Source: Acholoe squamosa
Taxonomy: Eukaryota > Annelida > Polychaeta > Phyllodocida > Polynoidae
Reading direction: 5' to 3'
DNA length: 64,000 nt
Assembly (NCBI GenBank): GCA_949317995.1
Contig: OX439041.1
Location: 15,531,501 to 15,595,500 of the forward strand
Shown: positions 1 through 64,000 of the stretch, in pieces
Position numbering within the stretch: position 1 is the stretch's first letter
How the letters are laid out: each line of letters starts with the position of its first letter
Program-made: the position numbers and the translations under genes
The notes under the pieces: generated by a model
The model's input: only the letters and a program-made list of their open reading frames with translations
The model's database searches: none
Told to the model about the DNA's origin: nothing

Positions 1-15
1 AAGTCTTTTTAGGGA

Positions 16-2279
16 CTAAATGGCCTCCTTTTCCCACAACCAAGGTCTGGCTCTCGGGTCCAGGTCCTTGTTACGAGTGTTCACCTTCCCTGGTTTAGAT
101 ACGGCGCCTGCGTATCCGGCAGGTCTGGGTCTCTTGAAAATAGGAGTACCCTGGGCCTGCTCGTGTGGGTGACGTGCCAGGGGGGATATGGAACGATCAT
201 CCGTCCTGGTTTTAGTGACAGTAGTAGACTGACCACTGCCGTTGCCACCTCGGTTCTGGTCTCTCCAAACTCTCTCTCGTGCTCTTTTTACCTTCTTTTC
301 CGGACTCCACGCATTTCTACCAAACAGACTCATGCATGTCTAGTTTGCCCTTACCGGGAGTTAAGACAATCTTGGCGCGGAGTTTCGAATCCTTGGTCTT
401 CGGAACTTCGCAGAGGACTTGGTCACCTGGTCTGATCTTCGACCAAGCATCTTCACTCAGACTATCGAACTCCTTCATGAGTTCCTGATGCATGTCCATA
501 ATTTGTTTGGGGGCTGTATCTAGACCTTCAGCATGGGCCTTCTTCTGGTGTCTTGCCAGATCACTACGCCGGTTGTATTGGACCTTCGTAGTACATTTCT
601 TCCCCTTCTTGCCATAACTCAACAAATGTAAACCGGCCGATGGTGGAAGTGGGCCTTTACCAGATGCCTTTGGGGCTGAAGTGCTCCAGGTCTTGACCGA
701 GACATCGCTAGCATCCTGGCAGATGGAGAAGGGACAAGACTTTTGATCGTCTCCGTACCACTTCTCAAGTGCCCAACGTAGCTTGCGCCTCTGGGTATAG
801 GTATAATACCCTTCGGTGTGGTTAAGCATAAGCCACATCTTACGATAGGCTTTGCTCGGATTGGGATCTTTGTCCGAAAGACGCATCCAATCCTCGTCGG
901 ATTCACCATTCTTGTTCACTGTATCCAGACAGGCATACAGAGTAGAACCGTCCTTCTTTACTCCATATGCACAGTCTGAGAAACACGTTGGGATCCGGGT
1001 TTTGAATCCGGATTTGGCGTTAGCCCAACGCTCGGCCTCGGTCTGAATAGATGGGGTGGCCTTCTCATCATACTCTACTGAGGACTCGTGTACAGATTCC
1101 TCGTCCGAGGAAACTACCTCCATGGCGGTGCTACCGGTGGCTGAGGTGCTAGCCTTCAGGTCAGCTCTAGCAGAATCTGGGAGATTCTTGAGTTCTGAGA
1201 AGCAGACCTCCTGTTCTTACTGACCTTCCAGTCTTTCGGATCCTTGGTTCCGGATTCACTGGAAGTAGATGCTTCTACCGGACTTGTGGTTTTCCCGGTA
1301 GCACTGCCAGTGGTTGTTTTGTAACTGGCTGAACTTCTAGCGCCAAGCTTCAGGTCGGGGATTGGAGGTGTGGGTGCCTCTGCTTCCCTACGAGCTTGCT
1401 CCAGGGCTTCCTGCTCCGCAGTCAGTCGACGGACGAGAATCGTCCGAAGGGCTGCGCTCCTGTCCAGTCCTGTAAGAGAGGTGTTCTGGACTTCCGTGAG
1501 TTCGGCTTTGGCTATATAATAGCCATCATCCCACTGCTCGAAGTGAGCAGCGGCCTCCCGGTTCTCCCTCATAGTTCGGAACTCCGGCCGGACAGCACTA
1601 GGGCGTGGGTAGGTTTGGCCTTCGGGTTCCGAAAGGCAGCCTACCCAGTCAATGTTTGTCATAGTTAGATTCCACTGAGACCTGTCCGGCTTTGGATAAG
1701 CTCCTAGCAAGAAGGCTCTGTTAGCTTCATACACCACCTGTCAAAAGACAATGTCAACCATGAGTCCACGTTGGAACCAAGGCCAGTCTCTGAGCCATTC
1801 TGGTGGCGTCCTGTCGAGCTGTTCGGGAGGCATGACACCCTCGATAGCCATTCTCACCTTCCGGTCCAGTTTAACTGGGGAACGGTCCAGGTTTACTACC
1901 TGTGCCTGTAAGTCCGGATGGACATACAGATACCTCCATCATAGGCCGCTGGGAACGGATTGTCCATGGCCGGTTTCCACTGGTCCTTAGATCCGTCAAC
2001 TTGGGTAGTTTCGGATCCGGTTGCTCCTAACGCTGCTTCAGGGTTCGAAGCGTCTCCAGATCCATCGGGGGGAAGTGGTGACAACAGTTTTTCTGGCTCA
2101 TTCAGCGAGAATGAAGCCAACTTCTCTTCAAACGAGCGATCAGCGGATTCCTCCACTTCCATCAGCTCGCTTTCCGCCTGTGTAACAGGTGACAAAGCTT
2201 CCGGAAATGCTTCTGCGGATGGAGTCAGCTTATCCGGGTCACCGGATAGCTTGGCTGCTGCTATGGATTCCTCAGCCAT
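16..2279 (-). pseudogene. Broken gag-like polyprotein of a Ty3/gypsy-type element
   Basis: Minus-strand frames follow one another with few gaps: 2279-1896, about 1935-1156 with one TGA near 1745, 1123-317, and 333-16. I start at the ATG at 2279, because the frame upstream opens only with TTG. The N-terminus (about 110 residues) is acidic and rich in Ser, Glu and Pro. The middle is helical and charged. Near 590-535 there is a C2H2-like segment (YNRRSDLARHQKKAH) with one of the two expected cysteines missing. The C-terminal piece is basic and rich in Gly and Arg. Gag function is inferred from position, directly downstream of an LTR-like promoter and in the same orientation as a Ty3 pol; I see no classic zinc knuckle. 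At least three frameshifts or stops make it a dead copy. Confidence 0.55.
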
Positions 2280-2457
2280 GACTGAAGGAATCACCTCGGG
2301 AGTCAACTACTCCTTTTCCCGGCTTTCACGGCGCCGGGGCCAACACTGACTCTGGAGGCACACCTGGATCGTTTAACGACAGTAATTCAAAAGAAGGGCG
2401 ATCGCTCGCCCATCCCGAATACAGCCGAAAAACAATATGGCGACAAGCCAGCTTTCG

Positions 2458-2465
2458 TGACGTCA
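2458..2465. promoter_or_regulatory. Perfect CRE palindrome (TGACGTCA), site 1
   Basis: An exact cAMP-response-element palindrome, the classic CREB/ATF binding site, inside the LTR-like segment. It may be part of the promoter that drives the gag-like frame to its left. Confidence 0.55.
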
Positions 2466-2516
2466 CTTCCTCGCTAGCTAGCGGGGTCACGAGAGGTCAG
2501 CTGAGACTGGACACGG

Positions 2517-2524
2517 TGACGTCA
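2517..2524. promoter_or_regulatory. Perfect CRE palindrome (TGACGTCA), site 2
   Basis: Second exact TGACGTCA, 59 bp from the first. Two perfect copies so close together in an LTR-like region are unlikely by chance and suggest CREB/ATF control. Confidence 0.55.
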
Positions 2525-2850
2525 TGTGCAAACGCACATGCTACAAGCGGAACATAAACAAACTGATTGTTTTTTGGTAATTATCACTCACGCCTGATTT
2601 TGGTGGAGTTTATGGAAAGCTTAAGCAAATCCACCGGATTATCCATCCACTACCCACTGGTACATCATACGGCGGCGACAAATAAGCCTTTTGGGTCAGT
2701 TGCCATCCGTTCCTCTAAATGTAAACATTACACTCGTTGTGTATACAGGTTAGGTCACTGCAGTCCTCTGGGCAATTCGAGGGCTGTGGCAAACGTATAT
2801 CCCCTTCTTGGATAGTTCCTTTTCGGACCTGACAGTTTGAAGAGCTTTCT

Positions 2851-5800
2851 CTAGGTGTTTCTTGGCCTTCGAAACACCTTTCCTCTTTTCTTGTCTTCAC
2901 CTGCAGAGACTTTTTTAACTCCCCCACGCTTAATCGGTGTTGGCGTGGGTGGCTCTGATTCAGATACCTTTTTAGGCCTACCTCGGCCTCTCTTCGGTAT
3001 TGGGTTCTTTACCTGGTCTACCAACCCATTCAGATTCAAAATCTTTTCGAATCCTTCACCATACATTTCTGTGGAGGTCTCTCTCCCTGTCCATTTCCTC
3101 AGTCTAGCCACATTTGACTTATAAAGTCGACCAAGGTCTGATTTAATAATTACGGTACAATCACTAATAACTTGGGTTATTGTAAAAGGACCTTCCCAAT
3201 AGACGCTAATTTTATGTGTCTAAGTGGTTCGTGTAGTCTTAGTACTCTATCTCCGGATTGAAATTTCCGATGCTTTAGATCGGTATCATATCTAATTTTC
3301 TGCCATTTGGCACTTTTCTCCAAATCAATTCGGACAGACTCCTATGCTTTTTTGAATCTGTCCCTTAAACATTCGAAGAAAATTCATGACAAGGTAGCTC
3401 TGGGTCCATTCCTACGACTCCAAATACTAAGTCTGCAGGCATTATTAGATCCTCTCCAAAAACTAGCAGATTCGGAGTACAGTTGGTACTCGAATGTACC
3501 ATACTGTTGTAAGCATGTGTCACAAAATGACATTGCTCATCCCAATCGTTCAAGTTTTCATTAACAAGTGACTTTAGGACCTGAATAAGGGTTCTATTGA
3601 ACCTTTGGACCAATCCGTCACTTTGTGGCCTATACGGATTGGTTCTTGTTTTGCAGATAGCCAAGTATTCGCACATACCTTGCCAGAGATTCGATTCGAA
3701 TTCTCTGCCTTGGTCACTGTGTAGCATTAGTGGTACACCAAAAGTCAGTACCCAACCTTTTACAAAGGCCTCAGCACAAGTGACTGCTTTGTGGTCCGGT
3801 AGTGGAAATACTTTGGTGTATTTCATGTAGTAGGCACACACTACCATCATACAGGTATTATCATTAGCGGTTGTATTAAGTCCACTAATGATATCTACTC
3901 CGATTCTCGCAAATCTAACTCCGAAAAGTTCCTGAGACAGGGGAAGTTTGCCCATCCCGGGTCCGGATTGGTTTTTACAGGTGGTTACCCATCTTTGCAA
4001 GTCTCGTGACATGCCGGGCCAATAGTATTTTTTAGAAAGTCGTGCTAATGAGCGCTTTCTTCCAAAATGACCACTGGTCCGATGTCCATGACAGAAATAC
4101 ATAATGTCATGTCTCATTGCATGTGGTATAACCACTTGCATGAGTTTCTCACCATTATTACATGGCTTCCAACGGTATAACACGCCTTTCCAGACTTCAA
4201 GCTCAGTCCATTGAGCAAGAAACCTTCTCATTTCTCGATTTTCCAGCGAGACCTCTGGTCTGGCTGGACGTATACCCTTTGGTACCAAGTGCAGTAGCTG
4301 TGCAGTTATCGAGTCAGCTACCTGGAAACGTTGTATGTGATCCATAGACCATTCCAGTATGTACACTGGCAACTAGGGGTTCGAAAGGTCTTCGAATCCC
4401 TGCTAAAACTGCTCTGTGAGCTCCAAAATCAGTACAATCCAGATTATCACATTTCCGAATTGGTATTCGAGACAAAGCATCAGCATTTAAATGCTTAACT
4501 CCGGGTCTATGCTGAATCTGGTGATGTTCAAGCCCATATTCGGATAAATGGGCTAGCCATCAACCTAACATACCTTCAGCATCTCGGAAGTTCAATAACC
4601 ATCTTAAAGAGGAATGATCCGTACGTAAAGTAAAGTCCGTCCCCCATAAGAAATGTTTGAACTTTTTTGTATATACAACTACTGCTAACAGATCCCGTTT
4701 GGTTGTGCAGTAATTGCGCTGAGTTTTACTCAGTGTGTTGCTAGTGAAGGCAATTGGTACCTCCCTCCTATTTTAGACTTGCGAAAGGGCTGCACCGATG
4801 CTGTCATTACTAGCATCCGTATCCAGTATGAAATGATCCGTCTCATTCGGGTATTGCAATACGGGAGTACTCGTGATATTTTAGCTTTTGAAAAGCAGAT
4901 TCCTGTTCATGCATCCAAGGAAATTTTTCCTTGGTACTTCCTGGAGTCCAGTTAGCTATTACTTGTATTGGGTAACTGACTCTAGAATAATTCGGAATAA
5001 ATTCCCTATAATAGGAACAGAATCCTAAAAATGATCTCACTTCTTTAGGTGATGTAGGTCTATTCCAATTCGTAACTGACTCGATGTTATCGGGATCAGC
5101 TTTTATTCCTTCATCAGAGATGATGCGGCCCAAATAATTTATGGACTTTCTAAACATGTGACATTTTTTAGGTTTCAATTTGAGACCATTAGAAATAATA
5201 TGTTCTAATACCAATTTAAGATTGTTAGAACATTCTTCGAATGTTTTTCCGAAGACTATTACATCGTCAAGATATACGAGACATCTTTTCCACAATAGAT
5301 CACTTAAAATAGTTTCCATCATTGCTTCAAATGTAGCTGGTGCATTGCACAAGCCAAACGGCATTACGTTATATTGGAATAGTCCAATATGCCTCAAAAA
5401 TGCTGTTTTCTCCATATCTGATGGGTTCATTCCCACTTGCCAATATCCCGATTGCAAGTCTAGGGTTCAAAACCAACTGTTACCTCCTAAGGAGTCAATG
5501 ATTTTGTCTATTCTCGGTAATGGATATGAATTCTTCTTCGTCACTCCATTCAACTTCCTGTAGTCTATGCAAAAGCGTATAGTACCATCTTTTTTGGTTA
5601 CCAGACATACAGGACTACTCCATGGACTATTGGATGGGACTATTACATCCTAATCCAACATCTTGTTTATTTCCTCTTCAGCTATTCTTTTCTTTGCTAA
5701 AGCTAACCGCCTATACGGTATTTTAAAGGGTTCCGCATCTCCAGTATCTATTTTATGTACTACCTTATTTGTCGTACCTAGTTTTTTACCAGGTTTGGCA

Positions 5801-5952
5801 AAGGCAGTTCTATACTGACAGAGCAATTCATGAAACTCTTTCCGATATTCGGGATTTTCTAATGAAGTTTCTTCATACAACTTTAACAAGTCATCAGAAA
5901 TTTCATCGTCATCTGTTACCTTTTGTAAGTTTAACTGTTTTTTTAAGAACAA
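2851..5952 (-). pseudogene. pol: Ty3/gypsy pol remnant (RT, RNase H, integrase)
   Basis: Three long minus-strand frames, with shorter pieces between them, give the Ty3 pol order. The pre-RT/RT start is at 5952-5650. RT is at about 5600-4843, with the catalytic YLDD and the MPFGLCNAPATF segment. RNase H is at about 4838-4380 (TDAS, RTDHSSLRWLL and LNADALSRI are readable) and contains stops. Integrase is at 4372-3365, followed by a C-terminal piece at 3111-2851 with an AT-hook-like GRGRPKK. The integrase core has Asp in GVDIISG and Asp in HSDQGREF, but the catalytic Glu is Gln (codon CAA, near 3610). The zinc-binding end has lost a Cys (CKNQ). Frameshifts and stops occur near 5640, 5460, 4840, 4375 and 3360. 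The 5' side ends where a LINE begins. Confidence 0.9.
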
Positions 5953-8330
5953 TTTCCTTTATTTGCAATAAGTATTTCAATGATATTCAAGCACGTATTG
6001 TTAATAACACATGCAAATCTCAGGTGGCCACCATACACCTTTTCAGGTAGTCTCATAGGCAGCCTTAATAATTTTAATTCTTGCTTGCGTGCACTTAGCA
6101 AAGGAATTAACAGTTTTATATATATATTAAATAACAAATCACGTTTTATATTTCATGTTTCATGTTTCAGTATTGTTAAAAACACTGAGGTATGCAACAT
6201 AACCAATACTTTTCATAATAATATCAATTATATTTACCGTTGATATTAATCATGGGGGGAAAATGGGGGGGGGGAAGAAGCAACATTTTGAATGTTTTTT
6301 TGTTTACACAGTCGGCACCTTGTCAGACAACATTTTCTTAACTTTTGTCTTAAATATTTCTGGGTCAGGGATATTTCTTAATTCAGATGTTAGATCGTTC
6401 CATACTGTTGATGTCATATGGTACAGACTTGTTTTAACTGAAGTTAGTCTTGTCATAATGACTCTTAATCTTCTTCCATCCCATTGTCTTGTATACAATA
6501 ATCTTTGGTCTATATAAAATGGATTTTGTGATCTTTTGAATGCCATAGTTGTTGTAAAATACCATTGTCTATCTTTTAGGTAATTAACACCTATTAAAGC
6601 ATGTACAAGATGAGTGGATGTTTTATTATCCATTCTTAATATAATTTTTAGACACCTGTTTTGCATTCTTTGTAGTTTGTCATTCAATGTTTTAGATACT
6701 GCTTGATATAGCACACAACCATAGTCAAAAATTGTTAATAGAAAGGTTTTATATATCAAGGATAAAGTATCCTGGTCTAGGACATATGAGATTCTTCTTA
6801 ATTGATAACTTCTAAATTCGAGTGTTTGTATTTGATTTTTGATGAAAACATCATACTTTAGCTTGGAATCTAAGGTTACCCCTAGATATTTGTATGATGG
6901 TACCTGATGTATCTCTTGATTATTCAATTTTAATACAATTTTATTTTCCGTATTAGGAAAAAAGATCATATATTTTGTCTTGGCTACATTGACTGTTAAC
7001 CAATTTTCTTTACACCATTTTGCATATTTATCTAGGTCATTTTGCATTTGTACAGTAGAGGAAATCAAATCTGTTCCTGAGATATATATAACTGTATCAT
7101 CAGCAAATTGCCTAATTTTACAATGATCACAGCAAGATTCCACATTGTTGACATAAATTAAGAAGAACAATGGTCCCAAAACAGAACCTTGAGGGACTCC
7201 AAATGAAATTTTTTCTTCAGGTGAAGTGATATTATTTGCTATTGTCAATTGAAATCTGTCTTCAAGGTAATTTCGTAATAGTTCTATGGTTTTCCCAGTT
7301 ATCCCATAATATTTTAATTTGTCCAAGAGAACTGAGCGATTCACTCTATCAAATGCTTTCTTTAAGTCAATAAAAGTTGCCAAAGTGAATTTTCCTTCAT
7401 TTTTATTTAAATGTATAAAATTTGTAAGTTTTCCTATTGTTTCAATTGTAGATCTATTTTTCCTGTATCCTCCTTGTGCATCTGTCAATATTTTGTGTCT
7501 CTCAAGGTACTGTGATAGGTGATTATGAATAATATGTTCAAAAATCTTTCCAGGCAATGGTAATAATGATATTGGTCTATATTTGTTAACTGAGAATTTG
7601 TCCCCAGATTTAAAAATTGGAAGTACTTTAGCTACCTTCCATGCATTGGGGTACATTCCTGTAGTATATGAAACATTCAATAAGTAAGTAAACACATGGG
7701 TTATATGAAGAAGACCAGTTTTCAATACAACTGTTGATATTCCATCAATTGCTGACAATTTTCCAATGTCGACATTTTTTAGGTGCTTTGATACCATTTC
7801 ATTTTCTATAATAAGGTCTTCTATTTCTGTTAATTCTTGTCTTTGTATAGGTGGGGCCCATCTATTATCAAATTTGTTGCAAGTTCAGAGCCAATTTTAC
7901 TAAAGAATGAGTTTATGTAGTGAGCTGTTGCATCGTGTGATATATAATCTCCTTGATTATTTTTTAAAACAATACAAGGATTATTAGTTTCCTTCAGAGG
8001 AAAAGCTTTGTTTATATTGAACCAAAACTTTTTTGGATTTCCTTTGCTATTATTAACAGTATCCCGTACATATGAGTTTCTTGTATCATTGATCATGCTA
8101 TTAACCCTTTTCCTTGCTGTGTGAGCTCTACGTTTGTCAATGTCTCTACCCGTTCTTCTAGATATTCTTAGTAGTCTATCTTTATCCTTTATTTCCGAAA
8201 TAATTTCTCTCGATTTAATTTGGCAAGTCAACTTTTTTTTCTTATATTGAAACACAATTTTGTATTTCATTGTAATAAGGGCAATGATAAAGCAATCCAT
8301 TTGAAAAGACCCTTCTTTACTTCTATAAAT
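5953..8330 (-). mobile_element. 5'-truncated LINE adjoining the Ty3 pol remnant
   Basis: Covers the RT-bearing frames at 6304-8300 and a probable 3' UTR at 5953-6303. An AATAAA on the minus strand near 5960 and a T-run on the plus strand near 5942-5949 fit a LINE 3' end. No endonuclease domain is found upstream, so the copy is 5'-truncated, as is usual for LINEs. A G-run (6252-6275) lies in the 3' UTR. The Ty3 sequence does not resume beyond 8330, so the left junction is an insertion point or rearrangement that I cannot resolve. Confidence 0.7.
6304..8300 (-). pseudogene. LINE reverse transcriptase (CR1/Jockey-like group)
   Basis: Two frames, 8300-7830 and 7797-6304 (497 codons), separated by a frameshift near 7800-7830. 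The second carries RT motifs in order: NKYRPISLLP, FIDLKKAFDRVN, FGVPQGSVLGPLFFLIYVNN, the catalytic FADD (about 7095), a thumb region with NWLTVN, and KYLGVTLDS. A C-terminal QNRCLKIILR segment is typical of CR1/Jockey/L2-type LINEs. The first frame is the linker upstream of RT. RT would copy the element RNA at a nicked target. The RT frame itself is intact, but the missing endonuclease and the frameshift make it non-autonomous. The clade assignment is from motif style only. Confidence 0.85.
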
Positions 8331-8339
8331 TTAGCAAAC

Positions 8340-8462
8340 TCTGTCTCTCCTCATCCCTCTCTGTGTCTGTTTCTTTCTTTCTTTCTCTGTCTCTGCCTGT
8401 TTGTCTGTCTGTCTGTCTCTGTGTCTCTGTCTTTCTGTCTCTCTGTCTATCTCTCTCGCTAA
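8340..8462 (+). repeat. CT/CTGT-rich microsatellite
   Basis: Imperfect pyrimidine-rich tract of CTTT, CTGT and CTCT units on the plus strand. The open frame through it (runs of Leu, Ser, Cys and Val) is a by-product of the repeat. A very similar tract lies at 24390-24520. Confidence 0.85.
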
Positions 8463-8990
8463 TGTCCTTCACCCTCTGACACTCTGAGTCTCAGTCTCCA
8501 TTACTCCTTCTCGCTGCCAGTGTCCCTTGCCCCTTGTCCCTCTCTATTGTCTCAGGTACTTGCTCTTATAAACAACTCTGATCCCCACCTCCCATAATCT
8601 TCTGTATGTCTCTATCAGTGGTCACCTCCCTCTACTCCAGCCTCGTGCTGGCCATTTGACTCTGGCCAGACTCATATCTAGATGTGGTGACCACTTGGGG
8701 AGCCACCCTCACATTCTTCAGGATCCTGGAGAAACCACGACGACCCCAACTCTCTCCAAATGGCATAGGGACAGAGATTGAGCTTTATTTGCTGGCAGCA
8801 TGGGGGTGCTTTCAATTAAGGTGTACAGGTAGGTGATATGCACAGCATATTAGTTATATATATACATGACAGGTGCCATGGTTGGTTATTCCCATACACA
8901 GCACATATATAAAGACATCCTGAGAGGATAAGGCACTCTACTAGATCTACATTTTATAGACCTAGGACCCATGTATAACGATAGAAGGGC
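8463..8990. other. Non-coding stretch, no gene seen
   Basis: CT-rich at its left end, then ordinary unique-looking sequence. I see no frame with protein-like composition. Confidence 0.5.
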
Positions 8991-8996
8991 TGGGTG

Positions 8997-9143
8997 CAGT
9001 CGCGGATTTAGAGGGGGGTCATGGGGGCGCGTGCCCCCCCCTTTTCCCAGTACTTAAGAGTTTAACTACATATTTTGGACCCCAAAATTTGCCTACAATT
9101 GCGGGGTGCGCCCCCTCCTTTTCCAAATCCTGGCTCCGCCACT
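8997..9143. mobile_element. Short MITE-like element with 6-bp target duplication
   Basis: Begins CAGTCGCGGATTT and ends GGCTCCGCCACT, giving imperfect terminal inverted repeats around AGTSGCGGA. It is flanked by TGGGTG at 8991-8996 and again at 9144-9149, which reads as a target-site duplication. The interior has G- and C-runs and no coding capacity, as expected of a non-autonomous DNA transposon. Confidence 0.6.
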
Positions 9144-9342
9144 TGGGTGGAATGACAGGCCCATTACTACAAGTACTAGTATAGTACCATTTATTTTTTT
9201 TAGATAGAGCAGCGCTCATTTTTTATCTAAAAAATATGTCTATAGCTATACAGGCTACATTTTTTGATATTTTGTTACATAAACACCACAGGACACCACA
9301 GGACAATGCATACAGCATTATTATAGTGAGTATGACAATAGA

Positions 9343-9911
9343 TGTGTGACCCATCAAGCGATTTTTAATTCCCCATTTGGCCACCAGGGGGCATTGGACA
9401 GGCAAAATTACTGTAAAATCAATAAAAAATATATTAAGCTAATTTTTGATGCAGAGATGTAGAAATGACCCCTATTTGGAAGGTAAAATGAACATTTTTC
9501 ATGAGAAATCAGCCTATATGCCTGTTTCTGGTTGCCATGGCAACCATTCCAATAATCAAAATTTGCAGATTTTTATGCCAATTTTCAGGGAACCTCACCA
9601 AAGACCCAAATCTGAAAACAGAAATGCAAAATTCCTTCTAGATCAAAATCTATGACAAAAATCACCATATTGTTATGTATTTTTTATAAAAAAAAAAAGG
9701 CTGATTTATTGTGTTTTTAGATATTATTATGGTTTATAATGTATTTGCAGCTTAATCATCAATTTCAAATATGAATAACGACCTATGTTCAAGGTGGGGT
9801 TCTGACATAACTACTAGGAATATTTAAGCCAATGATGTCTCATTTTAAAGATCTTCAGATGAACTTTGATAATGAGTTTCCCTACAGATGAGTGTTTGCC
9901 TAGTCACATGT
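9343..9911 (+). repeat. Dispersed repeat R1, copy 1
   Basis: Strongly similar, in the same orientation, to 18991-19483. Shared landmarks run from GTGTGACCCATCAAG through a poly-A tract to CTAGTCACATGT or its equivalent. It contains the palindrome GGTTGCCATGGCAACC (9530-9545). There is no protein-like frame. It may be a non-autonomous transposon whose ends I cannot define. Confidence 0.8.
9530..9545. promoter_or_regulatory. Perfect RFX X-box palindrome
   Basis: GGTTGCCATGGCAACC is a perfect 16-bp palindrome containing the symmetric X-box that RFX factors bind. It lies inside repeat R1 and is conserved in the second copy at 19228-19243. Whether it is used is unknown. Confidence 0.5.
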
Positions 9912-10045
9912 ATTCTATATGACTAGTAATAGAGACTAGATACTGATATACCTCTACATCGATACAATTTTCGTAGCTCAGTTCCCCTATCTAGGAAGTA
10001 TGCTATGAGTGAGATACTAGGGTTCTTTCAGTGTATGCACAGCTG

Positions 10046-13000
10046 TTACATTAAGTCCAAAATAGCCTTCCATTTCCTAAACCTCTTTTGCATGTTCTCC
10101 AGACTGCATATAAATTGTTCTGAGAGAAGAGAGTGTTTAAACTCTCCTATCCATTGCAACAGATCAAGATAGCACCTGTGATACAAACGCTGCCTTTAAA
10201 TGTAAAACCTCGTTCTAAGCATTACATTGTTGATGATATCACCATTTAGAATTTTTCTACATAATCCAAGTATCAATTCATGCTCATCTAAATTCCCTGT
10301 ATCAATCTTAGCAACGGTGTGTATCCATTGTACGACTGACTTCCAGAAGTAGGTTACTGGGGGGCATTTCACAAGGAAGTAATCAAGAGTGTCAGTCTTA
10401 CCAGCACAATATACACAATCTGGGCTTTCCTTTGCACGTATATCAAACAAGTATTTGTTACAAGATAGTATTTTATGGAGTACCTTATATTGAAATGATT
10501 GTAACTTTGTTTCCCTACTTACTTGGCATGGACACATATATATGTCATACCAGGGAACCTTTGTAAATTGGACCTCAGGAAAGACTTTTGCCCATTTCAT
10601 TTCATTCCTTGGCATTTGTTGTGGGTGACGGTATAGAACTATCCAATACAATTCCTTGCTTGATGTCGAAAAGAGATTAACTACATCTGGGTGATTATCA
10701 ATGACCCAAATACAGTCATTTGGCATTTGAATTTCGTCACTGGATATGCTAGCTCTCCAGCTACCTGGTATACATTGTCGGATTTGTAGAGCCTGAAGAA
10801 AGTTACATTGAACACCATACCTTTGGTAAATTTGAGTGTCTGACATAAAACTTCCACTATCCAGTAAATCTTCAACCCTGACAATACCAGCTTCCCTCTA
10901 AGATTTCCAAATCATTGGTGTATTATTGATAGTAATAAACTTATTTTTCCACAATACTCCATTACGGACCTCCATTTTTCTTACTAGTGAAACATTTTGA
11001 AATTCATGCCAGTCCTTGAGAACCTGATAATAGAATGGGCTTGCTTCTCGTGGTATGTTAATATCTGAATTTGTATGAATGAACAGTTTTAAGTCAGACA
11101 CCTCATGGAGAAATAACTTAATAAAATCACATGGAACCATGGTAGTATCCCAATAGAATCTTTTGATCCAGTTTATGTTAGATACAATGATTTTCGTTTT
11201 AAAATTGCCTACTGCAAGTCCACCATGCTTAGTTTGTGCCTGAACACGTGCCCTGGCTACCTGGTTACTGTTGGAGCTCCATAGGAATCTGTCAACAATT
11301 CTATTGACTTCATCTATTGCTCTAGATGGTGTAGTGGTGACTGAGGCCGGGAACATCACACATGGTAGCATTAGACTGTTTATGATGATAGTTTTACCTT
11401 TGAGTGAGATGTTGCAGTGCCTCCAATCATCACATATATGCTGGTGATTTTCTGTATCTGGGGTTCAAAGTTCCACAAGTAATTTTGGGCTTCTGTCCTA
11501 TTTGGTGCTACAGAGATGCCTAGGACAGTCAATCTTTCGCTTCATGCAAGACCCTCCAATCCAGTCTGACTACTGTCAATACCACCAAGTGCAAGATATT
11601 CTGTCTTATATCTATTCACCTTCAGACCAGAGTACCTCCTAAGCCTTCTCAAACAGTCCAGCAGGTGATGTAGAGCTGCTGCTGACTCGATAAAACAAGT
11701 GGTATCATCAGCATATTGACATATCTTTACTTCTCTAGTACCAAGTCTTATACCTTTAATATCTACATTCATGCTACATTATGAGCTAACAGTTCTACAG
11801 CAATAAAAAACAAAAAAGGCGATAGACAGCATCCCTGTCTGGTTCCACATACAAGTTCAAACCAGTCACTTGTGTAGCCACAGGCAACAATGTCTTTATA
11901 TAGTGTGTGAGATGTATTTTTCCCAAAATCCAAACCTTTCAAGTGCCTTAAAAATGAACTCCCACCTTATCTTATCTAATGCTTTTTCAAAATCAACTGC
12001 CATCAGAATAAGAGGGGGACTTAACTTTGTGGTGTATGCTAATATATCTTCAACTGTGTGAATACTTGTTGCTATATACCTTGGCCTAAACAAATCCAGA
12101 TTGATCTGAGCTTATAATACTAGGGAGGTGGGGTTTTATCCTTTCTGCCAGGGCCTTGGTGTAGATCTTATAGTCTGTATTCAACAGGCTGATCGGCCTC
12201 CAGTTTCCTAGCTGGAGTCTATCTTTTTTCTTTTTAGGGATAACGGTTATAATGCCACGTTTCTGTTCTTGGCTCAAGCTGCCCATTTCCATGGCATAGA
12301 ATAGACTTTGACTAACATCATCCCCAATATCAGTCCAGAAGAACTTATAAAACTCTGCACTTAGCCCATCAGTGCCTTGGTACTTCCCATTCTTTAAGGA
12401 TTTTAAACTGTTGAGAAAATATGACCTTGATAAGGGTCTCTCTATCATCTCTCTCTGGTTGTCAGACAAGAGAGCAAAGTTGTTTGTATCTATGAAGGGA
12501 CAACTGTCATCAATATCATCTAACTCTCTATAGCTATCTGAGTATAGATTTCTGTAGAATTGCTTCTGTACGCTAAGGATATTTTTACATTCAGTGACTA
12601 TATGCCCATTTTGATCTTTCAGTTGATAATAAGTTTGTCCATAAAATTCTTTTTTTCTAAATTCAAAAAGTATTTGGTTGATCGTTCACCTACCTGGGAC
12701 CAATTCACTTTTGACCTAAACATGATGGCTCTAGCTGTCTTTAATTCAATATCTTTCAGGTCACTTTCCATTTCATCAATTACATCATGGCCCTCATCAA
12801 AGGCTGCAGTCAATTTGTCCAGACTGTTTGTTTACTCCCTTTCTACCTTTTTAGACTCTGCCTTCTTCTTTTAGCTGTAATTAATTGAAAATCTCATACT
12901 TCAGAATCTCCTACTTTGCATTGGGTGCCAGATCCTGGTATTCTATCTTACATTTTCCAAACATAGTCTTAAGTGATTCACATAGTCTTTATCTGAGAGA

Positions 13001-13785
13001 AGGGTCTTATTAAACTTCCACACATTTGGGCCTCTGTCCTGGTCAGCACTGGATATTCCCATTGTTACCTTACTGTGGTCAGATTGCGTTCCAGTACAGA
13101 TATCTGTTTTATGAACAAAGCCTGTCAAATGCTCAGACACTAGCCAGAAAACTATCCTGGATGCTTGCTCCTGCCTATGAAAAGAATATCTACGTAAATT
13201 AGGGTGTCTAACTCTCCATATATCCACTAAGCTGAGAGTATCTTGTAGACTGTATATTTGCTTCCTATACTGCTGATTAGCTGCCCTTATACTATTGGTT
13301 GCCTTTCTGTCTATATATGGGTCCCGTGTTTCATTAAAGTCACCTCCAAGGAGAAAGTTTTCGACTTTATTACCTTTTAATCTATCTGTTACTTCATCTA
13401 ATACAGCCATCGGGTCGGCTTTATAGTTTTGTGTTGGAGCATAAATATTGCATAAGATATAATCCACTCCCTGAACCTCGATGTGCAATATAATATACCT
13501 CCCATTGGCGTCCAGTGTCTTTTCTAGGCACTTGTAAGGGTAATTTCTATTAAAGAGTATGGCTACACCTTTAGATGATGAGCTGCCATTTGCACATACC
13601 ATATTACCACCCCTCTCAGCCTTCCAAATCTTTTCTACTTCTGCTGTGCAATGGGTTTCCTGAAGGAAGACAATATTATAACTTTCATCCTTTAGCTTCT
13701 TGAAAATAGCTCTTCGCTTATCTCTCACCCTTATGCCATTAACATTAAAAGAGCATAGGTTAATCACTCTTGTGTTATTGGCCAT
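10046..13785 (-). pseudogene. LINE ORF2: AP endonuclease plus reverse transcriptase
   Basis: ORF2 nicks the target DNA and reverse-transcribes the element RNA. The endonuclease (13785-12943) opens MANNTRVINLCSFNVNG and contains FLQETHC, GGDFNETRDP and TQSDHS. The usual Asp in the SRIDxW motif is Val here. The linker (12813-12619) has the typical KVNWSQVGERSTKYF. RT lies at 12469-11542 with WRPISLLNTDYKI, DQSGFV and catalytic YADD (near 11715). The C-terminal region (11371-10196) ends in a Cys motif (CVYCAGKTDTLDYFLVKCP). After a stop at 10196 the frame stays open to TAA at 10046-10048, which I take as the true end. Disruptions near 12900, 12540, 11890, 11540, 10890 and 10196 make it inactive. 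Confidence 0.9.
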
Positions 13786-14281
13786 AACCTTTTGGATTCA
13801 GAATAAGGGTCATATCATATGTGGTTTTACACAGAATTCGTGGGGTACCAGTAACTTTACTTTTTAAGTTCAGTTGTCTTACAATCATCCACAGCCACGC
13901 TGTGAGGGTACAATACTCATATATCATCATATAAGCCTTGCTAACATTCTGTTGGCACCTCATAGAAACAAAATACAATAACACAACTACCAAAATGATG
14001 TACATAATCTTGCACACACAAATAACAGATAAACATAAACACACAAGAAGAGAAAAGTAGAGCATCCACATTTAGTTGTTCCATAGACCATGCGTCTCAT
14101 GCAACTGAGAGAGCTGTTTGATTATATGTTCATTTTTGTTGGGTATTTTATTTAAGACTATTGTGATCCATCCCTAAGTTGAATGAATCTTGAGCACCAC
14201 ATGGTTATACCCAGTTGTTGTAGTCATTACCATCAATACACACATATACATATACATGTACACATTTTTGGGCTGAGTAAG
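13786..14281 (-). other. Spacer between LINE ORF1 and ORF2
   Basis: About 500 bp between the ORF1 stop and the ORF2 ATG on the minus strand. One frame of 98 codons (14071-13775) runs through it, but its hydrophobic, low-complexity composition is not convincing. I regard it as untranslated. Confidence 0.5.
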
Positions 14282-15837
14282 TTAGGCAGTATCCTCAAAT
14301 TCCTGGCGCACCTCTTGGAGAATTTTACCAAGCAGGTTTTTTCCAGACCATAGCTCCTGGTTTAAGGCATTCTTATCAGTCAGTCTCATTCCTATGCCCC
14401 ATACAGAGTCTTTTGAGGCTTCACCAATAACCTTATTTCCTGTGCTAAGGAGAGGCTGGCGAATGAGAGGATTTTGTTGGACCTTAGCCCTAATCCCTTC
14501 CATTGCAATGGACTTGGATTTAGCGATCCACTTGTCCTTGTACTCTTCCCTGCACTTGTGTAGTATGCCCTTTAGCTTGGCAGGCATGTGCAGCCGCCAT
14601 GCCTGTCTCTCTAAGTCTTCACGCCTTGCGATAATGCACCTTTGTATGGTGAGGTATTTCTCCATCGATGTGTAGGTCTTATCTCCAATCTTAAATGTAG
14701 CAGGGTAGTAGTTGCTAAAAGGGGAGGCCTTGGTGAAGAAAACTACAGTGTTCTCATTCTCTATTGTAACCAGAGCCTCTGGTCCCAAATATTCAGGAAG
14801 AGTGTCCCAGTTTTCTTTGTTTTAGAGCTTGCCATCGAGGTACATGGATGTGCCCAACATTCTCACCTCTCTGTAAGTGCCATGGTTCTTGGCCACCCAA
14901 TATGTCTTTTTAAATTTAGCTAGTTCCCCCTTCAGTTTGATGGGGATATCCTCACTGAGCCAGAGTCGGGCACCGTTTACTTTGTAGTCGCTAAACTGTG
15001 CTCTTCACCCCCACAATTTATTTCTTGCATCCATGAATTTCAGCCTTATTAGTACAGGCCTTGAAGCCTGTCCAGGGTTCCTCGTAATGCGATGGGCCAC
15101 ATCAATGCAGCTACTCTCCATTTTTGCATGGCGCCAAAAGATTCTTCCCAACTCTGCCCTCAAACTTTCAGATGTTTCGTTTTCACCCTCTGGGAGGCCA
15201 TCCAGCAGTATGTTCAATTTTCTTGAGTACGCTTCCTGTTTGATGTTGTTGTCCTCATTTCTCTCGAGGTGAGCCTTATTTCCTTTAACCTATATCTCAG
15301 TTTCCTCCAGCTTGGTTTTCGTCTCTGATAGTTGGTTCTTTGTTTACGTTAGATCCATCTGGAGCTTAGCGACTTGCTCCTTCATGACCTGGATGTCACC
15401 TTTGTTGATTTCTACATCCTCCGCCACACCTGAAAGGTTATCGATGAATTCCTTGATGTCATTTGCAGTAGTTTGACCAGTGTTGTCAACTCTGATAAGC
15501 CGTTCCTCGATCCTGGCTAAAGTTCTAGCTAGCGTGAGTAAACTCAGCTCCTAAGGGTTGATGTTCTGGGTTAATGCAGGTTTACTAGCAGTACCAGCTA
15601 CCCTGCTGTTAGACTGGTGTTGGTGGGCTTCTTCGGTGACCCTCAGTTTTCTATCGGTATCATCATCAGACAGTCCTGCTTCGTCAGGCATTTTTTTTTC
15701 GCTGCTTTGTCAGTGTTTTTACAGTCTATAGGGGCCTCCCCTTCCCCAGATGAGTTCCTCCCCTTTGTGACCAGTGGTGCACCCGTTGGAATGGATACAG
15801 CACCCCCACATTGATCACAGACACTTGATGTTGACAT
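14282..15837 (-). pseudogene. LINE ORF1 with coiled coil, RRM-like domain and NADAR domain
   Basis: I start at the ATG at 15837 (MSTSSVCDQCGG, with a CxxC pair). Domains in order: a polar N-terminus with a frameshift near 15665; a heptad-like coiled coil at about 15540-15240 with three stops; an L1 ORF1-type RRM at 15217-15005 (ILLDGLPEGENETSESL, CIDVAHRITRN, RPVLIRLKFMD); a C-terminal domain at about 14990-14825 (ARLWLSEDIPIKLKGELAKF); then, after one in-frame TAA (about 14823), a domain running to 14282 that I recognise as NADAR/YbiA-like. L1 ORF1 proteins bind element RNA as trimers. A NADAR domain at the end is not part of the usual L1 ORF1. The NADAR part itself is uninterrupted. Confidence 0.8.
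14285..14788 (-). other. NADAR (YbiA-like) domain at the C-terminus of LINE ORF1
   Basis: About 168 residues with the family's signature blocks in order: FFTKASPFSNYYPATF, YTSMEKYLTIQRC, IRAKVQQNPLIRQPLLSTG, IGEASKDSVWGIGMRL, and a final W-x-GKNLLGKILQEVRQEF. These match the F-SNFYP, E-KY/F, WGIG and G-N-LG blocks of NADAR/YbiA/DUF1768 proteins. Characterised members hydrolyse N-glycosidic bonds of riboflavin-pathway intermediates (YbiA) or remove ADP-ribose from guanine bases. The domain is continuous with the ORF1 frame, 3' of the ORF1 C-terminal domain, with one stop between them. Catalysis by this copy is inferred, not shown. Confidence 0.8.
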
Positions 15838-17357
15838 ATTAAAACCTGGGCGAAGTCTAAAGATGCACAAGGTCTACCCCCTACCAACTGACAAAATCTT
15901 GACAAGTGTTGGGTATTTTAGTCACAATAGGGCTGGGGAGGGACAGCTAATAGGAAATTGACCTGTGCCGTAGTTCACTGGGTTATATGCTCATATTTCA
16001 TATATGGTTAAGTTGATGATACAGCACCGACAATTGAGAACACATGGACATGGATCTATGTATAGCCATTACATGTTACATAGAGCCTGCCTCCATACCT
16101 TTGGGTGCATCCAGTTAGACATTCAATATGGACCAGTTAGAACCATCCAATTTGAAAGATTCTTTTTGATCTAGAATCCTTGGGGCGTCTACTTTCTGGC
16201 AAACTTTGAATCGTCACGATCTGACTGTCTGCCTGACAGTTTTGTTGCCGAACACGTAGAGAGGTTCCAATCCCTGTGCATCAGACACACTAATTATCAA
16301 GTGCATTGAATCAGGCTTGATCTCATGATTCTAAATATATATAGTTTATGGGGATTTCTCACAGTGTAGTTGCTTAAAGAATAGTTGTTTACTTTAAAGT
16401 TGTAGAGTGACTGTTGCTAACTGTAGTAGTAGTGTCTCGAACACACCCATCACACTCAAGTCAAATACCACAGCAAGGCTCTATGATATCTCGACTACCA
16501 ACTGCCTGTTTAGCAGCATTTATATCTGCCTAGGCATGTCACTCCTAAAATGTGTTGTACAGCTTAAAATTGTCATAGAGAGGCCCAACAAACGCCAAAA
16601 TGATCGTGAAAGTCTACCGAGTGCAGCTACGCTTATGCCGTGTTGTTATTGTTTATATAAGGCGAACGGGAAGACGGTTTTCATCATGCACTTCCTGTTG
16701 CTACTTGCTTCAATTATCACTCAGTTCTGTCCATGTGCGACCTAAATGTGGTTTGTCTCTGTGTAATTTACTGAAGAATTTGGGAGGAACTTCACATTAT
16801 ATACAGGATCCTTGGTACTTGTCTGTTTGTTCAGCAAAGTTTGTGCTCCCTAATAGGGCTATAAAATGCCGAAAATCAGTTGTCTGCTGGGAGTGATGTT
16901 GCTGGACACTTCTCTGGCTGGGTGCGTTCGAGACAAAAATCTACATGCTCTATTTTATTTGAATGTGGGTATTGGATGTTGGACTGATAAACTAGCCTTT
17001 CTGTGGTACAACGGTTCTGATGTACTTATACAAACCAGTGGTTTCTTTCAAACTGGAGGGGAGGAGTTGGGCAAGGATAGGTGAGTTGAGGGGGAGGCGA
17101 CTGACGTAGACTCTGTCAGCACTTGCAACCTATTGTGCCTTATCAGAACACTTTTACTAACATTTTTTTTCGGAATTCAGAGTTATAGACTGTGATTTCT
17201 ATATACCTGGGTATTACTTACTAAATATTAAGAAAATTATGATGATTTCTGAATTTTCAGACATCATCTTAATAGTGACATTACTGAACTTAAGTCAGGT
17301 TTGAGTGTACCATTTGAGTGAGGAGATTTTTTTTCCAAATTTCATTAACCCTTTAAA
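15838..17357. other. Non-coding stretch, possibly LINE 5' UTR at its left
   Basis: The first few hundred bases may be the 5' UTR or promoter of the LINE to the left; no boundary repeat is visible. The rest has several short frames with no domain-like composition, so no gene is called. Confidence 0.4.
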
Positions 17358-17612
17358 GGGGCCCTGGCATGGTAATGCATGCCAGCATTAAAAAGTGACG
17401 TGACAACCCCTTGACCAATCAGAGCGCCACGATTTTTTCGCTGGTTCCCGCAATTTTATGATCACTCTTTGAACCGGTACCCATGTTGTTAGTTTGCGGT
17501 GCTAGACCCCCTCTTAGGGCCTTTGATGCATTAACGCATCATGCCCATTGATCATTACGATGCATGAATGCAGCCCTGGCGAGTAACTCACCAAGCCTGC
17601 ATTCATGCATCC
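17358..17612. repeat. Hairpin repeat family H, copy a
   Basis: Arms GATGCATGAATGCAG (17559-17573) and CTGCATTCATGCATC (17597-17611) are perfect 15-bp inverted repeats around a 23-base loop containing CCTGGCGAGT. Upstream lies GGCATGGTAATGCATGCC, another near-palindrome, and TTAACCCTTTAAAG at the left. Related copies occur at 25320-25425, 38959-39226 and 43205-43365, with weaker traces near 26845-26900 and 45430-45510. Confidence 0.65.
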
Positions 17613-18037
17613 ATGCTGACCCTACAGGGCTGAAACACAAGCACCCAGAGGGTCAGGATAATAAATTGCTTGTTATATTTCAAATGACCAGCATACCAGA
17701 CCATCGACTGTTGGGTGAACACATTAACCTGAATGACCAGCTATAATGAAGAAACTAAAATCTGAAGAACCTTACTCTAAAGAATCTGAAGAGGGATTAA
17801 GTGTAATTACAGATTGAAGAAGGCCTAGACCCTTGATATTCTGCTTTAATATCTGAACAGGGGAATAACACATATCAGTGTTTGCATAATTATTAGGTAT
17901 AGCTAAGTGCATCATAATTTCATTTTGGCCTATTTTTAATGGGTCGAATGTGGTCATTTAAAGTGTTTGCGTTTGAAATGAAAACCTGTTGAACAGTTCT
18001 TTTCATTTTTTATTTTTGCTAAAAAGATTGTGTGAGA

Positions 18038-18270
18038 AGGGAATGGTCATTATTTATCAACAGGAGAGGGTGGTGGGTTATTGCACCAGTGTGCAAAAAT
18101 GTTTTAACCCCCCCCCCCTCAACGGCAATCAAAAGTTTCTGCACCCCACCGGCTCTGAAGGGGCGGAGAATTTGTGTGCCCCTTTAATCTATTGAAGCTT
18201 GCAGGCTTTTTTGCTAAAAAGAGGGTAATTTACTACGCCCCCCCCCATTGATAAATAATGACCACTCCCT
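18038..18270. mobile_element. MITE with 23-bp terminal inverted repeats
   Basis: The ends are AGGGAATGGTCATTATTTAT and the inverse complement of AGGGAGTGGTCATTATTTAT, continuing CAA on both sides, with a single mismatch in 23. The 233-bp interior has long C-runs and no coding frame. Typical of a non-autonomous DNA transposon; the flanks show no clear target duplication. Confidence 0.75.
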
Positions 18271-18990
18271 AAAGCTTTGATAGGAAGTGACAACATCCCC
18301 CACATGCCAATACAATTGACAAAAGTTTATACACGATGTTTGCAAAACCTTTTGACGTTTAACATGCTACACTATACCGTGGGGTTTCTACGCAGTAGTA
18401 AACTAGGAGATTGATTTAAAAAATTGGTAAATTAGCTCTGTATTGATGTGACCTCCAACTATATTCATGGCCCGTGTTCTGTCTTGGACTCACTCTAAGT
18501 TATGATAATAAAGCTCGATAATCTTTATGATCTTGATTTAGAGTTTTGTGATAATTTGAAAATCTTATACAATATATTATCCCACAATGCGTTTTTTTTT
18601 TATACATATGAAAAGCTTGTAAAAAAGGCAGAACACATTCCCTGCTGCAAGCGAAGTGCTGTACACAAGGAAAACACAGCCCCCACTAATTCCTACGCAG
18701 TGCAACTACCCAATGCAACAATTAGCACTACCCCCAAGTGGTCAAAGTCGCTGGAATGAGAGCTCCCAGACTGTACTATTGATGGAGTTAAGCGCCAGAG
18801 ACTGCCTCTACTCTGGCTGGTTTCAGGTTTAGTTCATGGGCTTCATAACAGGGGGCAGCACTGAGTAGATCATTACCTTTACTTCTATATTATAGGATGA
18901 TCTGAACCATATTCCCTTCGACAAAGCACAGGCCTTCTCCGATTTGGCACCAGGTCCTCATTTTAGTTCTTTAATAGAGATGTACACACT
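18271..18990. other. Non-coding stretch, no gene seen
   Basis: AT-rich sequence between the MITE and repeat R1 copy 2. The only frame of note (18502-18759) has no recognisable features. Confidence 0.45.
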
Positions 18991-19483
18991 GTGTGACCCA
19001 TCAAGGGAGAACACCCCTCCGCGGGGGATTTTTAATTCCCCATTTGGCCACCAAGGGGCACCTGAGGGCAAAATTACTCTAAAATTATTATAAAAATACA
19101 TTCAGCTAATTGTTGATGCAGAATTCAATGGTATCTTTAAAAATGCACCATTTTCAGTAGAAATGGCCTACATTTGGATAGTAAAATGAACATTTTTCAT
19201 GAGAAATCAACCTCTATGCCTGTTTCTGGTTGCCATGGCAACCATTCCATCTTTTGAGGTCTCACAAAAAAAAAAACTGAAAACAGACATTATTATGGTT
19301 TATAATGTATTTAGAGCTTAATCATCGATTTCAGATATGATTAATGACCTACGTTCAAAGAGGAGTTCTGACATAACTACTGGGAATATTTAACCCAATG
19401 ATGTCTCATTTTAAAGATCTTGAGATGAACTTTGATAATAAATTTCCCTGCAGAGGGGTGATTTTGCTTGCCTGGTCACATGT
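18991..19483 (+). repeat. Dispersed repeat R1, copy 2
   Basis: Same orientation and content as 9343-9911 but shorter, missing a segment after the X-box palindrome (19228-19243). It has an extra CCCCTCCGCGGGGG palindrome near its start (about 19014-19027) that copy 1 lacks. Confidence 0.8.
19228..19243. promoter_or_regulatory. Perfect RFX X-box palindrome in R1 copy 2
   Basis: GGTTGCCATGGCAACC again, identical to 9530-9545, about 700 bp downstream of the GPCR stop codon. An RFX-type site by sequence; function not shown. Confidence 0.5.
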
Positions 19484-19484
19484 T

Positions 19485-19495
19485 TTTATTTTATT
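19485..19495 (-). terminator. Candidate poly(A) signal for the GPCR gene
   Basis: Two overlapping AATAAA hexamers on the minus strand, about 450 bp beyond the GPCR stop codon, at the edge of repeat R1. A plausible 3' end, but such hexamers are common in AT-rich DNA. Confidence 0.3.
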
Positions 19496-19941
19496 TTTGT
19501 TTCACAGTGTAGGATGCTATAGTCTATGAGCGTAGTGCTATGTCAGGGATAACACAGGTTCACATAAATTGGTTACATTTTCAAGGCATTTAGATAAGAG
19601 GTACATGTGTTATTATCCCTAGCTATATATCAATGCAGTTCTGTTATACTCAGCATTGGAGTACCATATCAACCCTATGGAAGTGTACCAATTCCATAGG
19701 CATGCCATGATCACGATTGGATGCAGGCCTGGAATGTCTCTCACCAGGGGTTAATTCAAATGCCTCGTGTCAACCAAGGAGGAGACCTAAGAAATTGAGC
19801 CTGGACTGGTGGGCATAGTATCACAATCATGTCTGGTTCAATGGCACGGCCGGGTCAGGCTATGCAGCAGTCCCCAACCATGCATGAGTCCATGGAGTCC
19901 AGATCTCTGCTGTGAAATAAGCCTCAAGCAATATTAGAATT

Positions 19942-21291
19942 CTAAGAAGTATCTCCATACAGAAAGGCTGCTCCTGTTGCTACACAAATAGCATCCAAGG
20001 AAGGCATAGTCTCCACAGATTGACTACTATCAAGCCTGTAGATCTGCTGTCTTGACCCCATTCGTGATGCTGTGTATGGAATCTCTCTGCAAGGTAGGCA
20101 TGTCGACTGCATACTACTATCATCATCATTAGTTGCTGTTGACCTTCTACTGCATATGCAATGGCATCGGCAGCACAGGCTGGCCAGATTCTTTGTTAAT
20201 GTTGCATGGGTGTGATAGCTATCATTCGCTTGAGAATTTTGCTGGCATGTACAGCAACATTGTCTAAATATCTTCATCAGGTCTCGTCTGAACATTGGGC
20301 CACTTAGGCAGTAAAGGAAGAAATTTATGGCTGGGTTGAGAGAACCGAGGACATTCAAGCACTGACGCACAAGATATATAGTGGACGTTTCAGGGAAATG
20401 AGCGAGGTTCTGTATGACGTAGTAAAGAGATGTTGGCGTAGTAAGAAACAAGAAGGTGAAGCTGACACTTAGCAACATGAGTGACGTCTTTGACATGCTA
20501 CTTATCTGCTGCTGCTGTGAACTCATCGAGGAGTTTGAACATGTCGAAGATCTGCGGAAAGTATCATTGGCGAAAAGTTTTGCAATGAGTATAGCATTGG
20601 ACGTCCAGAGAGCTATTGATGGCAGGAAACTATACAGAGTAAAGTCTACTATTGATGTTGCAATTTTATAAGCTTCTTTCCCCTGTGTGCAATATAAATT
20701 TGAATCCCTAGGGTCAAAGTAGACATCAAATAGAAAAAGGGTGTGAACATTAGCTAACATAGAAAGAAGAACAATAATGATGACAATGATAATGGCAAAC
20801 CGTCGAGTGCACATAACTTTGGCCTTGAGTGGAAAGCACACAACAAAGAGGCGTTCAATGGTGACAGCAACAATTAACCAGGACCCACAAGTTGAGCTGA
20901 AATAGTGAATAAACATCAATGTCTTGCATCCTGCTACTGAGATCACATCAAGCATAATATCAAACACATACTCCAGCCAGTCCCGAGTCAGTCTCTGCAC
21001 ACATAGACAGAGAGTGTCCACCAGGGCCAAAGCTGAAAAATAAACTCCAGCATTGAGCTTCTTTAAGGATGGTCCAAATAACATAACCATCAGAGTCAGT
21101 GAGTTTCCAACCAAACCGACGACGAATATGATGGGTGCCGACACATTGATGATGATCTTTACTTCTTGATCAAAATTAGTTGAAGATTCTGGGGCTATAG
21201 TTGAGGTGGTATTCCCAATTGTTATTACACCATCGCTTGTGTCGGTAATGGTGGTATTTGTCTGATAGAATGCATCTCCTGATAACTCCAT
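19942..21291 (-). CDS. Class A (rhodopsin-like) GPCR, probably a peptide-type receptor
   Basis: A 449-residue seven-helix receptor at the plasma membrane. The N-terminus carries NTT/NTS glycosylation sites. TM1 (about 48-71) has the GNS signature. TM2 (81-100) has LALVD with Asp92. Cys122 before TM3 and Cys201 in loop 2 form the usual disulfide. TM3 ends in ERLFVVCFPL, so the DRY motif is ERL. TM6 has Pro286 in LTTP instead of CWxP. TM7 ends NPAINFFLYCLSG, a form common in invertebrate neuropeptide receptors. The cytoplasmic tail has Cys clusters (CCCTC, CCRCHCIC) suited to palmitoylation. I start at the ATG at 21291 because the 28 codons upstream cross a strong splice acceptor. The ligand cannot be told from sequence; an orphan or neuropeptide-type receptor is likely. 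The frame is intact. Confidence 0.9.
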   Translation of the reverse strand: MELSGDAFYQTNTTITDTSDGVITIGNTTSTIAPESSTNFDQEVKIIINVSAPIIFVVGLVGNSLTLMVMLFGPSLKKLNAGVYFSALALVDTLCLCVQRLTRDWLEYVFDIMLDVISVAGCKTLMFIHYFSSTCGSWLIVAVTIERLFVVCFPLKAKVMCTRRFAIIIVIIIVLLSMLANVHTLFLFDVYFDPRDSNLYCTQGKEAYKIATSIVDFTLYSFLPSIALWTSNAILIAKLFANDTFRRSSTCSNSSMSSQQQQISSMSKTSLMLLSVSFTFLFLTTPTSLYYVIQNLAHFPETSTIYLVRQCLNVLGSLNPAINFFLYCLSGPMFRRDLMKIFRQCCCTCQQNSQANDSYHTHATLTKNLASLCCRCHCICSRRSTATNDDDSSMQSTCLPCREIPYTASRMGSRQQIYRLDSSQSVETMPSLDAICVATGAAFLYGDTS

Positions 21292-21331
21292 AATGATGGC
21301 AAGTCGACTAGCTGAAACTGTCCTGAACTGG

Positions 21332-21352
21332 TCTGAAGAAAGAAAATCAAGA
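21332..21352 (-). other. Splice acceptor upstream of the GPCR coding exon
   Basis: On the minus strand a pyrimidine tract runs into TTGATTTTCTTTCTTCAG, with the exon starting at 21332. The ATG lies 41 bases inside the exon, so the whole coding region sits in one exon with an upstream 5' UTR exon not identified here. This argues against using the earlier in-frame ATG at 21375. Confidence 0.65.
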
Positions 21353-21420
21353 CAGTCACAATATACAGACATCATTCAGTGATGACAGCTGCACTGTATG
21401 CTGTCATTCAAATGTGAAAC

Positions 21421-21491
21421 AGGAAATGGGGTTGTGACCGCGTAAAAAACGCCTCCCGGCATTTTTTTAAGCAGTCACAACCTCATTTCTT
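21421..21491. repeat. Short hairpin with ~20-bp arms
   Basis: Arms AGGAAATGGGGTTGTGACCG and the inverse complement of AAGAAATGAGGTTGTGACTG, with about three mismatches, enclose a 30-base GC-rich loop. It lies about 90 bp upstream of the GPCR splice acceptor, so in the presumed intron. Probably a miniature transposon remnant. Confidence 0.6.
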
Positions 21492-21502
21492 GCATACAAG
21501 GG

Positions 21503-22838
21503 AATTTAGTTTCAAGGTGAATACATTTTTTCCAAGAAAAGTTCCATATATCTATAATGTATCTTATAATCATCTTGTCAAATTGGCAATCTGTTGAACT
21601 GTCCGTTTCCCAAAATGGCTCACTTCACTAGGTGCCAGTTCACGCTAACTCTCAAAACAGACTGAAAATCGGTGCCCCGCAAAAACAAATATATAGATCT
21701 ACACTATAGTTCTTGTGGCATTTAAATCAATTTCATTAATAATATGCCTCTATAATTGTATCGTTAGACATACCTTATTTTAGTATACCATGCTTTGCTT
21801 ACATGTGCATTGCAGTGAATATAAAGATTTTAGCTTGTGCCAGTTTGGGAATTCTGTATTGTGACACCTCATCACATGGGGGAAATGCATTCATCATAGC
21901 GCATCCCATCCTGCTTCGCGGGACCACCCCTACGCGGCGTGGGGAGGCGCTAAATAAATTCAAAATTAAGACTGTTCAGAGCTCCTGGGGTCTCCTAAGC
22001 TCTGGAGGTTAATTCAAACCAGTGCAAATTAACCACAGCTTGTTTGACTAACCTCCTTATTGCCTTACTATTTCAATTCCTTTTAGCCATCCTATGGTCA
22101 CGTATCTAAATTTTCCTCACATGTGTTTAACCAAATCAGTGCCAACCATACATGATCACTAATCATAGTACATGCTCAGTGATGGGTTTTATCTCTTTCA
22201 TAACCATGGCCTGAATAGGTCGATAGAAAACATATATTAACAGTACTTGATACTGATGTAACAAACACTCACAAATTGCCAATATTGATGTAGTGATAAG
22301 GGTTGTTTATAGCTCTATTGCCGTTAGTGTCACATGGACTATTCTCTACATTCTAACCATTCATTTATCACTAGTTATAGATGCGTGGTGTTTTGTTTCT
22401 TTTTGATGGAGGAAGGAGGGGGTCCAACTGTAATGGCTCTTACGTTTTGGCCCTAATCTCACCCCTCAAGACAGCACCAAGGACAACATAGTATCTAAGC
22501 TTCTTGATAGCACTTAAATCAGTAAGAGCATTAAATTTTACATCTCTCATAGCCCTACCCTGATCAGTTATCTGGGCAAACTGTTTTTGTTTATCAAGAT
22601 ATCTCCTACTTCCCAAAGCCATCTATTTCTGGAATTTCCAACCTTATAAAAAATAAATACTTGCAAAATTATCCCACTATTACCGCAGCCTTGTCTCATG
22701 TAGTACGTACTTATGCTTTACTGAAAAAATGGCAAAAAAAGGTTGGCTGTATAATTAGTTCCTCTATGAAATACATACTAAGTCACGCCTCCCCCCCCCC
22801 TCACTGTTCACTCGACCCTTATATGATAACATAGATCG
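21503..22838. other. Presumed intron or upstream region of the GPCR gene
   Basis: AT-rich sequence with no convincing coding exon. A first, non-coding GPCR exon may lie here, but I cannot identify it. Confidence 0.4.
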
Positions 22839-22992
22839 AGGGGCGTAGGAAGCAAATTTTTAATGGGGGGGGGGCAGGGGTCTCGGTTAGGGTTGGGGCC
22901 TGCTATATTTTTATATAGGCTTATAAAACTATAGGAACCTCTTCACTATTGGGGGGCCCAGGCCCCCCTGGCCCCCCTTTTCCTACGCCCCT
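22839..22992. mobile_element. MITE with AGGGGCGTAGGAA termini
   Basis: The ends AGGGGCGTAGGAA and TTCCTACGCCCCT are perfect 13-bp inverted repeats. The 154-bp element has a G-rich block (22865-22897) with GGTTAGGG-type spacing and C-runs near its right end. It does not encode a protein. The flanks are both near AGATC (before and after), a possible target duplication. Confidence 0.75.
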
Positions 22993-24389
22993 GAGATCTA
23001 TTTATCATATTTTTACTAAATGCTTGATACAGCTGTCTAACTGAAGAGTTCTGTTAATGATTTTGATAATAGAGAATTATTGTTGTGCATCAAACAAAGT
23101 GCATAGATTTGAAAAAAAAGAACTTACCTACTGTTAAAATCGATATCTCAGCAATACAGATCTTCTAGGAGACAAAAATCTTCATGCCCTACTCCTAAAT
23201 ATGTGGCTGTCACTGTCCATGTTCATAGAACCTTTGACAGACACATGTGTCGTTACAGGAATGGCGCAGAAGCCCTGCCCCTCCCTCTGCCCTCTGCCCT
23301 CCTCCTACCCTGCCTACCTCCGCCTCCCCCAACCCCCACTTCATAACCCCCACTTTACTACCTCCCTCCCCTCAAGCCTAACCACGTACATTGGTTTAAA
23401 TGTCAGTGCCTGTTTATGTACTGATTAATTTAGTGCAATGTTAGCATAGGATCTACACAACTGTCCTATAGCTGCATGTGAACCGTTACTCTCTCCCCTG
23501 CCAAACACCTAGTTCCCCCTGCTCTCTTTCTCCACTCCTCTATTTGTATTTTTCTTTTTTTATGTCATCTTGATGTGCTCCTTCTATCATCCCTCCACTT
23601 ATGGCTCTCTCAACCATCTCCATCCTTCTTTATTCTGGTTCTGTCTTTCCTCTTTCTTTCTTGCTCATTTGGTCCCTCTCTCCGATTTCAGTAGTCTATT
23701 CCCTTCCTACCTCCCATTACCCTATCGGCTACACATGCCTTACGTTGTTGGAATAAAGATGGAATCCTTGTCCCAAGGTTGCAAAAGATCTGTTATCATT
23801 TTCACAGAGATTCCTTGTACCACTAAAGTGCCACCTGGGGCCCCTTGTGAAAACTACACTGCTTCACTATAATACAATTACGGTGGTTCACTGCTCAGTT
23901 TTATGAGGATTCCTGGTAGATTGAACAGTTATTTTTTTACAGTGGTATACATACTTGTAGGTGTTATAGCTAGATGTTACAATAGACAAACATCAACCTT
24001 ACAAAATAAATACTACCTCTCTTTGCTGTCTGAGGACATCTGAGAATACAATTATATGTTTGCCAAGGGTTAACTCAGATATGCCAAAATTTACTTTTTC
24101 TCGACATTCTGTTTTCCTCATAATTCTACATTGACCAGTGGTGGGGTGGTGACCCCAGCGGTGACCAGCTTGAAGAAGAGGGGGTGCGCCCCTCGTTTAA
24201 AGTGGCATAGTCTGGTTGGGATTCGAAATCAATTCTGTTTAGAATAGACCAGGTTGCTCACAAAGACAATAATTGCTTTGCTTATTACTCTGACTACTTT
24301 TATTCTCCATATATTTGCTTGTATATGGGGTATTAATTATATTTTCACCCACTTTATTAATTTGCCTTTCTATCCTTTCATCTGCCTGT
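22993..24389. other. Non-coding, C-rich stretch
   Basis: Contains a pyrimidine-rich block (23270-23720, rich in CCT and CCC) whose open frames are compositional. No gene is supported. Confidence 0.45.
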
Positions 24390-24520
24390 CATTGTCTTTC
24401 TGTTTCCATATGTCTCTCCATCCATCCGTCATTCTGTCCATCTGTCTCTGTCTGTCTGTCTGTCTGTCTCTCCCTCTCTGTCTCTCTCTGTCTTTCTGTC
24501 TCTCTCTCAGCCCCTCTCCA
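24390..24520 (+). repeat. CTGT/CTCT microsatellite
   Basis: Imperfect repeats of CTGT and CTCT on the plus strand, similar to 8340-8462. The Leu/Ser/Cys-rich frames across it are artefacts of the repeat. Confidence 0.85.
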
Positions 24521-25319
24521 TGTATCATTTTCGCCTATTTAAGTACCCATGTTGACCTGTGGGCTGAGATAACATTAAAAAAAGCAGTATGGTTCTTTTA
24601 TACCTTTGGCCAGATCAATTCCCATGTCTACAGTGTCCAAATGAACATCCCGTGCAGGCGCATGCATACAAAATACCCCAGTCTGCACAATGGACCTGTT
24701 TCACACTAAAACATTCTGCAGATTCCCTTAATGTTCGTGCTATTGATATAGTTCATGATGAATATAAACTCAACCATAGAATAGGGCGAGGCATCCTAAA
24801 ATTCATTGTGAGCATGAGTGTCATGAATGATGTAACCCACTGAATTAGGTATCTAAGCATGGTAGCATGTCACCCTATCAAAGTGTTATACTGCCAAGGA
24901 ATAAAGTCAAGTAATCCGATGTTAAAGGCAGCTGCAGACAGGCCCGACTCGATTGGTAGTTAGGGAAAGGGGCGCCGATCCTATCGGGAAGATCGTCCCC
25001 CTTAAGTCATCGAAATACTATGGGCCTTTGTTATTTAGGGGGCTTGAATTATCATTTCACTCTTCTATTCAACTTAGTAAAACACAACACAATTAAATTC
25101 CCATATCTACTTCATTTCCCATTTGATTCTGTAATCATCTTTCTCATACATAAAGGTCTCACGCTCTTTGGACATTAAATGCCATTAGTTAAGTCCAAGT
25201 AGACATCGTGCTGATATGAGCACAATATGAGGACCTCCTAGTACCCTCTCAGGCCACCAGAGGTCGTAGTAACTAGGCACATGGACTTATGTTGTCTAGC
25301 TCTTTGACAGCAACGAGTA
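24521..25319. other. Non-coding stretch, no gene seen
   Basis: Contains a small inverted pair around AGGGGCGCCGATCCTATCGG (about 24966) but no coding frame of note. Confidence 0.4.
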
Positions 25320-25425
25320 CGTCAATGCAGCATGCACATTGATCAGCAAGACACTGCAAGATGCATGAATATAGCCCTGGCGAGTAAATCGCCAGGGCTA
25401 CATTGATATCATGGTATTGTCATAC
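25320..25425. repeat. Hairpin repeat family H, copy b
   Basis: AGCCCTGGCGA (25373-25383) and TCGCCAGGGCT (25389-25399) are perfect inverted arms around a five-base loop. They are flanked by GATGCATGAAT-type sequence as in copy a. It abuts the left end of inverted repeat I copy A. Confidence 0.65.
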
Positions 25426-25429
25426 TAGT

Positions 25430-26849
<1,420 letters not shown>

Positions 26850-28948
26850 TCACGCCAACTCTACGAGGTTGATACAGTCCTGGAGGGTTGGCATAATGCA
26901 CTTGAACTGGACCTGGGTTAAGGGTGATGTTACTCCAAATGTCTATCGTTGGAAACCTCTAAGTCTCACTGTCTGCAGCTCACTCAAACAGACTGATCCA
27001 AGCAGATGACAGATAAAGCATATAGTTCGGAGTCCTTTATTTCACACTAGAGTTACATACAGCACAATAGTTTGACACATACCAATCATTGACTATTACA
27101 CTAACCTTATATATGTTACATGAACCTTGACATTCACTTCAGCAACCTTGACCTAGGGTGATTCCCATGTACCAATTAGTGCAGTTGTTATGTTTAGTGG
27201 AATGGCCTTGACATTAACTCTAGACTAGCAGCCTTAGCATTAGCTCATGCACACGCTGTAGGCCTTTATCAAATTACAGCTGTGTTCCTGTCATGTGTAT
27301 GGGTCAAGTCACCAGGATCTATCACCTTTTGGGCCAGGTATGCAAGAATAACAAAATTAAGAATAACTCTTTAAAAGCTTATTACATTTGTAAAGGATAC
27401 ACTGATTTATGCCCTGAAATGCCCTAAAAATGTTCTATTTGCATTCCAAATTTGGAAGGTTTGTGCCAAAAATGGAAATTTCCCTGTAGGACTATTGGAA
27501 TCCTCATGAAAAACTAGTATTATACAATTTTCGATCTAGCTTCCCTTTGTGGTGTCACCCTGGTGGCCAGAATTGGTACTATTCCCCCCTTGGACGGTCC
27601 TTTAAGCTTGCTGGCTCATATATATGCTGTGCAGCATACATATATTTGAGATACTCTGGGCCTACCTTGCTACAGATTAGGTGCTGATGAAAAGCATGAA
27701 AATGTAAAAAATGCCATTTCTGGTTTATTTTTCAACATTGAAAGACCATAGCTCAAAAAACTCTTATATAGAATGTTAATAATTTACATTTTTTTACTTG
27801 CCCTACCTGTTCCTGGCCTAACCGGATCATGGAAGACCAGCTTATGTCATAATGATTTGTGACAGAAACAAACAAACCCAAAAGAACCTCCAAATGTGAT
27901 GGTTTCTGGCGACCTGACCCATATACATGTTAGGTCCACTGCTATATAGTGTCCTTTACCTTCACTACAGTCCTTGACCCTACAGCCTTGGCCTTGGATC
28001 TCATGTAATTAAATCAGTATGCCCCTACTACATTGACATTGCAGCTTTGGCATTGGGACTTTCATAATTCAATCAGTATGTTACTGTTACCTTGACATTG
28101 GTTCTCCCTAGTTGCATCTATACAATGTACCTGACCTTGCTTGTCTGTTCCCTCCATCCTGACTCTTCACCATGGTTACCTCACCTATGTCTACGATGCC
28201 TGATGAATAAGAGTGGATACGAGTGTCCTTGACCGATAGGGATCTTTTGTGTAATGCAAATGTCTGTCCCAGGTTTATGACAGCCTGGTCCTAAAGTATT
28301 TCCATCTAATCTATCGTGTCCTAAATTCTAACTATACGTGTCATTAGCTCTTCGAGTGCTCATGTCTGTCATATGCCCTGTTTCTGGGCTGCAGTCCAGT
28401 ACACACTCCTTGATTAGTAATAGTATAGTACAATTGGTGTTCCTTTTGGAAACTGAAAGAAGGAAAACTGTTATCCATTTTATAGTCAACCCCTGTATAT
28501 GCATAGGTTCCCACAGCCCAAGTAGTCGATTAACCTTGAGAAGTTCTGTTTGAACCCCAGCTGATTTAAGTGTAAGCGCTTTCCATGGCATGTCCCATGT
28601 TAGTTACCTTGTGAGTAATTTAAGAGGCCGCACCTGTTGGACACCTTTGGGAGTGACGGGACAAACCTTGGATGTTTACTTATCAGTCTGAATAATACAA
28701 AGGAGTGAACTTAATTTTGTTTGATTATTGTTCGTTCAGGCGGTGTTTCACCAGAGCTGGCGTGATCCTCATTTAAAATCAGGAGCATACAGAAAAAAAA
28801 TCTGTAGCCCCCCTTACGATGAAATTCAACTTCAATCTTGGATTTCACCGATGGTTATCTAAACAAAAAAACGCTTTACACTAAGAGAAGCCAAGAGATA
28901 TCCCAAGTTTAGGTTTCTCGACATAACACTAGGGTTGGTGCTGTATAC
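26850..28948. other. Non-coding stretch with a hairpin-family trace
   Basis: The first ~50 bp (GATAGTATCACGCC to GGTTGGCATAATGCAC) match part of hairpin family copy c. The rest is AT-rich unique-looking sequence with no coding frame that I trust. Confidence 0.45.
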
Positions 28949-29549
28949 CTCAGTGGGCAGTTCAAATGGTGAAGGGTATAGAGCTAGTGTAATTCATTAT
29001 TTACAATGTCATGCTCACCAGACAGCAGCACTGCTCCATAGTGATACTGCAAATGGGAATATAAACTTGCAAATTCAATTATGCATCTTTTATCTCATTA
29101 GAAGCATCTTTAATGTCTTGAACCTCAATGGAATGGGACCTGTGATCTGTGCCATAGTAGTGATATGTGGATCACGTGTATTTCAAATATGGTCACTCAG
29201 ATCTGTCCGAAAGGGTTCATTGGTGAGGCATTTTTGATTAGTTATAGGTTAGGCTGTAAATATCCATTTTCTGTGATTGGTTTATCAAATGTGAGTATCA
29301 GCCCTATATGTAAGTGCATAATAGTTGGCAATCATTTCATTTCTTTTTAAATGCTCCGGCCACCCTACTCAGTGGATAGTTCTAATGGTGAAGGGCATAG
29401 AGCTATTGTAGTTCATTCTGTACATGCTCACTAGGCAGTAGCTCCATAGGGATACTTCAAATGGGAATATAAACTTACAACTTCAATCATGCATCTTATC
29501 TTTTATCTTCATAGAAGCATCTTTAATGTCCTGAATTTCAATGGAATCA
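28949..29549 (+). repeat. Diverged local duplication (two ~185-bp units)
   Basis: 28949-29135 and 29367-29549 share CTCAGTGG, TGGTGAAGGG, CATGCTCAC, AATGGGAATATAAACTT and AGAAGCATCTTTAATGTC in order, with many substitutions and small indels. An old direct duplication about 418 bp apart, with no coding content. Confidence 0.75.
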
Positions 29550-30366
29550 AATTTAAATATTATCTGAATGTTCACATGAACCAAAATGGCCCAACTTTTG
29601 AGCCAATGATGATAGAAACACAGCAAGCCACAGGTGATGGTCAGTAAATTGGCGCCATGTAATTAACACCTTTCGCATTATTTTAGGAGGATGAAAATTC
29701 ACATGCATCTGATTTATAATGTGGAGAATAGGTTTGCCATATTAAAGAAGGTTTGTTAAATATCTTACTAAGGTCTCTGAGCAGAAGGTTAACCATTAAG
29801 TTTGTAAAATTGCTGTGTTGTCTCATATTCATTTATCATTTCATTGCGGTAACTAGACGATAAGCCATCACCTTTTATAATATCTGTAATAGCAGCTGAG
29901 TAATCATGCAAACTGTAAGGCTCACATCAGGACCTTGTTTCAACAGATCGTGGGAGGTGTATGAAATGGCTCCATAGCAATGACTACATAGTGAGCTACA
30001 GTACAGACCTCAAAATAGGCCCTGCTATGTACATTCAACTGCTGGCTTCATACAGACCACTATGAAGTCATAGCACCCAGTCGTACAGGCCAGGCACCAA
30101 TACTAAATGACTAAATAGTGCCCAATCGTACTTCAACCATAGTATGATTTGTACTCTACTGTTCAAATGAGCATAGGGCTACAGTATCTATATAATTATA
30201 GGTGATCCCACCTTGTTCCAAGGGTGCACACATGGTCATATATGGTCATGATAATGGATCATATCGTTAAAGGTGGTCAAATATACCTACAAATATCATA
30301 ATTGTACAGAAAGCTTCTATTTGGCAGCAGGTTCCTCTACCTATACATAGCCTTCTCAACACCTTG

Positions 30367-30367
<1 letters not shown>
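29550..30367. other. Non-coding stretch, no gene seen
   Basis: AT-rich, with no protein-like frame and no repeat structure that I can resolve. Confidence 0.4.

Positions 30368-30421
<54 letters not shown>
30368..30421. repeat. AT microsatellite, about 27 units
   Basis: A perfect TA dinucleotide run of about 54 bp. Confidence 0.95.
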
Positions 30422-30424
<3 letters not shown>

Positions 30425-31100
30425 AGGCCTATCCACCTCTATGAGTGGCCTGAGGTCATGGCATAGTCTATAGAGTACATACATGGTTACAGAGGAAAGA
30501 GTACAGGTGGGGTGCATTTGAGCAAAGGAGTGCAGACAGGAGGAGCTACGACTACCCCCTATGTGTTCACATAGAGGGTTGTCATACCAGGATCCCTTAT
30601 TGAGTCACTGCTCTGGTGGCTATTTAGCCAGCAGGCAGTACGATCACCCAGTAATGTAGCCAGCTATTTAGTCACTATGGCCAAAGGCCTAAGATCACCT
30701 GGTAAGATTTGGCCCTTCTCAAGTCGTAGGGGTCTGAACCTGTCGTAGACACTATTGAAAAAAGCTCCTGGTCATAAGGGTGCCAATTTTAGAGTGGTGC
30801 CTATGACTGTTCTTTTGGGAGCAGTGTTGCGTGTCTTCAGAGTGCCTAGTAAATAATTCTTCCTCTTGATGAGAATTGTCCCCCCTCTTCTGTGAAAATG
30901 TGAATAATAGGAGTCAATCTAGCGGACAGCACTGGAGCTTGTTTCAAACTGGTCAGTACTCCAAATTTGGCAAAAAGATTATACAGAATGAAGTTTATAC
31001 GTTCCATAGCGCACACCATCTAAACAGAGGTTTAGATAAAAGATTCGCAATTCTAAGCTCTTAGTCAAAATTGATGTGAATCGGTCATCTAAAATTTATT
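30422..31100. other. Non-coding stretch, no gene seen
   Basis: No coding frame or repeat recognised. Confidence 0.4.
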
Positions 31101-31660
31101 GACCATGTCAGTGCCAGCTGTGAGCTTTGTTCCTGAAGAGGACTTGGTGTGTGTCTAAGAGCAAAGGGTGCCTTTCCAAGTGGCATTTTTGTCACCTCTC
31201 TTTTCTTTAATGAACAATAAATATATCACCTCTGGCTGAGAGCGTGGCAGATGTACCAACACACTAAAAAAAAGAATATGTTTAATTAATTGGTGATTAG
31301 AGCATAAGGCATTGGAAACTTAACAGAAGTTTCAATTATTCTGAAGCATATAGATTTGATCCTCATTTTGTGTCTCAAACGATCATGTCAGTGCCAGCTG
31401 TGAGCTTTGTTCCTGAAGAGGACTTGGTGTGTGCCTAAGAGCAAAGGGTGCCTTTCCAAGTGGCATTTTTGTCACCTCTCTTTTCTTTAATGAACAATAA
31501 ATATATCACCTCTGGCTGAGAGCGTGGCAGATGTACCAACACACTAAAAAAAAGAATATGTTTAAATAATTGGTGATTAGAGCATAAGGCATTGGAAACT
31601 TAACAGAAGTTTCAATTATTCTGAAGCATATAGATTTGATCCTCATTTTGTGTCTCAAAC
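31101..31660 (+). repeat. Recent 280-bp tandem duplication
   Basis: Units 31101-31380 and 31381-31660 are nearly identical at an exact 280-bp offset; the few differences include GACCATGT/GATCATGT at the start, TGTGTCT/TGTGCCT, and TTTAATT/TTTAAAT. A few bases of a third start (GATCATGT) follow at 31661. It is non-coding and young, given so few changes. Confidence 0.9.
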
Positions 31661-33038
31661 GATCATGTATTGTACGATTTGCCCATCAGCATCATGTTAA
31701 CAACTGCACTACAAATAATTGTTGAAAAATGTTGAAAACAGTATTGGGCTGTTTAAACTATAGTAGAACTAGAACCAGTGTATACATATGTACTCAAACC
31801 TTGTGTACTGCTATATCTATTAGGGATAGATCTTATGTTTTAGTCAGATTCTGTGATCGTAGTGGCATTTTGGTGATCGTAGAGATATTTGGTGATCGTA
31901 TGTTGTTTTAAAACATACCCCAGGCCTTGATTGTAAGGGAATTCTTGAGTATCCAGGGTCAATCACAACGACTGCTCCAGATAAAAAGAGAAAATGATGT
32001 ATCTCCCTAGGCAATCATAGGCAACAAAGGGTCACAAGTTGCCCCTCACTATGATTTGACTGGATCGTATGGGGTGTGCGATATGCAGTGGGGAGGGTCA
32101 AATTGCAGTGTTTGAGAAATACCGAGCTGCAGCTGCTAAACACCTCCCCCATGATAAGGTTATCCCTGCCAAATATAATGCTGGACAACCCAGATGTGAT
32201 GTGGGTTCCCTAGACATGTATAGAAATTGCAAAAACATTGTTAAGTTTACTGCACACAATTGGCACTCAGACACTATAGACGCTCATTTGGGCCAAAGGA
32301 CTAATTATAACAGAAAAGATCAGTATTCGTTCACAAAATCTACATAAATAAATGAAGTTAAATGTTAAGGGGCCAGGTCTATGCTAAGCCCATATGTATT
32401 TCCATGAATAAACCTTTTTCTAGCATATCTGACAATAATGAAAGTTTATCATTTTGCATGTCTATCACTTCATGGATATTAAGAGGATTCGTCTGTTTAT
32501 CAAATGAGAAAAGTCTATGAATATGAAATTTTCAGCAAACTCACGGGCATGGGCGTAAAATCAGGGGCTATTGGCCCAAGGGTCACCATTGTTGTCTACC
32601 TCTGTGTCTATCATAGACTTTATCAAGGCCAGAATCAATAATGTGAACATAAACAGAGCTAAAGTATTTTTTGTGATTAGAACAGCCAACTAACAAGCAG
32701 CAACTTTTGTTAAACTGCAACAAATCCATTCCAGATTTTGAGTAGGGCCTATGTACCCATCTTTCTAGCAGTGTCCTGATACAAGTTTTAAAGTTATTGA
32801 CAAAAAAAAAAGAAGATCCATTGACAAACATGGAAATGACAGGTCTATACCTTATCTCGCCAAGACAGCCCCCTCTCGCAAAGACATTTTAAGGAAGACA
32901 GAATAAAATGATTTTTCCTCCTCCTGCACAGGGTTTATATATTTAACTTTCCTGACTATGTTGGTTACTTACCCCTGAGATGTGTTTAACTCACCAGGCA
33001 GAAAAATTGGTTATTGCCAACACTTTGCAACAGCAGAG
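31661..33038. other. Non-coding stretch with weak open frames
   Basis: A frame at 32069-32347 (92 codons) reads plausibly in places but has no recognisable domain, so no gene is called. Confidence 0.4.
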
Positions 33039-33286
33039 CAGTGTGGCGTTTCACAAGTCAAAGATAATAATGGTCATACAATAGCCATTTCTAAAACCAT
33101 ATTATGACTATTGTAAAGTTACAACCACTCTTATCTTCATCAGGTCATATAGAGAAAAGAATTAGAATATACTGATGGCCTTTGTAGAAACACCTGCTAG
33201 TGTAAGCCTACAACCAATCTTAAAACTGCTATCACATCTAGTTATAAACAGTTCTAAATATTGCCATCTTGTGAAACACCACACTG
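33039..33286 (+). mobile_element. MITE family M2, copy 1
   Basis: The ends CAGTGTGGCGTTTCACAAG and the inverse complement of CAGTGTGGTGTTTCACAAG differ by one base. The interior matches, in reverse orientation, 41793-42033 (shared GTAGGCTTA and GCAGTTTTAA blocks). About 248 bp, non-coding. Confidence 0.75.
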
Positions 33287-33341
33287 GGATATAAATCTTT
33301 GTCTTCCCAATTTTTGTCTTCCAGAGTGATTTTTGACTAAC

Positions 33342-33825
33342 ATGCTATGTTTAGGGCTTGATTTTCTACATAAATGATTATCATATGATCACAAACGTCT
33401 CAGATCTGGACCATTTTGACCTGTTGATTATGAAAATCGAGTTTTATTAATAGCAGATTTACCCTTATTGTCATTAAGTGCGCTTACTTTTAAAAATTGT
33501 GTATAGCGATTCTATGTACTGTTGATAGATTTAACTGTGCTAGATATGTGGGTAATTTCCTCCCAACACATACCTAAGTAACCAATGTGTAGAATACTAT
33601 CATATTGCACAACCTCTGCAACAGCAGAGCTTGGAAAGGGACATTTGTCTGGGCGAGATAGTGTCTTGGCGAGTGTTTTATGAGAAACAACCATGTTTAG
33701 GGCTTAATTTCTTACATAAATAATTATCATATGATCACGAAAGTCTTAGACCTCATTTTGACCTGGAGATTGTGAAAATTGAGTTTGTATTAATAGGAGA
33801 TGTACCCTTATTGTCATTAACTTAA
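33342..33825 (+). repeat. Local direct duplication (two ~135-bp units)
   Basis: 33342-33480 and about 33690-33825 share TGTTTAGGGCTT, AATTATCATATGATCAC and TTACCCTTATTGTCATTAA-type landmarks, with moderate divergence. Non-coding. Confidence 0.7.
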
Positions 33826-33948
33826 TTTTGACAAACGTTTATCGTGATTCTATTCCCATTTCTTGTCTGACCAAAAAGAAATCAATGATTTTGCCCCTCC
33901 TATGTTACACTAAGAGCATTGACTCCACCACACTGAAGCTGGAGACCT

Positions 33949-34693
33949 GGGGCTTAATACAAAACATCCTGGGATCACAACCCCAGCGATCTTAGGAATA
34001 AATCAGCCTTATCCTATTAAGCGATCTTAAGAGTTGACTGGGTTCACATATCCTAGCCAGCATTAAGATCGCATCGATCTTAGCCTCAGCCCTCCTACAC
34101 TATTCCAAGAAGAACTGACTAGGCACAGGGGTAAGAGTCCCAAAAAAAAGGAATAGCCGTGGAGTCACTCTTCTTCACAAGAGTGATTATACCATCGTTC
34201 CCCGTCCCCATATGGGCTAACAAAAGAGCACAGGGTGCAGTTGACCCCTGTACAGTATTCAAGAGTTGTTCCCATGAATGTATGATTTATGCTTGCCTAT
34301 TAGAAGCATTGTGCCTTCCCCCAGGACAAAGAGAGAGAAGGGAAGAATTACCTTACAGTGCACTTAATGCATGAGTAACCCTAAGAGCCCTCAAGGACAC
34401 TCAGCAAACGTCCTCCCTCCCCTCTTTATGTATGCAGCAGGCTATTCACTCTTTTGATCAGGAGTATTCCCTGTAAGTGCTCTTGTACTCAGGTGAAACC
34501 ACTATGCATTTCTTTCACTAAGATCGCAGTGATCTTAGTGGTGGAAATGGAATAGTGAAGTAATCCCAGGACTAGCTATTCTGGACAGGCCTGCAACCAC
34601 TGCATTACATAGGGTAGACCAGCCAGGTCTTATGATATGTGCCTACACTGAGATCACTGGGGTTGGGATCCCAGGATGTTTTGAATTAAGCTC
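33949..34693. mobile_element. Inverted-repeat element with ~50-bp ends
   Basis: The left end GGGGCTTAATACAAAACATC and the inverse complement of the right end (GGAGCTTAATTCAAAACATC) match, and the match continues through CTGGGATC and CCAACCCCAG. About 745 bp with GATCTTA/TAAGATC motifs inside and no protein-like frame. A MITE or degenerate DNA transposon. Confidence 0.7.
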
Positions 34694-35819
34694 CTGACCT
34701 CTGTGGACCAGGATTTCAGCAACCTGTCAGTCTCCAGCTGCCGACCAGTGAGAAGACGATCAAAAGCCAGGAGAAAGATTGGTGACCACTAGGAAATGAT
34801 TAATTCATTTGCACCTATGGCATATAGGTTTACTACTTATGTACAAACTTACTTACACCCGGCTTTGTGGTCACATAGTTAGGTGCTAAAAGCACAAGTT
34901 AAATTTGCCATAAGAGTGACTCGCTACAAAAATAATCACTCTGCTTACACTGACCAATGATCAACATGAAATATGTGCTGTCACTTTATAATAACCCTAA
35001 GATATAATATTTGCTAACAGAAGGTAGCATGTAGGCCTATCTAATTATAGTGTTATGATAGACGTTGATGCCCAAAGCCTGTTCCAAATATGTACGAGTT
35101 AACCATAATTAGAGAGGGGCCAATGCACAAGAGGGCAGCACTTAGCACAGCACTGTGTTGACCTAGGATCCACACCCCTGAGATGGCCCTCAGAAAATTC
35201 CCATTTATCTGTGAATATGTAGTCAAATAAAATCATCTTTTTTGTCACCTTAAAGTTCAATTTTGAGAAACCAAGACTGTTAAAGGAATCATATGTCCAA
35301 GGTGAGGATGGTTTTCATTATAAATGCACTAGGAATACTAATTGTGAAATCATTAAATAAAAGAGTATGTACATAAAAATATGGGAACCAAAGTATGTCA
35401 TATCCAAATTTGAGGGTCACAGCTCGATGTTAAGTGGGTAGTCATTAATTCTATAGTAACAGTGTATTGCCTTGATCTTCTGTAGAGACCTACTAATGCA
35501 TGATTCAATCCCAATTCTGAAATTGAAAAATATGTAATACAACATTCTCAGTGTATAGTATGTATAGTTAAGATATTGAACATGTCCCTGCTTCAATATT
35601 TAGGCACCAGGCCATTGTTAAGTGGTGAGCCTTTGGACCTGTTCATAGGCTAGATTTGTCTGACCAGGACTCGAGGTAAGGTATAAACTGCCTAATCCAC
35701 AGACAAAAGCCCCACCTTCATGGGGACTTACCAGCACAGAGTCTCCCTCTGTGGTCACATCCCTGGATCCCATAGTATGGAAGTCTATAAGAGCAAAATG
35801 AGCAGACAGGGTAGGCACT
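34694..35819. other. Non-coding stretch, no gene seen
   Basis: No coding frame or repeat recognised; a 66-codon minus frame at 35818-35618 has no features. Confidence 0.4.
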
Positions 35820-36412
35820 CTGAGACCTGTTTCACAAGGACCATGTACGAGTAAGATTGGTGCACGAGCAAGATCACTCCTATGGTTATCCTAAGATTGA
35901 TCTTAGGCTTCTTAGGTTTAGGGGAAGTGTTTCAAAAGTAAATGGGGAGTGAGACTTACTAGTAAAGGGTCAATGTAAGAGTGACTTATGACCAACATAA
36001 AGTAGCTGATTTATGGGGAAGGTTGAGGGTACACATAAATGTGAAAGATACTATCAACAAGTGGAATCCCACAGCACTTTCTAAAGCATTAAGTCAGGCA
36101 TATATCAAATGGAAATCCCCTATTTTAATACCATTTTCTATTATGGAATTATGAAGTAAAGCCATATTCTGCAACTAGGTGATTGATCTTACTAGCTGGA
36201 TAATTGGCCTATGAGTGACCTTACAACTGATCTTGATTACTGCCCCTATGTCTTATTGATAGCTGTTTCTAAAGGACCAGTCTTCAGTTCCAATATGAGT
36301 AACAGATTGTTCTGAAACACTAGTAGTCATTCCCAAATGACTGATCTTAAGTGTTCACTCATAGAGTGGAAAGATAGATCTTAAATAAAGAATGCTCATG
36401 AAACAGGTCTCT
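35820..36412. mobile_element. MITE-like element with AGACCTGTTTCA termini
   Basis: The left TGAGACCTGTTTCACAAG and the inverse complement of the right (AGAGACCTGTTTCATGAG) form about 18-bp inverted ends with three mismatches. About 590 bp, non-coding, with GATCTTA motifs inside like the element at 33949-34693. Confidence 0.6.
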
Positions 36413-38958
36413 GAATACACGCACCACTGCCCTCAAATGAGCAGTCATGCCCGACACTCTAAAATTGGCTTACTTATGAAAGGCTACCTGAGGTGAGCCT
36501 TATGGTTTCCATCATTCCTCAGCTTCTAATGAAGATGTCAGAACAGTTGATGGCTTATCTGAAAGAAAGTGAATGGGACTATCTCTCAGTTATCACGAGA
36601 AAAAATAAATTCTATTATGGGATTAACAGCAATTTGTCAAACATAACGATCAAATTTGCCCTCTGAGATCTCAGTCAGATATTTAGAAAGCATACTTCAA
36701 AATGTGACAAACCCATTCTCCAAATCAAAAATGTGATGCATATGATGTTGGTGACCTTTGAACAATGAGCAAGGTAATAATAGACTGTGCTCATTTGTGT
36801 CCCATCACCTGTGGCTTACTGAGAGGATTCTCCCAGTTTTTACAGCTAATTTCTATTATTATTTGTTGAAAAGATAGCTCTATTTGATTCTCATTAAGAG
36901 TAGCTAAAATTTCAGAGTAAATGTTTTTTTAACATCCCCACCACATCACCTCTCTGGTAGTTCCCACCAGAGAATTCCCCTTCAGAATGTCATGTATGTT
37001 CCTCTGCTAGAGAATTACCACCACCTGGTGGACATGTAGAGAATGACTGATGAAGGCACTGGACCATTGCAGGACCCTTCAGCATTCTAAATCACCACCT
37101 GATGAATTGTATAGAAACCAACAGTTGAGGTATCTCCAATACATGTACATTTTGGGAAATATATTCTGTCTATGTTTGCCCACACATGAGGTTCAGATTA
37201 GCTTATGCATTATCTGCTGGTATAACATATAACAGGTGAATGGGATCAATAGGTGTCAAGCAGTCATGGTGGTTTCAATATGTAATGGCAGTCCACCTAC
37301 ATTTCCATTGAAGGAACTCACTTTTACCACCCTGCACGCTTTAGTTTATTTCTCCACTTCTAGACATCATAGGATCAGGTATTAACCTGGACTGTCGTGT
37401 GGAATAGAAAACTCCAAAATCTAAATATTATGAAAATTATTTCCAAGTGCCTACCTGTGACAGGGCACCTTCAATGGACAAAAGTTCACCTTCCATGGGG
37501 GTTAGAGCAAAATTTTCAAAAGCAGAAGAATATTTTTAATGGTATCTATAGATCTCAACTAATTTGAAATGCATGAAAATGGGCATGAATCGGGTATAGT
37601 GGAAGACCTCTACATTTTTTTTTCATCTGGAACCATTGGGCAACATCGGACATGGAGAAATCGGAGGAGAAATCGGACATGATAGTGGCTAATGCAAATC
37701 TGGAAATATCTAGCATGCTATCTAGCCATTAAAATCCGAAATCGGCCCAATTTGTTATCAGCTATAATGGAAGATCTGCTTTACCCAAAATGGTTGCTAT
37801 CTTGTAACCAGTGGTCAATCCATGTTTTTTTTGGGATGGAAGAACCATGATTAATGATAACCTGCTGTCGGCAGAATCTATACAGATTCCCCAGAAATGC
37901 TGCAGGAGGGAGGACCACAGTAGGTGGCCACCCATCACCAAAATACACTAGAATACACTATATAATTATACTGCCAGAAAGGTTTTGTTTCAGAAATTTC
38001 ATATGCTGGCTATAACCATTTTCAGAGATAGGGTTTTCGTCAAGGTCAAGGTCAAAGGTCAAATCCATCAGAAAGTAGACATTTTCTGCTATCAGATGCA
38101 CCAAACCCAAAGTCTATCGGACCACTGTTTGCCAGAAATAGAAGAAATCTCCTGTAAAACCCAGACATTGTATATGAGAGTTAAATGCGGATGTCCTGTC
38201 TTGTGCTTGATCACCTTACCATTGTTGGCAAGATACATTTAGTTCAGCAGAATCCCAGTAGGAGGCTCCACCAAACTCCATATCCCCTTTGTAAGGATAG
38301 AACAGGATTATCCAGGTACTAAGATGAAATCAATGTTGAACTACTGATCAGTTCATTAATGTTATGTTGATGTCAATTAACATTCTGTTTCAAAATGGTA
38401 AATCCCAAAAGAAACGGATTATGTATATATTTCAGAGGGAACGCCGTGAACAGGGCCTGTTCCTGTTTTGAACCATCTCCAGTCTTCCTTCTAGCCTAAA
38501 AGGAGAAACCACTTGTATGCGGCTGAAAGCAAATACCGAAGCACGACCAAACATAGAACCCTTCACTTTTTAATATTGGTACTTTGTATATCACAACTAC
38601 AGAACTGTATACTTAATACTGTCCAAACAATAAATGCCCAGACTCGTCTGCATCAAAGACTTTTAAATACTGATGGGCTTTCTATGGCAAAAACCTTAGA
38701 TGAATAAACGAGATGATCTCACTTATATAGTCTGTGAATATAGATGCCAACAAGAAGAGGCAGACTTTCTCAATTTCTTTTCTAATATTACACAGGAGGC
38801 AGCTGTCTGATTTGTTTATTGTTGCATCATGCCATCCAATGCCAATGGACATACGGGACATGCATCGATGACCCTTAAAGTGTTAATAGCGATCAACGCT
38901 AAGTCCTCGAGAACGCCAATATTGACTATTGTATTCAGGGTCGCAGACTCAGCCTCTG
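36413..38958. other. Non-coding stretch
   Basis: AT-rich with no convincing exon. It includes a cluster of three AGGTCA half-sites at 38043-38061, listed separately. Confidence 0.45.
38043..38061 (+). promoter_or_regulatory. Triple nuclear-receptor half-site (DR0 + DR1)
   Basis: AGGTCA at 38043-38048, 38049-38054 and 38056-38061: two directly abutting half-sites, then a third after one base. The last two form a perfect DR1, the site type bound by RXR, HNF4 and COUP-TF families. A TCAAGGTCA extended half-site (ERR/SF-1 type) overlaps. Function unproven; similar strings also occur in invertebrate repeats. Confidence 0.4.
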
Positions 38959-39226
38959 TTAACCCTTTAAGGTCAAGGGCTGCCGCAGGAGTGCATCATG
39001 CCCATTGATGTTTATGTTACACCAATGAGATGAGCACTGGTGAGTGTATACTACTACCAGCACTTCATTGAAGTATCATGCCAACCGTAGGGACTGTATC
39101 AACCCTGTAGGGTTGGCATGATGCATGAATATGGCCCTGGCGGGTTTTTATCCAGGGCTGCATTCATGGATTATGTCGACCAATAGACATGATGCATAAA
39201 TGTATCAGCGACCCATAATGCATTAA
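38959..39226. repeat. Hairpin repeat family H, copy c
   Basis: Opens TTAACCCTTTAAGG and ends near AATGCATTAA. It contains GGCATGATGCATGAATATGG and an inverted pair GCCCTGG/CCAGGGC around a short T-rich loop. The TTAA-like ends raise the possibility of a piggyBac-type miniature element, but this is tentative. Confidence 0.55.
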
Positions 39227-40150
39227 ACGACTTCTCGATAAAGCATGCACAGGGCGCTATATATACTATACTTATTATGTAACACATGACATTGTTATGG
39301 TAGAGGTTCATCGTATCAATCCAGTTCTAATGGCCATGGCTTAAAGCAGCTGATCTGTGATATATGACAATCAACAACAATGCTTACTATGCAAATACCA
39401 TTATGCTAAATATAAAAGCACTGACTAAGTATTCCCCTTTTCTTTGCATGAATAAAGTGAATCTAAACCATATCTACATGCCAGCTTGTGCTTTACTTTT
39501 TCTATGACCAAATGGCTATAGTGAGTCATCTACACCTATCCCCACACAACTGTCAATGAGACTTCTTTACATGCAATATCAGTGAATTTCCTTTCCAATT
39601 CACACCATTATCCTCTGCTGGGAAGAACTTGGGTGCCGACAACCACACACAGCATTAGACCACAAATACTTCCATGAATACAGGTGCCAGTCTCAATATC
39701 ACATCAAAGAAACTGTAACTTTGTTTCCTGGCACCCTGCATTGCCTCAACCCTAACCCTTCCATTGTGGCCACTATTTTCTGTCCATGGCCTTTTACTAA
39801 TGGTTTGGGAATAGCGTAAGTTAGATTTAGGCCATTGTGACATCACAGGGTGGTTAGCTGCGGGCAAACACTGACTACATGTGGTCAGCTGGCGCCACCA
39901 TGAGCAGAAACCCACGAAAATATTGATCATAATAGATAAGATGTTGTTAAATAAATATATATATACAAGGCACCTTTACATTTGTATGATATTGGTAATA
40001 GAAGAGTGTAATTGAACACACAGCATAGAAAATATATAGACGTTTAACCCCGTGCATAGAATGCAAGAGGGAGAGTGAGACATAGTAACTTTACCCAACA
40101 CACTCACAGAGGTCACTTCAGTACATGTGTTTGTTTGCCTGTAGAGACCC
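39227..40150. other. Non-coding stretch, no gene seen
   Basis: No coding frame I trust; a 91-codon minus frame (39930-39655) has no recognisable domain. Confidence 0.4.
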
Positions 40151-40376
40151 ATCCCAGCAAATTGTTGTCATTTGTCGCCATGATTGGTCATCAGTGGTGA
40201 CTCCTCTTTGAGTGATAACTGATTCCGTCATCTTTCGCCACTGTGTGTTAGACTCACGTGGCATAACAATTGCTATTCCTGGTGATCTTGTGCTATAACG
40301 ACGTCGTGTTCCATTTAGCGACATGTGTGAGCCACCTCACACAGGTTGACGAGGACCCACAACAATTTGCTGGGAT
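40151..40376 (+). mobile_element. 226-bp MITE family M1, copy 1
   Basis: The ends ATCCCAGCAAATTGTTGT and the inverse complement of ACAACAATTTGCTGGGAT form an 18-bp terminal inverted repeat. The second copy at 49354-49579 has exactly the same length and high identity. An inner GTGTGAGCCACCTCACAC near-palindrome sits near the right end. Non-coding. Confidence 0.85.
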
Positions 40377-41736
40377 AAATAGTAACCCTTAGTAACTGTA
40401 ACTCACACTAAAGCGTTCACTCTCAGCCCCAATTGTAAATGGGCTATAAAGACTCCTGTAGTAGATACACCAGGACACACATCGGCTCATTGGATTTGTA
40501 CTGACAGCAGTTACGACTGTATTCCAGAAATAGAAGCACTCTACTGTAAAACCCTTGTGCCTAGCTGATGGTGTAGCGGTTCAGGGGAATTATTCAGATT
40601 TGTTGCTCTAGTGTATGTATCATACCATTGCTGGTGACTTGTAGTGTTGAATTAATTTGTCCAATCTATTAATCCAATTCAATATGTTTGGGCTTAAGAA
40701 GTTTACTAAAATGGTAAAGTGATCAACGGAAAATTGGTTACTCCTCAAGTACAATGAATAAGATTCCTTTCATTGAAAAGATTATTTCTTCATACATCTA
40801 CAAATTAAAACTATTCCTATTGTAACAACTTTTACCCTCTTAAATTTAAGTGTCCGTGTGACTTGTTTTCTGTGTATTTCTGCCTTTTTAGTAAGAATTC
40901 TTTTAATATTACATGATAAAGAGAATAAAGTAACCCTATTTCAATCCAATGTGTTACTGCGGATCATGCGATATGATTTAACACCTTGCTTACTGTCTCC
41001 AAGCAAACAACACCTAGTTATAGGATGTAGCACGTCACCTAGCCAGCAACCCTAGAATCTGCTAGGAGAGTGACAGTTTGATCTTCCTCTTTGTCAACAA
41101 ATTGTGTTGGGACCCTGAGAAAGAAACCATGTTTCCCCATCAGAGACAGACGGGAAATCAATCCTAAAGGAGCATTTACTTCCCACAGCAGTGACACCGA
41201 ACAAAAAAAAAAACAATGAAAATGTTGCCAAGAATGACAGGGGAGAAAAGGAAAAGACTGAGCTTGTAGCATTTTGAGAGACAGTTGAGTGTAAAAAAAG
41301 ATATGAGCTACATAGCTTTTCTTATAGCTGACTTGAAGTTACTATAGCAAGATCATCCATCATATACTTCCGTTCAGCTCTACACATGTGCAGTGGGGAC
41401 TGGACACAGGATTAGTTACAATGAATGCAGCATGGGGAACATTGGATTGTTAATTAAAGAATAGAAAAGGTACTTGGATTGAAAGATAGGGATGTCATGC
41501 GTGACAGTTTTATGATCACAGTATAAGACTTTTATTGGCAACTCATAAAAGATTTAGTTAATTGTTATTGTTTCTATCAAGAATCATATTTAGTAAAATC
41601 ATAATGTTTATGATCTCTCATTGGATATATCATTATTGGAAAGTGGAAAACATAAACGCTTTTTAGGTATCGAATATAAGACCATGGTGAAATCGTTCAA
41701 TGCTTGGCAAGACTTGGGTTGGATGTATTACTTCAT
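40377..41736. other. Non-coding stretch, no gene seen
   Basis: No gene is supported. Confidence 0.4.
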
Positions 41737-42200
41737 TGCGATGAAAGTAAAACCCCACATAGAAGCCGTGGCTTCTACCATTTAAGTTCTCTGTGGGTGT
41801 TTCAGAAGCAGGTGATGTTTACAACCGGTCATGAGGAGATATGATAGCAGTTTTAATAGTGATTGTAGGCTTATAACTGCATGTGTTTCTAAAGCATTAC
41901 CATTATCTTACTGTGTCTATAACTATATGACTGGCGAGAGATGATAATGGTTGCAGTTGTAAGTTTAGAATCTAACAGTTTTAGAAACAGATATTTAATG
42001 TTCATTATCATGTCCGGCTTCTGAAACACCCCACTCGTGCGGCTTATACCATCTGCAGGAACTCAGAGTGCGGCTTATATGAGGGGTTTTACCTATATAG
42101 ACTTAAGAAAGGACTGGGAAACATTTCACTAGTGCGGCTTATAGCAAAACTCTGAACTCAGGGTGCGGATTATACATGGTTACGCCTTATAGGCAGAGTT
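41737..42200. repeat. Repeat with GTGCGGCTTATA motifs, interrupted by a MITE
   Basis: Flanks AAAACCCCACATAGAAGC (left) and several copies of GTGCGGCTTATA (right) surround MITE M2 copy 2. A related repeat lies at about 50705-50930 without that insertion. This looks like a MITE nested inside an older element. Confidence 0.55.
41793..42033 (-). mobile_element. MITE family M2, copy 2 (nested)
   Basis: Ends GTGGGTGTTTCAGAAGC and the inverse complement of GTGGGGTGTTTCAGAAGC. The interior matches 33039-33286 in reverse orientation. About 241 bp, inserted in the GTGCGGCTTATA repeat. Confidence 0.7.
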
Positions 42201-43204
42201 TCTTCTTTTTATTTTTACGAAATCAGGCCAAAAACCTTAGCCTCTCTGAACCATTTCAGAGCATGCAGTGCAGGACTGAAATCGCCATCCACATTTTTAT
42301 CAAACATCATTGATGCCATTTGAAGTTCACACATTATCATGAAGTTTCAAATAATTCTTTGTTACACATGGAAGGTTTATTGGAAATATAAAATCCTCTT
42401 GTTGAAAATAAAATCTTTCCAAACTCTCCTCAAACTGAAACTCATGTATGCACTTACCTCCATGCTATAGGCCTATAGGTATTACAATAGCTATGGCTCA
42501 TGGTACTCTTTTTTCGGAATGCCTCTGTCATTAAATTCTACTTAGGATATGCAGTTTTTTTTTTGGCCTGACAAGGAGGAAAAACCCCTATTCTGTCTTA
42601 TTTCCCCTTGTTAACGACCTTCCTATTGTTTTTGTTATAAAACCATTATACAAGTCTACTTTTTCCTCTTTAGCTTTTTTCCCTTCTCCAACTCTAATCC
42701 ATGCTCTAATGCCCCTGTCAGTTAAAAGATACATGGCACAGGGTAGAAGCTTGGATGTCAGTACAAGGAGAAAGGGGAAAGAGTTAAATCAATAGTTCTT
42801 TTGCTTTAACCCTTTTAGGACCAAAGAATGTTACTGATTCATTTTCCCTCCAAAGACCAATATACAGAGCTAATAACTGGACTACTGGCTGGTTGTTATG
42901 GCACCATCATAGCCTATAAGTAAGGTGATGACTCACTGACAATAAGCAGCAAATGCAGTGACCGAACCCAAATCAAAATAAATGGATGACTGATGGACAT
43001 CAGTCACTAACGGACGGCATAGATAGTTCATTATCCTAAGGATAGTTTTTTTCTAACTCTATTAGAAATTGTTATCTTGTTTTCTACTTTTCTCCAAGTG
43101 TCTCCAGACACATCAGCTCAACAATACTGGCAGCCTCAATTACAATAGGGGATCAATCCCTTCTGATATGACAATACTTAGCATTTGACATTTACATGTG
43201 TTGG
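42201..43204. other. Non-coding stretch, no gene seen
   Basis: AT-rich. TTAACCCTTTTAGGACC near 42809 resembles the start of hairpin family H, but no full copy follows. Confidence 0.4.
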
Positions 43205-43365
43205 TATGATGCATTAATCCATACAGCATTTGGTGAGCATCTATGTAAATTGTATTGCTTCACCATTCCAGTCATTGAGGTGCACATCAATCGTTGTGTC
43301 ATTGGTATGATGTAATTACCAATGCAACAGGGGCGATTGACTCGCCAGCACTGCATTAAAAATAT
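43205..43365. repeat. Hairpin repeat family H, copy d
   Basis: Diverged copy with GATGCATTAAT, CATTGGTATGATGTAATTAC and a GGGGCGATTGACTCGCCAGC core. The inverted arms are weaker than in copies a and b. Confidence 0.4.
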
Positions 43366-46300
43366 AAAACAGTAAGAAACTACTGTAGATAATACCTTTG
43401 AGACACATGTAGGAAGATGGTTTGAGGAGGGGTGAAGGTATGTAATAATGAAGGGAGGATATTTTCAAGGCTATGCCTGGGCCCTCCTTACAGACATATG
43501 CAATTAGTGTTATTTTCCGTAATGAGGAATCGAGACCACTTACATTGCAATTAACTGTAACAAATTAGGACTTCATGTAAAAAGGACTTCCTGGATTCTG
43601 TAATGAAGGAGTATACAATATACCAGGAATGTAGGAACCAAGGTAAGAGCCCCCAGGATAGTCATGCCAAGGGCGGAAGGCCTGCTGTGTTTATATGTTG
43701 AGCCATTACAATTTGTTCCACTCTCTACCTGTTATTTCATCTATTTATATCCGAAGAAGCAGAGTCATATGTAGTCCCTTTTAGTATTGAATGGTACAAG
43801 GGGACAAAATGGTGCCTTAGCTGACTTCTTGACTTCATGGAACTAAAATATTTGTGCACAAATGTGACTCTCAAAGAAATTCCATGCACTCTTACAAATG
43901 ACTATTTATTCCATCAGGCATCGTTCAGTGCACGATCGTATTTGTTTTGCAGTAGATGCAGTAATTTCTACCATGGAGCTCTAGGAAGCAGTGTAGTTAA
44001 GTACTGTGTTACAAGGAATCTCCATATAAAATAATGTTTCAAGCTTTTCCAGAAGGTAGCCAGAGAACCATTGTTATTTTGACAGGGTTCCTTTTACAGT
44101 ATGATCTGACTGATCAATATAGTATAAAAATGAGGACATGGGTGGGGGTCTTTTCCTTCCTTTGAGGAGGTCTGAGGTATGTTTCAAAGGGATTAACAAT
44201 TTGGCCCTTTTGTGGATCATTTACAATCACAATTGTAAGATTAGTAGCTTCCAATTGTACAAAACAAAATCATACAGATTCCTGGACAAGACCCTAGACC
44301 ATTTACATTTTTTTGTACTACTATTGAACATGTACAAGTAGTGCTGTTGTACATCATGTCAGACTATTAGTACTATCACCTTTTATGATTTGCATTGTAC
44401 AAGATTTTTGGTAAGACCTATTTTCTATGAGAATCTGAATGTGGTGCTCGTTGAGCCATTTAGTGATCATTATGTGTTCTAAAACATACCGCTGGTAAAA
44501 AGGTGGAGGTATGATGATGGACATGGGGACAAGGACACATCCGAAGTACGTTCAGTGTCCAAGGTGAGACTGGTCCAGCACCCTACTGCGTATACAGGCA
44601 ATTAGTAGGCCTAGAGGCACGGGCTACAACTCTGTAGGTGTGTTGACAAGGGTCACAGTTCAATATTGGACTGGCATCCTTAAATCTGTCTTGTCTTTAA
44701 GTGCAGCATCCTTTGCATCGATTCATGCACTGTCACAAAGGATGATCGGGCTGGATCAGACTTTCAATTTTGTAATATGGATGGATTTTTTTTTGAACTG
44801 TAGCAATACAGTCTGACTTTGATTCTCCTGTCTGTGGATAAAGCAAGTTCAGACTAAAAATGGAAATATACACATTTAATAAAATGTAATTGACAATTCC
44901 ATAGGTAGAGTTGTCTTTTTTGAGGAAAACGCTGAGCACGGAGATACCACTCTTAAAGCCCCTTTCACATATTCTATGGTCAACAGGTTTAGAATAGCAC
45001 AATTGAATGTTTCTCTGTGTCTATAGGAATTTTATAAGGCCACATTTGAGAACTACCATAGCCTCATAGACACGTGATTCCATTTAAATTGAGTACAGCT
45101 GAAAGTGGTATCAAACTTGCATTTATGGCCATAAATCTCATTAGCAATATCCATGGAAATAAATCCTATCAATCCTTTTGTTTTAGACCATATGGCAGAA
45201 AATAAACACAAATGCTTCTTTGTAAAGACAGGTATTAACTCATAAGCTGAGCAAGATTTTCTCTTCTAAAAGGATGATTAGCTCACATAAAAGGTAACCC
45301 CTTGCCACTAGCTTTAACCAGATGGTATTGTGTGAATTAAGCTTCTCAGCAAATAGCAGCGATCTGTCTCAGCCTCTCTCAACTCTTTAGAGATGGTGTA
45401 TTTGCAATATTGGCACGCTGGAGTAGCTCTTGCCTGGTTGTTCATGTATGATTCATGAAAGCAGCACATGTGAGTTACTCACCAGAAAGTGAGCTCCTGG
45501 CGCACTAGCAGTATACCTCTGATATGAAAGACCTTAGGGAATCAAAGACTAATTTGACCCTTTGAGGGCCCTTAAGGGGCCAGTGTTTGAAAAGATTACA
45601 ATAAAGCCCATTCAGCTGAAACATTTCTCCACTTCCCTATTCTGTACCTCTCTTGTGAACTCTCTTTTAGCAGGTTGCCACTCTCCTGCTAGCCACGTAA
45701 TGATGTTTCTTCATACTTAAACCTCTCTTATCATTGCTCCAGGATGACCTTTCTCTCTCAGTAACCTAAATCATGAGTCCTAGATAAGAATTACCAATCT
45801 AGGATTTCCAACATACATGGCATGGCGTAATCTTTAAGTAAAAGATCCCCAAGACAGTGTATCATCACCATCATCTATATCTGGTACGCTCAAAGACTCA
45901 GTATCCATGGTAACAATAGTGTCAGGTCAAACACGAGGGCAACAATCTTGGCACCAGTTCAGGTTATATTGTATGGGGAAGTGTGCACAATGGTGGGGTG
46001 GAAGGTGATCAAGGCCAGGCTTTGTACTATGATCAGTGACAATAACCTTGGCAGGTGACACTCTTTGACTGGGTGCAAAGAGGAACATAATATGTACACA
46101 ACTACACCTGTGCTGAATACTTATTTGATTTGTATGGCTCTTGTCATTTCTTTCTGTTCAATACTAAGCAGCTCACTAGAGCTCTCTATTGGAGAAACAC
46201 AAATATTATCTACAGAGTTTGATTTGTGATAAATGATTGTTCAAATTTCAAGATTTTACTGGAAGTGGGAGGAAATACATTACAAAGATAACCGATATAC

Positions 46301-48601
46301 TTCTGATTCAGAATCAGTAATAAATCAGCTTCCGTGGAATACCCGCTTGATAACATTACAAAGATCATACTACATGTTTTGCATTCTGGGCCTCTACAAA
46401 CATACCTATCATATATAAAGAATACAGTGTAGCACAGCTGTGTCTGGTTCTGGAGCCAAATATAGAAAACATAATCAATGATTAACCCAGCTGTCTGTTT
46501 ACTGATGGTTGTCATCTATCATGTCTATCATGGACTGTGTATATATTGAGGGTCTATATACTAATGTATTCTACACTGTACATCATTATTTATAGATATT
46601 AAGAAGGTTGGCCTCATGCAAATTTCAGTTTCTCACACCCCCAATGTCTAAAACCTAGGGCATCATTAGAAGCTTTAAGACCATTCATCTAAGGCTCGAC
46701 TTATAATGTGAGTATAAGCTGGTCTTATACATGATAGTATGAAAATCAATGTGTGTCCTTCGGCCTGAGTATAGAATAACATCAGATTAGAGTGGAGCTG
46801 CACATTGAGCATCAAATATACCTGTAAGGTCTGGAACAAACTCGGCGTACAAGTTATAATGATTATATATGTGCGGTGTTCTGATGATCTAAGGTAGTAA
46901 GAATGTGTATGCATGGTAGATTTCACTGCTGCCCAATATAACTTCATTGTGTCTATATAAGGGGGAATTCAAGTTTACAATGAACAATACAGCAATAAAC
47001 AGTACGTGGTTTTACATACAGATGGCTTACAATGCTTTTTCTTCTATACGGAATTGTAAACCAAGGCTTTTCTCTTGCAGAGTATATCTTTTGCAAGATT
47101 TCAATAAATCTGTACAGAACACATATTGATAATACAAATCATGGCAGTGTGACATGCAGAAGTGTGACATAGAATATGTCATTTTATGCAGGATGGAATA
47201 ACTTGAACTCAGCTCATGATCCTAATCGAAGATTAATGCCCACAAAACCAGCTGTCTGACCCTGCAACCCACAGCTTCTGCACTCTAAAGATCTACCAAG
47301 CATTTTCACAAACTTTGCAGTGAACCACCACATGGTGTTTCAGTGGAGCAGTGTGATATCAATATTGAAGCCCCAAAATATTTTGAACTAAAGCAATGTA
47401 CTGTGAGCAATCTCAGTGAAAATAACGATGAAAATATTATCCCGAATTTGCCACAAAACCAACAGTTCTCAACGGTACCGTGAAGGCATATCTTTTTTCA
47501 GTGTACCTATCTTGAGCCTAAGACCAGCACATTGGCATGGTCTTTGTGTCAGTTTCCCAGGTCCAATGGAGGTTAGTATTCACACCGGTGACCCAGCCAG
47601 TGATAGAGGTCGTCTAATGCTGACATTGCCCATGCCCACATTGACACCAAGCATTGTGATTGGTCGGAGGACATCAAAGTAGGGGATATAAACCTTAGGG
47701 TACACATATTGAGACACAAAATGCTGACTATTCACAGAAATGATGACTTTTTTTCTGTTCACCTTGCTTGTTAGAAAAAGTTGCAATTTCCATTGATATT
47801 TTCTTTTAAAATTCTACAAAGATCTCATCATTTTGTTTGATGATATGTTTATACACTTATAACCTTGGTTGTATCAATGGATATGCCTCGGAATATGATC
47901 AATTTGAATAAGGGTCCAAGAATGATGCTGAGATATACCAGGTAGCATTTTTTTGTAGATGGACAGTACAGTACAGTCGATAATGTGATGCATTGGACCA
48001 ATTCTGACATCATACAATGCATCAGAAAAGCCTTTGTCCTGCCCTTAGAAGATACAGTACCTATAATAGATGAAATTGATAACAATGTGGGGAGGGGGCA
48101 AAGAAAATAAAAGGATTAATGGATGTGAGAATAATCAAACATGAAGAAATCAATGAAATTAACTTTTTGGAACCTTTTGCAAAATAAAAAGGCTTTATTG
48201 TACTTGAAAGGTTGTGATGGTGGAAATTCCATTTTCCTTTCCATGGAGTCCATCAAATGATACAGGTGAATAGTCATTCAGAGCCAGCATGAATTTGAAG
48301 TTGATCTTTTACTTATTTTCAATTTTACTGATTGGCCTGTTGCAACCTCTAAGTTGATTTCACAATTGTTTTTTGACACTTGATTGTTGACAGCTACTTG
48401 TGGATTCATTATGGCAAAAATTGGGTTCAATTCAAAGTGCAATAGTTGAGTGGTAGGAGGTTCAAACTACTCAGATGGAAAAGCAATTAACTTATTGGGC
48501 TATTCAATTGTTGGGGTGTTACCAACTTCATGCATCCAAAAGATAATGTTTTCTCCTTTTCAAAAACAAGTTACCTGTTTTACATGCCCCATCCTTGCTG
48601 G
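43366..48601. other. Non-coding stretch, no gene seen
   Basis: Just over 5 kb of AT-rich sequence with no reading frame of protein-like composition. A hairpin-family trace lies near 45430-45510. The longest frames here (46515-46210, 46947-46675) have no recognisable domain. Confidence 0.4.
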
Positions 48602-49072
48602 ACGTTCTGTTTGATGTACTGAGGTATGAAAGATAATTGTTTAGGCTTTTTTACCTGCTATTTCTTAAAATCCATGTGTGTAATATATATCTAGTTTATC
48701 ACCCTTACTAATAACATTCCATTTAGTTCATTTTCACCTTGAGATGACCACTTTGTACCTTGAGACAACCACTTGATATACAGCCTTTGAATAGGGCCAT
48801 AATTTCAAAAATGAATAAGTGTCTTACATAAACATACAATATAATGTTACTGTTGATGGTACTGTATTGTAATGAAAATGTATGTTTTGCAGCAGCTAAA
48901 CTGGAATGGATATTTCAGTAAAGATTATGTTCATCGTAGTTGCCATTCCCATCCAATTAGAGGTAATAATCCTAGCCCTACATTAAAAAGCCCTTGTTTT
49001 ATGATTATCTATCAATATCCACCACAATATCATTTTTTTTGACTTAGCATTTATGTTCTTGATGTCATATGG
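48602..49072 (+). repeat. 470-bp direct repeat, copy 1
   Basis: From ACGTTCTGTTTGATGTACTG to TTGATGTCATATGG. It matches 49725-50192 nearly base for base; one difference is an ATACA segment absent from copy 2. Non-coding. Confidence 0.9.
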
Positions 49073-49353
49073 GTCCTTTGCATACTACTCATAATATATT
49101 ATTCCTATAGGAAAACAGCAAAGTTTGAAACTCATGCATAGAGTTATAATCAGTGGTTATAATCAGTGGTTTCTACTCAATTAAAGGCATAACTCTCTCT
49201 GTGAGTGGTGGTCGACTCAAGGTGAAATGGTGTTCATCTCATGGTGAAATTGGCATGCCTGGGAAAATGAGTCCTAAACTGAAAATATTTAACATTTCTG
49301 AACATTTGTTTATGTCATCATTTACTTATGATATATAACTATGTCTAGAATCA

Positions 49354-49579
49354 ATCCCAGCAAATTGTCGTCATCTGTCGCCATGATTCGTCATCAATAG
49401 TGACTCCTTTTTGAGTGATAACTCATTCCGTCATCTTTTGCCACTGTGTGTTAGACTCACATGGCATAGCAATTGCTATTCCTGGTGATCTTGTGCTAAA
49501 ACGACGTCGTGTTCCATCTAGCGACATGTGTGAGCCACTTCACACAGGTTGACGAGGACTCACGACAATTTGCTGGGAT
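49354..49579 (+). mobile_element. 226-bp MITE family M1, copy 2
   Basis: Same length, ends and orientation as 40151-40376, with about 18 bp of inverted terminal repeat (ATCCCAGCAAATTGTCGT). It lies between the two 470-bp direct repeats. Confidence 0.85.
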
Positions 49580-49724
49580 ATTTGGTACATGTGAACAATC
49601 TCAATGTTCAGAATCTGCAACCAAAGTTAAAGATTTCTGGAGAAATGGCCAGTTGGCTATGATAAAACCCGTCAAACATGGGTACTTTGATGGATTTTCA
49701 ATTACTATGTACCCTCAATAATTA

Positions 49725-50192
49725 ACGTTCTGTTTGATGTACCGAGGTATGAAAGATAATTGTGTAGGCTTTTTTACCTGCTATTTCTTAAAATCCATGT
49801 GTGTAATATATATCTAGTTTATCACCCTTACTAATAGCATTCCATTTAGTTCATTTTCACCTTGAGATGACCACTTTGCACCTTGAGACAACCACTTGAT
49901 AGCCTTTGAATGGGGCCATAATTTCAAAAATGAATAAGTGTCTTACATAAACATACAATATAATGTTACTGTTGATGGTACTGTATTGTAATGAAAATGT
50001 ATGTTTTGCAGCAGCTAAACTGGAATGGATATTTCAGTAAAGATTATGTTCATCGTAGTTGCCATTCCCATCCAATTAGAGGTAATAATCCTAGCCCTAC
50101 ATTATAAAGCCTTTGTTTTATGATTATCTATCAATATCCACCACAATAACATTTTTTTTTGACTTAGCATTTATGTTCTTGATGTCATATGG
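49725..50192 (+). repeat. 470-bp direct repeat, copy 2
   Basis: Starts 1,123 bp downstream of copy 1, with very few differences, so it is a recent segmental duplication. The sequence between the copies includes MITE M1 copy 2. Non-coding. Confidence 0.9.
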
Positions 50193-51799
50193 TGGATTGT
50201 TATACAATGATAACTACTCAACATATCATAGGTGGCCAGTCCATGGGATAATATAACACCTCTATTTCAGGAATATTTATATTAAAGGTACGGCCCCATA
50301 CAGTAGATGTAAAAGTGAGAAAAACAAGGTGGCAGGTGGTCAACTCAAGGTATGTGGTCGTCTTAGGTTAACCTACCCTATGCAGTGGAGACGTTTAGTG
50401 TGTAGGCCCAGAGACACCTATTAAGACACTCCCTGTGACAGATTAATGACAAATTATTTCATTAATCCCACTCGCCCGTCATGTTTCCACTACTACATCA
50501 GTCAGCTGGATGTCATTACACTGATACTGTGGGACCTGGTGTTTGTATAAGTATGGCGGAAGCGTCTATGTATCTCTCTATGACGAGGGAAACATTCGAA
50601 AAAGACAAACATAAAGCATATTTCTATCCATATATTATAATGTAATCCATGCCACAACCAGGCTTCACATGGCCAAAATGGTGGAAATCTACAAGAAATG
50701 TACTGAAACCCCACATATACAAGCGTGGCTTTCAGACTATTTCAGACCCTTTTTGCAGCTTATAAAAAGTAATGTTCCTGAACTCAAGGTGTGGCTTATA
50801 CGAGAGGTTTTCTATGTAAAAACTATAATGATTTACTAATTGCAACCATCCCAGGCCTCTCGTGCGGCTTATAGATTTTTCCCATAGTAAGGGTAGGGCT
50901 TTTATGTCATTATGCCTTATATCCAGGGCCTTCTGGTAATGTCAGCATTCCCAACAATCAGCTGTAACATGTGGACCCTGTCCGTGTTCTGAATGAGTGA
51001 CACTGTGATTCATCATATCACTCGTTGGAGTTACAGGTTACACATCATTGGCAATATTATCTTATGACATGTAATATGATGAATGGCTATGTGTCCATCT
51101 AATTGCTACACTCACAGGATGGGACAAATTAGTGTGCCTTGTCTGTTGGACACCATCGCTAGTCATGTCGTGACAGACCATAATGGCTTGTTACATGAGA
51201 CTTTATGGTGTAACTAGTGTCATGCAAAGTATAGCCCCACGCAAGCTGGCTCTAGCCTGATTGCATAGCGTGTAACCAGAGATTGGAATGATATAGTGAG
51301 AGGGATAGTGTTCACAAGACAATGCTTTTGTGCTAATGACGGTCTGCCTGGTACAATATGACTATGCCATCAGGTGACTGTTGGCACCAAGCTCCCATGA
51401 GACAAGACTTCTGATTAGCTGCACCATTTCACCAACATCCTGTGCAAACACACCTAGCATTGATGAGAAGGACAGCACAGTCTGGCCGTAAAGCTATGAA
51501 GAAGATTTGCTGTGAGGGAAGGCACTAAGAGGTAAAGGAAGAAGGTGAAGCTCAGGAAACTCACTCTATAGACATTTAAAGGCAGCATCCCACTTGGCAA
51601 AGAAACAATGTTTTTAACGTGAGAAGGGTTATTTAGGGTTATCAGTATCCAACCATTAATTTTGTTTCAAGCATACAAAAATCTTGTTTCGAGTGTTCTA
51701 CAAAAACCTTTTGTTTGTGGGTCATAAAACCTGATTTTTACGTAAAAAAAACTAACCAACAAACGTTTTATGAAGTGTAAAGGTCGGTGAAAACGTTTC
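50193..51799. other. Non-coding stretch with a GTGCGGCTTATA-type repeat
   Basis: About 50705-50930 is related to the repeat at 41737-42200 (GAAACCCCACATA, TGTGGCTTATA, GTGCGGCTTATAG). The rest has no coding frame. Confidence 0.45.
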
Positions 51800-51870
51800 T
51801 GGAAACACCAGGATTTGAAGCCAGGTCTCTCAACTTGCTAATGAGCGCTCTACTACTGAGCTACATCCCT
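51800..51870 (-). pseudogene. tRNA-Ala-like relic
   Basis: The minus strand reads as a tRNA: acceptor AGGGATG with a G-U rich partner TGTTTCC, a canonical A box (TAGCTCAGTAGTAGAGC), an anticodon stem CTCA/TGAG, and a B-box-like CTTCAAATCC. Overall it resembles tRNA-Ala, but AGC is shifted by one base in the anticodon loop, the U33 position is lost, and the T-arm is distorted. A functional tRNA is unlikely; it is a pseudogene or the head of a tRNA-derived SINE. The plus-strand frame across it is incidental. Confidence 0.6.
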
Positions 51871-52738
51871 GGGCCTGACGTTATAACATTCCAACCACAC
51901 AATCAGGATAACCATCCCTGGGGGTTGGTCGACCAAGTACGGGAAAATACTGCCCCTACAAAAATTCAAAAAGGGTGGTTTCCTCCCAGGCAGTGCGCCA
52001 GCCCTTTAGAAGTGTATCAAATACGTAGTAGTTGCATGATTAAATCAAAGGCAAGCTACGAGGCGCACAGGACTTTGCTGTTTCGTGCATATAGCCGTAA
52101 AGTTATGCTTTTATTCTATGAAGCAAAGAGCCTGAAAAGAGTGGAGTCTTTAACTAACCTGTTTAGAGCTGATAAAACAGTGATGCAACATGGCCATAAT
52201 CATAATGCATGAAAGCAGGCCTGCCAAACTAGTCACCAGTGCCGCATCCATACACCAGTTTAATGGTACAAGGCTAATGGATACTTGCAAAGAGTTGGTG
52301 TGATAAATGAATGCAGACTTTTAGCATCTTACAACCATCGATGATATTATATCAATAATTATATATTGCTTGCCTCTAAGGGGTTAATTATTGAGGGTAC
52401 ATAGTAATTGAAAATGTTATATCTTATCTTCATTATGTGAAAACTTCCATATTATCCAACCATATTACTCAAAAGCTAAAGGGTGTTTAGGTATTGGTGG
52501 TTGCAACAGTGAGTAAATGAAAGAGAGCATAATCTGCCTTAGTTAGACCCATTGAGTGGGATCTTCATAATAGGGGAACCCTGAATGAGACTTGTTATGA
52601 TTTATTAACTTACTATTTTACATTTCTGAAAGAGGCAATGCTTTCTGGAATAAGGCTACTATGGAGGGCATCTCATTCTATGGTGGTTGTGAATAGATAC
52701 TTGTCCAAATAACTTACATCATGTAAATAGCTGGATTA
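51871..52738. other. Non-coding stretch, no gene seen
   Basis: No coding frame recognised. Confidence 0.4.
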
Positions 52739-53945
52739 GATATTATCATATACCATTTTATTATTCCATAAATTCTAACATATTATTGTATTAATCAAAG
52801 AATATCTAAGAAATTAATACATAGGTTGGTTCTAAGAGCTATAAGAGCGCTCAAACTTTGTATAAGAGCGTTCATGCCCCACTGCACACCAGCCAAGTCA
52901 GTTAGACAGAGTTTGTGACATCAAAGGGTCCGACCTAATGGTTCAGTGCACAAACTAATAACTTGTAAGTGAATGCAAATGGCCGTTAGGGGTGCCTGGG
53001 CACCACAGACGCCGTCATGGTCAAATATCAAAGCAGTTATGGAAAGCCCATAATTAGACGGTCAAAATGAGCCCAAGATCAAGGCGGAACTCCCATTATT
53101 AAGGAAGTTACGCCATGGAGACTGAATCAACCTCCGAGTGCACTACAGACGAACCGGCGCAAGTTACGCGCCTATCCAGCGAGCATTATAAACTTGGCAT
53201 ATTCAACTCCGCGCATGCGCAAAATGGCCGTTGTAGCTGCGTAAACTACCGAGATATGGGGGTTTGAAGTTACAGAACCGACCAAGACAAAGGGGGACAC
53301 AGCGGCGCCCATGGGGGTCCTTTGTGGACCCAGTGACACATGAAAGCCCCCCCTCAAACAATTGCAGAGTTAGGCAGATGCTACTGGCCCCAGTCAGTCT
53401 GGAGGTGCTTTTCCAAGATTTGCTACAAATAGCCTGTCTGCACCTCCTAGAGGACAGAACACCAAGAACCGCTCTAGAGGTAACATCTCCAGTCATCTCC
53501 TGCTACCTGCTATACCACTGCACTATGGTGAAACTATGCTAGACAGGCATTGGTTTCTATCATTAGTGGCCAGAGGGTATCTTCCTCAAGACTTCCACCA
53601 GAGGGTAAAGTTATTCATTATTACATTATTCCTCTAAGCAGCAGGTCAGGAGCTAGGTGTGGGAACCCACCTAGAACTATGCTGGACATTGTATTATTAT
53701 TACCTCACAGGTGGAGTGGAACAGAACATTATACCTTATAACTTACTGTATATTTACTGTATGTACAAATTACCTACATACTAACTACTGTATGATTGAT
53801 ATTTCTTACATGTTGCCTAAAGCTGAATAAACCAGTGACAACTGGAAATAACACCATTTATAAGAGCCTTGAGGTAATTACACTATATACCACTAGTCAG
53901 ATGATATTTCTCATACGACAACTTGATCATGCACAATTATGTCAA
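52739..53945 (-). repeat. Large inverted repeat I, copy B
   Basis: Reverse-complement partner of 25430-26849, with scattered substitutions and indels. It has only about three TAA units at the microsatellite site (about 53693-53702). The pair is 26 kb apart in opposite orientation. Confidence 0.8.
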
Positions 53946-55803
53946 CGAGTCCGTAAATGATGAATAAGGATGAATACAGACGAATCAGGAATCCAGTTTG
54001 ATATCCACTTTATTCATTGAAGTCCACGAGGTATAGTTGGTGATACAGTATAAAGGTGCCCAACAGTGTCCAAGCCTAGCCCTTGAGCCAAGGGCCTTGG
54101 TCTCGCGTGAGTGTGTGAGGTATGAAGTATGGAGGTGGAAAGATGAGTGAGCTGCTCCCTCCACAGGTATTTGTAGTAGGAGCTGCTCACCCAGCTCATC
54201 CTAAAAATAGTATCAGGTGAGCTAAATATAGTAACTGGGGAACTCCAGTGCAGGTATGTAGGGGGAATCCCAAACATAGCACTGGGGTTCACAGAGTTCA
54301 GTGTGGTTCTAAATATAGCTGCTGGGAACTCCTGGTATGCTGTGAGCTGCTCATGATCAATGGGCATGTCCTCCAGCAGGAGGAGTTGTTTCTAAACATT
54401 GTCTGCTAGGAATTTCCAGCATGCAGTGGGCTGCTTGTGATTGACGGCATATCCTCCAGTGGGAGGAGGCGGGGTCACTGAGTGCAGTTGACACCGCCAG
54501 CCTTTGGTCTATGGGTATGGCTTGGCTTGTGGGTAGACTCGGACACTGGGTTACATGGTAGAGTCAAAGGTGAAAAATAAATATGATAAGTACAATACCT
54601 ATAACGGTCTACTGACAAATCCCCACATTCCTACTCGATTCCACGCGAGGTTTTTAAGGAGGAAGTTCGTGAGAAAAGGTCTACTGACAATATGTTTGAT
54701 GTGTAATAATAGGTATTACATCTTATCATTTAAGTTGAAGGTTTACAGTATTAAGGAGATATTTAATATTGGTTTTTGATTGAACATGAATAATTTATAA
54801 ACAGTACAAAACGAAACTGTGCCAAAGAGGTGTTGTTTGTAATTTTGACAATAAGAATATGAAAAATTCAGGTCGTGGTAGGATACAAGGGCTGGATTAT
54901 TTATCTAGTACTAAAGTTCACACAAGGATAGAGGAATAAAAACTATCCTAAAACATGCAGTTATTGGCTTTAGGGCAGACCTTGAGGTAGACACGTTAAT
55001 ACTGAAGTTTGTTTCAGTACCGGTAGGCACTTATTATTTAGGTCTTGAGCCAATATACAATACAATATAATAAATAAAAACAGAGGTAAGGTAATTGATG
55101 ACTGGCAAGTCGATCAATCATTTTTTATAATACTGGTAAGGCTTAGGGAGTCTGAAGGCTTTTAGGTGATATGTTTAAGGAATTTTCTAAAAAGAATTTT
55201 TGGATTTTTGGTCTTTTATTTATCTGTAGAAGTTTCTGTTAATTTTGTAGAAGGTTTGTCTTAGTCAATGGAAAATTTAGCATGTTTAGCCTTCAGTCTA
55301 CCTGGGGTTATCATTTGCTGAAAAAGGACGAGGTTAATACAAAAGTAAATGGAGGCTCTGGCTGATATTTAGTTTGGATCTCAATTGATCCTGCAAAGAT
55401 ACTGGTTGCCAGGGCTTCCTTGTAAAAAATTTTAGAAAAATATAAACTAGCTAAAACCCATAAATATTTGACATGGTTGGGTTTGAAAAGGTACAGTGTG
55501 AAAAAGAAAAAGAACTTAATGGCATCTTAAGATCACAAAAACCTGCTGCCTGGCTTGTGTTCTTCATAATGTTCTTATAAAGGAAAATAAATGTAAAAAT
55601 GCAGCGTGTTTTCATGGTTATGTATCATAGCCCTATACAAACAAGAAAAACTGGCTTTAAAAATCAGTTGACTAGGCTGACTGAGTCAGTGTTCATAGTG
55701 TCCATGGGCGGTCGGTGAGTGAAGTGTGTCTCTACACTTTTAGTCCATAATTTTAAAGACAGTTCCAAAAATAAATAAAATAAATAAAGGATGGTTATTG
55801 AAA
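53946..55803. other. Non-coding, AT-rich flank of the env-bearing element
   Basis: 54100-54480 has diverged repeats of a GCTGCTCATGA / TCCTCCAGCAGGAGGAG type. 54580-55800 is AT-rich with a repeated GGTCTACTGACAA. No coding frame I trust. The 3' end of the retroelement may lie here or nearer 57.8 kb; I cannot decide. Confidence 0.4.
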
Positions 55804-56361
55804 TTATTTTCTCCTTCTATGGCGACTTTGGTTTGCAAGACCCTTTGGTGGTGGGTCTTGGTGGTTAAAGACGTTTGGGTTGAGGGAGCGACCTAGTGAG
55901 GGTCTTCTCCTGGATCTGGATTTTTTGGTGTTGGGGACAAAGTTTACGATTTTGCTGAAGTGCATTCTGCTAGGCTTGCCTGAGTCAGGCTGCAAATTCA
56001 GATCGGAACTGTATGCGGGGTCCATGTCTATTGGTTCTGCTGAGAGGGAGGTGCTAGAGTCACTATCCTCCTCAGATGAAGCTTGGTTAATTTTGGGTAG
56101 GGGTCTCCAGACCTGGGTCGAGCCAATTGTTTTGAAGGTTTCTGGTCTATTGTCTTTGTTGATACTGCATGGGCAGCTGTAGCTGTACATTAGGTGGGGA
56201 CAATTTGTTCCCAGGGTGGCAAATCTAGTAGGTGGCCCTATGGAGAGCAGACTCGTGTGCTCCAATGGGGCAGGCCGGTTGGTATGGGCGTGCCTGGTCT
56301 GCTGTTATCTCCTGCTGGCCTGTCAATGCGGTCTCCGCCTCCTCGATTAGGTCGTTGGCCT
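55804..56361 (-). CDS. Candidate downstream exon(s) of the env-bearing element, two overlapping frames
   Basis: The minus strand has a strong splice acceptor (TTGTTCTGTTTTTTCAATAC then AG) with an exon start at 56361. One frame from there is open to TAG at 56227-56225 and begins ANDLIEEAETALTG, acidic then mixed. A second frame runs from about 56319 to 55804 without an ATG near its start (it opens at a TTG). That frame is Ser/Glu-rich in the middle and basic at the end (KKSRSRRRPSLGRS, SRHRRRK), like a nuclear or RNA-binding regulatory protein. No domain is recognised. Both products would need splicing to gain a start codon. This is inferred from splice signals and composition only. Confidence 0.4.
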
Positions 56362-56904
56362 CTGTATTGAAAAAACAGAACAAGAGAAGGGGGATTTTTA
56401 GTTGTAGGGTCGATCATAGTGAATGGATTACAAGGCGACCAACAAAAATACCAAATTGACAGGTAAGGCAGTGAATCAGGCAGTGCATACTGATGTGCAG
56501 TGTCACCGAGCCAGTGTAGACTTATGGCAAAAGGTGAGCGGGGAAACTGGAATATCCAGGGTCCAGGTTAGTTCTGCTGCGCGGCGCGGGTAGCGTCACT
56601 GCATGGGGATCTGTTCTTATTTAGTTCAAGCGACAAACATTGGCTGGCGCCACTGAGCTGGCGTTTGTTCGGCGTTCGTGAAATGGTATGGGGAAATGGT
56701 ATGGTGAATGGTGTAGACTTGCCATGACCTTGTTGGGTCTGTACCCATGTTGGGTTAGGTGTTTTGGGGCCTAAAGGTGGGGTTAATTGGTTGAAATTTT
56801 GAATTTTGATGATGCGCTTTTTCGAAAAATAGGTCCAAGAATTAACTTTATGCTCCCGTTTTGGATCCTGATATAAAAGAGAGCGGAGGCTATTTTGGGA
56901 TCAG

Positions 56905-57055
56905 AAAGCGACTTATGATTGACGAGGAGATACCTTTAAATTTTGACCTGACGGAGATAACGGAGGAGAACAGAAAAATGATTGTTCGGGCCCGCCTCCT
57001 CGTGGTTCCTTCAGGATACTTATTCCTGGTTGTGGTCCTCATCGGCATGTTTGGG
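56905..57055 (+). CDS. Possible single-TM exon on the plus strand
   Basis: The frame is open from just after a TAA at 56843; its first in-frame ATG is near 56915. It encodes an acidic N-terminus (MIDEEIPLNFDLTEITEEN) and then a hydrophobic stretch (VVPSGYLFLVVVLIGMFG). It runs straight into GGGTGAGT, a good splice donor, near 57054. This could be the first coding exon of a small membrane protein, but no partner exon is visible and it opposes the retroelement. Chance is not excluded. Confidence 0.3.
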
Positions 57056-57779
57056 TGAGTACTGATAAGAGGGGTCTATTTTATGAGAATTTTTGATACG
57101 TCGACAAGCTTGGTTGGGGTGCCGGTGGTTTGACACTTGTCTTTTTTGATTTTAGGGTCGTTTTGATATGGGTAGGCTTGGGCCCAGTGCAGGTGGCGTG
57201 TCACCACTGCCGAGGGCCCTTTGACGGCCCTGAAGGAGGGTCCAGTGGCCCATGTTTGGTCTACTAAGGCTATGGCAGGTATGTATAGTTTGATCAAAAT
57301 TGGTTGGGATTTTTGATGTACTGAGGTTTCGTCCCTGTAATTGGAATTGTATTGGAATTGGAATTTCGATTGGAATTTTGCTTGGGTTCTGAGTTTTTAG
57401 CGGGGTTGTTGATTTTGTTTTTCAGAAGTTGGGTCGTGGTTGAGGACCGGCTTCAGGATTGGGACGAGATGGAAATCATGATGGTCGTTGTGTAGGACAG
57501 AAAGATGGAGGAGAAAGAAAAATCAGAAGGTGGCACGGCCAAATGCGATCAGATGTGATTTTGTGATGATTATGCAATGAATGACTGTGATAATTATTAT
57601 AAGTGCCATGAGCCTGATTTTACTGTGATTGTGCCAATAATATATTTGAAAGTCCACCACCAGTTAGAAGTTATGTTGTTTATTCTGGGTTTCTAAATTG
57701 GGATGGGCGGGCTTTCAATTCTAATGCGGGTTGTTATTGTTAACTTGGGTCGAAAACAAGTCTAGTGATATTGCTAACA

Positions 57780-58010
57780 CCTGCTTATGTTATTGTTTTG
57801 ACGCAGATATTGAGTGCGGGTGTCCTGACTGACGTTAAGTTGTCATGCCAACGTGGAAAAATGAAAGAGATCTGACGTTGGGGAGGCCGACGGCAGTGGT
57901 GAGACGCAGCGCCGGCGTTCTGACGCAGCGTTTGGCGGGGAACCAGACGCGACGTCAGAAACAAGATGGCGACGTCTCATCGTGCAGTGGGCCTTCACAG
58001 TGAGTCGAAA
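57780..58010. promoter_or_regulatory. CpG-rich, CRE/YY1-type promoter-like segment
   Basis: CpG-rich in an AT-rich setting, with several ACGTCA/GACGTC-type half-CREs (about 57830, 57873, 57951, 57971) and CAAGATGGCGAC (a YY1-type site; on the minus strand GTCGCCATCTTG). The LTR-like segment at 2.3-2.85 kb has the same combination. It fits the LTR of the env-bearing element, read on the minus strand. It could also be a host promoter on the plus strand, where ATGGCGACG sits in a good start context with a GTGAGT donor about 30 bases on. Confidence 0.4.
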
Positions 58011-58204
58011 TAACTGTGTTATTGTGGGTCGAAATGTGCTATGGTACTGGAGATGTTGTTAAAGGTTTTAATTGTGGGTGGGCTCGGGTTTTAGAGCTAT
58101 TGAGGATCGGGATGATCCCCACATGAAGGTGTTAGATGGGGCTATCCGGTGGATTGGGCGACCGGGAGAGTCCATTACCAGGTTATATGGGGGGTGGCCG
58201 GCGG

Positions 58205-60877
58205 TTAATTGATCCCCACATGAGGATCAAAGTAGGTTTCTGATGAAAACTTACCGCTGGTTGATGTTGAGGGTGGTGTGAGCATAATCTCCGGTTGCTT
58301 GTACATGTATTTGTCTTTCTTTGGCTGATGCCGGAGTGGTGTGTACTTTGTGAGCTCAGCCGGGGAGTCATGGCGATCAGCCGGCCAGGACTCACAAGGT
58401 AGTTGTATGGCGGGGTTAGTGTCACTGGATGCAAGTTGGAAATCGGGTTGTCCTTCTGAGGAGATGACCACTGTCATGTGGTGAGCTCCTTTTAAGACCC
58501 TGTACAGCGGTATTCTCCATAGAAGTGGTACCGGAGGATAGCGCTGCAGCGGGATCTGTCGGACTTGTCCCCCGATTATTGTCCTGATGTCAGACTTCCA
58601 ATGGAGATCCAGGTGTCTGCCCAGGGGTGCCGTAAGGCGAGCTGGGGAGACCTTAGGGGCTGTGATGGTGGGGGCCCAGAGATTTTGTCCATAGATCATC
58701 TTGCCAACGGTGAAATCAAAAGTTTGACCGTTAGCATGAATCTTGGCCACAATTGAAGGTGTCCTGTGGCTGTCCTGTTTGCAGTAGGGCCAGTGTCGCA
58801 GGCACCTCTTGGCGGTACTCCATGTGATGTATAGGAGGGTTGCCATTAAAATCCAGGTGAACATGTTCTGGTAGTGGTCAGGCGACTGTACAAAATCTAG
58901 ATCGGTGTCTGGGGTCGTTTGTGGGGCAGGCCAGTTTTTGTTAGCTTGGCGTATCAGATCTTTAAAACGATCCCAACTCTCCGCATTAGCCATCTTGGGT
59001 GTTCGGGTTGCTGAGACTAGTGTGATAAAGCGCGCCAACTGATTGACACGAAGATGGTTTTTAAGGGTTAATGCGCAGCAAAGTAGTGCCAGGAGGGGTG
59101 ATACCAAGTGTATCCAGGGTGACAACTGGAGGTGATATCCCAGATGCATCAGGGAGTTGGTGGATAGGAGGGCGGATTGGTCCTTAAGTCCCTGTGCAGC
59201 TCTTTTAAGGGTTAGGGTGTCTTGGAAGAGGGGTGCTATTTTTTGATTGTGTAGGTGTTTTAATTTTTCAAAATTGGGCAGGTGAAGGGTCTGGGTAGTG
59301 GTTGCCATGGTGATGCCGGAAACATTGGCTGGAGGTTGACCAAAATGTCGCCACAGCGGTAAATTGAAATAGGCCTTTGATATGGGTTCTAGGGTGAAAT
59401 TTTGGGTGCAAGATAAATCAGAATTGGTTAAAATCATGCCGGCATTTTTAATGGAGCACAGACATGGGACTGAGATGACTGAGTATGCGTTATTTTTAAT
59501 TTTGACTTGGCCTGAATCTGTGCATTGCAGCATGGAAGTTGGATGGTCAGTTATTAATAGAAAGGTACTTTGAGATAAGGGTTGGATAAGATTTGGTATG
59601 GGTGCTGCCATGTGTGCTTTGAAACTGCAGGTATGGTGCACCGCCTCCGGTAGGTCTAAAAATAGGGATAGAGTGCATGTGGGGTGTGTGGCCGACAACA
59701 GAGGTAGGGGTAGGTTACAGCTGATAAGGTGACCGAGGTCACACATATCCAGGTCAGCCTGTGTAAACTGTATGTAGTGTGAGTGGGTCTTGGACATAGC
59801 CAAGTAGCCAGGAAGTGGCTCCACCTGGGTGTGACCTACTGACTTAGTGTCGGAGGTGTCGAAAGGTACGGGGAAGGTTTCTATTCTAAATATAGAGAAG
59901 GTGCTTCCCCCTCTGGTTATGGGTACTGGTATGGTTATTAACAGGCTCGAGTTATGGCTCCAGTGCACATGTACTAACTTATGGGTAGGCCTTCTAAAAT
60001 AATGCCGTGGTATGCCTCGTGCAGGAGGCTGGATAAATTGTTTAAACCTAAACTGAGGTCGTCTTGTGTGATGATGGATTGAGGTAGGGTGCCCTCAAGT
60101 AGATTATTAATGGTTAAGAGCAGATTTTCCAAGTCGCTTTGGAGGTCAATTAAAGACTCTATTTGAGAATTTGCTGCTGTGAATAACATGGAATAGAAGG
60201 TGTCTTGTCTGGATTGGAGTTCTAATTTTAATAATATTGATGAGATGTTAGAATTTAAATGCTCTAATTTTCCGGAAATAAAAGATAGAGCATCATCAGT
60301 GTCATTTTGGAATTTTGAGAAGATGTTGACAGAATTGTAATTAAATTCCGAAATATTTAACAAGAAATGTGTGGCTAATTCTACCACGTGCATTTTGGTG
60401 GCTAACTTTTTATCCAGGTCAGACATCTCAGAATTCAAAATATCAATTTCTGGTTGAGTCCCGAGGCCTATTGAAGCTCTTAAAATGTCACCAATGACTT
60501 GGCCGGGGGCATTTCTGGCTTTTCTGACGTTTGGAGGTGAAATCAATTTTGACAAGGTTTTTAGTGTTGTTTTTGACTTGGAGAATAGGCTCTGTATCAT
60601 GTTATCTAGGGCATGGGCTGTGCGCTTAATGTATTGGGGTGCATCAGTGCTGATGAGAGGGCTGAGTAGTTCTGGCTGACTTAGGTTCTGGTCAAAGGTC
60701 AAGTTAAGGCTGAAGGTCAATGGATAGTCCATGTAATTGGCTAGTAATGTTTGGGGTAACTTGGTAAACAGTGCGCCATAGTTGGGTCTGAAGATGGTGT
60801 TCAGATTGGTGTCTGATGTTGAGGTGCAGCCGAGGAGCAGATGTAAGAATATACAGACTGCTAGGATGGCTGCTGCT
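58205..60877 (-). pseudogene. env: Envelope-like fusion glycoprotein (errantivirus/baculovirus-F type), frameshifted
   Basis: Two frames, 60939-59974 and 59968-58205, are offset by one base. The second is open well upstream, so a single shift near 59980 joins the homology. I start at the acceptor at 60877: the frame has no useful ATG and follows TTTTTCTCATTTTCTAG. Frame 1: signal sequence (AAILAVCIFLHLLLGC), several glycosylation sites, a furin-type site RKAR (residues 139-142), a fusion-peptide/heptad region after it (IGDILRASIGLG), and coiled-coil segments. Frame 2: the Cys-rich part (PLPGYLAMSK, DLDMCDLG, CNLPLP), a first TM (285-303), a second hydrophobic segment (369-385), and about 200 more residues of unknown type. 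F proteins drive membrane fusion at entry. The long tail and second TM are unusual. Broken as it stands. Confidence 0.75.
58254..58259 (-). other. Splice donor inside the 3' end of env
   Basis: On the minus strand AGCG is followed by GTAAGT, an excellent donor, with the intron starting at 58254. It splits an env codon after its first base. The acceptor at 56362/56361 leaves two bases before the next codon, so the phases agree and the downstream frame stays open for 44 more codons. That agreement has a one-in-three chance of being fortuitous. Confidence 0.45.
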
Positions 60878-60900
60878 CTAGAAAATGAGAAAAAATTGAA
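60878..60900 (-). other. Splice acceptor at the start of env
   Basis: A long T-rich tract ending TTTCTCATTTTCTAG on the minus strand, directly before the signal-sequence codons. Errantiviruses and retroviruses usually make env from a spliced subgenomic RNA, which explains the missing ATG. Confidence 0.5.
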
Positions 60901-61045
60901 AATTTTGAGGATTTTGAAAATTTTGATGGTGGGGTTCACTTTAAAAATAACATTAGCTCAGTCACAAATGGGATGTTAGTATGGTCAAGTATTTACAAAG
61001 GTCGGGGATTCTGTGGGTGGTAGTGTTGTTTTCACATGAGTGGAT

Positions 61046-61640
61046 TTATGCAGATGGACTGGTGCCTGTTGTCGTTGTCAGGGGCGGTACACGTGCTTGA
61101 GCATGAAACCTGTTTATCTCGAAAACAGCAAACTGGAATACTAGGCTGGCTGTATTCCTTATGGCCAATTCGCGTCCAATTCTGGAGTATTGGCGGGGTA
61201 GGTCCCTGAGGGGCTGTTCTGACGCTAGAAGCGTGCGAGCACATAAGAGTGCTATGTATGATGCAGATCTATGGTTAAACCTGCCCCATGGAGGCCGGCG
61301 GGGATTATCCCCAGCTACAGCGACCATGAAGGCTTTTATGGTTGCTGCTATGGAGTGATTGCTCATGTCCAGCTCCTGTCTTAGCACAGGGCTGCTGAGG
61401 TAATGTTTAATATCTTCCTGGGCGAGGAAGGTGATGAGGTGTTGCTGTTCCATGATTATGCTCCTAATTTCAAAAGGATCCATGAGATCACTCCTGATCC
61501 CATGTGGTCCAAGGAGGCTGTGTATGGTCCATGTAGCATTTGGGCCGTGCTTATTTGCCGGTGGGTCCAGGCTGTAAGTTATAAAGGAAAAAGGGTCTAA
61601 GTGGGCTGTAAATGGGGGAGAGGTAAAGGTGGGGAATTTG
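61046..61640 (-). CDS. Unidentified frame between pol and env
   Basis: A 209-codon open frame (61675-61046) between the integrase end and env in the same orientation. It opens at TTG after an upstream stop. A good acceptor (TTTACTAAACCTCTTCAG) lies near 61643-61660, so the exon probably starts about 61642. The product is Pro/Thr-rich at first, then helical, with a basic WGRFNHRSASYIALLCARTL segment and a Thr-rich end (PPLTTTTGTSPSA). No TM or known motif. It is not part of standard Ty3 pol or env. It could be an accessory protein of the element or a leader exon. Intact as seen. Confidence 0.4.
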
Positions 61641-62769
61641 CTTGGCTGAAGAGGTTTAGTAAATTGGATTATCAATGTTAAAAATTATAGGATAGTGGAG
61701 AAGTTCTTCCACATTTTACACACACTTAAGGCTCACACCGCCATTGGTTAATAGGGGTACCTGGGCACCATGATAATAAAACTACTATCATGTACAATGC
61801 TAGAACGACTGTTAAAAATCCTAAATGCTAAAATAGACCCATAAGATAATCCTACCTGGGCTGGTTGCATGATGGGTCTGCCATGGTCCCTTCCCAGACA
61901 CTTGTTGCCGTGCTTAAGGTGTGGTGGTATTGGTTGTGGGTTGTGTTGTGATCAGATGTGGGTGGGCAAGCGCTTATAAACCTGAGACTGAGTTTGGCTA
62001 CTTCTCAGTCTGAGATCTCCCATAGGTGGTGTGTCTTGCCCTGAAAGAGGCGTAGGCCAAATATTATTGGTGGATGCAAGTGGGGTTGTACGGTCCCATA
62101 TGCAAATTAGGGTTATCCTGGCCTGGATTGGTTGGTGGTGAGATATTGTCTAAGGATAGCATATTGGGAAGCTTGGTGGGGGGGGGTGTTTTATCCCCGG
62201 CCAAGGTGATATGGTTGCTATGGCGTCCCTGTGGTTTTTAAAGACCTTGAGGGCATTGTGTTGTTGATTTGTATATGGCCACCACAGCACTTAAGGGTTG
62301 GCAGAGACAGCGGTGTAAACATGGGGTGTGGGTGTCAGAGGTCCATCTTCCTACAATAGGTTTATCATTGGAAATAGTGGTCTTGAAGTGGTAACAAGCC
62401 GTCGCATGTGTGTATTGAAGTTTATACACAAACCGAGGATACAGCGCTGCCTTGGGCGGTCGGTATGTGGCGTGTGTAACCTAACCTAATTATTTGATAA
62501 TCCATTTGCCAGTGTTTGGCGTTCCACTTAGAAAGGGTAGGTGTGTGTATATACAGTTAATCAAGGCGGTGTTGATTTTGGATGCATAGGAATTTTTATG
62601 GCTGTTAGTATAAATAGGTTGGGCGTTGGTCTGTGACTGTTGCTGTCAGTGTGTTTAAGTGGTTGGTGTATTAATGGTTGATTAATTTGGTTGGGGCGCG
62701 TGGCGCCTGTGGGGCTTAAAGGAGGGTTGTTTATATGGATGCTTGGTGTTTGACACAACGTCTTATGAT
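61641..62769 (-). other. Spacer between pol and the unidentified frame
   Basis: Just over 1.1 kb with only short frames (62429-62238, 62758-62561) lacking recognisable content. It contains G-runs on the plus strand near 62178-62187 and may hold splice sites for the downstream frames. Confidence 0.4.
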
Positions 62770-64000
62770 CTATAATGGACGCTTAGAAATTTTTCTTGAT
62801 TTTCTGGAGGGCATGGGGCTGAAGGAGATTATTCCCTTTTTGGCTGGCCTTCCTCTCTTTTTCTTTGTTTTGTGAGTGGTGAGACTCACATTGGAGGGGT
62901 CGTCTTGGTCGGGGTCGTGAAGTGAGCTTGTGGGCCCTGATTGTAGCCTTTTTATGATGGCTTTGGCGCTAGCTCTTGTGATTGGTCTCCTCAGCCTTGA
63001 TACATGTACTGATTTCTTCAGTACTTTTCCATCTTGTAGCCTTTTTAGAATAGCTGTAACTGGTGAAGTCATCCCCATTATGATGTAGGGGCCTGAGTAT
63101 GTGGGTTGCAACTTTTTTGATGTACATTTGACTAGTAGGGTTGGTATATGTAAATATACCAATTGGCCTGTGTTATATGAGCTGAGTTCTGCTGAAATGT
63201 CATGTCTGGCTTTCATCTTTTTGTGAGCAGAGATCATGTTTTCTGCAGCTTTCGTTTGAATATCATCCCTAAACTGTAGTAGGCTGGTCATAATTTTCTC
63301 CTTGGTGCTTGAGTCTTTTTCAGCTTTAATCAAGGACAAAGCTGCTTCAGTTGGTAGGTGTGTCTGCTTGCCAAAAACTAACAAATTTGGTGAGTAGCCT
63401 AGGGCGCTGCTTATAGTATTATTGATACTGAAGATTACAGCTTGCAGGAAGGTTGACCAGTGTTTTTGTGATTTTGATACAAAAGCTCTGAGGGATGATT
63501 CTATGGTTTGATGTTGGCGCTCACAGAGACCTTGGGACCTAGACCAATGTGCACTTCCTGTCACATGTTTAATGCCGAACTTTTCACAAAAATATTTGAA
63601 TAATTTTGAGACGTATTGCTGGGCATTATCTGTGTTTAGTACTGAGGGAGTGCCATGGATACATATGATTCTTTGGAAGAAACCAAGTGCTACAACTGCA
63701 GCAGTGTTTTCTTCACTTGTCCAGGCAGTCACATGCCTGGTGGCATGGTCGGTCACCACATGTATGTAGTGAGAGCCATCAGCGGCCTTGGAAAAAGGGC
63801 CTATTGTGTCCATGGTGACATGAGAGTATGCTGTGAGTACTGGGTCACGTAGTTTCATTGGAGTTTTCAGGTTTTTGGGTCTCTTTTTGGTGGTCAGGCA
63901 TGTGTGGCAAGTACCGCAGAAGTCAAAAACTTCTTTAAACATTGATCTCCAGTAATACCTAGCCCTTATGGCTGTATAGGTTTTGACTGGACCTAGGTGT
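62770..64000 (-). CDS. pol: Ty3/errantivirus-like pol, integrase end (partial at right edge)
   Basis: The frame is open from the window edge to its stop at 62770; the first in-window ATG is at 63942, but upstream codons (HLGPVKTYTAIRARYYW) clearly continue the zinc-binding end. The HHCC region ends in CGTCHTC. The catalytic core has Asp in VTMDTIGPF, Asp in LNTDNAQQY, and Glu in GLCERQHQ, with the canonical 35 residues between the last two. A GPY/F module follows (LQPTYSGPYIIMG, then SVHVSRLRRP). The tail is basic with an AT-hook-like KKKRGRPAKKG (62856-62836). Integrase inserts the DNA copy into the host genome. No chromodomain is seen. This end is intact, unlike the pol at the left of the window; RT and protease lie beyond the edge. 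Confidence 0.9.
   Translation of the reverse strand, partial: HLGPVKTYTAIRARYYWRSMFKEVFDFCGTCHTCLTTKKRPKNLKTPMKLRDPVLTAYSHVTMDTIGPFSKAADGSHYIHVVTDHATRHVTAWTSEENTAAVVALGFFQRIICIHGTPSVLNTDNAQQYVSKLFKYFCEKFGIKHVTGSAHWSRSQGLCERQHQTIESSLRAFVSKSQKHWSTFLQAVIFSINNTISSALGYSPNLLVFGKQTHLPTEAALSLIKAEKDSSTKEKIMTSLLQFRDDIQTKAAENMISAHKKMKARHDISAELSSYNTGQLVYLHIPTLLVKCTSKKLQPTYSGPYIIMGMTSPVTAILKRLQDGKVLKKSVHVSRLRRPITRASAKAIIKRLQSGPTSSLHDPDQDDPSNVSLTTHKTKKKRGRPAKKGIISFSPMPSRKSRKISKRPL

Follow-up and report, generated by a model that had tools for sequence, protein, structure and literature searches.

The minus strand of the 64,000-nucleotide stretch of Acholoe squamosa DNA analyzed here (hereafter the window; contig OX439041.1, positions 15,531,501 to 15,595,500) raises the question of whether a LINE retrotransposon carries a NADAR enzyme domain within its ORF1 protein, and of what such a domain would do for the element.

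A decayed LINE with a NADAR domain in ORF1

The limits of the element were determined by blastn against two fetched copies, L014 and L018 (L labels denote loci of this 1.48 Gb genome, P labels proteins that are outside this genome or in the NADAR tree). A whole LINE copy was delimited on the minus strand at 9190..16931, with its 5′ end at 16931 and an A-rich 3′ end near 9190. The identity is 94.7% over 6570 bp to L018 and 94.5% over 6244 bp to L014, i.e., a divergence of about 5% from these full-length relatives, and the 3′ terminus of L014 aligns with window 9190-9347. All on the minus strand, the copy comprises the outer part of the 5′ UTR (16229..16931, from blastn), a broken ORF1 (14282..15837, from its translation and open 518-aa relatives), the start of ORF2 with an apurinic-type endonuclease (12943..13785; PF03372, E = 3e-10), a reverse transcriptase (RT) fragment of ORF2 (12086..12469; PF00078, E = 5.1e-9), and two C-terminal ORF2 pieces recognized as open frames (10196..11371, i.e., 10898-11371 and 10196-10846), which fall within the stretch aligning at about 94-95% to L014/L018. 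A gap in the L014 alignment reveals a foreign dispersed repeat of about 0.56 kb in the 3′ part of the LINE (about 9348-9907, strand not assigned), also seen, at 9360-9914, as direct repeats D2, D3, D9, D11, D12, and D20; a second copy lies at about 19027-19486, and the copies are 86-97% alike in pieces.

The ORF1 of this copy is damaged. Its start ATG (15835-15837) is in a different frame from the rest, the frame changing near 15680-15695, and five stops follow between 15679 and 14285. TAG 15551-15553, TAA 15344-15346, and TAG 15290-15292 are the most upstream; TGA 15005-15007 lies within the RRM part, and TAA 14822-14824 separates the CTD from the NADAR domain. An earlier note on this DNA had described a single TAA between the domains over 14285..15217: this TAA is present, but it is not the sole lesion, since the TGA also falls within that interval. 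Because of the five stops and the start in another frame, the ORF1 of the window copy is dead. Taken as a whole, the element is a degenerate L1-group LINE, probably of the Tx1 type.

Within the broken ORF1, the NADAR domain (14297..14731, minus strand) is recognized by the PF08719 profile with E = 2.7e-27 and 96.5 bits against a curated cut-off of 35.1, over positions 9-162 of 163, as the earlier note had claimed without such a search. The NADAR-bearing part of ORF1 corresponds to 14282-14788(-), and the domain matches the solved NADAR structure 8bau (E = 2.3e-9) and YbiA (2b3w, E = 2.2e-6). An RRM and a CTD precede it in frame: the L1-type RRM at 14939..15223 (minus strand, approximate limits transferred from L018 residues 206-300) and the CTD with its linker to NADAR at 14744..14938 (minus strand, approximate limits from a profile of four fused ORF1s). 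Single-sequence Pfam scans gave no RRM or Transposase_22 match in the fused ORF1, and a single-sequence PDB search with the window RRM gave none either; the RRM was later found with a profile. This profile, built from the fused ORF1s of P0004, P0005, P0006, and the window, matches human L1 ORF1p (2yko, E = 1.5e-7, profile positions 108-264; 2ykp, 1.4e-7) and mouse 2ldy (3.7e-4), as well as NADAR 8bau (1.3e-25). The RRM and CTD that the earlier note had read by eye are thus borne out, and by this profile match they are shared with L1 ORF1p. To our knowledge, human L1 ORF1p is devoid of NADAR. A coiled coil in front of the RRM-CTD is probable, the coiled-coil models at the ORF1 N-terminus scoring below the cut-off (PF15905, E = 0.00041 for the window and 0.00017 for L018); type II ORF1 proteins are described as coiled coil-RRM-CTD (PMC4120745). 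As judged from these profile matches, ORF1 encodes a predicted RNA chaperone of the RRM-CTD kind that ends in a predicted YbiA-type NADAR enzyme domain.

Other features were observed in the window. Another LINE RT ORF is located at 6304-7797(-) (RVT_1, E = 2.5e-35); it shares 40% identity across 349 aligned columns with the RT of the NADAR-bearing LINE L023. The stretch 54142-54617 is 94% identical to a flank of the L018 element. The stretch 51800-51870(-) is tRNA-like (Rfam RF00005, 31.4 bits), ARAGORN making no call there, and is perhaps a tRNA-derived SINE.

Occurrence of the fusion within the family

A PF08719 search of the genome yielded 3224 candidates, of which the best 150 were scored; all exceeded the cut-off and seven contained an internal stop. 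Uninterrupted 518-aa ORF1s ending in NADAR were found in 22 of the 23 family copies examined, 20 of which had been chosen for long open frames; the twenty-third, L007, is a partial frame and was dropped. The 22 copies have a mean pairwise DNA identity of 98.2%. A further member outside this count, L050, has a shorter open stretch of 441 residues. Outside this genome, P0004 (488 aa) is 48% identical over 98% of the query, and the more distant P0005, P0006, and P0013 are ORF1-like proteins with NADAR toward the C-terminus (NADAR E = 3.5e-24 in P0013). The intact fused copies that the earlier note had proposed to look for therefore exist, both here and elsewhere.

In order to avoid a choice of copies based on NADAR itself, the RRM-CTD DNA was used as query, and scores were obtained for 40 of its 107 candidates, one of which is the window. 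All 40 carry NADAR whole or in part. Indeed, 33 of them, the window among them, adjoin a NADAR match of the genome list, and the other seven, once fetched, revealed NADAR sequence directly downstream. In most of these seven the NADAR sequence is disrupted by stops, deletions, or frameshifts; the L070 alignment ends within NADAR, and L069 is missing a piece. As for the rest of the element, ORF1 is open in both L014 and L018 and ORF2 is in two open pieces in each, so no wholly intact element of the family was seen among these full-length members.

At L014, the outer 5′ UTR is present as a tandem pair of units (739-2055), each measuring about 0.6-0.7 kb, and a second, 5′-shortened copy (8439-9901) begins immediately at the 3′ terminus of the first in a head-to-tail arrangement, which suggests site preference or tandem insertion.

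NADAR domains in other LINE types

Twenty loci were fetched from the NADAR list, picked for variety. Two (L009 and L010) are host-type NADAR genes, and the other 18 show an open-frame NADAR with an RT-type frame downstream of it on the same strand. The RT was named by motif in all 18 and confirmed by Pfam in the five tested (L014, L016, L023, L024, and L026). In L013, L017, L024, L026, L027, and L028, about 60-220 residues follow NADAR, which is therefore not the end of ORF1 there.

Counting the window type, at least three far-apart RT types occur in LINEs that bear NADAR in ORF1. The 806-aa ORF2 piece of L014 matches L1 ORF2p (8sxt, E = 2e-63) ahead of R2 (9e-19) among the PDB structures compared, which places the RT of the window family with L1 on sequence similarity. 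The L016-type RT, whose group may by its motifs be CR1/L2-like, matches R2 (8.7e-12) and L1 (2.1e-7); it is 26% identical to the RT of the window family over only 215 aa and 30% identical to the L024 RT over 834 aa. The L020-type RT is unlike that of the window family and that of L016: it is 25% identical to one of them over 296 aa and 26% identical to the other over 336 aa, and it matches L1 ORF2p (1.9e-26) and R2 (2.9e-19). Branches in the RT tree reach 7-8 changes per column, so that it is reliable for the statement "far apart" only.

The same RRM-CTD lies upstream of NADAR in five of the seven NADAR-LINE groups. An hhalign comparison of the stretch preceding NADAR linked the window family to P0005/P0006 (E = 5.7e-20) as well as to groups A-D and F (E between 3.9e-10 and 3.2e-8). 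Group E matched the window family weakly (E = 0.0064, probability 6%) and was joined to A, B, and F; group G (L013, L020, and L053) gave no pre-NADAR homology to the window family by hhalign (E = 0.27 for L013). These alignments favor a single fusion common to the joined groups, and for group G a separate context. Exchange of ORF1 between LINE lineages is known (PMC4120745), and recombination is therefore a ready explanation for the sharing of NADAR among LINE types.

Extra ORFs were noticed in several of these loci. One in L024 (4556-5224) has a weak PF21641 match below the cut-off (19.9 vs. 27 bits, E = 0.00097), and a 222-aa ORF with the same ends occurs in L025 (4617-5285). PF21641 is, we presume, an ADP-ribosyltransferase family, and the match is likely due to chance. 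Others, of 211-262 aa and located between the NADAR-bearing ORF1 and ORF2, are found in L011 (4382-5170 and 5289-6020), L012 (4673-5308(-)), L015 (4259-5008), L022 (4840-5613(-)), and L028 (4574-5314(-)). GDSL lipase matches, weak and below the cut-off, were obtained for L015 (E = 0.00096) and L012 (E = 0.047), and no match for the four others tested (both in L011, L022, and L028). The ORFs lying between ORF1 and ORF2 may be esterase modules similar to the ones described for CR1-type ORF1 (PMC3905857).

Origin of the NADAR domain

In the NADAR tree, the window family forms one supported set with P0001, P0002, P0003, and P0005 (96/94), and 14 rows of other LINE domains form a second set (99/97). 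The tree is unrooted and nine of its 47 inner branches are drawn open, hence one capture and several captures are not told apart by it. A scan of viral contigs with the window NADAR returned six pattern stretches and no relatives.

One alternative to a fusion is that NADAR landed next to ORF1 by chance insertion, or that a host NADAR gene was captured there on a single occasion. The state of the window copy itself, broken and with a stop between CTD and NADAR, would fit such an accident; the presence of all or part of NADAR in each of the 40 scored copies found with RRM-CTD DNA, the open fused ORFs of this genome, and the homologues from outside it argue against such an accident and uphold the reading of the earlier note that the fusion is more than a chance neighborhood. 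Capture from the present host NADAR genes was likewise rejected. L009 (C17) and L010 (C14), which rank first and second in the genome-wide NADAR search (183.8 and 169.3 bits), group in this unrooted tree with P0007-P0012 (98/93), two of which bear bacterial names, and apart from the LINE NADARs. An accident of this kind is thus almost certainly not the explanation.

Catalytic residues and selection

The catalytic positions E43, K50, and E125 (Phytophthora NADAR numbering) were mapped from alignments onto 38 fetched non-host domains, a best-scoring set that includes near-identical copies and whose LINE location is shown for part of them. The equivalents of E43 and E125 are glutamate in 38/38 and 38/38, and the K50 equivalent is lysine in 33 and arginine in five. 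The window NADAR reads E, R, E, and P0004 also has the arginine. In E. coli C7 NADAR, the corresponding change K95R retained guanine-ADPr hydrolysis in vitro and lost DarT1 rescue, according to the parts of PMC11543638 available to us. The same source gives glutamate at the E125 position for the YbiA subfamily (aspartate in BC4488, histidine in phage types), and this subfamily glutamate is present in the window NADAR. The phosphate contacts are less conserved, with the D130 equivalent kept in 29/38 and tryptophan at the W133 equivalent in only 21/38; therefore, the ligand may differ.

Pooled dN/dS over the 22 copies was 0.433 for the N-terminus with the probable coiled coil, 0.288 for the RRM, 0.095 for the CTD, and 0.161 for NADAR. 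For the 17 copies present in both the NADAR and the RRM lists, the respective values were 0.418, 0.265, 0.050, and 0.145, with a bootstrap 5-95% range of 0.08-0.25 for NADAR (n = 17). Nine between-subfamily pairs show 59-88% identity in NADAR, with dS saturated in all nine, so that dN/dS is not computable between subfamilies; in eight of the nine pairs NADAR is more conserved than the preceding 150 residues, and in the ninth the two are equally conserved. Purifying selection thus acts on NADAR. The copies used for dN/dS and residue counts came from the best 150 of the 3224 candidates, mostly with long open frames, and conserved domains are therefore favored in the counts. Catalytic conservation together with selection indicates that the domain was kept for a long time for its activity or at least for its ligand site.

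Relation to known systems

The earlier note knew of no description of such a fusion. One exists, since a paragraph in PMC12477816 (2025) reports that the ORF1 of several Crassostrea gigas Tx1 LINE families appears to contain a YbiA-family NADAR; the fusion as such is therefore not new. Like the window element, these combine NADAR with an L1-group ORF1, and they are very probably the same kind of element. The Crassostrea gigas account, in the part that we consulted, gives no domain order, selection, or catalytic analysis. What the present analysis adds to that part is the fusion with other RT types, which differs from the Crassostrea gigas Tx1 case, together with the results on the shared junction, on the conserved catalytic residues, and on selection. 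According to the same source, Ectocarpus Gypsy LTR elements carry NADAR in Pol, a capture by a retroelement comparable to that of the window LINE. L1-Tx1 LINEs are widespread in molluscs (PMC10294476), and NADAR/YbiA is unmentioned in the portion of that article at hand. Among the matches listed in a search of the open-access literature, to which subscription journals and preprints do not belong, there was no second paper on NADAR in LINEs.

Outside retrotransposons, DarT-NADAR and Phytophthora NADAR share with the window NADAR the domain and the catalytic E/K(R)/E (PMC11543638, as far as seen), the K position of DarT-NADAR being R in the window family. Animal (invertebrate) RNA virus polyproteins also carry NADAR, for which removal of host ADP-ribosylation is proposed in the text seen of PMC9503650. 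These too are selfish RNA-replicating elements with NADAR, but viruses rather than a LINE.

Putative function and alternative explanations

The most likely reading, held at slightly less than even confidence, is that ORF1p places NADAR where it would remove guanine-linked ADP-ribose from element RNA or cDNA. It extrapolates from what NADAR enzymes do biochemically and from the RNA-binding domain fused to this one. ORF1p would coat the RNA of the element, and perhaps the nascent cDNA, and thereby bring the hydrolase to it; on this nucleic acid, NADAR would split the N-glycosidic bond between guanine and ADP-ribose, or that of a comparable base adduct. Such an adduct would stop reverse transcription or serve as a mark on the element, and may be made by a host ADP-ribosyltransferase directed against it or arise as damage. 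A putative counter-defense role goes one step further than ADP-ribose removal. Speaking against this reading, a six-frame search of this genome for DarT (PF14487) gave no match, with one candidate scored; an intron-split gene could escape this search, its control was positive in one of 14 genomes, and pierisin/CARP-1-like guanine transferases lie outside its scope. In what was seen of PMC11543638, a Phytophthora NADAR devoid of a DarT partner hydrolyzes guanine-ADPr. The available part of a paper on ZAP and L1 (PMC4441479) gave no direct support for ADP-ribosylation in L1 restriction and describes the PARP domain of ZAP as likely inactive.

A rather unlikely alternative is that NADAR is an active N-glycosidase on small molecules or RNA-processing by-products rather than on guanine ADP-ribose, acting on NAD-derived metabolites, damaged nucleotides, or RNA ends and aiding RNP assembly or RNA processing. 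YbiA does act on riboflavin intermediates (PMC11543638), the nematode NADAR protein SNA-3 takes part in spliced-leader trans-splicing with RNA-processing partners (PMC9303266), and a role in the processing of RNA intermediates is proposed for NADAR in retroelements (PMC12477816), each according to the sections accessible; the lower conservation of the ADPr contacts points the same way. This has to be set against guanine-ADPr hydrolysis being common to phylogenetically distant NADARs (PMC11543638, same sections) and against the position of the domain on an RNA-binding chaperone, which would suggest a polymer substrate. The partly changed ADPr contacts would also suit a mere binding module, which would read ADP-ribosylated RNA or protein, or NAD-capped RNA, and so tether the element RNP, catalysis being dispensable; ORF1 is reported to gain varied modules, e.g., PHD domains (PMC4120745, as consulted). 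We regard this as very unlikely, the two catalytic glutamates being kept in all of the domains compared.

Returning to the removal of ADP-ribose from element nucleic acid, a bolder proposal, unlikely as it stands, is that several far-apart LINE types of one animal lineage (L1/Tx1, a second and broad group, and a third type whose ORF1 is different) took up and retained one ADP-ribose hydrolase because the host base-ADP-ribosylates retroelement RNA or cDNA, which would amount to an undescribed animal anti-transposon defense with a transposon-borne antidote. If NADAR acts on the nucleic acid of the element, animal cells would ADP-ribosylate retrotransposon RNA or DNA, of which we met no description in the literature consulted. 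With many open ORF1 copies and a small domain, the putative hydrolase is directly testable. The fusion also reveals ORF1 as a site at which LINEs with very different RTs have in common an enzyme resembling a counter-defense.
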